Positions 1 to 64,000 of a stretch of 64,000 nt of DNA are shown one piece after another; position 1 is the stretch's first letter; the number at the start of each line of letters is the position of its first letter. A program made the translations under genes and the position numbers. Where the stretch lies: positions 4,007 to 68,006 of the forward strand of contig JAUQPL010000005.1 in assembly GCA_030550395.1 (NCBI GenBank), in the 5' to 3' direction. This DNA comes from Bacteroidota bacterium. GTDB taxonomy: Bacteria > Bacteroidota > Ignavibacteria > Kapaibacteriales > HRBIN21. The notes under the pieces are model-generated. The model made no database searches and was not told the origin of the DNA. It saw only the letters and a program-made list of their open reading frames with translations.

Positions 1-1
1 G

Positions 2-265
2 TTCAAAGAGGTGAATAGGTGGACTTATAGAGGCGGCTACTTCGTGTATCGGGACTCTCGCGATACGCAAGAGATGAATAGGTATGTAGGCGGTTACTTC
101 GTGTACGGAGACCCTCGCGATACGCAACGGGTACAGTTCAAAGAGGTGAATAGGTGGACTTATAGAGGCGGCTACTACGTGTATCGGGACCCTCGCGATA
201 CGCAAGAGGTGAATAGGTATAGAGGCGGCTACTTCGTGTATCGGGACTCTCGCGATACGCAAGAG
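2..265 (+). repeat. In-frame tandem repeat with two-level periodicity
   Basis: Units begin at 11, 74, 146 and 209 (each at an (a/g)tgaatagg). The spacings are 63, 72, 63 and 57 bases, all multiples of three. Units 1+2 and 3+4 form a higher-order 135-base repeat (ttcaaagag at 2 and at 137). Units 1, 3 and 4 carry a dyad: gtatcg, nine bases, then cgatac (46-51/61-66 in unit 1). Each such unit could therefore form a small hairpin. The array probably continues upstream of the window. Confidence 0.85.
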
Positions 266-805
266 ATGAAAGGGTGGTCAAGACCAGGCTACAACTACGT
301 GATTGGGCGCTACCAACACACTTCCCGTGAAACCCCGATTTGGGCGGGAAGTCTCAACTTCGTGTATAGGGACCGGGATGGTGATGGTCACTACGAGTAC
401 GCGGGATATACGGCAAAGTGGGGAAGCAAGATTAGTGTGATGAAGGACCTGCTGCCCATCCTAGAACAGACAGTTCGGAAAAGGGGCTCTTCGTCTAAGG
501 GAGAAAGCGACACTATCAGCAATGATGGAGTAGTGCCGTTGACGGTAACAAGCGGCAATACTGTTGTGACAGGCTTGTTCATACCGACCGAAATTCTATT
601 GACGACTTGCCCAATTATGGTTAGCCTAACGGAGGAATCTCCCCAGCCTGTCAGCGGTATCGTTGAAGAACTGGACGAAGAGGCTAGAGTTATCCACTAC
701 TCCTGGAGGGCGATTCGGAATGGACGGAATAAAGTCCGCATCGTGGTTGCTAATGATTGTAGCGTCCTATACGGCTCTGGCACCCCGCCACTGAAGGACA
801 AATAA
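2..805 (+). CDS. Repeat-containing protein of unknown function (5' end outside window)
   Basis: The reading frame is open from the first complete codon of the window, so the true start lies upstream. The N-terminal ~90 visible residues are four tandem copies of a 19-24 residue unit with core (Y/F)VYxDxRDTQ, then a non-repeated part of ~175 residues. That part opens with a related segment, FVYRDRDGDGHYEY, which resembles a calcium-binding DxDxDG loop. The C-terminal ~120 residues look like a beta-rich domain with two cysteines. I do not recognise the family. No signal peptide can be judged because the start is missing. The gene ends just before a strong intrinsic terminator, which supports it being real. 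By eye its codon use is more AT-rich than its neighbours. Confidence 0.6.
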   Translation, partial: FKEVNRWTYRGGYFVYRDSRDTQEMNRYVGGYFVYGDPRDTQRVQFKEVNRWTYRGGYYVYRDPRDTQEVNRYRGGYFVYRDSRDTQEMKGWSRPGYNYVIGRYQHTSRETPIWAGSLNFVYRDRDGDGHYEYAGYTAKWGSKISVMKDLLPILEQTVRKRGSSSKGESDTISNDGVVPLTVTSGNTVVTGLFIPTEILLTTCPIMVSLTEESPQPVSGIVEELDEEARVIHYSWRAIRNGRNKVRIVVANDCSVLYGSGTPPLKDK

Positions 806-834
806 AAGCTGGACTAATTCCCATGGCTCCGATG

Positions 835-872
835 ATCGGGCATCCTCCTAGCGAGGATGCCCGATTGTTTTT
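835..872 (+). terminator. Intrinsic terminator of the repeat-protein gene
   Basis: A perfect 12-bp stem (atcgggcatcct, 835-846, with aggatgcccgat, 854-865) encloses a 7-base loop and is followed by tgttttt. It lies 30 bases after the stop codon at 805. Confidence 0.9.
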
Positions 873-1108
873 GATATCACCCTTTTGGCCGATCTTGCCC
901 TTTACCCTGCTGAGGTTAAGCGAGTTCGGCCCTCAAGTGGTTTCTCACAAAACGGCCATATCTTAGGCCGTCTCTCCATAAACCAAGACTTGACAGCGAG
1001 CAGCTTGTCCGACGGACCCCACGTCCAAGTTGGTAGCTGTCTGCGCACCTGTGCAAGGGGCAATATTCTCATAGGGCCGCCACTGCCCTTTGTTTAGATG
1101 CCCGCTTG

Positions 1109-1116
1109 TAGCTTTG
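1109..1116 (+). promoter_or_regulatory. Putative -7 element (TAGCTTTG) for comEC
   Basis: It matches TAnnTTTG and sits 25 bases before the comEC ATG. A TTTG lies upstream at 1089-1092, closer than the usual Bacteroidetes spacing. Inferred from motif and position only. Confidence 0.4.
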
Positions 1117-1141
1117 CATAAGAACCAATCCCTGGGGCTCA

Positions 1142-3049
1142 ATGCCACGACTTTTCCCCACCGCATCACAGATTCCTGCTGTCCGACTCGGTATCTTCAG
1201 CCTGGTATGGGCTGTTCTAGTGTACATGCTTCCGATATCGTGGACTCCCCCATTGCTTGCGCTCACTCTCTTTTGGCTCGGATTGAGTGCAGCCATCTTG
1301 GGATGGAAACGATATACAGTGCTGGCATATCTGGCCAGCACTCTCGGCATCGGTATCTACTTTGCCGCAACGTGGCAGTGGAAGGCTCCCCTACAGGTAA
1401 ACGCCTACGTCCATCCTTTCCCCGCTTACGTCCAAGGACATATTGTAGAGCTTCTCCAATCCCGTCCACCCGTGCTCCGGTGTGTCGTGGATGGGGCCAT
1501 CGATGCACAGAATCTGCCACCTATACAGGCACGGATTCTGCTGCACGTTACGGGAACCACCGGATATGAATCATGGCTTTTTCCTGGACAAACAATCCGA
1601 GCAACAGTCCGCATCCGCCCGCCACAGCAGGCATGGCTCCCGACGGACTTTCCTGAGTGGGACTACTGCGCTCACCTGAATGTCCAGTGGGTTGCCTTTG
1701 CCCAGGTACACAACATCGCTTCATGGACCACAGAGACAGGATTCCTCGAGCACATCCAACGATGGGTTGCCCTCCAACGGCAGCGCCTACGGGAATTGAT
1801 TACTAAGCTCTATAGCCCCGAAACCCGAGGGTTAGCTACCGCACTGCTTCTTGGCGACCGCTCGGAACTGACAGCCGAGCAGCGATGGGAATTCGCTGTT
1901 ACGGGAACCTCTCACGTGCTTGCTATCAGCGGACTCCATGTCGGCGTCCTGGCAGCGATGGTACTGGTGCTAGTCGGCTTCCTCCAATGGCGCTGGCTTC
2001 AATGGCTAGTGTTCAGCGTCACCGTTTCCCTGTTCGTCGTGCTGACTGGAGCTCAACCTTCTGCTCTTCGGGCAGGAATAATGGCAAGTCTGGGATGGGC
2101 ACTCTACCTTGCTCAACGCCAAGCGCATCCGACGAATGTGGTTGCAGCTGTTGCCGTATTGCTTCTCTTGATTGCCCCAGAGCTGGTCTTTTCGCGATCG
2201 TTCCAGCTCTCGGTGCTGGCAACATTGGGGATTGTGAGCTTTTACACACCGTTTTCCGAGTGGCTCAAGCAGTATGTCCGCTGGCTTCCATCCGGTCTTG
2301 TTCAAGGTATTGCGCTCACGTTGGCGGCAACGTGCACAAGCGCCCCCGTTGCCGCTCTTAGCTTCGGGACATTCTCTCTGCTTTCTGTACCGCTCAACCT
2401 CCTGGCTGTGCCGCTCAGCAGTATAGCGTTAGTGGCAGGCATCCTGGGATTGCTGATATATCCCGTCTCCCCAATGGTTGGGTCACTCTACAGCAGTACT
2501 GCCCAAACCTGCCTTCAGTGGCTTATGCTTAGTACTCATCACGCTGCCCAATTGCCAATAACAGCACTGGAGGGAACCGCCGCAGCTGTGGTTGCCTTTG
2601 CTTCCAGCGCTTCCTTTCTCTGGCTCCTGACAGCCCGACGATGGCTCCATGGAGTAACTCGCTTGGCTGTCGTGGGGACTGCCGCCCTGCTCCTCAGCAT
2701 TGGCATTGCACCCAGAAGGGAAGCTGTTCTGATCCCCCGTGAACGGTTGGTCGTCGCTCTTCTACCGACCTCGGCAAACTCTACGCTCGTCGTATTGGTA
2801 GACCGCCTGCCTCGTCGGAAGCCCCGACCAGATCCTGCTCTGGAGCGCTACCTTCACAGTCTCCCCGGCAGAGTCCAGATCGCGTTCACCGGGTATACTG
2901 GAGAAGTGATTGCTGTACGATGCGCACGCGCACGAAGTGCAGACGTTACCGTTATCCCCGCCCCCTCAAGTCTACTGGCATACATCCAAAGGTTGTTCAG
3001 ACAGGAAATCCCCTTAGCCCAGAGCGTGGTCTTCCGCCGAGCAGCTTGA
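1142..3049 (+). CDS. comEC: ComEC/Rec2-family DNA-uptake channel
   Basis: Polytopic inner-membrane protein of 635 residues. In this family it forms the channel carrying transforming DNA into the cytoplasm. Two or three N-terminal membrane segments are followed by an extracytoplasmic DUF4131-like region (about residues 85-190). The competence core then begins with the family signature GTSHVLAISGLHVG (255-268) and GAQPSALRAGIM, embedded in many hydrophobic helices. The last ~110 residues do not show the metallo-beta-lactamase-like domain (HxHxDH) found at the C-terminus of many ComEC proteins, so this is the short form. It converges on the thiamine pyrophosphokinase gene with 7 bases between stops. 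No other competence gene is in the window. Confidence 0.9.
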   Translation: MPRLFPTASQIPAVRLGIFSLVWAVLVYMLPISWTPPLLALTLFWLGLSAAILGWKRYTVLAYLASTLGIGIYFAATWQWKAPLQVNAYVHPFPAYVQGHIVELLQSRPPVLRCVVDGAIDAQNLPPIQARILLHVTGTTGYESWLFPGQTIRATVRIRPPQQAWLPTDFPEWDYCAHLNVQWVAFAQVHNIASWTTETGFLEHIQRWVALQRQRLRELITKLYSPETRGLATALLLGDRSELTAEQRWEFAVTGTSHVLAISGLHVGVLAAMVLVLVGFLQWRWLQWLVFSVTVSLFVVLTGAQPSALRAGIMASLGWALYLAQRQAHPTNVVAAVAVLLLLIAPELVFSRSFQLSVLATLGIVSFYTPFSEWLKQYVRWLPSGLVQGIALTLAATCTSAPVAALSFGTFSLLSVPLNLLAVPLSSIALVAGILGLLIYPVSPMVGSLYSSTAQTCLQWLMLSTHHAAQLPITALEGTAAAVVAFASSASFLWLLTARRWLHGVTRLAVVGTAALLLSIGIAPRREAVLIPRERLVVALLPTSANSTLVVLVDRLPRRKPRPDPALERYLHSLPGRVQIAFTGYTGEVIAVRCARARSADVTVIPAPSSLLAYIQRLFRQEIPLAQSVVFRRAA

Positions 3050-3056
3050 GAGCGTT

Positions 3057-3743
3057 CTAAATCGGGGCAAAAGAAGGAGCCTTTGGTAAGCGGGCACGAC
3101 AAAACAGCCACACCATCCCCTCCATCAGCTCAATTTGTACAGGCGTCTGCCGCACCAAATTCCGAGCGCTTTCCCGCCTTCCCCACTGTAGCGTTTCTTG
3201 CTGCAATTCCCAAACGAACCCCCTTGTTGTCACCACAGCTGTCAGTTGGGGAATAAGCGAGATAGTCTCGCCAATATCCAACTCCAGGATGGAGGAGTCC
3301 AGCAGCGGTATCCCATAGCGCTCTGCATCGTAAAAACACAACTCCAACTCTCGAACGTACCGCAGAGCCACACTCCAATTCAGAAGCGTGTGATCGGGCT
3401 CCTCTCCCTGAAAGCCCACAATCAACAGTCGCTTCCATCCCTGCTGCGGAGCTACACGCAGGATTTTCTCAAAGTCCGTGGTCTCCTGCTCTGTAATCTG
3501 AATTCGCGAGACGTTTTCCAGAAACACTCTCTCCGGAGCAGCCAAGAGAGCATCCAAGTCTCCGACAATGACGCTCGGATATAAACGGTAGCGACGGAAG
3601 AGTTTGACAGCAGCGCCATCGGCAGCAACAACTGGCGAAGACATACACCGCTCAAAGAAGGAACGCTCGGGGATTGCACCATCAAGACAGACAATGGCAT
3701 CAAAGCTTGCAGCAAATGCTATCCTCTGCATGTCTGCTCCCAT
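3057..3743 (-). CDS. thiN: Thiamine diphosphokinase
   Basis: Predicted to transfer pyrophosphate from ATP to thiamine, making thiamine diphosphate in the cytoplasm. Family marks are AADGAA near residue 40, IVGDLD (59-64), QETTDFEK (86-93) and a GEEPDHTLLN loop (113-122) corresponding to the usual GxRxDH motif. The C-terminal half is beta-rich, as expected for the thiamine-binding domain. Length 228 residues is normal. The start at 3743 lies inside the end of the upstream binding-protein gene (25-base overlap), so translation is probably coupled. An alternative ATG lies four codons in (3731). No TPP riboswitch is visible. Confidence 0.85.
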   Translation of the reverse strand: MGADMQRIAFAASFDAIVCLDGAIPERSFFERCMSSPVVAADGAAVKLFRRYRLYPSVIVGDLDALLAAPERVFLENVSRIQITEQETTDFEKILRVAPQQGWKRLLIVGFQGEEPDHTLLNWSVALRYVRELELCFYDAERYGIPLLDSSILELDIGETISLIPQLTAVVTTRGFVWELQQETLQWGRRESARNLVRQTPVQIELMEGMVWLFCRARLPKAPSFAPI

Positions 3744-4534
3744 CGGTCAAAGATTGCAAGCATCCGCTCAACTCCATCCGTAAGTGCTGCTGGACCCGGC
3801 TGGAGGATGATGGAGGAGGGGATTTCGTAGAGCTGGTTCGTTGCAACCGCAGGAATAGTATCCCAACCGGGGCGAGCTCGGAGCCGCTCGGGTTTAAACC
3901 GTTTACCACACCAAGAAGCCACAATAATATCAGGTGCCCTGCGCACCACCTCGTCCGGATCAGCAATAATCCGCCGTTTTGCATCCGGATAATGGCTCAG
4001 CTCCTCAAACACATCTTCCCCTCCACAGAGGGCGATGATTTCACTGACCCAGCGGATTCCGGAGATGAGCGGATCGTACCACTCCTCGAAGTATACCCTC
4101 GGTCGGTAACGACGCCGGGAACCCCGCGCAGCCACACGCCGAAGGCGAAGAGTCAACGAGCGGACATACCGCCTCGCTTCCGCTGCCCTGCCTACCAACG
4201 CACCAAGGCGCATGATCATGGACAGGATACCCTCCAGAGAACGCTGATTAAAGCAGATGACCTCAACTCCCTGACGGATAAGTTCCGCGCAGATAGAGGC
4301 CTGTAAGTCTGACCACGCTAAGACTACATCCGGACGAAGCTCCAGGATAGCCTCAATGTTAGCCTCCAGGAAGGTGGATACTTTCGGCTTCCGCCGTGCC
4401 TCGGGCGGACGGACAGTGAAGCCTGAAACTCCAACCACACGATCGCCTACACCTAAGGCATAGAGCGTTTCCGTCGTCTCTTCTGTAAGGCACACAATTC
4501 GCTGAGGCAAGCGGGGTTGGATATGGAAAGCCAT
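3719..4534 (-). CDS. BtuF/FepB-like metal-chelate substrate-binding protein
   Basis: A 271-residue protein of the helical-backbone periplasmic binding protein type used by cobalamin, haem and siderophore ABC importers. It opens with RIVCLTEETTETLYALG, equivalent to the family's RIVSLxPxxTExLxxLG, and continues with LRPDVVLAW and a C-terminal half with ADPDEVVRRAPDIIVAS. No signal peptide or lipobox is visible from the chosen start (MAFHIQ). A longer start at 4609 only adds residues overlapping the divergent MGMT-family gene. The protein may therefore be cytoplasmic or wrongly started. No permease or ATPase gene is adjacent. It overlaps the thiamine kinase gene downstream, and the ligand cannot be told from sequence. 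Confidence 0.8.
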   Translation of the reverse strand: MAFHIQPRLPQRIVCLTEETTETLYALGVGDRVVGVSGFTVRPPEARRKPKVSTFLEANIEAILELRPDVVLAWSDLQASICAELIRQGVEVICFNQRSLEGILSMIMRLGALVGRAAEARRYVRSLTLRLRRVAARGSRRRYRPRVYFEEWYDPLISGIRWVSEIIALCGGEDVFEELSHYPDAKRRIIADPDEVVRRAPDIIVASWCGKRFKPERLRARPGWDTIPAVATNQLYEIPSSIILQPGPAALTDGVERMLAIFDRWEQTCRG

Positions 4535-4849
4535 TGCGATGATTTCTACGAACGTGTCTACATCCTCGTACGCCAGATTCCCCGGGGCAAAGTTACAACC
4601 TATGGGCACATCGCCCGAGCATTAGGACTGCGCTCTGGTGCTCGGCTGGTTGGATGGGCATTGAATGCTGCGCGCTATCGCCCCGATATTCCCTGCCATC
4701 GGGTCGTCAACCGCCGAGGAGAGTTGAGCGGAAAGATGCATTTTGCTACACCGACCTTGATGCGCGAACTTCTTGAATCCGAAGGTGTCCGAGTAGAAAA
4801 CGACCGCGTAGACCTACGACGCTACCTTTGGATTCCACCCACTCTCTAA
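4517..4849 (+). CDS. MGMT-family small DNA-binding protein (methyltransferase-like)
   Basis: A 110-residue protein containing only the C-terminal DNA-binding/active-site domain of O6-alkylguanine-DNA alkyltransferases. Visible marks are IPRGKVTTYG (21-30), the helix-turn-helix-like ARALGLRSGARLVGWAL, and IPCHRVV with the acceptor Cys at 60 followed by RGELSG. Classical alkyltransferase-like proteins carry Trp in place of this Cys; here the Cys is kept. The N-terminal domain of full MGMT is absent. It may be an ATL-type damage sensor or a minimal transferase. Its start overlaps the 5' end of the divergent binding-protein gene by 18 bases. Confidence 0.85.
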   Translation: MDMESHCDDFYERVYILVRQIPRGKVTTYGHIARALGLRSGARLVGWALNAARYRPDIPCHRVVNRRGELSGKMHFATPTLMRELLESEGVRVENDRVDLRRYLWIPPTL

Positions 4850-4891
4850 AAAAGCACCCCTGGTCCCACGAAGATGTGGGATCCAGGGGTG
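4848..4891 (-). terminator. Terminator of the groES-groEL transcript
   Basis: A stem of about 15 bp with one bulged base (4855-4869 with 4876-4891, loop of six). On the minus strand it is followed by a run of six T (4848-4853). It lies between the convergent MGMT-family gene and groEL and has a T-tract only in the groEL direction. Confidence 0.85.
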
Positions 4892-4947
4892 TGGGGGCGG
4901 TGTGTTGTGGAGGGGGAAAACGTCGTTCACGGTTTAGTCTATAGACG

Positions 4948-6597
<1,650 letters not shown>

Positions 6598-6601
6598 TTA
6601 C

Positions 6602-6901
6602 TTACTTTTCGCTCGTGTTGATAATGGCGTAAATATCGCTTTCACGCATAATGAGGTATTCCTCACCCTCAATCGTCACTTCCGTTCCCGCGTATTTGCC
6701 GAAAAGCACTTGATCGCCAACCTTAACCTGCAATGGGATCAGCTTCCCATCCTCGGTCAGCTTTCCCTTCCCGACGGCGACAACTTCACCCTGTTGTGGC
6801 TTCTCTTTCGCTGTATCTGGAATGATAATACCACCCTTTGTGACTTCCTCCGGTGGAGCCGGCTTGACCACAACCCGATCATACAACGGGGTAAGCTTCA
6901 T
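6602..6901 (-). CDS. groS: Co-chaperonin GroES (Hsp10)
   Basis: A 99-residue lid protein of the GroEL chamber. It shows the standard [13 protein letters not shown] start, the mobile-loop region [22 protein letters not shown], and the C-terminal [14 protein letters not shown]. First gene of the groES-groEL operon, preceded by a CIRCE inverted repeat and a TAATTTTG promoter element. A second, more divergent GroES-like gene lies at 32564-32932. Confidence 0.97.
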
Positions 6902-6969
6902 TGACCCTTCCTCCCATTGTTCAACATTTACACTGAATACTTATGACGAGCCAGAACCAAGGTTGATTG

Positions 6970-6996
6970 TTAGCACTGTCCCTTGATGAGTGCTAA
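6970..6996 (-). promoter_or_regulatory. CIRCE operator (HrcA-binding) of groESL
   Basis: TTAGCACTG, nine bases, GAGTGCTAA: one mismatch from the consensus TTAGCACTC-N9-GAGTGCTAA. It lies 69 bases before the groES start codon and just downstream of the TAATTTTG element at 7007-7014. Bound repressor would therefore cover the transcription start. HrcA itself is not in the window. Confidence 0.95.
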
Positions 6997-7006
6997 CAGC
7001 GTACTG

Positions 7007-7035
7007 CAAAATTACGAAGTAGGGCCAGATCACAA
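7007..7035 (-). promoter_or_regulatory. Promoter of groESL (TTG-N18-TAATTTTG)
   Basis: On the minus strand, TTG (7033-7035), an 18-base spacer and TAATTTTG (7007-7014) fit the Bacteroidetes -33/-7 pattern. The predicted start near 7001 abuts the CIRCE element. Confidence 0.7.
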
Positions 7036-7046
7036 GTGCAACATAC

Positions 7047-7067
7047 GAATGTCCCTTTAGGACATTC
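7047..7067 (-). other. Stem-loop over the atpC stop codon
   Basis: GAATGTCC (7047-7054) pairs with GGACATTC (7060-7067) around a 5-base loop containing most of the atpC stop codon. No T-tract follows on either strand, so it is not a classical terminator. It may protect the atpDC mRNA end or help separate it from the groESL promoter. Confidence 0.55.
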
Positions 7068-7496
7068 TCTCGCCCTCCTCCACCAACTGTCGTGCAAGAC
7101 GGGCTGCTCGGAAAGCAATTTCTGCTTCGTGCAATTCTCGCCGTGCTTTCTGGAGCTCTTGTCGTGTCCGTGCCATCTCTACCTGCGCTCGTGCTTGCCG
7201 AAGTCGCGCGGCAGCCGCCTCAGGGTCTATCTCCTCGGCAGGAACAATCCGCTCCACCAAAACCGTCGCGTGGTTATGAAGTACCTCAACGAAACCTTCC
7301 CCGATGACGTAATAGCGCGATGCAAGATCAGGCAAAATCACTTTCAGTATACCCGACTCCAAAGTGGAGAGGATTGGCGCATGGTTGTAGAGAACTTGAA
7401 ATGGGGCCAAGCTTCCCGGCAGCGTAACTGCCACAACTTTATCCGAAAAAACTGTCCCTTGCGGCGTGATAATATCCAGCTGGATTGCCTTCTCCA

Positions 7497-7497
<1 letters not shown>
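7057..7497 (-). CDS. atpC: F1F0 ATP synthase epsilon subunit
   Basis: The 146-residue central-stalk subunit. The N-terminal beta sandwich starts with IQLDIITPQGTVFSDKV and contains ALPGS-like TLPGS, NHAPILSTLESG and GEGFVEVLHNHATVL. The C-terminal ~60 residues form the helical hairpin, here rich in Arg/Glu/Ala. The start codon overlaps the atpD stop by one base (TAATG), so translation is coupled. Only D and C are here; the other ATP synthase genes are elsewhere, as in Chlorobi and many Bacteroidetes. Confidence 0.93.
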
Positions 7498-8984
<1,487 letters not shown>

Positions 8985-8989
8985 CTACC

Positions 8990-9697
8990 CTATCGCTCAA
9001 CGAGGGCTTTCTTGAGCTGCGAAATGTGCCAAGTCAGGTTGATTTCTTTAGGACACGCTTCCACACAGTTGAAGATCGTATGACAGCGCCAGACTCCGTA
9101 CTCCGTCCCGACCAGCGCCAACCGCTCATCCGTTATTCCATCGCGCGGATCAAAGATGAAGCGATAGGCCTTCAGCAAAGCTGCCGGAGCCAAATACTCC
9201 GGGTGCGACCATAGCGACGGACATGACGCCGAACAACAACCGCAGAGGATGCATTTTGTCGATTCCATGATACGCTCCATCTGTTCGGGAAGAACCCGGT
9301 ATTCGCGTCCATCCCTCGGTGGCTCCTCCTTTGGGACGAGATAAGGCTTGATGGCTTCATATTTGCGGAAGAAGGGCTCCATATCCACCACCAAGTCCTT
9401 GATAATGGGAAAGAATGGAAGCGGTTCAATGAGGATAGGCTTCCTTAAGTCCAGCTCCTTCAACAGTACCGTACACGCAAGCGCATTCCTCCCGTTAATC
9501 TTCATTGCATCAGAACCACACATGCCATGGGCACACGAACGTCGGAAGGTCAAGCTCCCATCTTGCTCCTCCTTAATGCGATGGAGTATATCCAAGATAC
9601 GGTCCGTGGGATGAACATCTTCCACGGTAAAGAGCTGGTAGTAAGGGCGTTCATCTCGCTCCGGATTATACCGCAGGATTTTGACCTGTACTTGCAT
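8990..9697 (-). CDS. sdhB: Succinate dehydrogenase/fumarate reductase iron-sulfur subunit
   Basis: A 235-residue electron-transfer subunit linking the flavoprotein to the membrane anchor. The N-terminal 2Fe-2S domain has Cys55, Cys60, Asp63 and Cys75; the third ligand is Asp (CGSD), a known variant. The C-terminal part has CILCGCCSASCP (149-160) and CHTIFNCVEACPK (205-217) for the 4Fe-4S and 3Fe-4S clusters. The flavoprotein (sdhA) and anchor genes are not adjacent: upstream is a divergent glycosyltransferase, downstream atpD. The gene stands alone with its own TAAGTTTG element. Confidence 0.93.
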   Translation of the reverse strand: MQVQVKILRYNPERDERPYYQLFTVEDVHPTDRILDILHRIKEEQDGSLTFRRSCAHGMCGSDAMKINGRNALACTVLLKELDLRKPILIEPLPFFPIIKDLVVDMEPFFRKYEAIKPYLVPKEEPPRDGREYRVLPEQMERIMESTKCILCGCCSASCPSLWSHPEYLAPAALLKAYRFIFDPRDGITDERLALVGTEYGVWRCHTIFNCVEACPKEINLTWHISQLKKALVER

Positions 9698-9726
9698 GAC
9701 ACGCTACTTTAGTCGCCAAACCGGTG

Positions 9727-9734
9727 CAAACTTA
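9727..9734 (-). promoter_or_regulatory. Putative -7 element (TAAGTTTG) of sdhB
   Basis: Minus-strand match to TAnnTTTG, 30 bases before the sdhB ATG. No -33 TTG at standard spacing was seen. Confidence 0.5.
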
Positions 9735-9834
9735 CAATAGTGCCAGTATTCTGCTACAGAGCCGACATCAGGACCTACATCTCTGTGATAGAGGCCTTCG
9801 TCTGTCTCTGTTGGAAAGCATTCGTTCTCCAAGG

Positions 9835-10980
9835 ATGAAACCAACCTCTATCGCTCTCATCGGACCAGCGTATCCACTGCGCAGAGGGGGGATTGCGACC
9901 TATACAGAGACGCTAGCAGCCACGTATCAACGCCTGGGGCGGCGCGCTGCCATCTTCACCTTCCGCTATCAATATCCTCATTGGCTCTTCCCTGGGAAGA
10001 CCCAATGGAGCAGTGAACCGGCGCCGGACGACCTTGTGATCTACCCCGTCATCCATTCGCTCTTGCCTCCCAACTGGCTCCGAGTGGCACAGCAGCTGGC
10101 CGCATGGAATCCTGACCTTCTTTTAGTCAACGTCTGGCTCCCTTTCTTGGCTCCCTGCCTCGGCGCTATCGTTCGCTTAGCGCGACGGTTCCGCCCTACG
10201 ATCATCTCAGTTGGAATTCTCCATAACATTATGCCTCACGAGCGATTCCCGCTGTCCCGACCCCTGACCCGGTACGTGTTGGATTCCCTAAACGGCTTCC
10301 TCCTCCTTTCGGAAGCCGTCGCCCGCGATTTATCCCTCTTTGACCGCACCAAGCCTCGGCGTGTCCATCCTCATCCAGCTTTTGAGTACGGTCCCCCAAT
10401 CCCAAAGGATGAAGCCCGCCGCCGATTAGGGCTTCCCCTGGATGCTCCGATTGCGCTCTTCTTTGGATTGGTTCGCCCCTATAAGGGGTTAGACCTTCTC
10501 CTGGAAGCGTTAGCACAAACTCCCGTCCCTGTCTTCGCCCTCATTGCTGGTGAGTGGTATATGGACCCGAGCCCTTTCTTCCGCCGCGTCCACGAGCTCG
10601 GCCTCAGCAACCGGATACGCGTGGACAACCGCTTCATCCTGCAGGAGGAAGCACCGCTCTACTTCTGTGCCGCCGATATTGTCGTGCAACCCTACCGGAG
10701 CGCAACTCAAAGCGGGGTCACTCCTTTGGCATTCCGCTACGAACGCCCCGTCGTCGTCACGCGTGTTGGCGGGCTTGCCGAGTACGTAGAGCATGGCAAG
10801 ACTGGTTATGTGGTAGCTCCCCATCCTACCGCTCTTGCCGAAGCACTCACGGACTTTTTCCAACATGCGCGTGCCCATGCATTTACCCTCCACCTACAAC
10901 AGGCAGCACGAATGTGGAGTTGGGAGAGCGTCGTGGAGACTTTGGACGGGCTGACTGCTGAAATCACTGCTCGGCAATAG
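9835..10980 (+). CDS. Family 4-type glycosyltransferase
   Basis: A 381-residue GT-B fold enzyme, probably transferring a sugar in envelope polysaccharide or lipid synthesis. The N-terminus IALIGPAYPLRRGGIATYTE is the donor/acceptor-domain start of GT4 enzymes. The C-terminal domain has ALFFGLVRPYKGLDLLLEAL, DIVVQPYRSATQSGVTPLAF (the E/S-x7-E-like donor site region) and VVTRVGGLAEYVEHGKTGYVV. The ATG at 9835, preceded by aagg, fits the family start better than an upstream ATG at 9724, which adds 37 unrelated residues. It converges on and overlaps the TerC-family gene by 17 bases. Confidence 0.88.
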   Translation: MKPTSIALIGPAYPLRRGGIATYTETLAATYQRLGRRAAIFTFRYQYPHWLFPGKTQWSSEPAPDDLVIYPVIHSLLPPNWLRVAQQLAAWNPDLLLVNVWLPFLAPCLGAIVRLARRFRPTIISVGILHNIMPHERFPLSRPLTRYVLDSLNGFLLLSEAVARDLSLFDRTKPRRVHPHPAFEYGPPIPKDEARRRLGLPLDAPIALFFGLVRPYKGLDLLLEALAQTPVPVFALIAGEWYMDPSPFFRRVHELGLSNRIRVDNRFILQEEAPLYFCAADIVVQPYRSATQSGVTPLAFRYERPVVVTRVGGLAEYVEHGKTGYVVAPHPTALAEALTDFFQHARAHAFTLHLQQAARMWSWESVVETLDGLTAEITARQ

Positions 10981-11812
10981 GTTTATCTCCAGCCCCCTGT
11001 ATCTTCGTTTCCAGGCTGAGTTTCTCCGCCTCTGTTTCCTCCCCACTGCGCTCACCCAGCAGGTCCCCCGTCCCGGAGAGCGCTCCTGTTGACGACTCCC
11101 GACCCGAGCTCAGAAATCCCCAAAGGAAGAGTCCCCCCATGACTCCCCAGAAGAGCACCTTATACCACGTTGCCTGCGGAAGCTCCTCTGGCAGTACCCC
11201 CACGGCTGGATGTCCCAGGGTAACGATGGAAAGCTTAACACCAATCCAACCAACAATGAGATAGGCTGCATGCTCCAACCGAGGGTGCTTCTCCAGTAGC
11301 CGCACGAAAAAGCGGGCGACTAACCGCATCGCCAACACCCCGATCAAGCCTCCTGCAATCACCACTGCAAACCGTCCCCCATCTAAACCACCAATTGGTG
11401 GTAGCGACGTCGGCGGCAAACTCTTCACCAATGCAACCGCTGCCAGAATGGAATCCACGGCAAAGGCGATATCCATTAGCTCTACTCGCACTACCGTCCC
11501 CCAAAAGCTTAGACTGGGACGCACAGGAGGAGTCCTAGTTCCCGACCTCTGGAGAAAGTGCTTCACTGCAATGTAGAGCAAATAAGCCGCTCCAACAGCC
11601 TGAAACTGCCAGACATTGATGAGGATAGTTGCGAAAAAAATCGCCGCAAAACGGAAAGCATATGCTCCTACGAGTCCATAGGTCAGGGCTTGGATCCGCT
11701 TTCGAGGAGGCAGATGCTTTACCAGAAGGGCTAACACCAAGGCATTATCCGCCGATAACAGCCCTTCTAACACAACCAGTACCAACACCGTCCACCCATA
11801 CTCTAACCACAT
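10964..11812 (-). CDS. TerC-family integral membrane protein
   Basis: A 282-residue protein with about seven membrane helices. The family marks are EGLLSADNALVLALL (about 16-30) and ELMDIAFAVDSILAAVAL, with the paired acidic residues typical of TerC/YkoY/Alx proteins, which are linked to metal (manganese) export. The last ~55 residues form a polar Ser/Glu/Lys-rich tail. It follows phnE by 12 bases and is likely the last gene of the phnDCE transcript, though a functional link to anion uptake is not obvious. Confidence 0.87.
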   Translation of the reverse strand: MWLEYGWTVLVLVVLEGLLSADNALVLALLVKHLPPRKRIQALTYGLVGAYAFRFAAIFFATILINVWQFQAVGAAYLLYIAVKHFLQRSGTRTPPVRPSLSFWGTVVRVELMDIAFAVDSILAAVALVKSLPPTSLPPIGGLDGGRFAVVIAGGLIGVLAMRLVARFFVRLLEKHPRLEHAAYLIVGWIGVKLSIVTLGHPAVGVLPEELPQATWYKVLFWGVMGGLFLWGFLSSGRESSTGALSGTGDLLGERSGEETEAEKLSLETKIQGAGDKPIAEQ

Positions 11813-11824
11813 CGCATCCCCTCC

Positions 11825-12832
11825 TTACGCAATTGCTTCCCGGAGTCGGGCAGAGAGATAATCCATGATCCAGACCACAGCTGCGATGACCAAGACAATA
11901 AGCCCTACCTCGTGCCAGCGGGCCAGCCCCTGGTATTGCATCAGCAAGGTTCCAATTCCTCCTCCTCCTACTACGCCGATGACGGTTGCCATCCGCACGT
12001 TGGTGTCCCAACGATAAATGGTAAAAGCCAAGAAGGGAAGCACAACCTGGGGCACAACACCGAACCAGACCACCTGGACAGGATGGGCACCGGTAGATTC
12101 CACAGCCTCAACCAGTCCAGAATCAATGGACTCCACCTGTTCGGAATACAGCTTCGTTAAAGCAGCAACCGTATGCACGGTCATCGCCAGCATTCCGGCA
12201 AAAGGGCCGATACCAACCCAGACGGAGAAAACCACCGCCCAGATAAGGGGCTCCACCGAGCGCGTGAAATTGATCAGCACCCGTAGAAAGGCGTAGAATG
12301 CAAAAGTTAGCGGGTGACCCCGCATAATGTTGCGGGCTGCCAAAAAGCCAAGTACCACTGCCGGCGGCAGTCCAAAAAGGGTTGCCATCAGAGCAATGTA
12401 GATTGTCTGCACCATTGCCGCCAAAGCCTTGTCCAGAATGGAGAACTCCGGTGATAGCAAAGCCCCGAAGAGCCGTCCAGCACTCCGCAATCCTTCAGCT
12501 GAAAGGAGATCCAGCGGGGAAACTTTCGTGATAACCCATCCCGCCCAGATTGTGAGGACCAAAAGAGTCAATCCCCAATGGAGAGCACAGATGCGCTGCC
12601 ACTGTTTGAGTTCCTGTCGCCACCGTATCCACGCGCCGAGGGTGCAGCGCAAGTAAAGTCCTAGTCCGACCACGATGAGCCCTGCAACCGCATAAAACCC
12701 CAATTCCGGGGGGGTAACTGGTGGAGCTTCCCCATCTTGTACCATGTGGACCCACACAATCCGATAGAGAAGCACAGCTCCATAGAGACCGATCCCAAAA
12801 TCCAGAAGTACTGACTGCCACCGGCGGCTCAT
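11825..12832 (-). CDS. phnE: Phosphonate/phosphite-type ABC transporter permease
   Basis: A 335-residue inner-membrane permease. The N-terminal ~100 residues carry extra hydrophobic segments. The binding-protein-dependent permease domain follows, with MVQTIYIALMATLFGLPPAV, RSVEPLIWAVVFSVWVG and an EAVESTGAHPVQVVWFGVVP coupling loop (EAA motif). Its start overlaps the end of phnC by 4 bases (ATGA type). Together with phnC and phnD it forms a complete importer. Confidence 0.92.
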   Translation of the reverse strand: MSRRWQSVLLDFGIGLYGAVLLYRIVWVHMVQDGEAPPVTPPELGFYAVAGLIVVGLGLYLRCTLGAWIRWRQELKQWQRICALHWGLTLLVLTIWAGWVITKVSPLDLLSAEGLRSAGRLFGALLSPEFSILDKALAAMVQTIYIALMATLFGLPPAVVLGFLAARNIMRGHPLTFAFYAFLRVLINFTRSVEPLIWAVVFSVWVGIGPFAGMLAMTVHTVAALTKLYSEQVESIDSGLVEAVESTGAHPVQVVWFGVVPQVVLPFLAFTIYRWDTNVRMATVIGVVGGGGIGTLLMQYQGLARWHEVGLIVLVIAAVVWIMDYLSARLREAIA

Positions 12833-13593
12833 CGGATCTCCACCTCCTGTGCCTCATCGCCATAGATGTAGCGGAACCATTCCTCCGTAATCTCTGCCGG
12901 AGCTCCTTCAAACACAATACTGCCTGCCCGAAGAGCAACGACCCGTCTGGCATATCGGCGGACCAAACTCAGAAAGTGGAGACTGCAAATCACTGTTACT
13001 CCGAGCTGTCGGTTAATCTCCTCCAGGTACCGCATAACCGAATGTGACGTTGCCGGATCCAAGCTCGCCACGGGCTCGTCAGCCAAAAGGGCTTCCGGCC
13101 GCTGCATCAGCGCCCGTGCAATGGCAACGCGCTGCTTCTGCCCTCCAGAGAGCATGCGGACCCGCTCGGTTGCTTTGTCAGCTAAGCCAACAATCTCTAG
13201 ATTGTGCAACGCTTCCTCCACTACTTCCGTAGGGAAGGCACCGACAAGCGAACGCCAGATGGACACGCGTCCTAAGGCACCGACAAGGACATTTTCCAGC
13301 ACAGTCCGACGCTCAATGATGTTGAACTGCTGAAAAATCATACCGATACGGCGCCGATACTGCCGCAGCTGCTCGCCCCGTATGTGTGTGACATCAACCC
13401 CCTCAAAGAGGATGCGTCCAGAGCTCGGCTCAATCAAGCGGTTAATACACCGCAGCAGCGTTGATTTCCCCGAACCGCTCAGACCGATAATTGCCAGAAA
13501 TTCCCCTCGCTCCACCCGTAGCGAAACATCTTGCAGAGCCACGACTCCATTAGGGAAGATTTTCCTAACGTTCTGAAGCTCCAGGAAAGTCAT
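12829..13593 (-). CDS. phnC: Phosphonate/phosphite-type ABC transporter ATPase
   Basis: A 254-residue ABC ATPase that powers the importer. Walker A GLSGSGKST (about 37-45), Q-loop MIFQQFNI, signature LSGGQKQRVAIARAL, Walker B LLADEPVASLDP and switch His in CSLHFLSL are all present, so it should be active. Its length and ALQDVSLRVERGEFLAIIG start match the PhnC group. phnD ends on the base where phnC starts; phnE follows with a 4-base overlap. Confidence 0.93.
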   Translation of the reverse strand: MTFLELQNVRKIFPNGVVALQDVSLRVERGEFLAIIGLSGSGKSTLLRCINRLIEPSSGRILFEGVDVTHIRGEQLRQYRRRIGMIFQQFNIIERRTVLENVLVGALGRVSIWRSLVGAFPTEVVEEALHNLEIVGLADKATERVRMLSGGQKQRVAIARALMQRPEALLADEPVASLDPATSHSVMRYLEEINRQLGVTVICSLHFLSLVRRYARRVVALRAGSIVFEGAPAEITEEWFRYIYGDEAQEVEIR

Positions 13594-14546
13594 CAGCGAA
13601 GGACATGCTCAATCTGGGGAACGTACTGTCGTAGAAGACGTCGCAATCCGTCGTAGTCGCTATCTTGGGCCGGGACAAAGCCCTCCACGCTGTAAATCTC
13701 ATAGAGGGCTCGACGCCCCTCCGGACGTGCCTGAAACGCTAGAAGTCCCTCCACAAGGGAACGGACAATATCCTCCGGCAAGTCCGCCCGCACCACGATA
13801 GGATCGTTCGGGATAGAATCTGTCAGCGCCAGGATTCGTACTTTCTGCACCACATCGGGGAATTGTCCTAAAACCCGACTTCGGGCATCCCGGATCTGCC
13901 CAGTCACCGGATCGGGCGGAGAGTAATACGTCGCCCCAGCATCTACTTGGCGCTGGTACACCATCGTGACTACGTTGTCATGGCGCATCGCAAAAACCTC
14001 CTCCGCCGGCCGGATTCCTTCCCGCTCTAAGAGAGCTTTCGGGAGGATATAACCAGAGGTGGAGGCAGGGTCTACGTATGCAATGCGTCTTCCATTCAGC
14101 TGTTGCAAACGCTCAATCCCGCTGGACACATGCGTAATGATTTGCCCGCGATAACTCACCTCACCATTCCGGCGGACTACGCGCAGAACCGCTCGCACTC
14201 CATACCGCTCCCGCGCCAGGAGGTAACTAAAGGCATTCGTTGCAGCAACATCCGCTTTCCCAGCCCCGAACGCCTCAACAACAGCGACATAGCTCGTGGG
14301 CACGGACGCCTCGATCCAATACCCCGTGTACTGGCGCAAAAACTGCACTAACAGTTCAGCACTCTGCGTGACCTTCTGGGCATCTACAGAGGGCACCAGC
14401 ATCAGCCGAAGCGGACGCCCAGGAGTCCCGATGGCGTGTGGACGGAACAGCGGACGAACCGAAAGCAACAGTAGCCCTGCTAAGAGCAGCACCGCATAGA
14501 AGGTCCCTATCCAGAGGAAGCGCCGCCTGTATTGGTTGAATTCCAT
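13593..14546 (-). CDS. phnD: Phosphate/phosphite/phosphonate-binding protein
   Basis: A 317-residue solute-binding protein. An N-terminal hydrophobic segment (about 12-30) without a clear cleavage site suggests a membrane-anchored form. The PhnD-like domain shows PLRLMLVPSVDAQKVTQSAE, GKADVAATNAFSYLLARERYG, RIAYVDPASTSGYILPKALL and GATYYSPPDP, all typical of the family. First gene of the phnD-phnC-phnE(-terC) operon. No phosphonate lyase, ptxD or phosphonatase gene is nearby, so the imported anion (phosphonate, phosphite or phosphate) is open. Confidence 0.9.
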   Translation of the reverse strand: MEFNQYRRRFLWIGTFYAVLLLAGLLLLSVRPLFRPHAIGTPGRPLRLMLVPSVDAQKVTQSAELLVQFLRQYTGYWIEASVPTSYVAVVEAFGAGKADVAATNAFSYLLARERYGVRAVLRVVRRNGEVSYRGQIITHVSSGIERLQQLNGRRIAYVDPASTSGYILPKALLEREGIRPAEEVFAMRHDNVVTMVYQRQVDAGATYYSPPDPVTGQIRDARSRVLGQFPDVVQKVRILALTDSIPNDPIVVRADLPEDIVRSLVEGLLAFQARPEGRRALYEIYSVEGFVPAQDSDYDGLRRLLRQYVPQIEHVLR

Positions 14547-14560
14547 AGCTTCGCGTGCCG

Positions 14561-14568
14561 TACGTTTG
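14561..14568 (+). promoter_or_regulatory. Putative -7 element (TACGTTTG) of the small lipoprotein gene
   Basis: Plus-strand match to TAnnTTTG, 29 bases before the lipoprotein ATG. It lies between two divergent start codons. Confidence 0.45.
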
Positions 14569-14579
14569 GAGTTGTCTCA

Positions 14580-14603
14580 CCAAATTACAAACCCCAATGC
14601 AAC
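14580..14603 (-). promoter_or_regulatory. Possible phnD promoter (TTG-N12-TAATTTGG)
   Basis: Minus strand: GTTG (14600-14603), 12-base spacer, TAATTTGG (14580-14587), one base off TAnnTTTG, 33 bases before the phnD start. The N12 spacing recurs at three other start sites in this window. Confidence 0.4.
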
Positions 14604-14986
14604 TTCTCGCATTGTTATGCGCGGCGCTGCTTCTCTCCTGTGCCCCCAGCCGCCAAACGGAGCCAGCATCGGAGCCACAAGAGATCCGTCTGGACACGGT
14701 AACCCCACCTCCTCCTACCCAGCCTTCTTCAGACACAGTCGCTCCTGCACCATCGGAGGCAGAGAAACAAGCGGAAAAGAAGTCAACAGGGACGACTCCG
14801 CCGGCTCCCAAATCACCGCGCCGTGTTCCAGCAGCGCAACCAACAACGACAGCCCCAACAGAAGGCGTGCAAATTCGCACAGAGAAAAAGCCCCGTACAG
14901 GGGTTGAACAGCCGCCGCAGCAGCAAACACAAGCAGAAGAGGGCGGTATTGAAATCCGCACGAAGAAGAAAGAGCGCACACCCTGA
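14597..14986 (+). CDS. Small Pro/Thr-rich lipoprotein of unknown function
   Basis: A 129-residue protein beginning MQLLALLCAALLLSCAPS: a lipoprotein signal with lipobox LLSC. The rest is low-complexity, rich in Pro, Thr, Glu, Gln and Lys. Near the C-terminus two copies of a short motif, VQIRTEKKPRT and IEIRTKKKERT, are about 30 residues apart. I know no family for it. An upstream ATG (14555) would bury the signal peptide and is less likely. It sits 28 bases before sucC and may share its transcript. Confidence 0.65.
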   Translation: MQLLALLCAALLLSCAPSRQTEPASEPQEIRLDTVTPPPPTQPSSDTVAPAPSEAEKQAEKKSTGTTPPAPKSPRRVPAAQPTTTAPTEGVQIRTEKKPRTGVEQPPQQQTQAEEGGIEIRTKKKERTP

Positions 14987-15014
14987 GGTTCGGTAGCAAA
15001 TTGAATTGCTGGCA

Positions 15015-16277
15015 ATGAATCTCCACGAGTTCCAAGCCAAGGAATTGCTGCAGCGCTACGGTATCTCTATCCCCTTCGCTCGCCTCGTCCGCACAGCCGA
15101 GGAAGCAGGGGAGGTAACATACCGTGATTTCGTTCTCCGAGGCATCTCAGCAATTGTCCTCAAAGCCCAAATCCATGCTGGCGGACGCGGGAAAGGGCAC
15201 GTAGTGCACGCGGAAACGGGAGAGCCTATCACGTGGAATGGTTCCACTGTCCGCGGCGTCATGCTTGTCCGCGAGGGCAATATCGCCGACAAGGCATATC
15301 GGCTTGCCCTCCATATGATTGGTCACCGACTGGTGACGGCTCAGACTGGACCGGCAGGACGCCGTATCCGCTTCATCCTCATTGAAGAGGCACTCCCTAT
15401 CGCCCAAGAACTGTACGTTGGCATCACACTGGACCGTAGTCGCAAACGCCCGCTCCTGATGGTCTCGGCCGAAGGAGGCGTAGAGATTGAAGCTTTAGCA
15501 GCAGAACGTCCAGAGGCGCTCGTGCGGGAGCACATCCATCCTCTCTGGGGCTTTCAATCCTTTCAAGCCCGTCGCATCGCCTTCCGCATCGGCTTGGGGA
15601 ATGAATTCCTGGCCCCCTTCACCGAGCTCCTCCATAGGCTGGTCCGGGCATACGAGGAATTGGAATGTCAGCTTGTAGAGCTGAATCCGTTAGTGCGGAC
15701 AGCCGATGGGCGCTTTCTGGCGTTGGACGCAAAGATAACGTTGGACGATAACGCCCTCTTCCGCCATCCCGAGTACGCCGCCCTACGCGATAGTGAGGAA
15801 GAAGACCCGTTGGAGCGCGAAGCATCACGCTACCAACTCAACTACGTAAAGTTAGACGGCAACGTCGGCTGCATGGTGAATGGAGCCGGCCTAGCGATGG
15901 CGACGATGGATATGATCCAGCTGGCGGGCGGACGTCCAGCAAACTTCCTGGATGTAGGCGGTGCAGCAAATGTTGAGCGCATCGCCCACGCCTTCCGCAT
16001 CATGCTCTCAGACCCCAACGTGCGCGCGGCTTTGGTCAATATCTTCGGTGGCATCGTCCGCTGCGACCGTGTGGCCAATGGGATTGTACAGGCACTGCAG
16101 CACATAGAGGTCCATGTCCCGATTATCATCCGGCTGGAGGGCACCAATGCAGACGAGGCTGCCCGCATCCTGCAGAATTCGGGACTCCGTTTCCGCGTGG
16201 CCCGGACATTGGAAGAGGCAGCTCTCCAAGTCCGGGAAGCCCTGGCCGAAGCTGAGGTATCTCCCTATGTCCCATAG
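15015..16277 (+). CDS. sucC: Succinyl-CoA synthetase (ADP/GDP-forming) beta subunit
   Basis: A 420-residue TCA-cycle subunit. It begins MNLHEFQAKELLQRYGI and contains the ATP-grasp part with KAQIHAGGRGKGHV, QLVELNPLV and LDAKITLDDNALFRHPE. The CoA-ligase part has LDGNVGCMVNGAGLAMATMD, GGAANVERIAHAF and NIFGGIVRCDRVANGI. The ATG at 15015 matches the family start; an in-frame TTG at 15006 is less likely. The alpha subunit (sucD) is not adjacent. It is followed 18 bases later by gap, mixing TCA and glycolytic genes in one run. Confidence 0.95.
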   Translation: MNLHEFQAKELLQRYGISIPFARLVRTAEEAGEVTYRDFVLRGISAIVLKAQIHAGGRGKGHVVHAETGEPITWNGSTVRGVMLVREGNIADKAYRLALHMIGHRLVTAQTGPAGRRIRFILIEEALPIAQELYVGITLDRSRKRPLLMVSAEGGVEIEALAAERPEALVREHIHPLWGFQSFQARRIAFRIGLGNEFLAPFTELLHRLVRAYEELECQLVELNPLVRTADGRFLALDAKITLDDNALFRHPEYAALRDSEEEDPLEREASRYQLNYVKLDGNVGCMVNGAGLAMATMDMIQLAGGRPANFLDVGGAANVERIAHAFRIMLSDPNVRAALVNIFGGIVRCDRVANGIVQALQHIEVHVPIIIRLEGTNADEAARILQNSGLRFRVARTLEEAALQVREALAEAEVSPYVP

Positions 16278-17288
<1,011 letters not shown>

Positions 17289-17303
17289 CGAAGCTGGAGA
17301 GCA

Positions 17304-18506
17304 ATGATCCGGCGCCTTTCAGAGCTTCCTCTTGACCGCCATGTCTTGGTTCGCGTAGACTTCAACGTTCCCCTGGATGCCAACGGAGATATTCGGGATG
17401 ACACCCGTATCCGAGAGGCAATCCCAACTCTTCGTGCGATCCATTCTGCCGGAGGCATCCCTGTGGTAATCTCCCACTTGGGACGCCCCAAGGGGAAACG
17501 GCGGCCTGAATACTCTCTGGCCCCTGTGGCACGCCACCTGGCAACGCTGCTAGACTGCACCGTCCACTTCGCCCCTGACTGCATTGGGGAGCTGGCACAG
17601 CGCAATATCGCCGATGCGCGTCCTGGGGAGCTCGTCATGCTGGAGAACCTTCGCTTCCACCCTGGAGAGGAGGCCAATGACCCAGCCTTTGCTGCCCAAC
17701 TAGCCAATGGGATAGAGGTTTACGTCAACGACGCCTTCGGTGCGGCACACCGGGCTCATGCCAGCGTCGTTGCCCTCGCCCGCCTGGCCCGCTGGAAGGG
17801 GATGGGGCTTTTGATGGAGCGCGAGATAACAGCCCTCAACCGTCTCCTCTATGCCCCCGAACGCCCGTACGTAGCGCTTGTCGGCGGGGCAAAAGTCTCT
17901 GACAAGCTGGAAGTACTCCACGCCCTACTGCAACGATGCGATGTCCTCCTCCTCGGTGGAGGACTTGCCTTCACATTTCTGAAGGCTCACGGTATCCACG
18001 TTGGCAATTCACTCGTGGAAGAAGAGCTGCTCCCGGCAGCTCGAAAGCTCCTCGAGGACGCTCGCGCACAAGGCAAAAGTGTGCTCTTGCCGGTGGACGC
18101 CCGTATTGCACCGGAGCTATCCCCGGCCGTCTCCCCCCAAGTTGTTGCCCTTGCCGACGGCATCCCAGAGGGTTGGAAGGGTGGGGATATTGGTCCACGG
18201 ACGGTTGCCCTCTTTGCCGAGCAGCTACGGCAGGCGCGCACAATTTTCTGGAATGGACCTCTCGGTGTCTACGAGTTAGAGCCCTTCCGGGAAAGCACAC
18301 TGATGATTGCCCGAACAATCGCAGAAGCGACTCGTCGGGGAGCTTTCAGCCTTGTCGGAGGGGGCGACTCCGTTGCCGCCCTCCGTCAGAGTGGGCTCTC
18401 CGAAGCCATCAGCCACATTTCTACCGGCGGTGGAGCAGCTCTGGAATTCCTGGCTGGGCGGACCTTGCCCGGACTGGCAGCGCTGGAGGAAGACGGGCAA
18501 TCCTAA
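17304..18506 (+). CDS. pgk: Phosphoglycerate kinase
   Basis: A 400-residue enzyme forming ATP from 1,3-bisphosphoglycerate. It contains VLVRVDFNVPLD near the start, VVISHLGRPKGKR, MLENLRFHPGEE, YVNDAFGAAHRAHAS, VGGAKVSDKLEVL, FWNGPLGVYE, and a C-terminal GGGDSVAAL...HISTGGGAALEFL signature. Directly follows gap. Length is normal and all substrate-binding motifs are intact. Confidence 0.97.
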   Translation: MIRRLSELPLDRHVLVRVDFNVPLDANGDIRDDTRIREAIPTLRAIHSAGGIPVVISHLGRPKGKRRPEYSLAPVARHLATLLDCTVHFAPDCIGELAQRNIADARPGELVMLENLRFHPGEEANDPAFAAQLANGIEVYVNDAFGAAHRAHASVVALARLARWKGMGLLMEREITALNRLLYAPERPYVALVGGAKVSDKLEVLHALLQRCDVLLLGGGLAFTFLKAHGIHVGNSLVEEELLPAARKLLEDARAQGKSVLLPVDARIAPELSPAVSPQVVALADGIPEGWKGGDIGPRTVALFAEQLRQARTIFWNGPLGVYELEPFRESTLMIARTIAEATRRGAFSLVGGGDSVAALRQSGLSEAISHISTGGGAALEFLAGRTLPGLAALEEDGQS

Positions 18507-18559
18507 AGCTTGGGTTACGTCTTCAGTACTGACATCAGCAGACATTCTCTCCCAAGGTG

Positions 18560-19486
18560 ATGACTCCCTACGGAACATGGCAGCGGCATAGCTTCCTGGC
18601 AAGCAACCCCGCCCTTCGGGCACTGATTTTCCTCAATATCGGCGTCTTCATTTTCCAGCACCTCTTTTTGGCACTATTCCGCTACCGCGGCATGCCGGTT
18701 GAGGCTTTCTTTGTGCAGTACTTCGCCCTCCAGCCACTCTTGAGCGGGCATTTCTTCCCCTGGCAGCTTCTGACGTACCAGTTTATGCACGCTGGGTTTG
18801 AGAATATCTGGCACATTGTGCTGAACCTCCTCATTCTCTGGATGTTTGGTGCGGAGCTGGAGCAGTTGTGGGGAAGCCGACGGTTTGTGTGGTATTACCT
18901 ACTCTGTGGGATTGGAGCCGGGATCGTGCACCTAGCCGTCCAGTTGTTCTGGAGTTATCCCGCCCCCACAGTGGGGGCATCGGGTGCTGTCTACGGTGTG
19001 CTCCTGGCTTTTGGACTCACCTTCCCTGACCGCCCTGTGTTCATGTTTCCCTTCTTCATCCCTATCCCTGCTCGCATTCTTGTGCTTCTTTTGGCAGCTA
19101 TTGAATTCATCTCCGGCATTACCACTGCCGGTTCTCCGATTGCCCATTTTGCCCACTTGGGGGGAGCGGCAACGGGCTTCCTCCTGCTCCGCTTTGGCGA
19201 CGCCTGGGGTATTTTCCCCACCCTAGACCGGGCATGGCACTGGCTCCGCTCGCGCCCGTCCCGCCTCCGGCAGCCCCGGGTAAGACGGGCAAGCCCGACC
19301 CTCACGCAAAGCCCATATCGCTGGAGCAGCGAGGAGGTGCTTCTGTACTTTGAAGGCAAGCCAATCACCCAGAGCGATATTGATGCCATCCTAGACAAAA
19401 TCGCTACCTACGGCTATCAAAGCCTTAGCGAATATGAGCGCCGCCTTCTCTACGAAGCCAGCCGTCGCCTGCAAGCAGAACCATGA
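18560..19486 (+). CDS. Rhomboid-family intramembrane serine protease
   Basis: A 308-residue membrane protein with six predicted helices. The catalytic dyad is visible as Ser in TVGASGAVYG (about 141) and His in AHFAHLGGAATG (about 199). WHIVLNLLILWMFG provides the conserved HN oxyanion region. A cytoplasmic C-terminal tail of ~80 residues carries YFEGKPITQSDIDAILDKI, a small helical domain often attached to Bacteroidetes/Chlorobi rhomboids. ATG 18560 (GTG 18557 is the codon before) has aagg upstream. It overlaps ispG by 4 bases (ATGA). Confidence 0.9.
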   Translation: MTPYGTWQRHSFLASNPALRALIFLNIGVFIFQHLFLALFRYRGMPVEAFFVQYFALQPLLSGHFFPWQLLTYQFMHAGFENIWHIVLNLLILWMFGAELEQLWGSRRFVWYYLLCGIGAGIVHLAVQLFWSYPAPTVGASGAVYGVLLAFGLTFPDRPVFMFPFFIPIPARILVLLLAAIEFISGITTAGSPIAHFAHLGGAATGFLLLRFGDAWGIFPTLDRAWHWLRSRPSRLRQPRVRRASPTLTQSPYRWSSEEVLLYFEGKPITQSDIDAILDKIATYGYQSLSEYERRLLYEASRRLQAEP

Positions 19487-20628
19487 GCGGATTTATCCCT
19501 CTTGCGGTAAGCTCTGAGCCTTCGGTTGTGCCGACAGAACAGCCCTTTGTCACACGTCCATACCAGCGCCGGAAAACACGCCGAGTCTGGGTCGGGAACG
19601 TCCCCGTCGGCGGGAATGCTCCGATCTCTGTCCAAACGATGACAAAAACGAAAACCGCCGATATAGAGGCAACGGTTGCCCAAATCCTTCGCTGCAAAGA
19701 GGCGGGAGCCGATATTGTCCGTGTGACCGTCAACGACTGGGAAGCTGCTGAAGCAATCGGAGCAATTGTCCGCCGAGTGGATATCCCGATTGTGGCTGAC
19801 ATTCACTTCAACCACGTCTTTGCCCTGAAAGCCATAGAAGCTGGCGTTGCGAAGGTGCGGATCAATCCGGGAAACATTGGCTCTCGGGAGCGCATCCGAC
19901 AGGTACTTACAGCGGCAAAGGAGCGAGGTATCCCCATCCGTATTGGGGTCAATTCCGGCTCGCTGGAGAAAGACCTCCTCGATAAATACGGCTATCCAAC
20001 CCCGGAAGCGTTGGTGGAAAGCGCTCTGCGCCACGTAGAAATTGCCCAAGATTTCGGCTTTGACGATATCGTCATCTCGGTCAAGTCCACCGACGTCCGT
20101 CTCATGATTGAGGCATATCGCCTGCTGTCGGAAAAGGTGGACTTTCCCCTTCACCTGGGTGTTACGGAAGCGGGGTTACCTGGAACCGGGATTATCAAAT
20201 CCGCCGTCGGTATTGGAACTCTGCTGGCAGAGGGTATTGGAGATACAATCCGTGTCTCCCTTACGGATGAGCCCGAGCGGGAAGTGGAAGTTGGCAAGGA
20301 AATCCTGCGTTCGCTGGGGCTGACACAACGGAGCGTGGAAATCATTGCCTGTCCCACCTGTGGACGGATTGAAGTAGACCTCTTCCGCATCACTCGCGAG
20401 CTAGAAGAAGCCATCCGAAAAGCGGGAATCCGCAAGCCGGTCAAGGTTGCCCTACTGGGCTGTGTCGTCAACGGACCAGGAGAAGCTAGCGAAGCCGACA
20501 TTGGCATTGCCGCCGGGCGTGGTGTTGCCATCCTATACCGGAAAGGAGAGGCTATCCGCCGCGTGCGCGAAGAGGAAATTGTCTCTGCTATCCTGGAAGA
20601 GCTCCAGCAGTTTGAGCCAGAGGAATAA
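19483..20628 (+). CDS. ispG: 4-hydroxy-3-methylbut-2-enyl diphosphate synthase (flavodoxin/ferredoxin)
   Basis: A 381-residue 4Fe-4S enzyme of the MEP isoprenoid pathway. It shows TRRVWVGNVPVGGNAPISVQ, VRINPGNIG, RIGVNSGSLEKD and the cluster-binding CPTCGR and LGCVVNGPGEA. The length is the short bacterial type, without the insert domain found in plants and some Bacteroidetes/Chlorobi IspG proteins. Translationally coupled to the rhomboid gene upstream and to the SDR downstream (TAATG overlap). Confidence 0.95.
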   Translation: MSGFIPLAVSSEPSVVPTEQPFVTRPYQRRKTRRVWVGNVPVGGNAPISVQTMTKTKTADIEATVAQILRCKEAGADIVRVTVNDWEAAEAIGAIVRRVDIPIVADIHFNHVFALKAIEAGVAKVRINPGNIGSRERIRQVLTAAKERGIPIRIGVNSGSLEKDLLDKYGYPTPEALVESALRHVEIAQDFGFDDIVISVKSTDVRLMIEAYRLLSEKVDFPLHLGVTEAGLPGTGIIKSAVGIGTLLAEGIGDTIRVSLTDEPEREVEVGKEILRSLGLTQRSVEIIACPTCGRIEVDLFRITRELEEAIRKAGIRKPVKVALLGCVVNGPGEASEADIGIAAGRGVAILYRKGEAIRRVREEEIVSAILEELQQFEPEE

Positions 20629-21419
20629 TGGAGCTCAGTCTCCAGGGCAAGAATGCCCTCGTCTGTGGCAGCACACAAGGCATTGGGCGGGCTATTGCCG
20701 AGCTTTTCGCTGCAGCGGGAGCATCCGTGACCATCTTCGCACGGGATCGCCTCCGCTCAGAAACTGTTCGCTCTCAGCTTCCCACCCCGGCACAGCAGCA
20801 GCACGACATACTCGTTGCCGATTTTACCTTCCCAGACCAAGTAGCACAAGTTCTGCAGCATCACCTGACCCAGACCGGACGCACTTACCACGTCCTGGTG
20901 CATAACACCGGAGGACCACCTCCGGGGAAACTTGCTGAGGCTCCAATTGAGGCCTTCGAGCAAGCATTTCGCCAACATCTGTGGACTGCCCACCGGCTCA
21001 TGCAAGCTCTCCTTCCGGGGATGCGCGCTGAAGGATATGGGCGCATTCTCCTGATCCTCTCTACCTCCGTGCGTCAGCCTTTGGAGGAGCTTGGAGTATC
21101 AAACACCGTCCGGGCAGCTTTGGCCAGTTGGATGAAGACGCTCTCCGTGGAGGTTGCCCCATGGGGCATCACAGTCAACGCCATCCTGCCGGGTAGTATC
21201 CGTACACGCCGTCTGGAAGAGCTTTGGCACTACCAAGCCCAGCGCACAGGGACGAGCGTAGAGGACATCATCGCTCGGACTGTAGCACAGATTCCCGTTG
21301 GACGGCTCGGACAACCTGAAGAAGTCGCTATGGTCGCCCTCTTCTTAGCCTCCCCGGCGGCAAGCTACATCACTGGCGTCAGTATTCCCGTTGACGGTGG
21401 TCGCACACGCTGTCTTTAG
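20628..21419 (+). CDS. Short-chain dehydrogenase/reductase family protein with altered active site
   Basis: A 263-residue Rossmann-fold protein. The NAD(P)-binding GSTQGIGRAIAELF is intact and HNTGGPPPG replaces the usual NNAG. Ser of the catalytic triad is plausible in LILSTSVRQP. The normal YxxxK is replaced: the aligned segment reads GVSNTVRAALASWMKTL, giving Ser for Tyr and Arg for Lys. The C-terminus GVSIPVDGGRTRCL is typical of SDRs. A subgroup of FabG-like proteins with this change exists, of unknown substrate. The start overlaps ispG by one base. The stop overlaps the convergent lipoprotein gene by 3 bases. Confidence 0.85.
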   Translation: MELSLQGKNALVCGSTQGIGRAIAELFAAAGASVTIFARDRLRSETVRSQLPTPAQQQHDILVADFTFPDQVAQVLQHHLTQTGRTYHVLVHNTGGPPPGKLAEAPIEAFEQAFRQHLWTAHRLMQALLPGMRAEGYGRILLILSTSVRQPLEELGVSNTVRAALASWMKTLSVEVAPWGITVNAILPGSIRTRRLEELWHYQAQRTGTSVEDIIARTVAQIPVGRLGQPEEVAMVALFLASPAASYITGVSIPVDGGRTRCL

Positions 21420-23110
21420 GGCAGCTTTACTGTGATCCCTTCCACACTCCAGCGCGGTTTGACCTCAATAGGTCCCATCCGACGGAAGCGTTCGGCAAAC
21501 CGATAGGGGAACACGGCGCCAGCGCTATAGCGCCCATTTCCGTCGGCATCGCAGAAGACCTCCAGCTCATAGAAGCCAGGGGGGATATCGGTGAAGCGCC
21601 ACCCACCGGGCTGTTGCAGACTCTGACGCCATATCCCCGCTGCCCCTTGGAGCGCCCGCAGCAGCAACACATACGGCCCCTGGCAACCTAGGCTATCGTA
21701 GAGCTCGCCAGCAAGTTCAGCGTAGTGCCGTGTATCGTAGACCTGAAAGTGGCGCACAATGGCTGTATCCGCTAAGCGGCGTCCCCCAGGAAGCTGTGCT
21801 GTCCGAAAGCGCACAGTCCATCGGTACCATTGTCCTGGGCTCCACCGCGATAGCGGGAAAATCCTCCAATGATTCGCAGCCCGGACTTCCCACCGAATTG
21901 GTACTGCTTGCCCTCGAGCATCTTCCACCCACAGCTCTGCAGCCGAGCTATCTAAAGGGGCCTCCGCCACCAGCTCCAACGGCTGCCACGGCAGAAGGGA
22001 GCGCGAACTATCGGCGGGGATAATCCGTGCCCACCTAACGGCGGCCGTATCCAAAGAGGAACGAAACCGGAAGTGCCAGCGCTGAGTACCTGCCCGCGCC
22101 TGATTTCCCGCCGTATCACGCACCCCGTCCTCCCGAAGGCGGAGCACGTATGGAACGAGCGTGTCAGCAGGATGTTGAAGCAGCAACTCAACTGCTGTTG
22201 CACTACCCGGCACGAGGAAAGCAGCCACAACAGGGAGCGTATCCGCCGCCACAGTATCCTCCACGCTGAAAGCCGCCGCATGCACCGAGAGCGTATCCAG
22301 CGGCTCGCTGAAAAGCACCTGAATTCGCTGCCGACTCTGCGGACGGATGTCCACAACCTCTGGGGGAGTTCTATCCACCGGCGGATTGAGCCGCAGCACA
22401 ACGACGGCTGGGGTATCCTCGCGCACCACAACCGGAGATACGCTTGTCCCAAAAGCATCCTGCCCATCGGTATAGAGCCCATTGCGATCGACATCACGAA
22501 TAGCAAACACACGGTACACGCCTCTGGGCAGCCCTTGGAGAGAAAAAGTCCCCGCCGTTCCAATCTGCGTCCGGTACGGTGGTGGCGTATGAGCAGGATT
22601 CAATGTATCAGCCTCAAGAACGCTGAGCGGATACGCCCATACGAAGACACCGGCTGGTTGAGGCTCTAGCAGATGCCCATCGATGCGTCCGCGATGGATG
22701 CGCTCCCCCGGTGAAAAAACAACGCTGGTTGCCGTCTCCGCAGTGTTTCCAGCAAGATCGCGATACTCGCTTCCCAGCGTGACTACATACGTTACTGTCG
22801 AGTCCAACGGCTGGAGAAAACGCAGCCGTAGTGTTTTCCCCCACCAATCCCAGCGAGCTTCCCACGGCGTTGCCGGCTGGACACTTATCGCCTGGACAAC
22901 AGAAGCCTTATCCACAAACTCGCTGAAGCGGAATGTTACCGTCCGCTCACGCACTCGTGTACTTCCCGAAGGAGGTTCAACTGCTACTACCCGGGGAGGC
23001 TCACGATCAGGGGGTCCCCCCGGCGGTGGTAACGGGTTGGCACATCCCCACAACAGTGCACCACCACAAAGCCACTTAGCTCCTAACCACTTCTCTGCCC
23101 ACCAGCTCAT
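21416..23110 (-). CDS. Ig-like domain lipoprotein
   Basis: A 564-residue protein with a lipoprotein signal (MSWWAEKWLGAKWLCGGALL then WGC) followed by a Pro-rich linker NPLPPPGGPPDREPP. The first domain, VVAVEPPSGSTRVRERTVTF to GNTAETATSVVF, is an Ig-like (Big_5/SbsA-type) fold common in Bacteroidetes surface lipoproteins. A carboxypeptidase-regulatory-like segment and a second Ig-like domain follow. Two Ca-binding-like strings are DVDRNGLYTDGQDAFG and DADGNGRYSAG. The start is placed at 23110, which keeps the lipobox near the N-terminus; the open frame extends to 23173. It overlaps the flippase gene by 35 bases. Confidence 0.8.
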   Translation of the reverse strand: MSWWAEKWLGAKWLCGGALLWGCANPLPPPGGPPDREPPRVVAVEPPSGSTRVRERTVTFRFSEFVDKASVVQAISVQPATPWEARWDWWGKTLRLRFLQPLDSTVTYVVTLGSEYRDLAGNTAETATSVVFSPGERIHRGRIDGHLLEPQPAGVFVWAYPLSVLEADTLNPAHTPPPYRTQIGTAGTFSLQGLPRGVYRVFAIRDVDRNGLYTDGQDAFGTSVSPVVVREDTPAVVVLRLNPPVDRTPPEVVDIRPQSRQRIQVLFSEPLDTLSVHAAAFSVEDTVAADTLPVVAAFLVPGSATAVELLLQHPADTLVPYVLRLREDGVRDTAGNQARAGTQRWHFRFRSSLDTAAVRWARIIPADSSRSLLPWQPLELVAEAPLDSSAAELWVEDARGQAVPIRWEVRAANHWRIFPLSRWSPGQWYRWTVRFRTAQLPGGRRLADTAIVRHFQVYDTRHYAELAGELYDSLGCQGPYVLLLRALQGAAGIWRQSLQQPGGWRFTDIPPGFYELEVFCDADGNGRYSAGAVFPYRFAERFRRMGPIEVKPRWSVEGITVKLP

Positions 23111-24380
23111 GTCGTGCCCGACGGATAAGGATGAGCAGCACAACTCCAACCGCATAAAGAGTCTCCATCCCAACGTAGATGAATGCCACGGCTATGCTCC
23201 CCCACAGCGGGAATCCCCACAAGGCGCTGAGGAAGCCTATTCCGAGGACAACAGCAGCCCATATTACCACCAGAGGCTGATAATTCGGCTGCGTTAGGGC
23301 ATAGGCTTCCGCCAGATGGGATAACATAACCCCCGGCATTGCCCATCCCATGACCTGTAACATAGGCACAGCCTCCTGAATCCGGAAGGTCAACTCTATC
23401 AACCACGGTGCCGTCACGTGCAGCACCAGCGCTACCGGCACCCCTACCAACAGGCTCAACCCCACAGCCCACGGAACAGCGAAGTACTCCGGCTGCTTGC
23501 TAAACTGTGGCAAAAACACGCGGAAGAAAGCGTTCGGCAACATCCGCAGGACTACCAGAAACCGCTGTGCCGCCGAATACGCGCCGATAACAGCCGCCGC
23601 TGCCCCAACCCAACCTAGCAACAAGACCCCGAAGCGCATATAGCCAATAGTCACAAAGCCGAGAGCAATCCAATACCAGCGCTGCGATAGAATAGCAAGG
23701 AGGCGCAGACCCGTTGCTCGCAGCCCCGCCTTCCTAATCTGCCGCACTACCTCGGTCACGTACGTTCGCCACGGGGACCAGGCTGGCTCCCATCGGCGTA
23801 TGAGCAGCCCCGACCATATCCATGCCGGAACGGCCGTGCCTAGCCCTTGGAAGACAATGACAAGCGGTAGAGACACTCCGATCACTATGGCGGCGATACC
23901 GCAGAGAGCACCAAGAGTACTACTGCCTGCAATCACTCTCCCCAACAAGCTCATTTGCCCCAAACCATGGAGCACCGCGTGGTAACTGCCAATGAAACTA
24001 TGTATCACCATGACGGCAAATGCAGCCACGGTTGGGACTAGCGCATCTACACGCCCCAAGAATACCGTCATTACAAGACCAACGGGAACTCCCACCAGAG
24101 CCAAGTACCACTTCGTGATTTGAGTTTCCCGAAGCGGCTCAATAATACGCCCCGTCCGCGCAACCTGCTGAGGCAAGGTGATGGCGAAATTGGCCTCTAC
24201 GAAAAGCTGGAGAAGGAGTCCCTGCGCCATACTGAAGGAGAACACCCCCAACTCTCCCGCCCCACGGAAACGCGCCAACACAATGGAGAGGAGCACAGCT
24301 CCAATGACGCCCAGCCCATCGGCAAGGAGGAATGCAATAACTGAACGCACCAGAGTTGGCAACGATCGTTGCTCGCTCAT
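23076..24380 (-). CDS. Wzx/MATE-like polysaccharide flippase
   Basis: A 434-residue membrane protein with about 12 helices, typical of oligosaccharide flippases that move lipid-linked glycans across the inner membrane. It contains the usual FLLADGLGVIGAVLLSIVLA start and YSAAQRFLVVLRMLPNAFFR, which resembles the RxFxxxPxxxxxVxxP loop of the family. The start at MSEQRS (24380) is preferred: the longer frame to 24440 would run through the tRNA-Asn gene. It is paired with the Ig-like lipoprotein gene. No polymerase or ligase is nearby. Confidence 0.83.
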   Translation of the reverse strand: MSEQRSLPTLVRSVIAFLLADGLGVIGAVLLSIVLARFRGAGELGVFSFSMAQGLLLQLFVEANFAITLPQQVARTGRIIEPLRETQITKWYLALVGVPVGLVMTVFLGRVDALVPTVAAFAVMVIHSFIGSYHAVLHGLGQMSLLGRVIAGSSTLGALCGIAAIVIGVSLPLVIVFQGLGTAVPAWIWSGLLIRRWEPAWSPWRTYVTEVVRQIRKAGLRATGLRLLAILSQRWYWIALGFVTIGYMRFGVLLLGWVGAAAAVIGAYSAAQRFLVVLRMLPNAFFRVFLPQFSKQPEYFAVPWAVGLSLLVGVPVALVLHVTAPWLIELTFRIQEAVPMLQVMGWAMPGVMLSHLAEAYALTQPNYQPLVVIWAAVVLGIGFLSALWGFPLWGSIAVAFIYVGMETLYAVGVVLLILIRRARHELVGREVVRS

Positions 24381-24403
24381 TTGCAGGAGAGGCTGTATTT
24401 TTG
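24380..24403 (+). promoter_or_regulatory. Promoter of tRNA-Asn (TTTG-N12-TATTTTTG)
   Basis: TTTG at 24380-24383, a 12-base spacer, TATTTTTG at 24396-24403, ending 22 bases before the mature tRNA 5' end. The same N12 arrangement precedes tRNA-fMet and recN. Confidence 0.55.
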
Positions 24404-24425
24404 CGTGTGCATTGACGTATACCCT

Positions 24426-24498
24426 TCCACGGTAGCTCAACGGTCAGAGCACCTGGCTGTTAACCAGGGGGCTGTGGGTTCGAATCCCACCCGTGGAG
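24426..24498 (+). tRNA. tRNA-Asn (GTT)
   Basis: Complete cloverleaf: acceptor tccacgg with ccgtgga, D-stem gctc/gagc, anticodon arm cctgg-ctGTTaa-ccagg, T-arm gtggg-ttcgaat-cccac, discriminator G. No CCA is encoded (the next bases are ctc), so a CCA-adding enzyme is needed. A terminator follows at 24506. Confidence 0.96.
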
Positions 24499-24505
24499 CT
24501 CAGGA

Positions 24506-24543
24506 AGAAGGGCAGCGCCAACAGGAGCTGCCCTTCTCTTTTT
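24506..24543 (+). terminator. Intrinsic terminator of tRNA-Asn
   Basis: A perfect 11-bp stem (agaagggcagc, 24506-24516, with gctgcccttct, 24527-24537) and a 10-base loop, followed by cttttt. Confidence 0.9.
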
Positions 24544-24564
24544 GCTGCCACCGCCTGATGGGCT

Positions 24565-24591
24565 TAAGGATATACGGTAACGTGCCGATAC
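24565..24591 (+). promoter_or_regulatory. Sigma-28 (FliA)-like promoter of motAB
   Basis: TAAG (24565-24568), 15 bases, GCCGATAC (24584-24591). The flagellar sigma-28 consensus is TAAA-N15-GCCGATAA, so two positions differ and the spacing is exact. It lies 92 bases before motA, after the tRNA terminator. Confidence 0.65.
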
Positions 24592-24683
24592 ATTGCCCAT
24601 GACCGCAGCCTGTGAGATAGAAAGCGCGTCCTGAGTATTCTCGGCGGGATAGCAGCAAGAAGGACAAAGGGTGCAGGAAGGCT

Positions 24684-25538
24684 ATGTTCGTACTCATCGG
24701 TTTAGCCGTGGTCTTTGCCAGCATCATTGCTGGCTACACAATGCATGGCGGACAGCTGCTCATCCTGTTCCAAATCAGCGAGTGGCTCATCATTGGAGGG
24801 GCAGCCTTGGGTTCGCTGCTCATTGCAAATCCTCCTGACTTGCTCCGCCGCATCGTGCAGGGAGCGCTGGCAACCATCCGAGGGAATCGGATTTCTAAGG
24901 CAGCTTACATTGAACTGTTGCAGTTCCTCTACGAAATCCTACAACTAGCAAAGCGCGAAGGGCTCATTGCTTTAGAGCGCCACGTCGAAGAGCCCGCAAA
25001 TAGCCCAATATTTACCAAGTATCCCTCCCTGATGGCAAATCACCACGCCGTCGCATTCTTCTGCGACACGATGAAAGTCATTCTCAACGGTGGCATCCCG
25101 CCCCACGACTTGGAAGACCTCATGGACATTGATTTGGAAACTGTCCATCAGAAGGAGGCTCGGGCGCCTTCAGCAATCATCACAATTGCTGATTCCCTGC
25201 CCGGGCTGGGGATCGTGGCGGCTGTGTTAGGTGTTGTTATCACGATGGGGAAAGTAGACCAACCGCCGGAAGTAGTCGGTCACAGCGTCGCCGCCGCGTT
25301 AGTGGGCACCTTCTTAGGGGTATTGCTCTCTTACGGCGTGGTTGGCCCTATTGGGCGGAATTTGGAAAACCTCACCTTGGCGGAACATCGCTACCTAAAC
25401 TGCATCAAAGCAACACTTTTAGCTTTTGTCAAAGGAGCCCCCCCGGTCATCGCTATTGAGTATGGGCGCCGGGCTATAGATCCCGATTTCCGTCCCAGCT
25501 TTCAAGAGACAGAGGAAGCCCTCAAACGGGGTCGGTGA
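24684..25538 (+). CDS. motA: Flagellar motor stator protein MotA
   Basis: A 284-residue inner-membrane proton-channel subunit. Four membrane helices are visible: residues ~1-20 and ~30-48, then two in the C-terminal half, the first being LPGLGIVAAVLGVVITMGKV. The latter carries the conserved LPGLGIVAAVLGV motif of MotA, with conserved Pro residues. HDLEDLMDIDLETVHQKEARAP matches the cytoplasmic rotor-contacting loop. The RBS ggaagg precedes the ATG. First gene of motA-motB-regulator, four bases before motB. Confidence 0.95.
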   Translation: MFVLIGLAVVFASIIAGYTMHGGQLLILFQISEWLIIGGAALGSLLIANPPDLLRRIVQGALATIRGNRISKAAYIELLQFLYEILQLAKREGLIALERHVEEPANSPIFTKYPSLMANHHAVAFFCDTMKVILNGGIPPHDLEDLMDIDLETVHQKEARAPSAIITIADSLPGLGIVAAVLGVVITMGKVDQPPEVVGHSVAAALVGTFLGVLLSYGVVGPIGRNLENLTLAEHRYLNCIKATLLAFVKGAPPVIAIEYGRRAIDPDFRPSFQETEEALKRGR

Positions 25539-25542
25539 ACCT

Positions 25543-26490
25543 ATGGCAGAAACGCGTCGGGAAGAGCCCATCATCATCCGTAAGCGCCGCCGTGGAGAGC
25601 ACGCCGGTCACCATGGTGGAGCATGGAAAGTTGCCTACGCCGATTTCGTCACTGCCATGATGGCGTTCTTCCTCGTCATGTGGATTATGCAATTGAGCGA
25701 ATCCGCCCGCAAAGCTATTGCTAGCTACTTCAACGAACCAGGTGCTTTCAGCTTTCTTACGGGCAAAGCTCTCCCCATAGACATTAAGATGCGCCCTGCT
25801 CGGTACGTGTTGGAAAAAGGCGCTGACTACCATGACAATTTCTCGGAGAGGGGAGGACCCTATCAGCCCTTTCCTATCGGGATTGGACTCACAGGAATCA
25901 AGCCCGAACAGTGGAAGCAACTTCAACAGGACAGTGCCCGCGCGGCCCAACGGTTGGAACAAGTCCAACAAGAGCTACAGCGGATGCTCCAGGAATTAGC
26001 GGCAACGAATCCAGAAGTCGGGGAACTTTTGGCTTCTCTGCGGCTGGAAATGACGCCGGAAGGGCTCCGCATTGAGTTGCTGGAAACGCGAGAAAATCTC
26101 TTCTTCCGTGTTGGGAGTGCAGAGCTCCGCCGCCCAGCCGTTCAGCTCTTGCAGCGACTTGCTCCCATCCTGGGGAAGTTGCCTAACTACGTAGAGCTTG
26201 AAGGACACACGGATAGTCGTACCTATCCTCCCACGTCTGTCTACACCAACTGGGAACTCTCTGCCGACCGAGCAAACGCTGCCCGCCGTGTGTTAGAAAC
26301 CTCAGGGCTCTGGTCCGGGCAAGTAAGTAGCGTGATTGGTTATGCTGATCGGAAGCTCCGAGTTCCGGGGAATCCCTTTGATACTTCTAACCGACGCGTA
26401 AGCATTTTGGTGCGCCGGCTTACCACAGCGGATTTCCTCCGCCTTATGCAAGCCCAACGGGATACCCTTTCGGCAAATCCAGCCCCATGA
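25543..26490 (+). CDS. motB: Flagellar motor stator protein MotB
   Basis: A 315-residue peptidoglycan-anchored stator subunit. A basic N-terminus (IRKRRRGEHAGHHGG) is followed by one membrane helix with the proton-binding Asp: AYADFVTAMMAFFLVMWIM. The C-terminal half is an OmpA-like peptidoglycan-binding domain (FFRVGSAELRRPAVQLLQRL, VELEGHTDSRTYP, LSADRANAARRVL). A Gln/Glu-rich coiled-coil-like linker joins them. Adjacent motA and the sigma-28-like promoter support a flagellar role, though no structural flagellar genes are in the window. Confidence 0.95.
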   Translation: MAETRREEPIIIRKRRRGEHAGHHGGAWKVAYADFVTAMMAFFLVMWIMQLSESARKAIASYFNEPGAFSFLTGKALPIDIKMRPARYVLEKGADYHDNFSERGGPYQPFPIGIGLTGIKPEQWKQLQQDSARAAQRLEQVQQELQRMLQELAATNPEVGELLASLRLEMTPEGLRIELLETRENLFFRVGSAELRRPAVQLLQRLAPILGKLPNYVELEGHTDSRTYPPTSVYTNWELSADRANAARRVLETSGLWSGQVSSVIGYADRKLRVPGNPFDTSNRRVSILVRRLTTADFLRLMQAQRDTLSANPAP

Positions 26491-27671
26491 AGAGTACGAG
26501 TATTCTCCTGGTCGATGACCAACCAACCGTGCTGGCAGCACTGGAAAATGCCATCCACGCTTTCTTTCCCCATGTCCAGATTCTGCTGACTACTTCTGCA
26601 GACGAGGCATGGGAACTGCTCCGCCAGCATCGCCCGGACATCGTGCTCAGCGATGTCGTGATGCCCACGGGGATGAGTGGTTTAGAGCTGTGTGAGCACA
26701 TCAAAGCCGACCCTACTCTTGCTTCAACGTACGTCATCCTAATGACAGCATTCAGCTCCCAGGAATGGACCTCCTCAATCCAGCGTCGGGCCGACGCTTT
26801 TCTGCGGAAACCCTTCCAATTGCTTGAGCTCCGTGACAAACTGGAGGCAGCCTTTCGGGTAATTGAACTGTCTCGGTCTCGGCTTCATCAGAGCAGGGAA
26901 GAAGTGAACTCTCGTCAGACAGAGCTCAACGCCTTCCTCATAGCCCTCCTTTGTCTGCGTTCTCCTTCCCTGGCGGAATTAGCCGAAAATCTCAACAAAG
27001 CTGCCCAATGGCTCTGTCAGCATGTTGAAGGGCTCTCGGAAGCCGAGCGCGCAGCTTCCCCGCGGTTGGGCTCTGCATATGTCTTGGGTCGTCTTACTCT
27101 GCCGGACTCTCTCCTCCATGAGCCCCTGACCCGAAACGGCTACCTTAGCCATGAACTCATGGTGCAAGTCCCCTTAGGAGCTGCTACGGTCTGCCGTCAT
27201 CACCCGCAGTTAGCCCCCCTGGCACCTATCCTGAGCTCCCTGGCTGAAAACTGGGATGGGTCTGGATTCCCCGAGCACCGGCGAGCATGGGATATTCCCT
27301 TTTCCTCGCGGCTATTCCGCTTGATTGTTGACTTTGAGGAGCTGCTATGGATTTCTCCTCAACCTCCCCCGTTAGTCGCCGCCCACTTAGAACGCTATGC
27401 CCGCCAGGCGTACGACGTCCAACTCCTCCCCTTCATCTCCCAGTATGCTGCCGTCCGAGAAACTCGGAGCGACGTTCTTGCTGTTGGATTGCACGAACTC
27501 CACGAAGGCATGGTGTTGGCGCACGATATCCAGACCCGAACAGGACTTAAACTTGCCACCGCTGGAACGGTCCTGACTCAACGCCTTGTAGAACGCCTCC
27601 TGCGCCACCATGCCAACGATCCCATCGTTGGGCTTATCCTTGTGCGGCGCTCTGCGGAAGGTTCTCCATAG
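26487..27671 (+). CDS. Response regulator with degenerate HD-GYP-like output domain
   Basis: A 394-residue protein. Residues 1-125 are a receiver domain with acidic DD (11-12), phosphoacceptor Asp in VLSDVVMP, Thr/Ala in LMTAFS and Lys in FLRKPFQ. The rest resembles an HD-GYP domain: AENWDGSGFPEHRRAWDIPF matches the GYP-side HxxWDGxGYPxxxxGxxIP segment. The catalytic HD and the HHE histidines are not recognisable, so cyclic-di-GMP hydrolysis is doubtful. Overlap with motB (ATGA) suggests a role in motility or stator control. The 3' end overlaps the convergent gene by 38 bases. Confidence 0.8.
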   Translation: MKSTSILLVDDQPTVLAALENAIHAFFPHVQILLTTSADEAWELLRQHRPDIVLSDVVMPTGMSGLELCEHIKADPTLASTYVILMTAFSSQEWTSSIQRRADAFLRKPFQLLELRDKLEAAFRVIELSRSRLHQSREEVNSRQTELNAFLIALLCLRSPSLAELAENLNKAAQWLCQHVEGLSEAERAASPRLGSAYVLGRLTLPDSLLHEPLTRNGYLSHELMVQVPLGAATVCRHHPQLAPLAPILSSLAENWDGSGFPEHRRAWDIPFSSRLFRLIVDFEELLWISPQPPPLVAAHLERYARQAYDVQLLPFISQYAAVRETRSDVLAVGLHELHEGMVLAHDIQTRTGLKLATAGTVLTQRLVERLLRHHANDPIVGLILVRRSAEGSP

Positions 27672-28710
27672 GGCTTCCCGCAGAGGCAAACAGCTGATTC
27701 CACCGCCGCTGAGCTCGGCTCCTCCATATCCCCCGATGATAAACATAGCCAACGATCAGCGGTAGAGCAATCGTGGCTTCGCAGAAGACCATCTGCTCAT
27801 CCGTATTGGCAACTTTACCCCACGAACTGGCTTCCCGCAGGGTGGAACCGGAAAGCCCTCCATCGCGCTCATCGGCAACCGTGATCTGAAGAGCATATTT
27901 GTGCATCGGCACTGGAATCCCCAACACGTCTGCCGCAACGACCACATCCTGGGCGAAATTCTTCGGAACACCTCCGCCCACCATCACCAATCCCGTCTCC
28001 CCCGCCTGTACTTTCAGGTACGTCAGCTCCCGAAAATCCTTGACCGAGTCAATAGCAACATGCCGCTCGGGATGGCGATGTTGATGAAGCACAAGCCCAA
28101 ATCCTGCTGAGCAATCAGAGAAGGCTGGAACAAAGATTGGAACCCCATGCTCGTAGGCCGTGCGCACGATAGAATCCTCCCCCAGACCTCGTTCAGTTAG
28201 ATATTGCCCCAGAGCAATGATGAACTCTCGGGAACTGTAGACCCCTGGCTCAAGCTGTTCAGCGATCTCAGCAATCGTATGATCGCAGACCCGCAGCTCC
28301 TCCTCGTCAATGAAGGTGTCGTAGATACGGTCAATCATCAGCTCACGCAGCTCATCGTCATCCACCCGCGCTGTCCCCTGGTAATGCCGGAAACCCAGGG
28401 CTTCGAAGAAATCCTGATCAACAACGATAGCACCGGTGGAGACGATCACATCTACCATGCGACAGCGGATAGCCTCAACCACGACACGGCGTAATCCAGC
28501 ACTGACCAGTGAGCCTGCCAGACAGAGGATCACCGTACAGCGCTCGTCTTGCAGCATCCTTTCATAAATCTGCGCTGCCCGATAAAGATTCCGCGCCTGG
28601 AAGGACATCCGCCCCATTGCCTCCACCAACGGAGCAATGTCAGGGTAGCCAGTGATGTCTATGTGTTCAACCACGGCCTCTGGACGCAAGTACTGGCTCT
28701 TCTGTACCAT
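27634..28710 (-). CDS. Deoxyhypusine synthase family protein
   Basis: A 358-residue protein of the deoxyhypusine/homospermidine synthase fold, which transfers the aminobutyl group of spermidine using NAD. Visible marks are LAGSLVSAGLRRVV, VDVIVSTGAIVVDQDFFEALG, PIFVPAFSDCSAGFG, VMVGGGVPKNF, and the active-site lysine region LREASSWGKV. Eukaryotic and archaeal enzymes act on eIF5A/aIF5A, which bacteria lack. Bacterial members may make homospermidine or modify another acceptor, which cannot be decided here. No other polyamine gene is adjacent; gmhA lies upstream. Confidence 0.87.
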   Translation of the reverse strand: MVQKSQYLRPEAVVEHIDITGYPDIAPLVEAMGRMSFQARNLYRAAQIYERMLQDERCTVILCLAGSLVSAGLRRVVVEAIRCRMVDVIVSTGAIVVDQDFFEALGFRHYQGTARVDDDELRELMIDRIYDTFIDEEELRVCDHTIAEIAEQLEPGVYSSREFIIALGQYLTERGLGEDSIVRTAYEHGVPIFVPAFSDCSAGFGLVLHQHRHPERHVAIDSVKDFRELTYLKVQAGETGLVMVGGGVPKNFAQDVVVAADVLGIPVPMHKYALQITVADERDGGLSGSTLREASSWGKVANTDEQMVFCEATIALPLIVGYVYHRGIWRSRAQRRWNQLFASAGSPMENLPQSAAQG

Positions 28711-28774
28711 CTCCCATCTCTGCCTGTGTAAAACACAACGGTGCCGAAGGACGAACGGTCAGCAACTCTGTTGC

Positions 28775-29368
28775 TCACGAGAACAGCTCGGGGAAGAGAG
28801 CTTCCTCGAGCATCTCGCACCAAATGTGCCCTACCAGGATGTGTGCCTCTTGGATTCGGGCCGTCACCGTAGCAGGGACCACAACCGCCGCTGTGCAATG
28901 CGCCAGAATCCGCCCTCCTCCACAGCCGAGAAGTCCCAAGACCACCATCCCCTGCCGTTGTGCCTGTTTCGCTGCACGAAGCACATTTTCCGAATTCCCA
29001 CTGGTTGAAATTGCAATGAGTGCGTCGCCCGGACGCCCATAGGCTTCAACCTGACGGGCAAAGACATTCTCAAAGCCGATATCGTTTCCCCCAGCCGTCA
29101 GAATGGAGCTGTCCACCGTCAGGGCTATGGCTGGAATCGCACCACGGTTGATATGCCCCCGCAGGCGCACGACTAATTCCGCCGCCAAGTGTTGACTGTC
29201 CGCAGCGCTTCCTCCATTGCCACACAGCAATGCCTTCCCTCCACCGCGATAGACCCGAATCAAAAATTCCCCACAGCGGACAATATCGGCTAAGCACTCT
29301 GACAACAAGCGCTGCTTGACAGCGATGGACTCTGTAATCGCTTCCGCAGCCCGCTCGTGCATACGCAT
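28775..29368 (-). CDS. gmhA: Sedoheptulose-7-phosphate isomerase (SIS domain)
   Basis: A 197-residue enzyme of ADP-heptose synthesis for lipopolysaccharide core. The SIS fold shows LLCGNGGSAADSQHLAAELV, the Thr/Ser phosphate-binding loop IAISTSGNSENVLRAA, and GCGGGRILAHCTAAVVVP. The C-terminus RIQEAHILVGHIWCEMLE has the family Glu and His. The start is set at 29368; the longer open frame to 29401 would overlap the end of the metalloprotease gene. No other heptose genes are adjacent. Confidence 0.88.
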   Translation of the reverse strand: MRMHERAAEAITESIAVKQRLLSECLADIVRCGEFLIRVYRGGGKALLCGNGGSAADSQHLAAELVVRLRGHINRGAIPAIALTVDSSILTAGGNDIGFENVFARQVEAYGRPGDALIAISTSGNSENVLRAAKQAQRQGMVVLGLLGCGGGRILAHCTAAVVVPATVTARIQEAHILVGHIWCEMLEEALFPELFS

Positions 29369-29376
29369 CTTTTGCC

Positions 29377-32300
29377 CTACTGCTTGACGAAATAGCACCA
29401 TACCCGCAGAAACTGCCCCTCACCCAGGCGCACTACATAGATCCCTACCGCCAGCTCCCCGACTGGCACTCGGACTGGCTGCCGCCCGGGGAGAGCTATG
29501 CTTTCCCACACCGTTCGCCCAAGCACATCGCTGACCACAACTCGTTGGGGTTCTTCGCTGGACCGTTCTACCCAGAGGACCTCTCCCGCAGGGATGGGGA
29601 AGCAAGGAGCTCGGTGCAGTCCGGCATAGGCAACGCCTACCGTCACATCCACAGGGTCAGACATATTCCGACAGCCATTGCTATCGGTAATCTCCACGGC
29701 ATACCTTCCCGATATTGGGGGCACTAGGGTGCGCTGGGTTGCCCCCACGAGAGGCTGTCCATTCCGATACCAACGGTATGTGACAGCCTCCGCCGTGCAA
29801 ACAAGGGTATCCCCACGCCGTTCTATAGAAGGTTTGGCAGGGAGGGGATGGACTGTAATACGTACCGGCTCAGAAACCCCCTGGCATCCGGCGCTAGTTG
29901 TGACCCGCACGGCATACGTCCCCGACTGTCGGACGACAATCCGGCGCGTCGTATCCCCTGTCGTCCAGCGATAATGCGCATATCCCTCCGGAGCTTCTAA
30001 CACGGTGCTATCTCCTTCACAGAAACTCGCGCTCCCGAACACCGTAATTATAGGCTGCGGGAGCGAAGAAACTACAACGGAGAAAGGCCTGCTTTCTGCC
30101 TTGCATCCCTGCTGACTTCGCTGTCGCAGCGTTACGGTCCCTGTTCCAGCGCTCTCCCACCGGATCCAGACCTCCGGCATGCCTTGACCCCGGACGATAG
30201 AGCCGCCCTGCACCGCCCATGCAAATTCATCCCCTGCCTGCGGGACAGCTGCCCGATAAAGAGCTGTATCCCCAACACAGGCTCCAGAGTCCCCCACTAC
30301 CTGCGCCTGCGGCAAGGGATAGACCGTTACCCTCACCGTATCGGAGTTCCCCCAACAACCGAATGTATCCTGAACCGCAACCCAGTAAGAACCGCTTTGG
30401 CGGGCGATGAGGATGCGAACCGTATCTCCCGTATTCCAGCGATAGCGCCGATATCCCCACGGGGCAACCAGTTGCACGCTATCCCCGTCGCAAAAGGCAG
30501 TCTGCCCAATGATAGAAAGCCGTGGCTCTGGACGAGGACGCACCACGATGGTCACGGTATCTCGCGCTTGACACCCCCGGGCATCGGTAACTGTCAGGAT
30601 ATACTGCTGCGCTGTCTCTAGACGGGCTATTGGATTGGCGCTGGTCGGGTTGTCCAATCCTGTGGCAGGTTCCCACAGGTACTGGTACGGTGGTGTTCCC
30701 CCCGCTGCTGTCGGAGCCCCTCCCAAATACACGCTTTCCCCAGGGCACACTGCCCGATCAGCCCCTGCATCAGCTGTCGGCAGGGGATACACCATGATAT
30801 AATTGGGACGCACCAAGGTATCGCTCCCGTACGTATTGCTAACAATCAGCCGCACGGTGTACGGTCCAGGCTGCGTGTAGGTATGGACACAGTTGCGCGT
30901 CGTATAGTCCGTGACCCCATCCCCGTTCACATCCCATGCCCAGCTGGAGGCCCCCACGCTGGAGTCGGAAAACGTTACCGTTAACGGAGAACAGCCCTCA
31001 CGAGGCTGCGCACCGAAATTGGCCACTGGTCGCCCGACAACGCAGTTATTCGCCGTCAGCGGAGTCATCGCCCCAGGTCCACACGGTGCGCTCACCGTGC
31101 TCAGTTGCATGACACGCAATCCCCCTGCCCGATCCGTCTGCTCCCCCAACGTCCGTATCATCATTCCAGGACCAATGGCGTAATTCATCAGCTGCCCCAT
31201 GGCGATAACATGCCCCAACAAATGGGCATGACCCAGTTCGTGCAGCACGACCGACTCAAAGTCGTATTGATTACTTGCCGGTGGCTGCGGACCGAAATTC
31301 CATCCCCCTCCAGGCGCCGTACTTCGGAAGATGAGGTCAAAGCCAGCACGCCTCCAATACTGTTGCCCCCCAGCTGTACAGACCTGGTAGTAGTTGTACG
31401 TTGCTCCCAGCACCCCACTGGGCAGGGGGCAGGAGGTGTTATCGAAGCTTACCACATCCGTAGCATCGTTGGAAGGGCAAGCAATGCTGGTCGTATTCTG
31501 GCTTAAGGCAAAGTTGACGTACGTACTGCAGCGCCACGTCTGTAATGCACGCACAAATGCCTGGAAGGCCGCCGTATTCGCGCTAAAGTTGGCATTAGGC
31601 ACAATCGTATAGCCACCGGCCCCATTGTGATTGACCAAGCGGATAGGATAGCGGACACCGCCGGAGGACACTGTCAGCAGCGCATACGGAATTGTCACTG
31701 CGCTAGGAGAAGTCACAACTTCATTGACGCTCGTAATCACCTGGAAGGTTCCCGTCCCCGCCTGAGTAGGAACAATGACTCGGATCTCCGTGTCACTCCA
31801 CAGAACAATATGGTTGCTCGGCACACTCACCCACGAGCTCCCACCATCATCCGGGTTACGGAAACGAACGCTTCCGGGAGCACTTCCAAAGCCGGACCCC
31901 AAAATGCGCAGGGTATCGAAGGTTCCCGCAGGAATCATACTCGGAGTAAAGCCTGTAATCGTTGCCAGCGGGCGCACGGACTCCCCCTTCTGGAAGTTAG
32001 CTATCGGCGGAAGCGGTGCATACTCCCGAACCGGCTGCCCTGTGAGCCGCTCTAATTCTCGGTACAGCCACGCTACAGAATACTCCGCCAACGGATCAAA
32101 TGCCCGCCGATTCTCTAAGTCATAGACAAGGACTCCCTGGGGTCCAGCAACTAGCGTGTAGGCATGGTCCACTCCCTCCAGCGGCTCCCGAAGATTCCGG
32201 AGGAAGAAAAGCCCACGGAGCCCCTCTGTCAAGGGTGCGGAAGGAATGAGCACGACGGCTTCGCCATCCACTACCCCTCCCTCTTGCGCAACGTAGAGCC

Positions 32301-32529
32301 GCCGCTTCGGCAGCACTCCTGCAACGTACTTGCTCACCACAAGCTCCCATACCGTGTAGATCATCCGCCGCGAAAGGGAGCGCACACTTTGGGCCTGGAC
32401 AAGGTAACCTTCAACAATAAGCTCGCTCTCAGACACCCGTTCCGCAAGCGGCACAGGATACAGCAGACACTGGGCCGTCAGAAAGCAAGGAAGGAAAGCT
32501 ACCCCAACAGCAGCAAGTAGCCACTGCAT
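29377..32529 (-). CDS. Secreted zinc metalloprotease with IPT, PKD and Ig-like domains and T9SS sorting domain
   Basis: A 1050-residue protein. Signal peptide at ~1-20 (ending LTAQ). After an N-terminal region of ~165 residues comes an IPT/TIG-like domain (~187-282: ITGFTPSMIPAGTFDTLRIL). A catalytic domain follows (~295-470) with the metzincin-type zinc motif HELGHAHLLGH (430-440) and a likely Met-turn at ~448. Next are a PKD domain (~500-585: FSDSSVGASSWAWDVNGDG) and three or so Ig-like repeats of the pattern FCxGDSxxLxAPxGYxxYRWxTGDTxR. The last ~70 residues (VVVSDVLGRTVWE...GIYVVRL) form a T9SS type-A-like sorting domain. Predicted surface or secreted protease. Confidence 0.85.
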   Translation of the reverse strand: MQWLLAAVGVAFLPCFLTAQCLLYPVPLAERVSESELIVEGYLVQAQSVRSLSRRMIYTVWELVVSKYVAGVLPKRRLYVAQEGGVVDGEAVVLIPSAPLTEGLRGLFFLRNLREPLEGVDHAYTLVAGPQGVLVYDLENRRAFDPLAEYSVAWLYRELERLTGQPVREYAPLPPIANFQKGESVRPLATITGFTPSMIPAGTFDTLRILGSGFGSAPGSVRFRNPDDGGSSWVSVPSNHIVLWSDTEIRVIVPTQAGTGTFQVITSVNEVVTSPSAVTIPYALLTVSSGGVRYPIRLVNHNGAGGYTIVPNANFSANTAAFQAFVRALQTWRCSTYVNFALSQNTTSIACPSNDATDVVSFDNTSCPLPSGVLGATYNYYQVCTAGGQQYWRRAGFDLIFRSTAPGGGWNFGPQPPASNQYDFESVVLHELGHAHLLGHVIAMGQLMNYAIGPGMMIRTLGEQTDRAGGLRVMQLSTVSAPCGPGAMTPLTANNCVVGRPVANFGAQPREGCSPLTVTFSDSSVGASSWAWDVNGDGVTDYTTRNCVHTYTQPGPYTVRLIVSNTYGSDTLVRPNYIMVYPLPTADAGADRAVCPGESVYLGGAPTAAGGTPPYQYLWEPATGLDNPTSANPIARLETAQQYILTVTDARGCQARDTVTIVVRPRPEPRLSIIGQTAFCDGDSVQLVAPWGYRRYRWNTGDTVRILIARQSGSYWVAVQDTFGCWGNSDTVRVTVYPLPQAQVVGDSGACVGDTALYRAAVPQAGDEFAWAVQGGSIVRGQGMPEVWIRWESAGTGTVTLRQRSQQGCKAESRPFSVVVSSLPQPIITVFGSASFCEGDSTVLEAPEGYAHYRWTTGDTTRRIVVRQSGTYAVRVTTSAGCQGVSEPVRITVHPLPAKPSIERRGDTLVCTAEAVTYRWYRNGQPLVGATQRTLVPPISGRYAVEITDSNGCRNMSDPVDVTVGVAYAGLHRAPCFPIPAGEVLWVERSSEEPQRVVVSDVLGRTVWESIALPGRQPVRVPVGELAVGIYVVRLGEGQFLRVWCYFVKQ

Positions 32530-32563
32530 CGACTGCCCCCCGATGTTGTACTGACACCACGGT

Positions 32564-32932
32564 TTACTCTTCTAGCAGCTCCTCATCCCGAATCAAAAGG
32601 AGGATAGAGGAGTGCGGCACCACGACATACCGCTCCGCTTCTAGCTCCAACTCCAGGGCATCCCGCTGCAGATACACGGCCAAGTCCCCTTCGCGAGCCT
32701 GGAGCGGGATGTATTGTACTTCTCGCGGCTTCCACGGTTCCTCCCACTCCGGCGGTGTTGGCACCAAGTAGCCTGGTCCAACTTTGACCACATAGCCCGT
32801 CTGGACTTTCTCGTTCTCCCGCACACCTGGCGGTAGATACAGCCCGGACTTCGTTCGCACTTCCCCGGTCCGCGGCCTAATGAGAACACGGTCACCGACA
32901 ACAATCACCCGATCCAGTACCGTCAACGCCAT
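32564..32932 (-). CDS. Divergent GroES-like protein
   Basis: A 122-residue protein with a chaperonin-10 fold signature: VVGDRVLIRPRTGEVRTKSG, LYLPPGVRENEKVQTGYVV, VGPGYLV, and a C-terminal VVVPHSSILLLIRDEE. It has a longer insert (about 25 residues rich in Pro/Glu/Trp) between the two halves compared with GroES. The mobile loop differs from the true GroES at 6602-6901. It probably binds a chaperonin ring or is a specialised relative; no second groEL is beside it. The first ATG of the frame (32953) adds seven residues; MALTVL at 32932 is preferred. It lies 34 bases upstream of the metalloprotease gene. Confidence 0.8.
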   Translation of the reverse strand: MALTVLDRVIVVGDRVLIRPRTGEVRTKSGLYLPPGVRENEKVQTGYVVKVGPGYLVPTPPEWEEPWKPREVQYIPLQAREGDLAVYLQRDALELELEAERYVVVPHSSILLLIRDEELLEE

Positions 32933-33018
32933 AGCTTCTTCCCGTTTCCACAAGCTTCACGAAAGCACAGGTTCCTTCGTTTTATACATCAGCGTATTGG
33001 CACAGCTTAAAGACGATA

Positions 33019-34443
33019 ATGTTGGAGCTTCCCGTTATCTCGTCGCCCGAGACATCTACCCCTCGCCCAAGGAGCGGGGCACGGCAGGTCTACATTGAGA
33101 CCTACGGCTGCCAGATGAACTTGAACGACTCGGAAATCGTGTTGGGGATATTGCATGCCAACGGCTACGGAGTCGCTGAGCACCCGGAAGAAGCCGATGT
33201 CATTCTCTTGAACACCTGTGCCGTTCGCGAACACGCCGAGCAGCGCGTCCTGGAGCGCCTCAACCACCTCAAATTCTACAAGCGGCGCAAACCCGAATTG
33301 GTTATCGGCATCCTGGGCTGCATGGCGGAGCGGCTCCGTTCGCGCCTTCTCAACCGCAAACAACTCGTGGAGCTCGTCGTCGGACCCGACGAATACCGGA
33401 AGCTCCCCCAACTCTTAGAGCAAGCCTTTGCCGGCGAACAAGGTATCGCTGTCCGACTAAGTCGCGTTGAAACGTACGATGACATTGAGCCCCTCCGCAC
33501 GGAGGGCATTAGTGCGTGGATTTCTATTATGCGAGGATGCGACAAATTCTGCACCTTCTGTATCGTCCCCTTCACCCGCGGACGCGAGCGCTCCCGCCCC
33601 TTAAACTCCATTGTCGCCGAAGTTCAGCGCCTCTGGGCCCGAGGCTTTCGGGAAGTCACCCTCCTCGGGCAAAATGTCAACAGCTACCGCGATCCAACCA
33701 CGGGTGCTGACTTCGCCGATCTGCTAGCCGCCTGCGCTCAAAGTGCGCCCCTGATGCGCATTCGGTATCTGACTTCCCACCCGCGCGATATGAGTGACAA
33801 GCTCATCGACACTATGGCAGCATACCCGAACATTTGTAAGTACATCCATCTCCCTGTGCAATCGGGCTCCAATCGTATCCTTGCTCTTATGAACCGTGGG
33901 TACACCGTAGAACAGTACCTGGAGCGCATTGAGCGCATTCGCTCCGTTATGCCTAATTGCGCCCTCTCCACCGACATCATTGCTGGCTTCTGCACGGAAA
34001 CTGAGGAAGATCACCAAGCAACGTTGGAACTCCTCCGAACCGTGCGTTACGACGGTGCCTACATGTTCAAGTACTCCCCACGCGAAGGCACAAAAGCCTG
34101 GAAGTGGGGCGACGATGTACCCGAGGAAGTCAAGCTCCGGCGCCTGAACGAAATCATCGCCCTCCAACAGCAAATTTCCTACGAGATCAACCAACAGCGA
34201 GAAATCGGACAAGTGCATGAAGTGCTGGTGGAGGGACCCAGCAAACGAAACCCCGAACAGTGGCAAGGGCGTACAGACACTAACAAGATGGTCATCTTTC
34301 CTAAGCACCCCAGCTTCGGCGTTGGAAGCCTCATCCTCGTCCGAATCACAGCTGCTACCTCAGCAACATTGTTCGGAGAGGTAGTACGGGGTATTGACTC
34401 CCCCACCGCAGCGGAGGCTCTCCCTACGGCCACCGAGCCTTGA
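33019..34443 (+). CDS. miaB: tRNA-2-methylthio-N6-isopentenyladenosine-37 synthase
   Basis: A 474-residue radical-SAM methylthiotransferase. N-terminal UPF0004 domain: YIETYGCQMNLNDSEIV with Cys ligands, NTCAVREHAE, and LGCMAERLR. Radical-SAM core: MRGCDKFCTFCIVPFTRG (CxxxCxxC). A C-terminal TRAM domain (EVLVEGPSKRNPEQWQGRTD) is present. The motifs fit MiaB rather than MtaB or RimO. It is divergent from the GroES-like gene. Confidence 0.95.
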   Translation: MLELPVISSPETSTPRPRSGARQVYIETYGCQMNLNDSEIVLGILHANGYGVAEHPEEADVILLNTCAVREHAEQRVLERLNHLKFYKRRKPELVIGILGCMAERLRSRLLNRKQLVELVVGPDEYRKLPQLLEQAFAGEQGIAVRLSRVETYDDIEPLRTEGISAWISIMRGCDKFCTFCIVPFTRGRERSRPLNSIVAEVQRLWARGFREVTLLGQNVNSYRDPTTGADFADLLAACAQSAPLMRIRYLTSHPRDMSDKLIDTMAAYPNICKYIHLPVQSGSNRILALMNRGYTVEQYLERIERIRSVMPNCALSTDIIAGFCTETEEDHQATLELLRTVRYDGAYMFKYSPREGTKAWKWGDDVPEEVKLRRLNEIIALQQQISYEINQQREIGQVHEVLVEGPSKRNPEQWQGRTDTNKMVIFPKHPSFGVGSLILVRITAATSATLFGEVVRGIDSPTAAEALPTATEP

Positions 34444-34494
34444 GCTTATGATGAATCTCCTGCTGAGTCTAACAGTAAGCCAGGGGTATACGCC

Positions 34495-34899
34495 ATGGAC
34501 TTCCTTCTGAACCTCCACGGCCATAATCGTTGGCTTATTGCCGGTGTGTGGCTTGTGGGGACTGCCATACTGTTAGCCGGCCAAAGATATGCCCAATCCA
34601 CGCGTCTACGTCAGCTTGCCATGCTTGCTGCCGGAACTTTGTTTGGGTTAATGACCCTGCAGCTACTGCTTGGTGGCATTCTCTTCTTTTGGAAGTGGCA
34701 GAGTACGGGAACGATTCCTCGCTACCGTTGGGAACACGTGCTCACGATGCTCCTTGTCCTCCTTGGGCTCCATTTTCCTCTGCGCTGGCGCCATATACCG
34801 CTACCGTCATGGTGGCGCCGGATGCTGTGGCTATACCTTGTCGCAGGACTATTCCTCTATCTCGGGGTTAGCCGTCTCCCCAAAGGCTGGCTGGGATAG
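34495..34899 (+). CDS. Small four-helix membrane protein
   Basis: A 134-residue protein with four hydrophobic segments (about 13-30, 41-65, 80-95, 107-125). It starts LNLHGHNRWLI, resembling the HSxxRW start of small cytochrome-b-like membrane proteins in Bacteroidetes, with His at 9 and 11. I cannot name a function. It follows miaB by 51 bases and ends 71 bases before the decayed HAF gene on the other strand. The reverse-strand frames here have no better claim. Confidence 0.65.
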   Translation: MDFLLNLHGHNRWLIAGVWLVGTAILLAGQRYAQSTRLRQLAMLAAGTLFGLMTLQLLLGGILFFWKWQSTGTIPRYRWEHVLTMLLVLLGLHFPLRWRHIPLPSWWRRMLWLYLVAGLFLYLGVSRLPKGWLG

Positions 34900-34930
34900 G
34901 GATACCCTTTGGATGCCACCTCTCCTAAGG

Positions 34931-34972
34931 CCGGCTGCGGCTCTATGCGAATCTCCAACCCCGGCTGCGCCT
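34931..34972. repeat. 42-base direct repeat, copy 1
   Basis: Matches 35655-35696 at 41 of 42 bases by direct reading (difference at 34935). The next base, 34973, is the one that makes TAG instead of CAG on the minus strand. Confidence 0.9.
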
Positions 34973-35375
34973 AACGGGTCACGCCCCTGCCCCCCGTGTC
35001 GAGCAGAAACCCAATAGTAAGAGAGCGTTGCCCCAGACCAACAATCCCCCTACCAACAATATAGCGCCCATCTGGGGTGATGCCATATGCATCAAAAAGC
35101 TCTACGGAGCTATCTCCTCCTAAAAGCTTCGCTAAAATATCTGCATGCACCTCTAAAATATCCGCATACACCTCGTTCAAATCCTCCATCCCGCGTGAGG
35201 CTGTCCAGCGAAATGCGCGCCATCGGCCCCTGGCGTCTTCTGCCCATCCGACCACCACGGAGCCATCGGCAGACACGGCATATGCCCAACTCCTGTTGCC
35301 TCCTAGGGTGCCAAGCCACCACAGGTGCTGCGCCATCACACTGCTGGCAAGACACACTGCCATGCACCACACCAC
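34971..35375 (-). pseudogene. Truncated HAF-repeat T9SS protein (decayed duplicate)
   Basis: Encodes about 134 residues from a GTG start with a short hydrophobic leader (VVWCMAVCLASSVMAQ), then HAF-type repeats (AYAVSADGSVVVGWAEDA, AFRWTASRGMEDLNEVY, AYGITPDGRYIVGRG). It is closely similar to the C-terminal part of the neighbour at 35437-36780 but has lost several repeats. Its frame stops at TAG (34971-34973), exactly where the neighbour has CAG. After the stop the same frame continues AQPGLEIRIEPQP as in the neighbour, then diverges, so the T9SS sorting domain is lost. An upstream frame (to 35453) has no better start. Confidence 0.7.
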
Positions 35376-35436
35376 ACCACAACACTCCGCATCATCGGGT
35401 TCCCTCCACCGTTGGAACAGCTCTACAATAAAACCT

Positions 35437-36780
35437 CTACCGCACCACCACAAACGGCTCTACTGCTACTGCCTCTCCTGCCGTAGCACGCACCACATAC
35501 ATCCCCGCCGGCAAGGAGGGAAGGGGCAGAGTTGTGCCATCCTGCACAACTCCCTCGGCAAGGACCGCAACACTCCGCCCGAGCATGTCCACAAGCTCCA
35601 CCCGAACAGGGCGCACTGCCCCCGACTTCACCACTACCTGACCACCCACGGTCACCGGTTGCGGCTCTATGCGAATCTCCAACCCCGGCTGCGCCTGATG
35701 GACCACGCCGCTGCTGCCCTGCGTGTCAAGCAGAAACACATCATTGCGTTGCACGCCCATATCATCAGGAGGGCGTATCCCCTCACCAACGATGTAGCGT
35801 CCATCTGGGGTGACGTCCCACGCCTCCAGCAGTATCGCACCACCTGCTAAGAGACTCGCATACGCCACGTTCAAATTCTCCATTCCGCGTGACGGTGTCC
35901 AGCGGAAGGCGCGATAGAAACCGTCGCTGGTTAGTCCACCTCCGACGACAATAGAGCCATCAGCAGACACTGCTCTTGGCCAAGATTCTCGCCACTCCGA
36001 GGTTGCTAAGTTTTGCATCCCTCCGGAAGCTGTCCACCGAAATGCATGGAATGGCCTACTGCCGCCCTCCCCAACAGTCTCCGAGGAGCCAACAACAACG
36101 GAGCCATCAGCAGAAACACCGTATGCGCTGCTTCCTCTACCTCCCGCTAAGGTACCAAGAATTTGTACACCCTCTCCGATGATCCACCGACATGCCTGCT
36201 CGCCTTCTTCTCCAACAACCACGCTACCATTGGCAGATACAGCATATGCCTTACTATCCCGAGAGCCCAGTGTGTCCAACAGCTGCATCCCATCCGATTC
36301 AGTCCAGCGGAAAGCCATCAGATTGGAATGAGAGCCGTAATAATCCGTGAAACGGACAATCCCGACCATCACTGAGCCATTCGCAGAAGTGCCATATGCC
36401 CACGCAGAAGCTGCAATTATCGTGCTATCCGGGAATGGGACACCTAAGACTTGGGCTCTACCGGCTGACAACAACCAGCGAACAGGGCGCTTCCCAACGC
36501 CAATGCTGTCTGCAAAACCGACTGCGACCGAACCGTCATACGAAACGTCTTCTACCCACGGATCGACAGTACCCGGCGGCGTGGGTAAATCGCTTACTCC
36601 ACCAGACCGCGTCCACCAGAATGGAGCTGTGTTTCCATTCCCCACAACCACCGAAGCATCCGCAGAGACACGAATGCTTGCGAAGGCGCCACCTGGAAAA
36701 CCAAGCCACTCTAAGCGCTGGCTCCATGCCTCCGCAATGCTTGCGATCAAGAACAACGATAAGGCAATAGTTCGTCCCAT
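35437..36780 (-). CDS. HAF-repeat secreted protein with T9SS sorting domain
   Basis: A 447-residue protein. Signal peptide MGRTIALSLFLIASIAEAWS, then about six HAF-like repeats of the form A(Y/W)xVSADGSVVVG...AFRWTxSxGMxxL, which fold as beta-propeller-like extracellular repeats. A Ser/Gly linker leads to a ~85-residue C-terminal sorting domain (VRVELVDMLGRSVAVLAEG, AGMYVVRATAGEAVAVEPF). Function unknown; probably cell-surface or secreted. A TATTTTTG element lies 31 bases upstream. The shorter, damaged copy follows downstream. Confidence 0.85.
   Translation of the reverse strand: MGRTIALSLFLIASIAEAWSQRLEWLGFPGGAFASIRVSADASVVVGNGNTAPFWWTRSGGVSDLPTPPGTVDPWVEDVSYDGSVAVGFADSIGVGKRPVRWLLSAGRAQVLGVPFPDSTIIAASAWAYGTSANGSVMVGIVRFTDYYGSHSNLMAFRWTESDGMQLLDTLGSRDSKAYAVSANGSVVVGEEGEQACRWIIGEGVQILGTLAGGRGSSAYGVSADGSVVVGSSETVGEGGSRPFHAFRWTASGGMQNLATSEWRESWPRAVSADGSIVVGGGLTSDGFYRAFRWTPSRGMENLNVAYASLLAGGAILLEAWDVTPDGRYIVGEGIRPPDDMGVQRNDVFLLDTQGSSGVVHQAQPGLEIRIEPQPVTVGGQVVVKSGAVRPVRVELVDMLGRSVAVLAEGVVQDGTTLPLPSLPAGMYVVRATAGEAVAVEPFVVVR
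35655..35696. repeat. 42-base direct repeat, copy 2
   Basis: Intact copy inside the full-length HAF gene, encoding AQPGLEIRIEPQP at the junction to the sorting domain. It is offset from copy 1 by 724 bases. Confidence 0.9.
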
Positions 36781-36810
36781 GATCCCCTCCTACGCTGCTC
36801 CAACCCAAGA

Positions 36811-36818
36811 CAAAAATA
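36811..36818 (-). promoter_or_regulatory. Putative -7 element (TATTTTTG) of the HAF gene
   Basis: Minus-strand TAnnTTTG match 31 bases before the start codon; no clear -33 element. Confidence 0.5.
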
Positions 36819-36960
36819 GCTTTTTTGCCCCTCCGACCAGTTAATTTCCTCGCTCCTTGAGCTTCAGAGCCGAATGCCCAGCTTCTTTCCACAGTGGGGC
36901 TATAGGCTCAGGCTTGCTACTTGTGGGTTCCAGAGCCTCTCTAGGTCCTCCCAGGCTGGC

Positions 36961-37560
36961 CTACTCCACCGGATACCGTCCACTCAATGCTCGGGAAAGG
37001 GTTGCCTCGTCCATAAACTCCAGCGCACTTCCTAAGGGCACTCCTTGAGCAATGCGAGTAACCCGTACTCCTAAGGGCTTAAGCAACCGCGCCAGGTAAT
37101 GTGCCGTCACATCCCCTTCCACCGTTGGACTCAGGGCGACGATGACCTCACGGACTTCTGGCCTAATGCGAGCAACAAGCTCCCGAATTCGCAAATCTTC
37201 CGGTCCAACTCCCCCCAAGGGATTGAGTACCCCGTGAAGCACGTGATACAGCCCTCGGTATTCACCCGTCCGCTCTAGCGCCAGAACATCCATGGGGTCT
37301 TCCACAACGCAGATAACCGTCCGATCGCGCCGGTCCGAAGCGCACAAGGGGCAGGGATCTGTCTCCGTGAAGGTAAAACACTGCGAGCAATAGCGAACCT
37401 GCTGTTTGAGCTGCCGGAGCGCATCGGCGAAGGTATGCACAAACTCCTCCGGCTGCCGCAGCAGGAAAAAGGTCAATCGCTGCGCCGTGCGCCGTCCAAT
37501 TCCAGGCAGCGCCGCAAAGAGCTCTATAACCTTTTCGACAGTTGCCGATGGGTAGGGCAT
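36961..37560 (-). CDS. recR: Recombination mediator protein RecR
   Basis: A 199-residue recombinational repair protein. It shows the N-terminal helix-hairpin-helix LFAALPGIGRRTAQRLTFFL, the zinc finger CSQCFTFTETDPCPLCAS, and the Toprim domain with CVVEDPMDVLALERTGEYRG and ALSPTVEGDVTAHYL. It starts three bases after ybaB, the standard ybaB-recR pairing. The Toprim acidic residues appear intact. Confidence 0.96.
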   Translation of the reverse strand: MPYPSATVEKVIELFAALPGIGRRTAQRLTFFLLRQPEEFVHTFADALRQLKQQVRYCSQCFTFTETDPCPLCASDRRDRTVICVVEDPMDVLALERTGEYRGLYHVLHGVLNPLGGVGPEDLRIRELVARIRPEVREVIVALSPTVEGDVTAHYLARLLKPLGVRVTRIAQGVPLGSALEFMDEATLSRALSGRYPVE

Positions 37561-37563
37561 GGG

Positions 37564-37884
37564 TTATGGCCGCAGCATGTGGTTTGCGCCCGCCGGGAAA
37601 AGATGTTCCAATGGCTGCGCTGCTTGGGCAAGCATCTCCTGGACTGCCTCAATGGCTTTGTTGATCCCCGTTACCAGGAGCCCTTCAAGGGCCTCCGGCT
37701 CCTGAAGTGCTTGTGGGGCAATGAGGATATGACGCACCCGCAGATCGCCCCCCATGGTCACGCGCACCATGCCGGCCCCGACGTCAATTGTAACGGTCTT
37801 CTGGGCAATCTCCGACCGCAGCCGCGCAGCCTCTTGCTGCAAGCGTTGAAGCTGTCCTAAGAGATTTCCTGGGGGCAGAATCAT
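37564..37884 (-). CDS. YbaB/EbfC-family nucleoid-associated protein
   Basis: A 106-residue DNA-binding protein. It has the family pattern of a long N-terminal helix (LLGQLQRLQQEAARLRSEIA) and a sheet with VTIDVGAGMVRVTMGGDLRV, then C-terminal helices (GLLVTGINKAIEAVQEMLAQ). The start MILPPG at 37884 gives normal length; the frame is open to 38004 but overlaps the ferritin gene. A TATTTTCG element lies 36 bases upstream. Confidence 0.9.
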   Translation of the reverse strand: MILPPGNLLGQLQRLQQEAARLRSEIAQKTVTIDVGAGMVRVTMGGDLRVRHILIAPQALQEPEALEGLLVTGINKAIEAVQEMLAQAAQPLEHLFPAGANHMLRP

Positions 37885-37919
37885 CGCTCTTGAGCTCCTG
37901 GGCTGGATAACCGAGCACA

Positions 37920-37927
37920 CGAAAATA
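37920..37927 (-). promoter_or_regulatory. Putative -7 element (TATTTTCG) of ybaB-recR
   Basis: TAnnTTCG variant of the window's recurrent promoter element, 35 bases before the ybaB start codon. Confidence 0.4.
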
Positions 37928-37960
37928 TTGAACCTCGACTCTGCATTACCATGACCCAGC

Positions 37961-38458
37961 TCAGCTCTCCTCAGGCTTGCGCTCACCCAAGCGTTGGTCC
38001 ACAAGGTATAGTCCTACTGGGTCTTGCCCAACCAGCCGGAGCTGCTCTATAACTGCTCGCGCCTGGTTCTCCTCCTCCACCTGCTCCTCAATGAACCAAT
38101 GCAGGAAGACCTGGGCCGGATAGTCCCGCAATTCCACCGCCTGCCGGTATAGCTCATGGATTCTTTCCGTCACCCGCTGTTCGTGGGCAAGGACCTGTTC
38201 AAAAAGATGCTGCGGAGACTCCCATTGCGCAGGGGGTTGGTCCAAAACCCTGAGCTGCGGAGCTACGCCACGCTCCAAGAGGAAGTCAAAGAACTTCAGG
38301 GCATGCTTGAGTTCCTCCTGCCACTGCAGGCGTAGCCAATGGGACATTCCCTGGAATCCACGATGGGCACAGAACCCTGCCATCGCCAGGTAGAGATACG
38401 CCGAAGCAAGCTCCGCTTGCATTTGGTCCTGAAAGCCTTGCTGCAATTCCTGCCGCAT
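37961..38458 (-). CDS. Ferritin
   Basis: A 165-residue non-haem ferritin storing iron. Four-helix bundle with ferroxidase residues visible: Glu in MQAELASAYLYLAMAGFC (E17-type), EELKHALKFFDFLLERG (ExxH), Glu in HEQRVTERIHELY, and WFIEEQVEEENQA. The start MRQELQQGFQDQM fits FtnA-type proteins; a longer open frame to 38653 adds non-homologous sequence. It is divergent from prfB. Confidence 0.93.
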   Translation of the reverse strand: MRQELQQGFQDQMQAELASAYLYLAMAGFCAHRGFQGMSHWLRLQWQEELKHALKFFDFLLERGVAPQLRVLDQPPAQWESPQHLFEQVLAHEQRVTERIHELYRQAVELRDYPAQVFLHWFIEEQVEEENQARAVIEQLRLVGQDPVGLYLVDQRLGERKPEES

Positions 38459-38642
38459 GGTGTTGACGCCTTTCGCTTTACTACACAGCACAAAAACGGA
38501 CACCACCCCGCTGTATTGCTCGGAAGTATTGCCGGTATCCCGTTCTGCAACAAACCCGCGCACACAGCGACGCTCTAATCGAGCATAGCCTCTACCCCGG
38601 GGCGGCTCCCTAACTTCTGGGGCGTGCGGGGAGCAAGCCTTG

Positions 38643-38650
38643 TAATTTTG
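38643..38650 (+). promoter_or_regulatory. Putative -7 element (TAATTTTG) of prfB
   Basis: TAnnTTTG match 38 bases before the prfB ATG at 38689. Confidence 0.55.
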
Positions 38651-38688
38651 CAATGGTCGTGCGTCGTTTGGGCACAGGTTGCTCTACC

Positions 38689-39826
38689 ATGTTTGAACCG
38701 CAGAAACAGCGCCTTCGAGAGTTGACCGAGCGATTGGAACTCCTGCGGGGGTATCTTTGACCCGGAGCTCTTGGCACAGCGTGAAGCCACGTACGAAGCA
38801 GAGCTGAATAACCCCGATGTTTGGCAGGATCCCCAGCGGATGCATGCCGTGGTCCGTCAGTTGCGAGCTGTGCGGGAAGAGCGCCACCAATGGGAAATCG
38901 CGCAGCGACTCCGTTCGGACGTTGAAGCTCTCATTGAACTGGCGGAGGAAGCAGCCGATTTCAGCCTGGAGGCAGACTTGAACCGGGAGCTGGACTCCCT
39001 GGAACGCAGCGTAGAGGCGATAGAATTGCAGTACTTGCTCTCCGACCCGGACGATATCCGAGACGCTCTGCTGACTATCCACGCCGGTGCTGGCGGCACA
39101 GAGGCACAGGATTGGGCGTATATGCTCTTGCGGATGTACACCCGCTGGGCAGAACGCCACGGCTTTGAAGTAGAACTGGTCGACCTGCTGGAAGGCGAGG
39201 AAGCCGGGATTAAGTCCGCCACGCTGGAGATCCGAGGTCCGTATGCCTACGGGTATCTCAAGGCAGAAAGCGGTGTCCACCGCTTGGTGCGCATCTCTCC
39301 CTTTGATGCAAACGCCCGCCGTCACACCTCCTTTGCCTCCGTCTTCGCCTATCCAGTGGTAGAGCACGACGATACGATTGTCATCCGCCCTGACGAAATT
39401 GAGATTGAGACCTTCCGTTCGAGCGGACACGGGGGACAGAACGTCAACAAGGTAGAGACAGCCGTCCGTATCCGGCACATCCCGACAGGAATTGTCGTCA
39501 CCTGCCAGCAGGAGCGTTCTCAGCACCAGAACCGGGAGCGAGCTTTGAAAATTCTACGGGCAAAGCTTTACCAGAAGAAGCTAGAGGAGCAAGCAGCTGT
39601 TCGAGCAGCGTTAGAGAAAAGCAAGCGCAAGATTGAGTGGGGGAGCCAAATCCGTTCGTACGTCCTCCACCCTTACCTCATGGTAGCAGACCACCGGACG
39701 GGGCTCAAGACTAGCGACGCCTATGCCGTTCTGGACGGAGACTTGGACGCTTTCATCAAAGCATACCTCTTAGCGCAGGCCTCCGAGCGCCGTACGCAGG
39801 CGCAGGAGGAGAAAAAGAGCTCGTAA
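38689..39826 (+). CDS. prfB: Peptide chain release factor 2 with programmed +1 frameshift
   Basis: RF2 ends translation at UGA and UAA. The zero-frame start at ATG 38689 runs 23 codons to an in-frame TGA (38758-38760). Preceding it is CGGGGGTATCTTTGAC, matching the E. coli RF2 shift site (Shine-Dalgarno-like GGGGG, slippery CTT, TGA C). After a +1 shift the frame continues from GAC at 38759 to 39826, giving about 378 residues. The body contains the GGQ motif ([17 protein letters not shown]) and SPF ([17 protein letters not shown]). The shift makes RF2 level self-regulating. Annotating only from TTG 38771 would lose the N-terminus. Confidence 0.95.
38758..38760 (+). promoter_or_regulatory. Autoregulatory UGA of the RF2 frameshift site
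   Basis: In-frame TGA followed by C, preceded by TAT CTT and by GGGGG six to ten bases before it. This arrangement drives +1 frameshifting when RF2 is scarce. Confidence 0.93.
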
Positions 39827-39829
39827 AGC

Positions 39830-41041
39830 TCAGTCCATTAACTTTCGCAAGAACGCCGGGCGTTCCAAAAGAGGCGATGGATTCTGCGACGTTGGAGCAG
39901 CGCCGGAGGTTGTTCCACGCCGTAAGTAGGCGGGCTCGTCATACTTCTGCAACTCTTGAGCCCCGATCGGACGCGAAGAGGGAAGAGGACGCACGGTGTA
40001 ACTGCCTCCGCCACCGGCAGCGACACGCACTTCCTCTGCGGCAGCCACCGCCGTCTGAGGCACCTCTTGCATGTCTGATGCCACAGCCGCACGGAAACCC
40101 GTTGCCACAAGTGTGATACTAACCTCCTCGCTGGGCTCCTCTCCCATGACAATTCCGTGAATCAGGTTGGCTTCATCACCGGCGGTCTGCTTGATAAGCT
40201 GCATTGCCTCCGCCACCTCATACATTGTTAAATCCGAACCGCCGGTCACGTTCACCAATACCCCCCGCGCACCAGCAATAGAAATCCCCTCCAGCAATGG
40301 CGAATTCAAGGCATTCTGTGCCGCCTCCAGCGCACGGTGTTCCCCACGGGCATGCCCCATGCCCATTAAGGCATCCCCCATCCCTTTCATGATGGTGCGC
40401 ACATCGGCAAAGTCCACGTTGATATAACCGCAGCCGGAAATGATATCCGCAATGCCCCGCGTAGCGTTGTAGAGCACTTCATCAACACGTTGGAAGGCTT
40501 CACGGACGCTTGTATGCCGGTCAATGATACCCAGGAGGCGCTGATTGGGAACGACGATGAGGGCATCCACATGCTTGCGGAGTTCGGCAATCCCAGCTTC
40601 TGCAACCTGCATACGGTGGCGCGCCTCCCATTGGAAAGGCTTCGTCACGATGGCCACCACCAATGCGCCTAATTCCTGCGCCAAGCGGGCAACCACGGGA
40701 GCCCCTCCCGTACCAGTTCCACCGCCCATCCCAGCGGTGATGAAGACCATATCGCTGCCGGTAAGAACTTCCCGCAGCTCCTCCAAGCTCTCCTCTGTTG
40801 CCCGTTGTCCGATTGCCGGGTCGGAGCCCGAGCCCAGACCGCGCGTGAGCTCCTTTCCTAACTGCACCTTGACGGGGGCCTTGTTAAGAGCTAAGGCTTG
40901 GACATCCGTATTGGCAGCGATAAACTCTACCCCCTTCAACCCCCGCTCAATCATCGTGTTGATGGCGTTACCGCCTGCACCACCAATACCAATAACGCGC
41001 AAGCAGGCACCACAGCGAACCGTGGATTCTAAGGCAATCAT
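39830..41041 (-). CDS. ftsZ: Cell division protein FtsZ
   Basis: A 403-residue tubulin-like GTPase forming the division ring. It shows VIGIGGAGGNAINTMI near the start, AANTDVQAL, the tubulin signature ITAGMGGGTGTGGAPVVA, and the T7-loop NVDFADVRTIM. A variable Ser/Pro/Thr linker leads to a conserved C-terminal peptide PAFLRKLMD, which docks FtsA and other partners. Start taken at MIALES (41041), which avoids overlap with ftsA; an ATG at 41086 is in frame. Last gene of ftsQ-ftsA-ftsZ, convergent with prfB. Confidence 0.96.
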   Translation of the reverse strand: MIALESTVRCGACLRVIGIGGAGGNAINTMIERGLKGVEFIAANTDVQALALNKAPVKVQLGKELTRGLGSGSDPAIGQRATEESLEELREVLTGSDMVFITAGMGGGTGTGGAPVVARLAQELGALVVAIVTKPFQWEARHRMQVAEAGIAELRKHVDALIVVPNQRLLGIIDRHTSVREAFQRVDEVLYNATRGIADIISGCGYINVDFADVRTIMKGMGDALMGMGHARGEHRALEAAQNALNSPLLEGISIAGARGVLVNVTGGSDLTMYEVAEAMQLIKQTAGDEANLIHGIVMGEEPSEEVSITLVATGFRAAVASDMQEVPQTAVAAAEEVRVAAGGGGSYTVRPLPSSRPIGAQELQKYDEPAYLRRGTTSGAAPTSQNPSPLLERPAFLRKLMD

Positions 41042-41072
41042 TGTACCCCTGCCGCAGCTTATGGCACATACA

Positions 41073-42314
41073 TCAGAACTCCTCAAAAAAAGCCTTCAAG
41101 CGCTGCAGCAGCGAGCGCTTGGGCGCTTTAGGCTGCCGCCGGCGCTGCTCTAAGCCAAAGAGCACTAATCCTACTGCCGTGGCATACATCGGGTGGGCAA
41201 CTTCGGCCGCTAACCCCCCTCGGGCACTGGGGAAGCCGATTTTGACCGGTAGCTGGAACAGGCGCTGTGCCAGCTCGTCAATACCCCGCAGCAGCGCTGT
41301 GCCACCGGTCAAGACAACCCCAGCCGGAAGGCGGTGGAGATACCCCGCACGGTGAATTTCGGCTAATACGAACTCCAGAATCTCCTCTACCCGCGGCTGA
41401 ATAATCTGGCATAGCAGGCTCTTGCTGATCTCCATCGGCTTTCGTCCCCCAATTCCAGGGATGGGAAAGACTTCATCGTGCAGGATGCTCTCTTGAACCG
41501 CATGCCCGTACGTCCGCTTGATCTCTTCCGCCTGTGCCGTAATAATCCCCAACCCTCGGCGGATGTCATCGGTAATCTGCCGCCCGGCAATTCCGAAAAC
41601 CGCTGTATACCGGACTACGCCCTCGTCAAAGATGGCGATATCGGTTGTTCCACCGCCAATATCCACCAGCGCTACTCCTACTTCCTTCTCCTCAGGCTCC
41701 AACACAGCATAACTGCTGGCCAATGGTTGCAGGACGAGATGCTCAATTTGCAACCCCACCCGCTCCACACAGCGGTAAAGATTCTGCACCGCCGTCACTA
41801 ATGCCGTGATGACACAGACCCGAGCTTCCATGCGCACCCCACTCATCCCCACCGGATCGGTAATCCCATCCTGCCCGTCCACGATGTACTCCTGCGGGAT
41901 AAGATGGAGAATCACCTGGTCGGGAGGAAGAGCAACACTTCGGGCATCCTCCAGTAGCCGAGCAACATCGGCAGCGCTAATCTCTCGGTTCGGGTTGGAA
42001 ATAGCTATCACGCTCCGAGTCTGCTGTGCTCGTATGTGATCGCCGGAAATCCCCACAGTGACCCGCTCAATCCGAATGCCCGACCGCTGCTCCGCCTGCT
42101 CAATTGCCTGTGCAATAGAGGCAACGGTCTTCTCAATGTTCACCACAACCCCCCGATTGAGTCCCTCGCTCGGCGCCGTCCCAATCCCTAAGACATGCAG
42201 CTCGCCTGTCTGCTGTTGTTGGGCTACCAGAGCACACACCTTCGTGGTCCCAATATCCAAACCGACAACAACCTCCGGACCCTGGTCTCGGCGATGGGGT
42301 TCGGTCTTCACCAT
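41073..42314 (-). CDS. ftsA: Cell division protein FtsA
   Basis: A 413-residue actin-like ATPase tethering FtsZ to the membrane. It shows EVVVGLDIGTTKVCALVA near the start, the 1C-domain region, ALVDIGGGTTDIAIFDEG (phosphate 2) and GVVLTGGTALLRGIDELAQ (adenosine site). The C-terminal end LLQRLKAFFEEF is a short amphipathic helix, as needed for membrane binding. The start MVKTEP overlaps ftsQ by 7 bases. Confidence 0.95.
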   Translation of the reverse strand: MVKTEPHRRDQGPEVVVGLDIGTTKVCALVAQQQQTGELHVLGIGTAPSEGLNRGVVVNIEKTVASIAQAIEQAEQRSGIRIERVTVGISGDHIRAQQTRSVIAISNPNREISAADVARLLEDARSVALPPDQVILHLIPQEYIVDGQDGITDPVGMSGVRMEARVCVITALVTAVQNLYRCVERVGLQIEHLVLQPLASSYAVLEPEEKEVGVALVDIGGGTTDIAIFDEGVVRYTAVFGIAGRQITDDIRRGLGIITAQAEEIKRTYGHAVQESILHDEVFPIPGIGGRKPMEISKSLLCQIIQPRVEEILEFVLAEIHRAGYLHRLPAGVVLTGGTALLRGIDELAQRLFQLPVKIGFPSARGGLAAEVAHPMYATAVGLVLFGLEQRRRQPKAPKRSLLQRLKAFFEEF

Positions 42315-43093
42315 GGCCACGAGGAGGACACCTGTTGAACAGACGCTCGCAGAACCACAAGTCCTTGCCATCGGAGATCAACCGACAGCGGAGCCACAGA
42401 GGTAACCACACGGCGGAACTGGCGCCAGCGATTCCACTTGCTCGCCATAGCACTCGTATCGCCGACAAGGGCTACCGAACCATCCCGCAGTCGCAGATAC
42501 CAGCCGCCGGAAGTATCCCAACCGACAGCCGCAATGGAATCGCAAGGAATGAAGCGCATCAGATGGGCAACCGAGCGAGCCTGCTCAGCCGAAAGGCCTT
42601 CCACTTCCAGCTGAGGGATATCCTGCGGCAATACCCCCCTATCGGGCAGAGACCACAACCTCCCTTCTGCATCCACCCCCACACGCTGTCCTTGCCTGAG
42701 CATCACTGCGACCAACTTCCGCTCCCGCACCACAATACGGAGATACCCAGGTGCACTCCAATACACACTGGCCGCCTCAATGAAGGGATGGCGTAGGAGA
42801 GCCGTACGCCACACATCTAGCGATGGATGCCCTCGGAGCTGCTCAGCAGAAACAAGGGCAAGAATTGCAGCCGTGTCAAAAAGGCGAACTCCCTCCACCG
42901 AAATCCCGCGAATAGGCAAGCGCTGCCACCAGCTCGTTGCAAGAAACGCCAGCGCAACAATGCCTCCCCCTATTTGCGCGACGGAGGCAAAAAACCTCCC
43001 CCCTTGCCTTCCTGCGCTACTAACTCCCCGGGTCGTACGGATAGATACGCCCTCCACCTGCCGACGCGAGTCGTGTCGGTGCCACTTCCTCAT
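42308..43093 (-). CDS. ftsQ: Cell division protein FtsQ/DivIB
   Basis: A 261-residue single-pass division protein. A basic cytoplasmic N-terminus, one membrane helix (FASVAQIGGGIVALAFLATS) and a POTRA domain (IRGISVEGVRLFDTAAILAL) are followed by the beta domain with RIVVRERKLVAVM and GVDAEGRLWSLPD. Sequence is divergent, as usual for FtsQ; position before ftsA-ftsZ supports it. The start MRKWHRH at 43093 is inferred; the open frame reaches 43186 but crosses the promoter at 43156-43186. Confidence 0.87.
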   Translation of the reverse strand: MRKWHRHDSRRQVEGVSIRTTRGVSSAGRQGGRFFASVAQIGGGIVALAFLATSWWQRLPIRGISVEGVRLFDTAAILALVSAEQLRGHPSLDVWRTALLRHPFIEAASVYWSAPGYLRIVVRERKLVAVMLRQGQRVGVDAEGRLWSLPDRGVLPQDIPQLEVEGLSAEQARSVAHLMRFIPCDSIAAVGWDTSGGWYLRLRDGSVALVGDTSAMASKWNRWRQFRRVVTSVAPLSVDLRWQGLVVLRASVQQVSSSWPW

Positions 43094-43155
43094 TGCGCTG
43101 CCTTGCCTCTGAGCTGCTGCCGACCCAGAGGCTCGCCTGTGCTCGTAATACGCTA

Positions 43156-43186
43156 CAAATTTAGCACAAGCCCGGGCAATTGTCAA
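43156..43186 (-). promoter_or_regulatory. Promoter of ftsQAZ (TTGACA-N17-TAAATTTG)
   Basis: Minus strand: TTGACA (43181-43186), 17 bases, TAAATTTG (43156-43163). It fits both a sigma-70 consensus and TTG-N20-TAnnTTTG, and lies 62 bases before the ftsQ start. The best-formed promoter in the window. Confidence 0.75.
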
Positions 43187-43211
43187 GCCCCTTTCGGGAA
43201 AGAAACAAAAA

Positions 43212-43313
43212 GGGGACCCAGCCGACCGTGTCGCGCTGCCGGCAGACCGACCGTTGCTTCCTTCCGGACCTGGCGGGGTTAAGCCTGCGACAACCGCACG
43301 GGACTCGATCCCC
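43212..43313 (-). ncRNA. ffs: Signal recognition particle RNA, small bacterial type (4.5S)
   Basis: The minus strand carries the universal SRP domain IV apex GGTCCGGAAGGAAGCA (within 43254-43270). Outer pairing supports the ends: GGGGATC and the following bases pair with the 3' GGCTGGGTCCCC, and TGTCGC (43292-43287) pairs with GCGACA (43234-43229). The 102-nt transcript ends in CCCC followed by TTTTTG, consistent with termination. It binds Ffh to target membrane proteins. Confidence 0.93.
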
Positions 43314-43316
43314 GTG

Positions 43317-43324
43317 CGAAATTA
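43317..43324 (-). promoter_or_regulatory. Putative -7 element (TAATTTCG) of SRP RNA
   Basis: TAnnTTCG ending 3 bases before the predicted RNA 5' end at 43313, close to the expected distance for a -7 element. Confidence 0.5.
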
Positions 43325-43394
43325 CACCAGCTCTGCCGAAAGACCCCCTTGACTGCTTTGCTGCGGAATACTACAACCAGGAGCTCGCTTTTGC

Positions 43395-43402
43395 TAATTT
43401 CG
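43395..43402 (+). promoter_or_regulatory. Putative -7 element (TAATTTCG) of thyX
   Basis: TAnnTTCG, 28 bases before the thyX ATG at 43431. Confidence 0.4.
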
Positions 43403-43430
43403 CCGTGTAGGTCTGTCCGCAGTGGGACCC

Positions 43431-44306
43431 ATGTCCTCTTACCGTCCTGAGGTCGCTGCACTCTTGGGCAAAGAATTCCGTTGCCTGGACAAGGGCTTTG
43501 TCCGCCTCATTGATGTCATGGGGGATGACGCCGCCATTGTTCAAGCCGCTCGCGTCTCCTACGGCGAAGGAACCCGAAGCGTCAGCGACGACCGCAAGCT
43601 CATTCGCTACCTTATGCGCCATCGGCACACGTCTCCCTTTGAAATGGTGGAATTCAAGTTCCATATCAAGCTGCCCATCTTTGTTGCTCGGCAGTGGATT
43701 CGCCATCGGACGGCGAACGTCAATGAATACAGCGGACGCTATTCCATCATGCGCCAGGAATTCTACCTGCCCGAACCGGAACAACTGCGTCCCCAGAGCG
43801 CACTCAATAAACAAGGGCGCGCCGAAGAACCGCTGCCCCCTGACTTAGCAGAACAGCTCGTCACCCGCCTCCGACAAACCCAAAACCGCCTCTACGCTGA
43901 ATACCAAGAGCTGCTCCAACACAATTTAGCCCGCGAGCTTGCCCGCATCAACTTGCCGCTGTCTCTGTACACGGAATGGTACTGGAAAATTGACCTGCAC
44001 AACCTCTTCCATTTCCTCCAACTCCGCATGGACGAGCATGCGCAATATGAAATCCGCCTCTACGCCCACACCATTGCCGACATCGTCAAAGTCGTCGTTC
44101 CCCTTGCCTGGGAAGCCTTTGAAGATTACGTACTGGGAGCCGTTACGTTCTCCCGCCTTGAACAGCGCATATTGGCCCGCCTACTCCGTGGCAGCCAACT
44201 GACCGATCGCCTGCTAGAAGAGGCAGGTTTAGAAGGGCGCGAAGCACGGGAATTCCGCCAAAAGCTAGCCCGCATCCTCCGCGAGCATGATGAAGAGGCT
44301 CCATAA
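43431..44306 (+). CDS. thyX: FAD-dependent thymidylate synthase ThyX
   Basis: A 291-residue flavin-dependent enzyme making dTMP from dUMP. The ThyX signature RHRTANVNEYSGRY (RHRxxSxNExSxRY with Ala for the first Ser) is at about 91-104. Other marks are RHRHTSPFEMVEFKFHIKLP and a C-terminal NLFHFLQLRMDEHAQYEIR. At 291 residues it is longer than the ~220-250 usual in many bacteria, within the range seen in this group. Start ATG 43431; a GTG at 43422 is in frame. The 3' end overlaps the next gene by 20 bases. Confidence 0.95.
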   Translation: MSSYRPEVAALLGKEFRCLDKGFVRLIDVMGDDAAIVQAARVSYGEGTRSVSDDRKLIRYLMRHRHTSPFEMVEFKFHIKLPIFVARQWIRHRTANVNEYSGRYSIMRQEFYLPEPEQLRPQSALNKQGRAEEPLPPDLAEQLVTRLRQTQNRLYAEYQELLQHNLARELARINLPLSLYTEWYWKIDLHNLFHFLQLRMDEHAQYEIRLYAHTIADIVKVVVPLAWEAFEDYVLGAVTFSRLEQRILARLLRGSQLTDRLLEEAGLEGREAREFRQKLARILREHDEEAP

Positions 44307-45312
44307 CCTTTTGCTCTCTGGAGTCGCTCTCCTTCTCCTTGGATGTCACGGAGAGCTCTCCCCAGAAAGCGCTTCCCCTGACATTGTAGAAGTTCCCCCT
44401 GGATTCCCCCCTCTGCCGGTTCCGGCTGATAATCCGTTGACACCTGAACGTATCGAATTAGGACGCCGCCTCTTCTATGATCCGGAAGCACTCTCACCCA
44501 ACGGCACCATTGCCTGTGCCTCCTGCCACCGGCAAGAACGAGCCTTCGCCGATGTCTTAGGACTGAGCATAGGCATTCACGGACACAAGCACTGGCGTAG
44601 CACTCTCCCATTGAGTAACGTCGCCTATGCTCCATCCCTTCTCTGGGACGGCTCCATAGGTTCCATTGAACAGGACGTGCTCATCACGCTCTTGTCCCCT
44701 CGCAACTTGGGCTGGTCGGATACGGCGGCTTTCGCCGCTCGCCTCCGAAGTCTTCCCCACTACCGAACAGCTTTCCATCGTGCCTTTGGAACAGAACCTT
44801 CTGCGGCGCTGGCAGCGAAAGCAATCGCCGCATTCGTCCGCACAATCCTCAGCGGGAACTCTCCTTATGACCGCTTCCTGCGGGGAGATACAGCAGCTCT
44901 GACAGCACGGCAACGCTATGGCCTCTCTCTCTTCCTCCGCAGTGGATGTGCTGAATGCCATCGCCCGCCTCTGTTTACCGACTACCAATTTCACTGCAAT
45001 GGGTTGCTGGCACACTACTGGGAAGAAGGGCGCGCTGCGGTTAGCCGTAACCCTGCTGACTTCGGTCGGTTCCGAACTCCAAGCCTCCGTAACGTTGCTC
45101 TCACGGCGCCATATCTTCATGATGGCTCTATCCGCAGCCTCCGCGAAGTTCTCCAGCGCTACAACCGTGGCGGCTATCCGGTTCCGACGAAAGACCCACG
45201 AATCCGCCCCCTTCAACTTTCCGAAGAAGAGCTGGAGGCACTGGAAGACTTCCTTCACAGCTTAACGGATTCCAGCCTCCTGCGCAATCCCCAGTATGCA
45301 CGCCCAGAGTAA
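44287..45312 (+). CDS. Di-haem cytochrome c peroxidase-like lipoprotein
   Basis: A 341-residue periplasmic protein. Lipoprotein signal MMKRLHNLLLSGVALLLLGC. Two haem c sites: CASCH (about 77-81) and CAECH (about 220-224). Family context includes GRRLFYDPEALSPNGTIACA, LPLSNVAYAPSLLWDG and FRTPSLRNVALTAPYLHDGS. It belongs to the CCP/MauG family, which reduces peroxide or oxidises protein residues. The start lies inside thyX (20-base overlap), suggesting co-translation. Met or His distal ligands were not resolved. Confidence 0.9.
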   Translation: MMKRLHNLLLSGVALLLLGCHGELSPESASPDIVEVPPGFPPLPVPADNPLTPERIELGRRLFYDPEALSPNGTIACASCHRQERAFADVLGLSIGIHGHKHWRSTLPLSNVAYAPSLLWDGSIGSIEQDVLITLLSPRNLGWSDTAAFAARLRSLPHYRTAFHRAFGTEPSAALAAKAIAAFVRTILSGNSPYDRFLRGDTAALTARQRYGLSLFLRSGCAECHRPPLFTDYQFHCNGLLAHYWEEGRAAVSRNPADFGRFRTPSLRNVALTAPYLHDGSIRSLREVLQRYNRGGYPVPTKDPRIRPLQLSEEELEALEDFLHSLTDSSLLRNPQYARPE

Positions 45313-45330
45313 AGACAGCTGCCCGGCACC

Positions 45331-46038
45331 TTAATCGTAAAGCTCCGCAACATGGGCCAGACCCGCCGCGTCCAATATTCGGATTGCCCGGTGATCGACC
45401 GCAATGAGCTTCTTCCGCTGAAACTCGCTCAGCAGGCGAATCACTGTCTCCGGAGCCGTCCCGACTAACTCGGCCAGCTCCCGCCGCGTCATGGAGATCT
45501 TCACTGCCCCACTTTCATCCTCCCCAAACAGCTCTCGGAGATAGAGCAAAACCTCCGCTAAGCGTTGTGGCACTGCCTTCTGAGCCAAGGAAGCCAAACG
45601 ACCTTCAGCCATACGTAGGTCACGAGCCAACAGCTCCGTCACAGCTACCATAAGGTCGCTATTACCCCGCAACAGCTCAAAGAAAACATTCCGCGGGATA
45701 AAGCACAGTACCGTATCCTCCAGCGCCTCTGCCGTGGCTGTATACCGTTCATTGCTCAGCAGTGCTCGGTACCCTAACAAATCCCCTTGCTTTGCCAAAC
45801 GGACGATAACTACGTTGCCCATAGAGTCACTCCGATAGAGCTTCACGGCTCCTTGGTGAATGCAGTAGACACCCCCTGGATGGCTACCCTCGTGGAAGAT
45901 AACCTCCCCTCGCCGATAGAAGTAACACCCTTTTGCCTCATCCAGTTCTGCTACCGCAGCACCGTGGAGTGAGCTAAAAACACTTCCCTGGCGAATCGGA
46001 CAAGTCTCGCAGGCAGGGATAGAAACCCGCTGGGACAT
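45331..46038 (-). CDS. Crp/Fnr-family transcriptional regulator
   Basis: A 235-residue regulator. N-terminal cyclic-nucleotide-binding-like barrel (YRRGEVIFHEGSHPGGVYCI, GDLLGYRALLSNERYTATAE), a dimerisation helix, and a C-terminal winged helix (MTRRELAELVGTAPETVIRLL). The recognition helix keeps the E-x-x-x-R pattern of FNR-like proteins. The N-terminus has CETCPIRQG with two Cys, fewer than the set needed for an FNR 4Fe-4S cluster, so oxygen sensing is uncertain. It converges on the cytochrome peroxidase gene, a possible target. Confidence 0.9.
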   Translation of the reverse strand: MSQRVSIPACETCPIRQGSVFSSLHGAAVAELDEAKGCYFYRRGEVIFHEGSHPGGVYCIHQGAVKLYRSDSMGNVVIVRLAKQGDLLGYRALLSNERYTATAEALEDTVLCFIPRNVFFELLRGNSDLMVAVTELLARDLRMAEGRLASLAQKAVPQRLAEVLLYLRELFGEDESGAVKISMTRRELAELVGTAPETVIRLLSEFQRKKLIAVDHRAIRILDAAGLAHVAELYD

Positions 46039-46063
46039 GGGAAGCTCTTGCTCTTGTTCTCCG

Positions 46064-46071
46064 CGAAAATA
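46064..46071 (-). promoter_or_regulatory. Putative -7 element (TATTTTCG) of the Crp/Fnr gene
   Basis: TAnnTTCG, 25 bases before the start codon. Confidence 0.4.
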
Positions 46072-46116
46072 CACATCCTCCGCTGCATTCAGATGCCCCC
46101 CAAATGTCCCACGCCG

Positions 46117-47370
46117 TCACCACCGGTACATCACCCCCAAGCTCATCAGGGGAAACTCGCTAAGGCTACCATCAAGGGCAATGATAAAAGGGCCAAAGTC
46201 CCGGGTAAGCCCGAGGGTGAGTTTCCAATTAGTATGGGTGAAGACAGGACGCACAACTTGCGGTTTGGTGTCGCCCGGTTGCTCCGGCGTCGGTTGTTTG
46301 GACTCAGGAAGCAAGCCTAGCTGGATTTGTACCTGTACCGGTAGCACGAAGGTATACTCCGACTCTATCCGTATCCGCTCCCAAGCAGCACCCAGGTAGA
46401 ACGTTGTCTGCCAAGGGATGACGGTATGCGCCAAGTGGAGATTAGCACTCCAAATTGTCGCCCATGCCCGCAGGCGCGCTCCCGTCTCGCCAATGGTGTT
46501 CCGTAAAGCTGTTCCCTGGTAAACCACTTGTACCGCGCCCTCTACCGGCAGATGAGCCAGCTGCCCATACTGAGTTACACTATGCCTTAGCCCAATCCCC
46601 CAGAAAGCAAAATGCCCTACGTTGCGGTCCCACTGCACTGGTGGAATGAAGCGCAGCAACATTTCCGTCCCCCAGAGGGCACCGACTTCAAGCTGCGGGA
46701 CGGCGGCGAAGAGTGTTCGCATATTCTGCCCCGGTGGCAAGTCAAAGCGAGCTGCCGGAATTCGTGAGAGAGCAGAGTCCAGAGTTGCCCGCGCTGCTGG
46801 GGATAGGAGCTGGTAGAGCGGATCGCTCTGAATGCGGCGAATAAAGTAGTCGCGCGGCAGCTCTATCGCCGTCGGCAGATATCCAAACACGGTGGCAGCC
46901 CGTTCAGGAAGATGTATACTATCGCTGCGGATACCTTCGTAAAACAGGTAGCGCAGGATACTGGCAATCAGCCCTGCCGTATCCCGTATCACCAGTGTTG
47001 GCTGTCCCCCCACGAGCTGCACTTCCGCATACGGCTCAATCCGCAGTACGCTATCCGTCGGAGCCCGCGGTACATACGTCCGCTGATGCCCCCGAATGAA
47101 GCCGAACATGGAATGGAATCCAAATCGCAGATAGGGGTGCTCAACCCGGCGTGGGATAGAAGCGGAATGGAAGAAGCGAGCATTAGAGACAGCGTTGATC
47201 GTCACCACCAACGGCTGCATGAAAGGGATAGCGTTGAGCTCCATTAGCTCGTGCGCAAAGCGCCGCGCCACCTCCACCGTCAGTGAATCCGCCCTCTGCC
47301 CTTGCGCTTCCGCTATCCCCACCCAGCAGAGCAGGCAAACTGCACTATACCCAAACACCTGCTTCCCCAT
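46117..47370 (-). CDS. Secreted outer-membrane-like protein of unknown function
   Basis: A 417-residue protein with a signal peptide (ending AEAQG). After a helical segment (VARRFAHELMELNAIPFMQP) most of the chain is alternating polar/hydrophobic and aromatic, with short turns. It ends in LMSLGVMYRW, a terminal aromatic typical of outer-membrane beta barrels. It may belong to the DUF6588-like group of Bacteroidetes/Chlorobi, but I cannot confirm that. It lies 6 bases after the small membrane protein gene. Confidence 0.7.
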   Translation of the reverse strand: MGKQVFGYSAVCLLCWVGIAEAQGQRADSLTVEVARRFAHELMELNAIPFMQPLVVTINAVSNARFFHSASIPRRVEHPYLRFGFHSMFGFIRGHQRTYVPRAPTDSVLRIEPYAEVQLVGGQPTLVIRDTAGLIASILRYLFYEGIRSDSIHLPERAATVFGYLPTAIELPRDYFIRRIQSDPLYQLLSPAARATLDSALSRIPAARFDLPPGQNMRTLFAAVPQLEVGALWGTEMLLRFIPPVQWDRNVGHFAFWGIGLRHSVTQYGQLAHLPVEGAVQVVYQGTALRNTIGETGARLRAWATIWSANLHLAHTVIPWQTTFYLGAAWERIRIESEYTFVLPVQVQIQLGLLPESKQPTPEQPGDTKPQVVRPVFTHTNWKLTLGLTRDFGPFIIALDGSLSEFPLMSLGVMYRW

Positions 47371-47376
47371 GCCGGC

Positions 47377-47559
47377 TCAGAAGACCTTCTTGCGGATGAC
47401 GAGGTAAATGGGCACCGCAACCGCACCCAAAAGAATGAGGAAAGCCAAGTTGAGCACGAAACTGATAGCGAAGCCCAACATCCACCCCACCACCTTGATA
47501 ACCCCATAGGCAAGAAACAGTGAAAGTGCTATTGCTGCAATCGTTTTGAGTGTCTCCAC
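47377..47559 (-). CDS. Small two-helix membrane protein
   Basis: A 60-residue protein starting at GTG, with ggagtaagg as a plausible ribosome-binding site. Two hydrophobic segments (about 7-27 and 30-52) end in a basic IRKKVF. Function unknown. It is coupled to the secreted barrel-like gene (6-base gap) and lies just after the tRNA-fMet terminator. Low coding-evidence length, but start signal and spacing are good. Confidence 0.55.
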   Translation of the reverse strand: METLKTIAAIALSLFLAYGVIKVVGWMLGFAISFVLNLAFLILLGAVAVPIYLVIRKKVF

Positions 47560-47581
47560 CCCTTACTCCTCGAGGTCAGAC

Positions 47582-47616
47582 AAAAAGAAAGGTGGCGGCT
47601 TCTGCGCGCCACCTTT
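47582..47616 (-). terminator. Intrinsic terminator of tRNA-fMet
   Basis: A 10-bp perfect stem (47588-47597 with 47607-47616, 9-base loop). On the minus strand it is followed by ctttttg. Confidence 0.9.
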
Positions 47617-47624
47617 TGCCTTCG

Positions 47625-47697
47625 TAGCGGGGGCAGGACTTGAACCTGCAACCTCCAGGTTATGAGCCTGGCGAGCTACCAATTGCTCCACCCCGCG
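47625..47697 (-). tRNA. Initiator tRNA-Met (CAT)
   Basis: Cloverleaf starting CGCGGGG with anticodon CAT in CCAGG-CTCATAA-CCTGG and T-arm GCAGG-TTCAAGT-CCTGC. Initiator marks are the unpaired 1:72 end and A11:U24 in the D-stem. Unusual: 1:72 is C:U rather than C:A, and the anticodon stem lacks the full GGG:CCC, having A29:U41. No CCA is encoded. A TTTG-N12-TAATTTTG promoter precedes it inside the 3' end of the GH57 gene. Confidence 0.93.
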
Positions 47698-47713
47698 ATC
47701 ACTACTGGCAGTG

Positions 47714-47737
47714 CAAAATTACGGTGTTCGCGGCAAA
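47714..47737 (-). promoter_or_regulatory. Promoter of tRNA-fMet (TTTG-N12-TAATTTTG)
   Basis: Minus strand: TTTG (47734-47737), 12 bases, TAATTTTG (47714-47721), ending 16 bases before the tRNA. Confidence 0.6.
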
Positions 47738-49290
47738 TACAGAACGCCTTCCCTCCCCTCCATGAGCTCCCGAGACCGCTGTAGATGGAGCTGGAAGAGT
47801 CGCTCAAATACAGGGGCAGCTGGTGTACCGTGCTCCGGACTCCACCACCAGAACCAGTCCGAACCTTCAGCAGCCAGCAGATGTTCCAAGGCTTCTCTCC
47901 ACCGCATCGGGGGAAGGAGCGACCGGAGCCGCTCCAATTGCTGGCGAACTCGGGACAATTCCTCCCACGCAGCGTTATGGGCTGCGGTCCCAATCCATGT
48001 CCGCAACGCCCCCCCCACCCATGACCCTGGCCGCAACACGGATAACCCAGGCAGCGTCCCTACTGCGCCGGCGATGACTTCCCGACATGTTGTCGTCACC
48101 AGACGCTCCTCCGTCTGCAAGTACTCATCCAGGCTGCGGAGGAAACCGACTCCGTTGTCCGAATAGCTATCCCAGCAGTTTTCCCCATCCAAGGCAATCA
48201 AGACTGCAGCGTGTCGGAGAATAGACTCCCCATAATGCCGTATGAGCTCCTGCCGAATAGCAAGCAAGCGCTGGCAGAAATCCTGAACCGCCCGTTCCGG
48301 TTCCCAGCCCCCATACTGGAACCCGAGTGCGTCAGAGAGCTGACGATCGCGAAAGAAAAGCACAATCTCCCCGTTTGGCGTGAAGAAGCGATGCGGAAGA
48401 TACTTCTGCAGTTCGGGTGCCGAAGGCATAGAGCGGAATAGCTGTGCCTCGTCCGTTGCAGTCCAGCGAACACCCGCTGCAGCCATCTGGGATAGCGCTT
48501 CTGCGCTCACCGCTCCCTCAGGCGCCCACATCCCTTCCGGAATCACGCCCAGCAGCTCTGCACAGTACTGCCGTGCCCGCACGCATTGGAGCCAGGCATC
48601 ATGAGGATAGCGGAATGCCGGTTCCGGGAGCGCAAGTCCAGGATCGCTCTCCGCAGCGCTCCCAGTGTCGCACACAAGCGGAAGCACGGGATGATACCAC
48701 GGCGAACAGCTCAGCTCAATGCCGTCTCGGTGGACTACCTTGCTTAGCGCCTGAAGGGCTTCCCGCAGGAGCAGACGATGAAGCTGGAGCAAGAGCTTGA
48801 GCTCCTCACTGTGGAATCCTCCCTCCCGATGGAACCATTGGCCAAGCAGGGAAAAGCGCTTACGATGAGGAAATGCCCACACCAACTGAGTCCACAACAG
48901 CACATCGCGCCAAGTAGAAGCATCCACCGGACCGCTACAGAACCGCTCCCACAGATGCGCCATTACGGGAAAGCGCTCCCGCAGGGGACGAGGCGGCTCA
49001 AGCATACTCCAATACTGCCGCTCTGCCTCTCCAGGAGCACTTAGAGCATGCTCGCTGATTTGCTCCGCCAAATCCGTCAACCCTGCCGTGGCGTACTCGG
49101 TCAACTGGACCAACAGCGAAGGTACCACATTCAGCACGCTCCGTAAGTGCCTCAATTCACCGAAGAGGCGGAAAAGAAGTGCGTAATCTTTGACCGCCCG
49201 TAGCCGTACCCATGGTAACAATGCCTGCCCTTCCCAGCGATAGTCCGGCTGATGGTAATGCCAAAGAAAAACCACCCGCAGCGGGAGCAT
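47719..49290 (-). CDS. Glycoside hydrolase family 57 protein
   Basis: A 523-residue (beta/alpha)7-barrel enzyme of the GH57 family (alpha-amylase, glucanotransferase or branching activities). It shows motif 1 HYHQPDY (11-17), motif 3 GMWAPEGAVS with the catalytic Glu, and motif 4 ALDGENCWDSY with the Asp. No signal peptide, so likely cytoplasmic glycogen or maltodextrin metabolism. The C-terminal ~120 residues are helical. The exact specificity is not visible. It shares one base with the mutS2 stop. Confidence 0.88.
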   Translation of the reverse strand: MLPLRVVFLWHYHQPDYRWEGQALLPWVRLRAVKDYALLFRLFGELRHLRSVLNVVPSLLVQLTEYATAGLTDLAEQISEHALSAPGEAERQYWSMLEPPRPLRERFPVMAHLWERFCSGPVDASTWRDVLLWTQLVWAFPHRKRFSLLGQWFHREGGFHSEELKLLLQLHRLLLREALQALSKVVHRDGIELSCSPWYHPVLPLVCDTGSAAESDPGLALPEPAFRYPHDAWLQCVRARQYCAELLGVIPEGMWAPEGAVSAEALSQMAAAGVRWTATDEAQLFRSMPSAPELQKYLPHRFFTPNGEIVLFFRDRQLSDALGFQYGGWEPERAVQDFCQRLLAIRQELIRHYGESILRHAAVLIALDGENCWDSYSDNGVGFLRSLDEYLQTEERLVTTTCREVIAGAVGTLPGLSVLRPGSWVGGALRTWIGTAAHNAAWEELSRVRQQLERLRSLLPPMRWREALEHLLAAEGSDWFWWWSPEHGTPAAPVFERLFQLHLQRSRELMEGREGVLYLPRTP

Positions 49291-51644
49291 CAGCGGAGCA
49301 TGACAATAGTCACACCGGCACCGCCCTCACTGAGCTCAGCAAGGCGAAACTCCGCTACCGCTGGATGGGTCGCTAAGAATTGGTGCAGCGCTTGCCGCAG
49401 CGCGCCCGTTCCCTTCCCGTGGATAATCCGCACGGATACGGCATTCCCCTGGAGAGCGTTCGATAGAAACTGATCCACCGCCCGCAGGGCTTCAGCAACT
49501 CGCATACCACGCAGATCCAAGCTTGTCTGGGACGTCCATAAGGCAGCTCCCACGGTTTGGCGGGGGGGTGCCTCCGAGGGCGGCTCTGCTGGTTGCAGTT
49601 TATCCATATGGACCCGAAGCTTTAATCCGTTGAACTCCACCAGCGCCGTCCGATGCTCCTCATCCACGCCCACAACAAGCCCGACCGAGCGCGTTCCCTC
49701 TACGGTTACCCACATCCCAGCGGCAATAGAAGCTGTCCCCTTAGGCTCCTCTACTGCATTTGCGCTCTCCATCTGCTGGAGAAGCTGTGTCCATTCCTCC
49801 TGCTGCTGTGCGAACTCACGGCGGATTTCGGTTACCGGACGTTGCTGCTTGCGGATTTCCCGAAGGGTATTTTCAATCACGCTCCGTGCCTGGAGCAGTA
49901 TCTGGTGAAGTTCCTGGCGAGTTTGGGCAAGCAGTTCCGACCGACGCCTTTGCAATTGGCGAAGCTGCTCCTCGTACTGCTGACGGAGTTGCTGAGCATG
50001 CTCAGCCTGCTGACGAGCCTCCTCTTGCAATTGCTGCCAATGCTGTTGCAACCGCTGCACCACGGCAATACTTTCCTCCAATTCCCGGTGCCGGCTACCC
50101 AGAAATTGATGCGCTTGCTTAATCACCCCCTCCGGTAGCCCGAAGTTGGCAGCAATAACAAAAGCATAGCTATTCCCGGGAACCCCTGGCAAAAAGCGGT
50201 ACGTCGGTTGTAACCTCTGGTGGTCAAACTCCAACGAATCATTCTGTATCCCCTGTCGGTGCAATGCAAAAGCTTTCAGTGAAGACTGGTGTGTTGTCAC
50301 CACGAAACGCATGCCTTGCCGGAGGAGCTCCTCCAGGATTGCCGCTGCCAAAGCAGCTCCTTCGGTAGGGTCTGTACCGGCACAGATTTCGTCAATCAAG
50401 ACCAGCGTATTTGGACTTCCATGCGCCAGAATCTCACGAATCCGTACAATCTGCCAGCTAAACGTGCTCAAATTGTGTTCTATGGACTGCTGATCCCCAA
50501 TGGCGGTCACGATCCGAACAACGGGTGTCCGACAGCTTCCCAAGGGGAAAATCCCGCTCAGCGCCAGCAGTAAATTGAGCCCTATGCTCTTCAATGCCAC
50601 TGTTTTTCCCCCTGCATTCGGCCCTGAGATGAGGTGGCCGCGGACAGGCTCCCGAAACTCAATGGATAGCGGAACAACGGCAGGACGCCCCCGGGATGCT
50701 GCCAAAAGAGGGTGGACAATATTGTGAAGCACGATGTCTTCCTCATCCGCAATCACTGGCTTCTCCCCCCCGTAGAGGAGCGCATACCGAGCACGAGCAT
50801 AGAGGCTGTCCACGTACGCCAGCAATTCCAGCGAGCGCAGCGCCTCGTGCGCACAAGAACCAATCTCTGCCGTAATGACGCGCAGGATACGCTCGATTTC
50901 CCGTCGCTCAGCATCGGCAAGGAGTGCCAGCTCGTTGTTCAGTTCAAAAATCTCCGCCGGCTCCAGAAAAACCGTCGCTCCCGTCTGCGATACACCATGG
51001 ATGATACCAGGGACATGGTGCTTATGCTCCACCCGGATCGGGATGACAAAGCGTCCTTCCCGCTGGGTGATGAACTCATCCATAGCAAGCTCATCCTCTA
51101 CGAAGCGACGCAGGATATGGCGGAGACGGGTCCGCAAGCGCGCCGCCACCGTTCGCATCTCCGAGCGGATGCGCGCCAGCTCCCGGGAAGCCGTGTCGCG
51201 GACGCCACCGGTCTCGTCCACTGTATCATTAATATGCCGCTCCAGAAGCCGATTCTGGTAGAGCTGCTCCCCGATTGCCTTCAAGCGAGGGAACTCTTGC
51301 AAGCGGATAAGTTCTTGGCGGACACTCCGAGAAAGCTGCAGCAGCTCACGGACATCTACCAGCTCCGTCGGGAGCAGAAGGGCGTTCTCAATCATCGCCT
51401 TCTGCAAATGACGCCGCACATCCGGAACGGGCGACCACGGAAACGGCACTCCCTGCCGCACAAGACGCACCATCTCCTCCAGCGTTCCATGCTCCTCCCG
51501 CAACCACTGGACGTCCTCCCTTGGCCGAAGCGCCAGTATTTGCTCCCGCCCCAATTCCGACAGGCAGAGTGCAGCAATATGCTGCAAGACCTTCGCAAAT
51601 TCTAACTCCGTTAGCGCTGCCTGGAAAAGCTCCTGCTGACTCAT
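49290..51644 (-). CDS. mutS2: Endonuclease MutS2
   Basis: A 784-residue ATPase. It has the MutS-type core and clamp without the mismatch-recognition domain, then the ATPase domain with Walker A LISGPNAGGKTVALKS and LVLIDEICAGTDPTEGAALA. A long coiled coil rich in Gln/Arg follows (QLQEEARQQAEHAQQLRQQY). The C-terminal Smr nuclease domain has LDLRGMRVAEAL and IIHGKGTGALRQAL. Known roles are suppressing recombination or rescuing collided ribosomes. Start MSQQEL at 51644 is preferred; the frame is open to 51758. Confidence 0.93.
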   Translation of the reverse strand: MSQQELFQAALTELEFAKVLQHIAALCLSELGREQILALRPREDVQWLREEHGTLEEMVRLVRQGVPFPWSPVPDVRRHLQKAMIENALLLPTELVDVRELLQLSRSVRQELIRLQEFPRLKAIGEQLYQNRLLERHINDTVDETGGVRDTASRELARIRSEMRTVAARLRTRLRHILRRFVEDELAMDEFITQREGRFVIPIRVEHKHHVPGIIHGVSQTGATVFLEPAEIFELNNELALLADAERREIERILRVITAEIGSCAHEALRSLELLAYVDSLYARARYALLYGGEKPVIADEEDIVLHNIVHPLLAASRGRPAVVPLSIEFREPVRGHLISGPNAGGKTVALKSIGLNLLLALSGIFPLGSCRTPVVRIVTAIGDQQSIEHNLSTFSWQIVRIREILAHGSPNTLVLIDEICAGTDPTEGAALAAAILEELLRQGMRFVVTTHQSSLKAFALHRQGIQNDSLEFDHQRLQPTYRFLPGVPGNSYAFVIAANFGLPEGVIKQAHQFLGSRHRELEESIAVVQRLQQHWQQLQEEARQQAEHAQQLRQQYEEQLRQLQRRRSELLAQTRQELHQILLQARSVIENTLREIRKQQRPVTEIRREFAQQQEEWTQLLQQMESANAVEEPKGTASIAAGMWVTVEGTRSVGLVVGVDEEHRTALVEFNGLKLRVHMDKLQPAEPPSEAPPRQTVGAALWTSQTSLDLRGMRVAEALRAVDQFLSNALQGNAVSVRIIHGKGTGALRQALHQFLATHPAVAEFRLAELSEGGAGVTIVMLR

Positions 51645-51944
51645 CCCCCTATCCGCTGCTTGCCTCATCCTTCCGCCCGAAGAGCTGCTTCGCTCCGCTG
51701 CACCCTGCACTGATACTGCCTCCCTCGCACAAGGCTTTCCGCCCTCCACCCCCACCATGCCTTCTGCAGTACCGGGCTATATCTGAATCCATCGTACCCA
51801 TACGGTGTCCAACACCAGTCTCCTATCCTCTATCCTCACCCTTTGCAGCCCCATGCACACCCATGACTCCTTGCGACAGCACGCAACCCAATGGAAAATT
51901 CTCCCGCAGCGGCTCAGCAGCCGCAGACGAAAGAGCTCCGTCCC
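51645..51944. other. Intergenic region between mutS2 and the phosphoesterase gene
   Basis: A 300-base stretch. The open frames here are extensions of mutS2 or antisense frames without support. I see no RNA gene, terminator or clear promoter. Confidence 0.5.
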
Positions 51945-53147
51945 TCATGCCCGCTGCAATACCAGAAGAGCAATCTCCGGCGGAATCCCCATGCGCACCG
52001 CCGGTCCTACAAAGCCCAATCCCCGGTTCACATAGAGCCACTGCGAACCCGTTCGGTAAATACCCGCCCAATAGCGATAGACCAACTGAGCAACACTCCA
52101 CTCCTGCCCAGCGAAACGGAGTCCAATCTGCCCCCCATGCGTATGACCACATAAACCAAGCGTCACCGGCGCCTTGCCTTCTACCTCCCACTCCCAGAAT
52201 CGCGGATCGTGAAACAGAAGTATCGTAAGCCCTGTAGGCTCCAAGCCCGTTAACGCCCGCTCCAAATCGGCAAACCGCTGTCCTGCGCCAGTATTATCCG
52301 TACCCGCCAATTGCAGCCGTGTACCACGATGGAACAGCACCCGGTTTTCATTGACCAGTACATCAATGCCCACGCGCTCCAGCCGATGGCGGAGAGCCCG
52401 GTGCTGCTCCGAACTCATGTAATGGTCGTGGTTCCCTAGGCATCCATATACCCCAAGGGGAGCCGATAGGCGCCGGAGTGCAGCCTCGGCTATACGAAGC
52501 TCATCGGGATGGAAGTTAACAAAGTCCCCCGTCACCACGATGACGTCCGGTCGTATCCGCTCTACCTCCTCCACCGTCTGCCAAAAGATACCGTCCGAAG
52601 CAAAAGAGCCTGCATGCAAGTCCGACAGATGGACAATCCGCAGCCCCTCCAGCTCGGCCGGCAGCCCAGCGATGGGGATATTCACCGTAAACAACCGTGG
52701 GCGATACGTCGTCCGTGCCATACCCTCACTAACAGCAACGAACGGCAGGGTCATCATACCCATTCCCATCGCCGTCAGAACCCGACGACGCTGTACGTCG
52801 GGAATAGGCAAGGACTTAGGGGACCGTCGTCTCCACCACCGACACACGGCTGTCCCTATATCACGGAGTAGAAGCACTGGCAAAAGCAGCAGCTTCGGGA
52901 AGTACCACAGCGTAAGCCCAGCATAGAGTATACTCGTCAGCCCCGTCAACCCTGGCTCACCCAAACGGCGCTCTATCCAGAAGACCAGCGAGAGGACAAA
53001 CATTCCAGCACCAATCCCCCACGCCACCCGATAGAGCCAGCGCGACCACCCACGCCGACGCACCCAGCGCATCCAGTGCAGCAGAACGTAAGCATCCACC
53101 CCGGCTTGCAGGAGTGCAATGATGCTAAAGAAAAGCACCCAATGCAT
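51945..53147 (-). CDS. Membrane-anchored metallophosphoesterase
   Basis: A 400-residue protein. Four hydrophobic helices in the first ~110 residues are followed by a calcineurin-like domain with all metal motifs: HLSDLHAG, VVTGDFVNF, GNHDHYM, LLFHDPRF and GLCGHTHGGQIGLRF. This YaeI/YkuE-like group acts on lipid or nucleotide phosphates; the substrate is not evident. The short RRRVLTAMGMGMM stretch resembles an internal Tat-like motif but sits mid-protein. It lies 25 bases downstream of the VWA protein gene's... end, in the same direction. Confidence 0.88.
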   Translation of the reverse strand: MHWVLFFSIIALLQAGVDAYVLLHWMRWVRRRGWSRWLYRVAWGIGAGMFVLSLVFWIERRLGEPGLTGLTSILYAGLTLWYFPKLLLLPVLLLRDIGTAVCRWWRRRSPKSLPIPDVQRRRVLTAMGMGMMTLPFVAVSEGMARTTYRPRLFTVNIPIAGLPAELEGLRIVHLSDLHAGSFASDGIFWQTVEEVERIRPDVIVVTGDFVNFHPDELRIAEAALRRLSAPLGVYGCLGNHDHYMSSEQHRALRHRLERVGIDVLVNENRVLFHRGTRLQLAGTDNTGAGQRFADLERALTGLEPTGLTILLFHDPRFWEWEVEGKAPVTLGLCGHTHGGQIGLRFAGQEWSVAQLVYRYWAGIYRTGSQWLYVNRGLGFVGPAVRMGIPPEIALLVLQRA

Positions 53148-53172
53148 GGCGGAAATAGAACCTCAAACACGA

Positions 53173-56100
53173 TCAAGGCAAAAGGACGAAAGAACCCACC
53201 TCTACGGTTGCACCGACCCGAAGCCGATAGAAGTAGGAACCTGCACCGAGATTCCACGTCGGAATCCAGAACTCGTGCGATCCCGCAGGCAGCCGGTCAC
53301 GATGCATGTGGAAGACACGTTCACCCATCGCGCTGAACAGCTCCATCTCCACAAGTGCTGGTTCCGTAAGCCACACCGCTGCCCGGATCGGCATCCCGCG
53401 TTCTACTGGATTCGGGTCAAGCTGCACCATGCCCGCAGCGCCCAGCAGGCGAACCTGGCGCCCGTTGAGGAAGCATACATCGCGGAGCCGCACCCGCGGA
53501 TTTTGGAATCTCGGCTCTATACACCGAGGGAGCGCCGTTGCATCAGGGCAAAGCGATACCACAAGCTCCTGTTCCGGTGGAAGAGCCAAGTATGCTCGGA
53601 AGACCAACCGTAGGCTCATCGGCGGAATGTTCGGCCAATTACGACCGTTCCCCCGCAGCTCTATCTCCCCTACAGCCACCTGCTGCACCGTCCACGTCCA
53701 TGCCGGAGGCGACTCCACAGCTTCCCCACGCTGAAACTCCAGGAAGTCTGCCGGATACTTCGCCCGCAGACAGAGTTCCACCGCCTCTCCCGAAACCTCG
53801 GAAATCTGCGGATTCAACCGGATAGGGAGTATAATCTCAACCTCGGAACCGGGCAACACCCGATCCACCGTCCTCCCATCCCCGATAGTGAGCGGACGCA
53901 CCTCCCCTTGACCCCGCAGGTGCAATTCGATTGGCAGACCCTGGTCATTCTCTAACCGCACCGTCGCCGTAAAGAGAAGGGCACCCGTAGGCCGGAAGCG
54001 AATCGATAAGGTTTGCGAGCCTCCCGGAGGTACAGTGAAAGGTGGCTGCGGCGAGATTTCGAAAACCGCAGGATCACCGATGACGCGGTATGCTGTCACC
54101 CCCAGTGGCATCTCCGCTGCGCCGTTGACAAGGGTAACTGTCGTATCCCGCCACAGGCACGACAGCAGCGTACCGAAATCCACCACCGGGGGCGTTAGGC
54201 TCACTTGGATTCCGTCCCCAATCAGCTCCACGGTGTCCTCAACCCGGGGAGCCACATCGGGACCTGGGGCAGCATCACTGCGGACGAGAACATGAGCAAT
54301 ACGGCGTCCCGCTGCCTGCGGTTGGAAGGAGACAGGAATGCGCAGTTCCTCCCCAGGGGCAAGAACCCGATTCTGTGCCGCTGCCAAAGCAGCTGCATCG
54401 GGCGGAAACTCCGCTTGACCGTCAATATAGCGCACCTCCGCAATCAGGAGCGGCGCCAGCATATCCCGATTCCAAATCCGAACGTATCCCCGCTCGCTGG
54501 ATAGCTGCCCTACCACCGTGGGAGCAAACCGATACCCTTCGGTACCAATCTTGGGCAGAATCCCTACTCCTTGCAACGTTCCGGTCACAATTTCCGGACC
54601 TCCTTCAGCTTCTACCTCTACCAGAGCGGATAGAGCTCCCTCCCGTTGCGGATGGAACTCCACCGGTAAGGAGAGCACCTCCAAAGGCTGCAAGTCCCGC
54701 GGCAGTGCAGGTGGCTGCAGTCCAAAGGAAGCCGCATCCGGTCCTGCCAAACGAATGTCCACAATACGGGCTGGGATACTGTCCTCGTTGCGGACATCCA
54801 CCGTTGCCGGCGTCATGGTTAAAATCCGGCGCTGTCCCCAATCTACAGACCCTATCCGGAGCGTGGCTACTGCTCCCTCACCTTGTAGCCGAGCCGGCAA
54901 AATGGTGCATTCTGCCCCCACATTAAATTCCAACCACGCCCGATGGAGCCCCGGACGGGTTGGGCGGAAATCTACTTGCACAGTCAAGCACTCACCCGGT
55001 CCCAAAGAAAAGCCCCCCAACGGAGTGACAGTAAAACTAGCCGCCTCTGGACCCTGCAGGCTCACTGTCCCTGCAATCGACCGGGAAGCACTAACATTAC
55101 GCAGAACGCAGACCTGCTGCCGCCGTGTCACGCCAACCGCTGTCCGGGGGAAGAGTACGTCTGCCACGGTAGCCTCGCACGGCGGGTATCCCACCCCCCA
55201 GACGGTCAGCTGTGCTGGTGCCCCACAGTCGCCAACAACTGTCAGCGTCGCCTCGCGACGCCCAACTGCCTGTGGCGTAAACCGTACCTCTACCGGCACG
55301 CATTCGCCCGCTTTGAGCACGCGTCCAGCCAAGACCTGGACCAGAGCGAAATCGCCCGGATTGGTCCCGCCGAAGGATGCTTGCACAATCGTGACAGGAA
55401 AGTTCCCCACGTTGCACAAAATTGCCCCCAGCGAACTATCAACGCTCGTCCCTACCGGGGTTGCCCCAATAAAGGCGAGTGCTGCCGGTAGCTGGAGCCG
55501 CGGGGCCGCAACGACAAAGCTCGTATCACTCGTATCGGAAGTGGCCGGAACATAGGCCTGCTTGCTAATAAAGCCATCCATCCCACCGACGCTGGTTATG
55601 CGGAGTGTCCCGAAGCTCCGGGAGCCAGTGAATTCGCCTCCCTCGTACTGATTGCCGTAACCATCCCGTGCCGTCGTGGAGCTATAGTTCGGGCGCGGAG
55701 AGAGCGCACCAATTACGGCTCCCAAAACTTGATTCGTCGTCCGATACCAGCCAGTGTAAGTGGAATAGTAGTTCGGGCTGGGGCTCTGCAACCGTACCAC
55801 ACCACCTCCAGGAGCAACGCCAAAATGGGCGTGCCGTCGGAAGCGCCCCTCCACGAAAATGGTATCATTCCGCAGCGCAACACGGTCACCAAAGACACGC
55901 CCACTATTGTCCCACGTACCTCCAATCCGGTACATCCAACGGTAGACCGCCGTAGAAGCAGAGCCATCAAAGGCAATCAAAAAGGCATTCGTGGTATCCA
56001 AAGCGTTGCCTAAGGAGAGGAACTGAGTACTCCCAACGTAACACTGGGGGCTTTCGTACCAACCGACGACGTAAGCATTGCAGTTGGCATCCACTACGAC

Positions 56101-57810
56101 ACCTGTTGCCTCATCATCGAGCGTCCCACCGATGGAAAACAGCCATGTCAGCGCCCCCTCAGGGTCTAAGCGCGCAACGAAGGCATCACGTCTGCCACGG
56201 CTAACCAGAGTTTGTCCTCCCCACCGCAAGGTGTCTTCAAACGAGCCGACCACATACACGCACGAGCCATCCGGGGAGACTGCAACGCTGGTAACCCTAT
56301 CATTTCCCCGACCACCCACAGGAAAGGCCCACGCCCAAAAGGTCTGGCTTGGGGCAGAGACCCGAATCCGATATCGTCCCGGAGCTGGCGGCACCCAAGT
56401 GTAGGAAAGCCCCCGCACACCGGTTGCCAAGGAGCGCCAGGTTCGCCCCTCATCCGTGCTGTAAGCCAAATCCACAGGCTGCGTTGGCTCAACACCTGCC
56501 CAGAGGATCCGCACTGTGTCGCAGACGGAGATAGTGTCGCCGCCATGAGGCCGGAGCAGAATCACCCGACCAGGCCCCCCTACTAATGGCACTTGGAGCT
56601 CGCAGGGCTCTGCCACACCCAAAAGCGTTGCCTGCCGATATGCCCGCGCTGCTCCCTGACGGAACTCTACCGTCACCCGTAACTCCTCGCCTGGCCGAAT
56701 CACCGCCGGTAGAGCCGGCGCTGTCGCCACAACTGTATAGTACTGTGGCGGACGTACCTCAACTCTCTGCACATCCAACGGGGCAACAAGCGGACGCAAT
56801 ATGATATCTTGTTGCACCCGGGAGCCTGGGTCTGGATTGCCAAAGTAGACTAAATCCGGCGCCTGAACCCGAGCCACACTCTGCGGTGGCGCAACATACC
56901 CCGTGGCAACTTGCATATTGGCACGCAGAAACGTGACCTCCAATCTGCGATACCGACTCTGCTCCGTGCAACCATAGGGAGCAACCCACAAAAGCTCGCA
57001 TACCTGCCGACTCTGCGCCTCCAGAGCAATCTGCCGATAAATGCCCTCCAGCTCTTGCTTCGTATACGCTGTAAAGGCTTTCCCACCCGTACTGCGGGCG
57101 ATACGGTCCAGGTCTGCATTCATCGGCATGCTCACCGTGATGGCATAAACAATGGCCCCTGTCATGCGGGCATGGGCAATGATGGTATCTGTCTTGGGCG
57201 GAACATTCGGCTGCCCATCTGTCAAGAAGATGACAAACCGACGAATATCTGGAGGACGCGTCTGCAATAAGGGCAGTGCACCAGCACCAGGTTTGAGGAA
57301 AGCCGGGTCGTACCGTGTTCCTCCACGAGCCCTCAAGGTGTCAATGCCGGTGAGCAAATCCGCCCGTCGGTTCGTAAAAGGCACAATGAGCTCTGCATCC
57401 GCATCAAAAGCAACAACCGCAATCGCTGTTCTACCCACGAAGTTGACCATGTTGACAAACGTCTTGGCTGCATGCTTGACCCAATCCCACCGAGTCTCGT
57501 GTGCTACTGGATCAACGGTGTCGTTCATAGAACCACTGCGATCCAGCACTAAAACAGCGCTGAACTCCGGATCTCCGGTCAGCGTGGTACAGCGAAGACT
57601 TACCGTCGGATCAACCACTACACCGTTGTCCACCACGCGGAAATCCGCTGCTTTTAAGTTGGGGAAGGGTTGTCCCGTCACATCCAGCGCTACAACATTT
57701 GCCCGCAGATTGGGGAAATTGCCAGGATCTATAGCGTAGACCGAGAAACTTTGCGCCCACGCAAGCATGCTCGTAGCAAGCCAAGCGACCCAGATATCCA
57801 AGCACCGCAT
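53173..57810 (-). CDS. Large secreted VWA-domain protein with choice-of-anchor repeats and T9SS sorting domain
   Basis: A 1545-residue protein. Signal peptide ~1-20 (ending LAWAQ). A von Willebrand A domain (~85-270) carries the MIDAS motif LDRSGSM at 89-95 and FLTDGQPN. SBBP-like beta-propeller segments follow (about 510-760, e.g. VTSVAVSPDGSCVYVVGSFE). About five ASPM-SPD-2-Hydin/choice-of-anchor D-type Ig domains (about 780-1340, e.g. GECVPVEVRFTPQAVGRREA) come next. A final ~90-residue T9SS sorting domain ends it (VEMELFSAMGERVFHMHRD, AGSYFYRLRVGATVEVGSF). Probably surface adhesive or structural. Confidence 0.87.
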   Translation of the reverse strand: MRCLDIWVAWLATSMLAWAQSFSVYAIDPGNFPNLRANVVALDVTGQPFPNLKAADFRVVDNGVVVDPTVSLRCTTLTGDPEFSAVLVLDRSGSMNDTVDPVAHETRWDWVKHAAKTFVNMVNFVGRTAIAVVAFDADAELIVPFTNRRADLLTGIDTLRARGGTRYDPAFLKPGAGALPLLQTRPPDIRRFVIFLTDGQPNVPPKTDTIIAHARMTGAIVYAITVSMPMNADLDRIARSTGGKAFTAYTKQELEGIYRQIALEAQSRQVCELLWVAPYGCTEQSRYRRLEVTFLRANMQVATGYVAPPQSVARVQAPDLVYFGNPDPGSRVQQDIILRPLVAPLDVQRVEVRPPQYYTVVATAPALPAVIRPGEELRVTVEFRQGAARAYRQATLLGVAEPCELQVPLVGGPGRVILLRPHGGDTISVCDTVRILWAGVEPTQPVDLAYSTDEGRTWRSLATGVRGLSYTWVPPAPGRYRIRVSAPSQTFWAWAFPVGGRGNDRVTSVAVSPDGSCVYVVGSFEDTLRWGGQTLVSRGRRDAFVARLDPEGALTWLFSIGGTLDDEATGVVVDANCNAYVVGWYESPQCYVGSTQFLSLGNALDTTNAFLIAFDGSASTAVYRWMYRIGGTWDNSGRVFGDRVALRNDTIFVEGRFRRHAHFGVAPGGGVVRLQSPSPNYYSTYTGWYRTTNQVLGAVIGALSPRPNYSSTTARDGYGNQYEGGEFTGSRSFGTLRITSVGGMDGFISKQAYVPATSDTSDTSFVVAAPRLQLPAALAFIGATPVGTSVDSSLGAILCNVGNFPVTIVQASFGGTNPGDFALVQVLAGRVLKAGECVPVEVRFTPQAVGRREATLTVVGDCGAPAQLTVWGVGYPPCEATVADVLFPRTAVGVTRRQQVCVLRNVSASRSIAGTVSLQGPEAASFTVTPLGGFSLGPGECLTVQVDFRPTRPGLHRAWLEFNVGAECTILPARLQGEGAVATLRIGSVDWGQRRILTMTPATVDVRNEDSIPARIVDIRLAGPDAASFGLQPPALPRDLQPLEVLSLPVEFHPQREGALSALVEVEAEGGPEIVTGTLQGVGILPKIGTEGYRFAPTVVGQLSSERGYVRIWNRDMLAPLLIAEVRYIDGQAEFPPDAAALAAAQNRVLAPGEELRIPVSFQPQAAGRRIAHVLVRSDAAPGPDVAPRVEDTVELIGDGIQVSLTPPVVDFGTLLSCLWRDTTVTLVNGAAEMPLGVTAYRVIGDPAVFEISPQPPFTVPPGGSQTLSIRFRPTGALLFTATVRLENDQGLPIELHLRGQGEVRPLTIGDGRTVDRVLPGSEVEIILPIRLNPQISEVSGEAVELCLRAKYPADFLEFQRGEAVESPPAWTWTVQQVAVGEIELRGNGRNWPNIPPMSLRLVFRAYLALPPEQELVVSLCPDATALPRCIEPRFQNPRVRLRDVCFLNGRQVRLLGAAGMVQLDPNPVERGMPIRAAVWLTEPALVEMELFSAMGERVFHMHRDRLPAGSHEFWIPTWNLGAGSYFYRLRVGATVEVGSFVLLP

Positions 57811-57824
57811 AGAATCCCCCTAGC

Positions 57825-58877
57825 TTATGTAACTTCACCAGCAACAGACGACTCAAGGAGGCGGATGGTGCGTGCAGAAGCATTGACTTCCACCCACACA
57901 CCCAATGGCAGCGTGAGCTTGCTGCGCAAATGTCCGATGGGAAGTCCTGAAAGGATTGGGATCGGTAGGCCAGAAAGGCGTTCCCGTAAAATCTCCGCCA
58001 CCGAAGGCTGCCATCGGATGCTGCTCCCAGGGACCCGCCCATTCCCCCACGGAGCTCGAAAACGACCAACAAGGAGAGCCACACACTGCTGCAACTTCCC
58101 TGCCAGTAGGAGCTGCGTCAACATACGGTCCACACGGTACGGCTCCTCCCCAATATCCTCCACAAAAAGCACGGCACCACGAGTGTCCACTTCGTACGGC
58201 GTACCCAAGGTTGCCACCAGCAGGCTCAAATTGCCCCCTATCAGCGGACCACAGGCAATACCGGGGTTGAGCACCTCCCAACTCGGCTCGTGAAGACTCC
58301 AGGGATTCACAGCTCCATCGGGCAGAAAGAGCGTGCGCCGGAAATACTCCACTGTGAAGGCATCAAAGGTAGAGACCGCGACCGGACCATGGTAGCTCAC
58401 CACACGAGCTCGGCCTGTAATAGCAACCAAGAGTGCCGTGATGTCGCTAAACCCAATAACCGGCTTCGGATGGCGCCGGAAAAGCTCCCAGTCCAAAAAC
58501 GGCAATAAGCGCATGACCCCGTAGCCCCCACGAGCACAGAGGATGGCGTCAACGTTAGGATCGGCAATCAGCTCCATCAACTCTTGAGCTCGGACTTCGT
58601 CAGAAGCTGCCAAGTAACGCCGATTTCCCATCCGCACCGTTGCGGCCAAATGAACGCGGCAGCCCAGCGCTGTCAACCTCCGGACGGCTTCCTCCACCTC
58701 CTGTGGGAAGGCAGGACTTGCCGGAGCTGTAATGGCAACGGTTGCGCCCGGACGCAATCCCCTCGGACGCAGCAGCGGGACAGTGGCTGCACGCTCACGG
58801 AACTCCAGCCGCCAGGGAGCCAGCCCAACGGGGAGCAATCCTACCATCCGAAGCCACTGTCGGCGCGTCCAGCTCAT
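57825..58877 (-). CDS. LD-carboxypeptidase (peptidase S66) with twin-arginine signal
   Basis: A 350-residue murein tetrapeptide carboxypeptidase-like serine peptidase. The N-terminus MSWTRRQWLRMVGLLPVGL has a twin-arginine motif (TRRQWLRM), suggesting folded export. The catalytic Ser is in PVIGFSDITALL, Glu in VEDIGEEPYRVDRML, and His in SGLPIGH. Role: trimming L,D-peptide bonds during cell-wall recycling, or dipeptide resistance. It lies 20 bases after the HD-domain gene and 14 before the VWA gene. Confidence 0.9.
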   Translation of the reverse strand: MSWTRRQWLRMVGLLPVGLAPWRLEFRERAATVPLLRPRGLRPGATVAITAPASPAFPQEVEEAVRRLTALGCRVHLAATVRMGNRRYLAASDEVRAQELMELIADPNVDAILCARGGYGVMRLLPFLDWELFRRHPKPVIGFSDITALLVAITGRARVVSYHGPVAVSTFDAFTVEYFRRTLFLPDGAVNPWSLHEPSWEVLNPGIACGPLIGGNLSLLVATLGTPYEVDTRGAVLFVEDIGEEPYRVDRMLTQLLLAGKLQQCVALLVGRFRAPWGNGRVPGSSIRWQPSVAEILRERLSGLPIPILSGLPIGHLRSKLTLPLGVWVEVNASARTIRLLESSVAGEVT

Positions 58878-58897
58878 GTGGCACACGATAATAACAC

Positions 58898-59512
58898 CTA
58901 ACCCAAAAACTTGTTGCGCTCCCGCTGGAGGAGCGCTACAATGCGCTTCAACCGTGGGTCATCCCACTGCTGTGCCAACGGGATATACCGCTCCCACGTC
59001 TGCTGAATATAGCGTAGGGGATTCCGCTTCAGATCGTAGCCCAAACACCGCAGATTGTCCAGGCGCGTCGCCAGGCGTATCAACAAACACTCCGGTGAAG
59101 CACGGCGCAGCCGCTCCACTTGCTCCCAATCGACAGCATCGGGATTGCGTTCGTGCGCCCGCAAGTCTTTCGTCAACGTCTGCACCATCGTAGCCACACG
59201 AGTCCCAAAGTTGTACTCCAGCACCGCTGCCGATAGCTCCTCGGAATCCTCCAGCACGTCATGTAAGAGGGCTGCAATTAAAGTGTCGGGATCGGTTACC
59301 CCCACCTCTTCCAACAAAATCTTGCACACCCGTGTCACGTGGTAGAAGTAAGGACTCCCGTCACGACGGATTTGGAGCTCGTGGACACTGGCTGCCACAT
59401 CGTAAGCGCTCAAGATGCGGTTCAATTCAATCGGGTCTACCCTGCCCTGCAGACGCTCAATGAGCTCCTGTCGCGACAGATACGTCAAGTTGTATGGAAC
59501 CTCGGCTGCCAA
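58898..59512 (-). CDS. Small HD-domain protein of the alarmone hydrolase type
   Basis: A 204-residue protein corresponding to the (p)ppGpp hydrolase domain of SpoT/RelA without synthetase, TGS or ACT domains. Motifs: RRDGSPYFYHVTRV (His58), ALLHDVLEDSEEL (HD at 84-85, ED motif), and RLATRLDNLRCLG, matching LADRLHNMRTL of SpoT. This is the layout of Mesh1/SAH proteins. It has no second domain. Gap of 27 bases after recN suggests shared transcription. Confidence 0.85.
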   Translation of the reverse strand: MAAEVPYNLTYLSRQELIERLQGRVDPIELNRILSAYDVAASVHELQIRRDGSPYFYHVTRVCKILLEEVGVTDPDTLIAALLHDVLEDSEELSAAVLEYNFGTRVATMVQTLTKDLRAHERNPDAVDWEQVERLRRASPECLLIRLATRLDNLRCLGYDLKRNPLRYIQQTWERYIPLAQQWDDPRLKRIVALLQRERNKFLG

Positions 59513-59539
59513 TGGGATTGTCCTCCATATGGGTTAGAC

Positions 59540-61249
59540 TCACAAATGTTCGGCAAGTAACTCGCGAGCTGTCTGGAGAGCTGTCTCTGTCACTCGCTCC
59601 CCACTGAGAAGACGAGCAACTTCGTATGCCCGCTCCTCCGGTTGCAAACGGCGGGCTGTCACCACGGTCCGATCTTGCCATTCGCGCTTTTCCACCAGGA
59701 TATGCTCATCCCCGCAAGCAGCAATCTGTGGCAGGTGGGTGATAACCAAAACTTGGTGATACTGCGCTAAGGCTCGCAGGGCTTGCCCCACTCGGTGAGC
59801 AATCCGTCCACTGATGCCCGTGTCAATCTCGTCAAAGACCAAGAGGGGGAGTCGCTCAGATTTGGCCAGAACGCTCTTCAGTGCTAGCATAATCCGGGAA
59901 ATCTCCCCTCCGGAGGCGACTCGCACCAACGGGCGTGGTGGCTCCCCTCGGTTGGTCGTGATGAGGAACTCAATCTGCTCAACTCCGTGAGGGAAAGCAC
60001 GATAGCGCTGACCTTGGAGCTCTACCCACAGCTCCTCCTCAGCTGCCGCTTCCTCTAGCCCTATGTGAACGACGAACTGACTATACGGAATCCCGAGCTC
60101 AGCGAGTAGTTCCTCCACAGCCCGCTCAACTTGCTCTGCCACGGCTTTGCGCTTTGCATGTAGCCGCTGAGCATAGCGCGCCAGCTCTGCCCGATACCGC
60201 TCAATAGCCTGCCTTGCCCGCTGGAGGTGGAATTCAAACTGCTCTGCTTCCTGCAGTTCCTCCTCCCAGCGACGTTTCTGCTCCAGAGCTGCCTCAACCG
60301 AACCATACCGTTTGCGAAGCTGTTGGAGCTGTACCATTCGCTGCCGTAACTGCTCCAGGCGCTCTGGTTCAAACTCCAAGTGCGCCATATACCGCTGCAG
60401 CGTGCGGACCAATTCCTCCACCGCAATTACCCACGCACGAGCCTCCGCCGCCGAGTCGGTAAAACGGGAGTCAATGCGGGATAATTCCTCCAGCAGATTC
60501 CGCACCCGAAGCAAGCGATCATGAACAGCATGCTCGTCCCGATAGAGGAGCTCATAAACCTGCTGGGCAAGGGCGTAGAGCCGCTCCGCATGTTCACTCA
60601 GCCGTAACTCCCTCTCCACTGCCTCCTCTTCCCCTGGCTGAGGGTCAATAGCAACAATTTCCTGCACCTGCCTCCGGAGCCATTCCCGCTGTTGGTGCAC
60701 CTGCCGCTCACGATGGCAGAGGGTGTGATACTCGTGGATAGCTTTCTGCAACTGCTCGTAGACCGTTGTGTACTCCTGCCGTAGACCTTCCAGTCCACCG
60801 ACATTGTCCAACAGGCGTCCGTGTGTCTCCACCCGCAGCAGTGACTGCTGCTCGTGCTGTCCGTGGAAATCCACCAGAAGCCGACTCAGCTGGCGAACAA
60901 GGCTTAAGGGAGCCGGAGAGTCATTGAGGAAGCAGCGGGAACCTCCACGGGCAGTAATTTCCCGGCGGATGACTAGCTCCTCGTTGTCGGAGTCATATCC
61001 CTGCTCTCGTACGAAAGCGCTCACCGCTCCGTGGGGCTCAAGCCGAAACGTCGCCTCCACTATCCCCTTGCTAGCTCCTTGCCGCAGGATATCCGCGCCT
61101 CCCCGCTCACCTAACGCCAACATAAGGGCGTCAATGAGTATCGTCTTGCCGGCACCAGTCTCGCCCGTAATCACATTGAGCCCTGGGCCAAAACTCAGCT
61201 CCAACTGCTCAAAGAGAGCAATGTTCTGAATGAAAAGCCGGCACAGCAC
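59540..61249 (-). CDS. recN: DNA repair protein RecN
   Basis: A 569-residue SMC-like ATPase of double-strand-break repair. The N-terminal FIQNIALFEQLELSFGPGLN and Walker A GETGAGKTILIDAL are followed by a long coiled coil (~150-370), the C-terminal signature VASGGEISRIMLALK, and Walker B LLVFDEIDTGISGRIAHRVG. Length is normal. A TTTG-N12-TAATTTTG promoter lies 64-87 bases upstream. Confidence 0.96.
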   Translation of the reverse strand: MLCRLFIQNIALFEQLELSFGPGLNVITGETGAGKTILIDALMLALGERGGADILRQGASKGIVEATFRLEPHGAVSAFVREQGYDSDNEELVIRREITARGGSRCFLNDSPAPLSLVRQLSRLLVDFHGQHEQQSLLRVETHGRLLDNVGGLEGLRQEYTTVYEQLQKAIHEYHTLCHRERQVHQQREWLRRQVQEIVAIDPQPGEEEAVERELRLSEHAERLYALAQQVYELLYRDEHAVHDRLLRVRNLLEELSRIDSRFTDSAAEARAWVIAVEELVRTLQRYMAHLEFEPERLEQLRQRMVQLQQLRKRYGSVEAALEQKRRWEEELQEAEQFEFHLQRARQAIERYRAELARYAQRLHAKRKAVAEQVERAVEELLAELGIPYSQFVVHIGLEEAAAEEELWVELQGQRYRAFPHGVEQIEFLITTNRGEPPRPLVRVASGGEISRIMLALKSVLAKSERLPLLVFDEIDTGISGRIAHRVGQALRALAQYHQVLVITHLPQIAACGDEHILVEKREWQDRTVVTARRLQPEERAYEVARLLSGERVTETALQTARELLAEHL

Positions 61250-61312
61250 CGCTACTGTTCCGCACGTAGCTACACGTCCTACTGCAGAGGGGTCTACCTA
61301 TGCCCACCGAAG

Positions 61313-61336
61313 CAAAATTACACGATGCCTTCCAAA
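61313..61336 (-). promoter_or_regulatory. Putative recN promoter (TTTG-N12-TAATTTTG)
   Basis: Minus strand: TTTG (61333-61336), 12 bases, TAATTTTG (61313-61320). It overlaps the end of ftsK. Confidence 0.5.
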
Positions 61337-63735
61337 TCCGCTTCACTCCGGATGAGGACTTGCCGTGCGCGGCTTCCATCGGCTGGCCCCACAATCCCGG
61401 CGGCCTCCAGCTCATCCATCAGGCGCGCTGCCCGTGAATAGCCAATCTTGAGCCGCCTCTGCAGCAACGAAACCGAACCCTGCTGATGGCGTACCACCAA
61501 TCGAGCGGCTTCAGCAAAGAGTGGATCGCGCCCCCCAGCCCCGCTTTCCCGTGTTGCTCCTTGCTCGGAAACAGAGGGAAGCCAATACGGCTCCTCACAG
61601 CCCGGCTGTTGAGCGATAAAGGCACAGACGGCCTCTACCTCCTCCATACTCACGTAGGCATTCTGTAACCGGATGGGCTTCGGTACTCCGCCAGGTAGAA
61701 AGAGCATGTCCCCATGACCGAGCAACTGCTCCGCTCCGGGCATGTCCAGAATCACCCGAGAATCAACTCGCGAGGCAACTTGATAGGCAATCCGTGCAGG
61801 AAAGTTCGCCTTGATGAGCCCGGTGAGGACATCCACCGAAGGACGCTGTGTGGCTACAAGCAGGTGAATCCCAACCGCCCGTGCCAGCTGGGCTAAACGG
61901 GTGATTGGCTCCTCCACCGCCCGAGCCGCCGTCAACATGAGATCGGCCAGTTCGTCAATGACAAGCACAATGTACGGTAGTGGACGGAAGCGGCTGTCTA
62001 ACTTGCCTTCCCGTATCCGTCGGTTGTAATCCACGATGTTCCGCTGCCCCGCCTGCGCCAAAAGGTCGTAACGGCGCTCCATCTCTAATTCCACCGCCTT
62101 CAGAACAACGACGGCTGAATCGGGCGTCGTCACAATTGCCTCTCGGATGTCCGGCGAGAGCGCCAGGAAATGGCGCTCTAACATCGCATAGGGGGTCAGC
62201 TCTACCTTCTTCGGATCAATGATGACCAGCTTCAGCTCCGAGGGACGCAGGCGGAAAAGGAGGGAGAGAATCATCGTGTTGATCCCCACACTCTTCCCCG
62301 AGCCTGTTGCCCCCGCAATCAGCAGGTGAGGCATGCGTGCCAGATCCGCACAGTAAACCTCGCCCGTAATAGTCTTGCCCAAACCCAGCGGCAAGAGGGC
62401 ATCGCTTTGCTGGAAGACCGGGGATTCCACAATGCTGCGGAACCGCACCAGTACCCGACGATGGTTCGGGATTTCTACCGCTATGGTTCCTCGCCCTGGC
62501 ACTGGCGCAATGATGCGCACCCCCGGGGCCTTCAACGCCAAGGCAATGTCATCGGCAAGACCCTCAATCTGACTGATCTTGACCCCAGCCGCCGGAACGA
62601 ACTCATACTGCGTCACGATAGGACCGGGGGTAACCGTAAGATTCTCAATCCCAATCCGGAACGTCTCCAACTTCTCTTGCAATAGGCGAGCATTCCGCCG
62701 CAGCTCCTCTTCATCCACCTCTAAAGCGTCTTCGCCCGGTAGCAGCAATCCTGCTGTCGGTAGCGTATACTCAGCCTGCTCGCCCGATGGCACTGTCAAT
62801 ACTTTTGCCCGTTCCGATGGGACCTCCACCGGAGGCTGCGACTTCGGAGCCCGTATATGCTGGGGATGCACAACCGGCTGCAGCACCATCGGTGAAGCAC
62901 CCTGCAGAAGGGCTTCTCCAGAAGAGGACTCCGTCACCGGCTGAGTGTACCCTCTTGATGATACTGCAATGCGCACAATGCGAGCTGGCTCCCATTTGTC
63001 CAGTTTCTCCGCATCCTCCCCTGAAGAACTTGCCGACGGTGCAGCAACCGGACGCTGTCGCCTCTGCTCCCACCTATCCCGCGTCCGAGCCCATAGAAGA
63101 CGCACCCACGATATGGCCCGTTCACTCAGGCGGGGGAACTCCACCAGCACGACCACTGCCGCCACCGCCATGGTCAGCAAAAGCGCCCCAGCTGTTCCGG
63201 CTAACTGTCGCAACACCGTACCAACGAATGCCCCAACCTGTCCACTCCACTCCAAGGGGAGTTCAGCAAGGGGGGGAATCCCGCGCAGTGCGCCCACAAA
63301 GACCGCAAGCAACAGCGCAATTCCTCCAACAGAAGCACTCCTTCGCCAAACAGCTACCGATACCATTCCCCGCTTGAACAGCTCCCACGCCCACCATCCC
63401 ATAAGCAGAGGCAGCGCAAGCGCCCAGTAACCAATTCCGACAACAATTGCCAGATGTGCCAGCACCGCCCCAAGTAAGCCCAACCAGTTCTGCGTCGTCT
63501 CCGCCTTGAGACGAGCCTCTGGATCGGCACGCAGAAGCCCGAGGATATCACCCCACCGAAGACTCACATTGGGCTGATCCTCCGGCGCATACGATAGAAA
63601 CGCCAGCAGAAGGCACACGGAACCCACCCCAAGAGCTAATGCCCACAGGTAGTGCCGCTGGCGGTCGCGCCTTGTACCCCTCCGATGGCTCCCCCGCTCC
63701 CGTTTCGGGAGCCCTTCCGAAGACAGCGGACGCAT
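61318..63735 (-). CDS. ftsK: DNA translocase FtsK/SpoIIIE
   Basis: An 805-residue septal DNA pump. Four membrane helices lie within residues ~25-190. A Pro/Ser-rich linker follows, then the motor: alpha/beta domains with GPIVTQYEFVPAAGVKISQI, Walker A IAGATGSGKSVGINTMI, IVLVIDELADLM, and HLLVATQRPSVDVLTGLIKA. A gamma winged-helix domain at the C-terminus (SVSLLQRRLKIGYSRAARLM) reads KOPS-like sites. The linker is short compared with E. coli. Start MRPLSS at 63735 is chosen over an upstream ATG at 63759. Confidence 0.95.
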   Translation of the reverse strand: MRPLSSEGLPKRERGSHRRGTRRDRQRHYLWALALGVGSVCLLLAFLSYAPEDQPNVSLRWGDILGLLRADPEARLKAETTQNWLGLLGAVLAHLAIVVGIGYWALALPLLMGWWAWELFKRGMVSVAVWRRSASVGGIALLLAVFVGALRGIPPLAELPLEWSGQVGAFVGTVLRQLAGTAGALLLTMAVAAVVVLVEFPRLSERAISWVRLLWARTRDRWEQRRQRPVAAPSASSSGEDAEKLDKWEPARIVRIAVSSRGYTQPVTESSSGEALLQGASPMVLQPVVHPQHIRAPKSQPPVEVPSERAKVLTVPSGEQAEYTLPTAGLLLPGEDALEVDEEELRRNARLLQEKLETFRIGIENLTVTPGPIVTQYEFVPAAGVKISQIEGLADDIALALKAPGVRIIAPVPGRGTIAVEIPNHRRVLVRFRSIVESPVFQQSDALLPLGLGKTITGEVYCADLARMPHLLIAGATGSGKSVGINTMILSLLFRLRPSELKLVIIDPKKVELTPYAMLERHFLALSPDIREAIVTTPDSAVVVLKAVELEMERRYDLLAQAGQRNIVDYNRRIREGKLDSRFRPLPYIVLVIDELADLMLTAARAVEEPITRLAQLARAVGIHLLVATQRPSVDVLTGLIKANFPARIAYQVASRVDSRVILDMPGAEQLLGHGDMLFLPGGVPKPIRLQNAYVSMEEVEAVCAFIAQQPGCEEPYWLPSVSEQGATRESGAGGRDPLFAEAARLVVRHQQGSVSLLQRRLKIGYSRAARLMDELEAAGIVGPADGSRARQVLIRSEADLEGIV

Positions 63736-63748
63736 CGCACACCCCTCT

Positions 63749-64000
63749 TTATGCTGCACATTCCGGCATATCTGCCGTCACCGACGCCACCTTAGCACTG
63801 CTCGGCTCCGCCGTAATCATACCACTGAACCATCGCGGGACAACCCAAAAACGGTCCCGCTGGACAGCATACTCAACATCGCGCTCCCTCCCCGTCAAGG
63901 CCAGAAACCGAGCATGCCGACTGCAGCGCATCATCACTGCAAAACAGTTCGAAGCAGCCTCCCGATAAACCGCCGCAGCCAGATGGGCTGCATCCGTTAA
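63749..64000 (-). CDS. 3' end of an unidentified gene (continues beyond the window)
   Basis: The minus-strand frame is open from the right edge of the window to a TAA at 63749, giving the last ~83 residues of a protein. The visible end contains AHLAAAVYREAASNCF, RFLALTGRERDVEYAVQRD, RFWVVPRWFSGMI and ends DMPECAA. I do not recognise the family. It lies 13 bases before ftsK in the same direction and could be co-transcribed. It might be a chance frame, but its length to the edge, helical start and spacing favour a real gene. Confidence 0.45.
   Translation of the reverse strand, partial: LTDAAHLAAAVYREAASNCFAVMMRCSRHARFLALTGRERDVEYAVQRDRFWVVPRWFSGMITAEPSSAKVASVTADMPECAA

Follow-up and report, generated by a model that had tools for sequence, protein, structure and literature searches.

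The sole initiator tRNA found in a Bacteroidota-like genome combines an AU/GC/GC anticodon stem with the 1:72 mismatch of its order

The initiator tRNA gene in the window (the whole 64,000-nucleotide stretch of DNA that was analysed) is very probably the ordinary, sole and functional initiator of a Bacteroidota-like genus, since one of its two odd features is normal for its order and the other is present in many other bacteria. Its 1:72 end would be the mismatch normal for the order, and its anticodon stem would be the AU/GC/GC variant used by many bacteria, with both loop-proximal G:C pairs kept. The change from G29:C41 to A29:U41 would have been accompanied by one from U27:A43 to C27:G43, leaving the calculated stability of the arm nearly constant. 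The sequence of this tRNA, its status as a sole copy, its conservation in the genus and the wide taxonomic spread of its stem were observed directly, and we infer that it initiates with normal efficiency.

The tRNA-fMet gene (anticodon CAU, 73 nt, CCA not encoded) lies at 47625..47697 on the minus strand and reads, from 47697, CGCGGGG TG GAGC AATTGGTA GCTC G CCAGG CTCATAA CCTGG AGGTT GCAGG TTCAAGT CCTGC CCCCGCT A. Its acceptor stem (CGCGGGG/CCCCGCT) contains the formylation determinants G2:C71 and C3:G70, followed by the discriminator base A73, and C1 (47697) is mismatched with U72 (47626), giving the weak or unpaired 1:72 end of an initiator. The D stem has A11:U24, a further initiator feature. 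Below the loop CTCATAA, the anticodon stem consists of C27:G43, C28:G42, A29:U41, G30:C40 and G31:C39. A29 (47669) and its partner U41 (47657) thus replace G29:C41, and only two of the three consecutive G:C pairs that characterize initiators at 29-31:39-41 (3GC) are kept. Because the first pair is missing in many other bacterial initiators too, 3GC is to be regarded as typical of initiators and not as defining them. A sequence-only reading of this DNA had described the same anticodon stem and C1:U72 end, had placed U72, A29 and U41 at exactly these coordinates and had taken A11:U24 as the mark of an initiator; our base-by-base reading agrees on each point, and ARAGORN called the gene tRNA-Met(CAT). 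The Rfam RF00005 score was 65.8 bits.

Upstream of the gene on the minus strand, TAATTTTG (47714..47721) is conserved in an alignment of four genus members; it resembles the Bacteroidota -7 element TAnnTTTG, and we take it to be a putative promoter element. A scan for sigma-70 promoters upstream of the tRNA gave none. Just downstream, a hairpin like that of an intrinsic terminator, followed by a T run, is located at 47594..47613 (minus strand). Its longer stem folds at -19.6 kcal/mol, and the terminator scan found 1 such element versus 0.5 expected from shuffles. Elsewhere in the window, a bacterial small SRP RNA was detected at 43212-43310 (minus strand, 61.3 bits).

The anticodon CAT is common to initiator, elongator Met and Ile2 tRNAs, and the window gene might therefore be an elongator Met or Ile2 tRNA and no initiator at all. 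This has next to no likelihood, given the mismatched 1:72 end, A11:U24 and an identity of 88-94% to the initiators of the order. Moreover, a covariance search of the 1.94 Mb, 99.3% complete assembly yielded 47 tRNA genes, just three of which have CAT: the window initiator and two others whose C11:G24 and paired G1:C72-type ends identify them as separate genes of the elongator Met and Ile2 types. A pattern search for the standard 3GC initiator stem-loop found no match anywhere in this assembly, and the second initiator whose existence had earlier been considered did not turn up in the genome. Another explanation is that the variant arose through a mistake in sequencing or assembly, or that the gene is a degenerate copy next to a normal initiator, as the variant sites are single-base differences versus relatives. 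Three further genus assemblies, however, carry the same stem and C1:U72 in tRNAs that are identical to the window tRNA at 73/73 or 72/73 positions, so that the AU/GC/GC stem is fixed in all four assemblies of the genus that hold the region. The flanks of the gene have diverged among these four, save for TAATTTTG upstream. Sequencing error at 47626, 47669 or 47657, to which the variant might have been ascribed, is thereby ruled out; since the bases are identical in four assemblies, the stem change is paired on both sides and the search gave no second initiator, the error or degenerate-copy account keeps virtually no probability. Two other genus members, G002 and G005, are without the tRNA region. 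A real loss of the tRNA was considered for them and rejected in favour of an assembly gap, because the adjoining GH57 gene is missing from G002 as well and is cut short by a contig end in G005.

Because their 1:72 pair is weak, bacterial initiators avoid EF-Tu and peptidyl-tRNA hydrolase, and methionyl-tRNA formyltransferase (Fmt) can open the end. Outside the genus, 14 intact initiators of the order were compared; C1:U72 is present in 12 and C1:A72 in the other two. C1:U72 is thus the ordinary state of the window's order; it is most simply ancestral and no peculiarity of the window gene, contrary to the earlier view that it breaks a tight conservation. The order relatives with C1:U72 also share A11:U24 and near-identical acceptor and D arms with the window tRNA, from which they differ in having U27:A43 and G29:C41 (3GC). 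On these comparisons, C1:U72 deserves listing next to C1:A72 as a normal bacterial state.

Several initiator genes of related genomes were unusual in other ways. An initiator-like tRNA of one order member (L210:1498-1570, minus strand) has A1:C72, not C1:U72, together with a normal 3GC stem. In other related genomes the initiator gene is split by an insertion in the anticodon loop, which Rfam identified as a group I intron in L063:1501-2243, L217:1151-1535 (minus strand), L221:1501-1839 and L222:1501-1841; L223 and L224 have the same split appearance by ARAGORN. In another genome (L054 and L072; G014:C73:61987-62059 and 62350-62371), the 3' end of the initiator is repeated exactly over 22 bases at a distance of about 290 bases downstream; this copy might be a trace of the kind left by an integrated element.

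In contrast to the 1:72 end, the anticodon stem sets the genus apart from its order. The 14 order initiators compared above all have 3GC, which makes the A29:U41 stem a derived state on the branch to the window's genus. The comparison with relatives that had been suggested sustained one of the two supposed departures, the stem, and not the other, C1:U72. AU/GC/GC is rare within the window's own phylum: in a sample of 395 genomes, 361 matched the 3GC stem-loop and two matched the exact A29:U41 pattern. One is the window's own genome and the other G143, from the same class, which has the same combination of C27:G43 and C1:U72 with A29:U41. With G162 and G209, in which A29:U41 is accompanied by U38 and so escapes the pattern, the phylum total rises to at least 4/395. 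A29:U41 with U38 for A38 (loop CTCATAT) is seen in initiators of genus g128 in the same phylum (L211:1500-1572 and L212:1500-1572, both minus strand).

Beyond the phylum, we scanned 84,980 species, with one genome per species, for the AU/GC/GC stem and found it in at least 120 contigs of named genomes. The matches listed are mostly Alphaproteobacteria; Bacteroidales, Verrucomicrobiota, Planctomycetota, Lentisphaerae, Omnitrophica, Nitrospirae, Chloroflexota, Clostridia and one Mycoplasmataceae MAG are also among them. Intact initiators could be parsed in 110 of the 120 listed contigs, every one of them having both A11:U24 and A29:U41; 88 of these have C1:A72, five have C1:U72 and the rest show other combinations. 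The five listed matches joining C1:U72 to A29:U41 come from Planctomycetota (L090), Nitrospirae (L105), Prevotellaceae (L134), Omnitrophica (L161) and Clostridia (L170). When 20 of the AU/GC/GC genomes were tested by pattern for a 3GC initiator, none was found in 16, Agrobacterium (L085) and Azospirillum (L137) being two such cases. The alphaproteobacterial initiators (Agrobacterium, Bradyrhizobium, Pelagibacteraceae and others) share A29:U41, G30:C40, G31:C39 and A11:U24 with the window tRNA but mostly have C1:A72 and U27:A43 in place of its C1:U72 and C27:G43. One Hyphomonadaceae MAG contig holds two initiator-like stem-loops (L091:59-79 and 762-782), neither of which parses as an intact tRNA. 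The sequence-only reading had spoken of variant initiators in a few lineages and had taken both features as normally tightly conserved. This picture of an unusual tRNA does not survive, as the stem extends across many phyla and C1:U72 is joined to A29:U41 in no fewer than five named groups as well as in a further family of the class. AU/GC/GC has evolved on several occasions and is commonplace in large groups of bacteria, and 3GC should accordingly not be called near universal.

We also compared the stability of the arm. In the genus, where the loop-proximal pairs G30:C40 and G31:C39 are retained, G29:C41 was replaced by A29:U41 together with the replacement of U27:A43 by C27:G43. The calculated arm energy is -5.9 kcal/mol in the genus and -6.0 kcal/mol in the 3GC relatives, versus -4.5 kcal/mol for A29:U41 alone, indicating that arm stability is barely altered because C27:G43 offsets the loss at 29:41. 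AU/GC/GC initiators can do without such an offset, as most of the others listed keep U27:A43.

The overall sequence of the window tRNA resembles that of E. coli tRNA-fMet. The E. coli tRNA has A11:U24, G2:C71 and C3:G70 in common with it and differs in C1:A72 and 3GC (PMC7949028). The 3GC pairs have been described as highly conserved and as required in E. coli when the 30S complex gives way to the 70S complex (PMC7949028). Mycoplasma initiators with AU/GC/GU stems are documented in a passage of PMC10568206 that cites Ayyub et al. 2018; in these, an A:U pair replaces the first G:C pair as in the window tRNA, which, unlike them, keeps G31:C39. The genus shows no mycoplasma-type alteration of the partners: IF3 R131 (E. 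coli numbering) is R in 6/6 genus members, uS9 ends in SKR in all five members where uS9 was found, and the 3' end of the 16S rRNA is normal (GGCTGGATCACCTCCTTTCT). Changes in IF3 and in the 16S tail, which had been proposed from the window, were thus not borne out. It is in IF3 R131 and the uS9 SKR tail that Ayyub et al. in 2018 reportedly saw changes in the AU/GC/GU mycoplasmas, and the genus differs from them in both. Another study of unconventional initiators, Samhita et al. 2012, is cited in PMC10568206 too. Its authors are said to have attributed such initiators to Rhizobium and Mycoplasma and to have placed the main requirement on the middle G:C pair.

By contrast, the proposed change in the formyltransferase was seen. 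Fmt was found in every genome tested, and in all six genus members it carries an unusual replacement of Asn by Cys at residue 103 (P0001; L261:1501-2415, G000:C4:8816-9706; also L260, L264, L265, L266 and L267), within the motif FCVHPSLLP versus FN[ILV]H in eight aligned order or class relatives. In an alignment with solved structures of Fmt, E. coli 1FMT among them, Cys103 falls on the Asn that precedes the His of HxSLLP by two residues. This Asn is described as critical to the catalytic activity of FMT, ArnA and GART, and the hydrolase FDH has Ile at the position (PMC4388273). With a degenerate DNA pattern for F-C-x-H-x-S-L-L-P, which scores the Cys only and says nothing on Asn in other genomes, the sole Fmt match in 395 phylum genomes was the window's genome (G000); two other matches fall outside Fmt. 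Fmt sequences of the genus are 62-79% identical to each other and both Pfam domains are present in that of the window's genome, suggesting that Fmt is maintained; as His, Asp and SLLP are retained as well, it may still be active. Peptide deformylase was not found near fmt or in the genome stretches searched, which cover only part of the genome. With Asn replaced by Cys, the chemistry of initiation might likewise be different in the genus.

These observations raise the question of whether the stem change is tied to weakened formylation, such that a poorly formylating Cys-Fmt relaxes P-site selection and a weaker 3GC signature becomes tolerable or selected. Such a link is conceivable because low Fmt permits initiation with 3GC-mutant tRNA in E. 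coli (PMC7949028), and it would fit the catalytic role of the replaced Asn and the restriction of the Cys motif to the genus among the genomes compared. We nevertheless consider it unlikely. The two changes co-occur only once, on one branch, and G143, with the same tRNA variant, has the normal Asn; His, Asp, SLLP and the Pfam domains are kept, and the activity of Fmt is judged here from its sequence. In addition, AU/GC/GC occurs in many other lineages, the comparison of Fmt being one within the window's phylum. The wider proposal of a co-evolved and relaxed initiation system in the genus, with weak or altered formylation by Cys-Fmt and a sole initiator without full 3GC, is equally doubtful, and the stem and Fmt changes look like a single coincidence. 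We thus favour the reading of the window gene as an ordinary initiator, belonging to the already known AU/GC/GC kind, with the Fmt change as a modest lead. Should that change prove functional, the genus would offer a natural setting in which to test the trade-off between formylation and the 3GC check.
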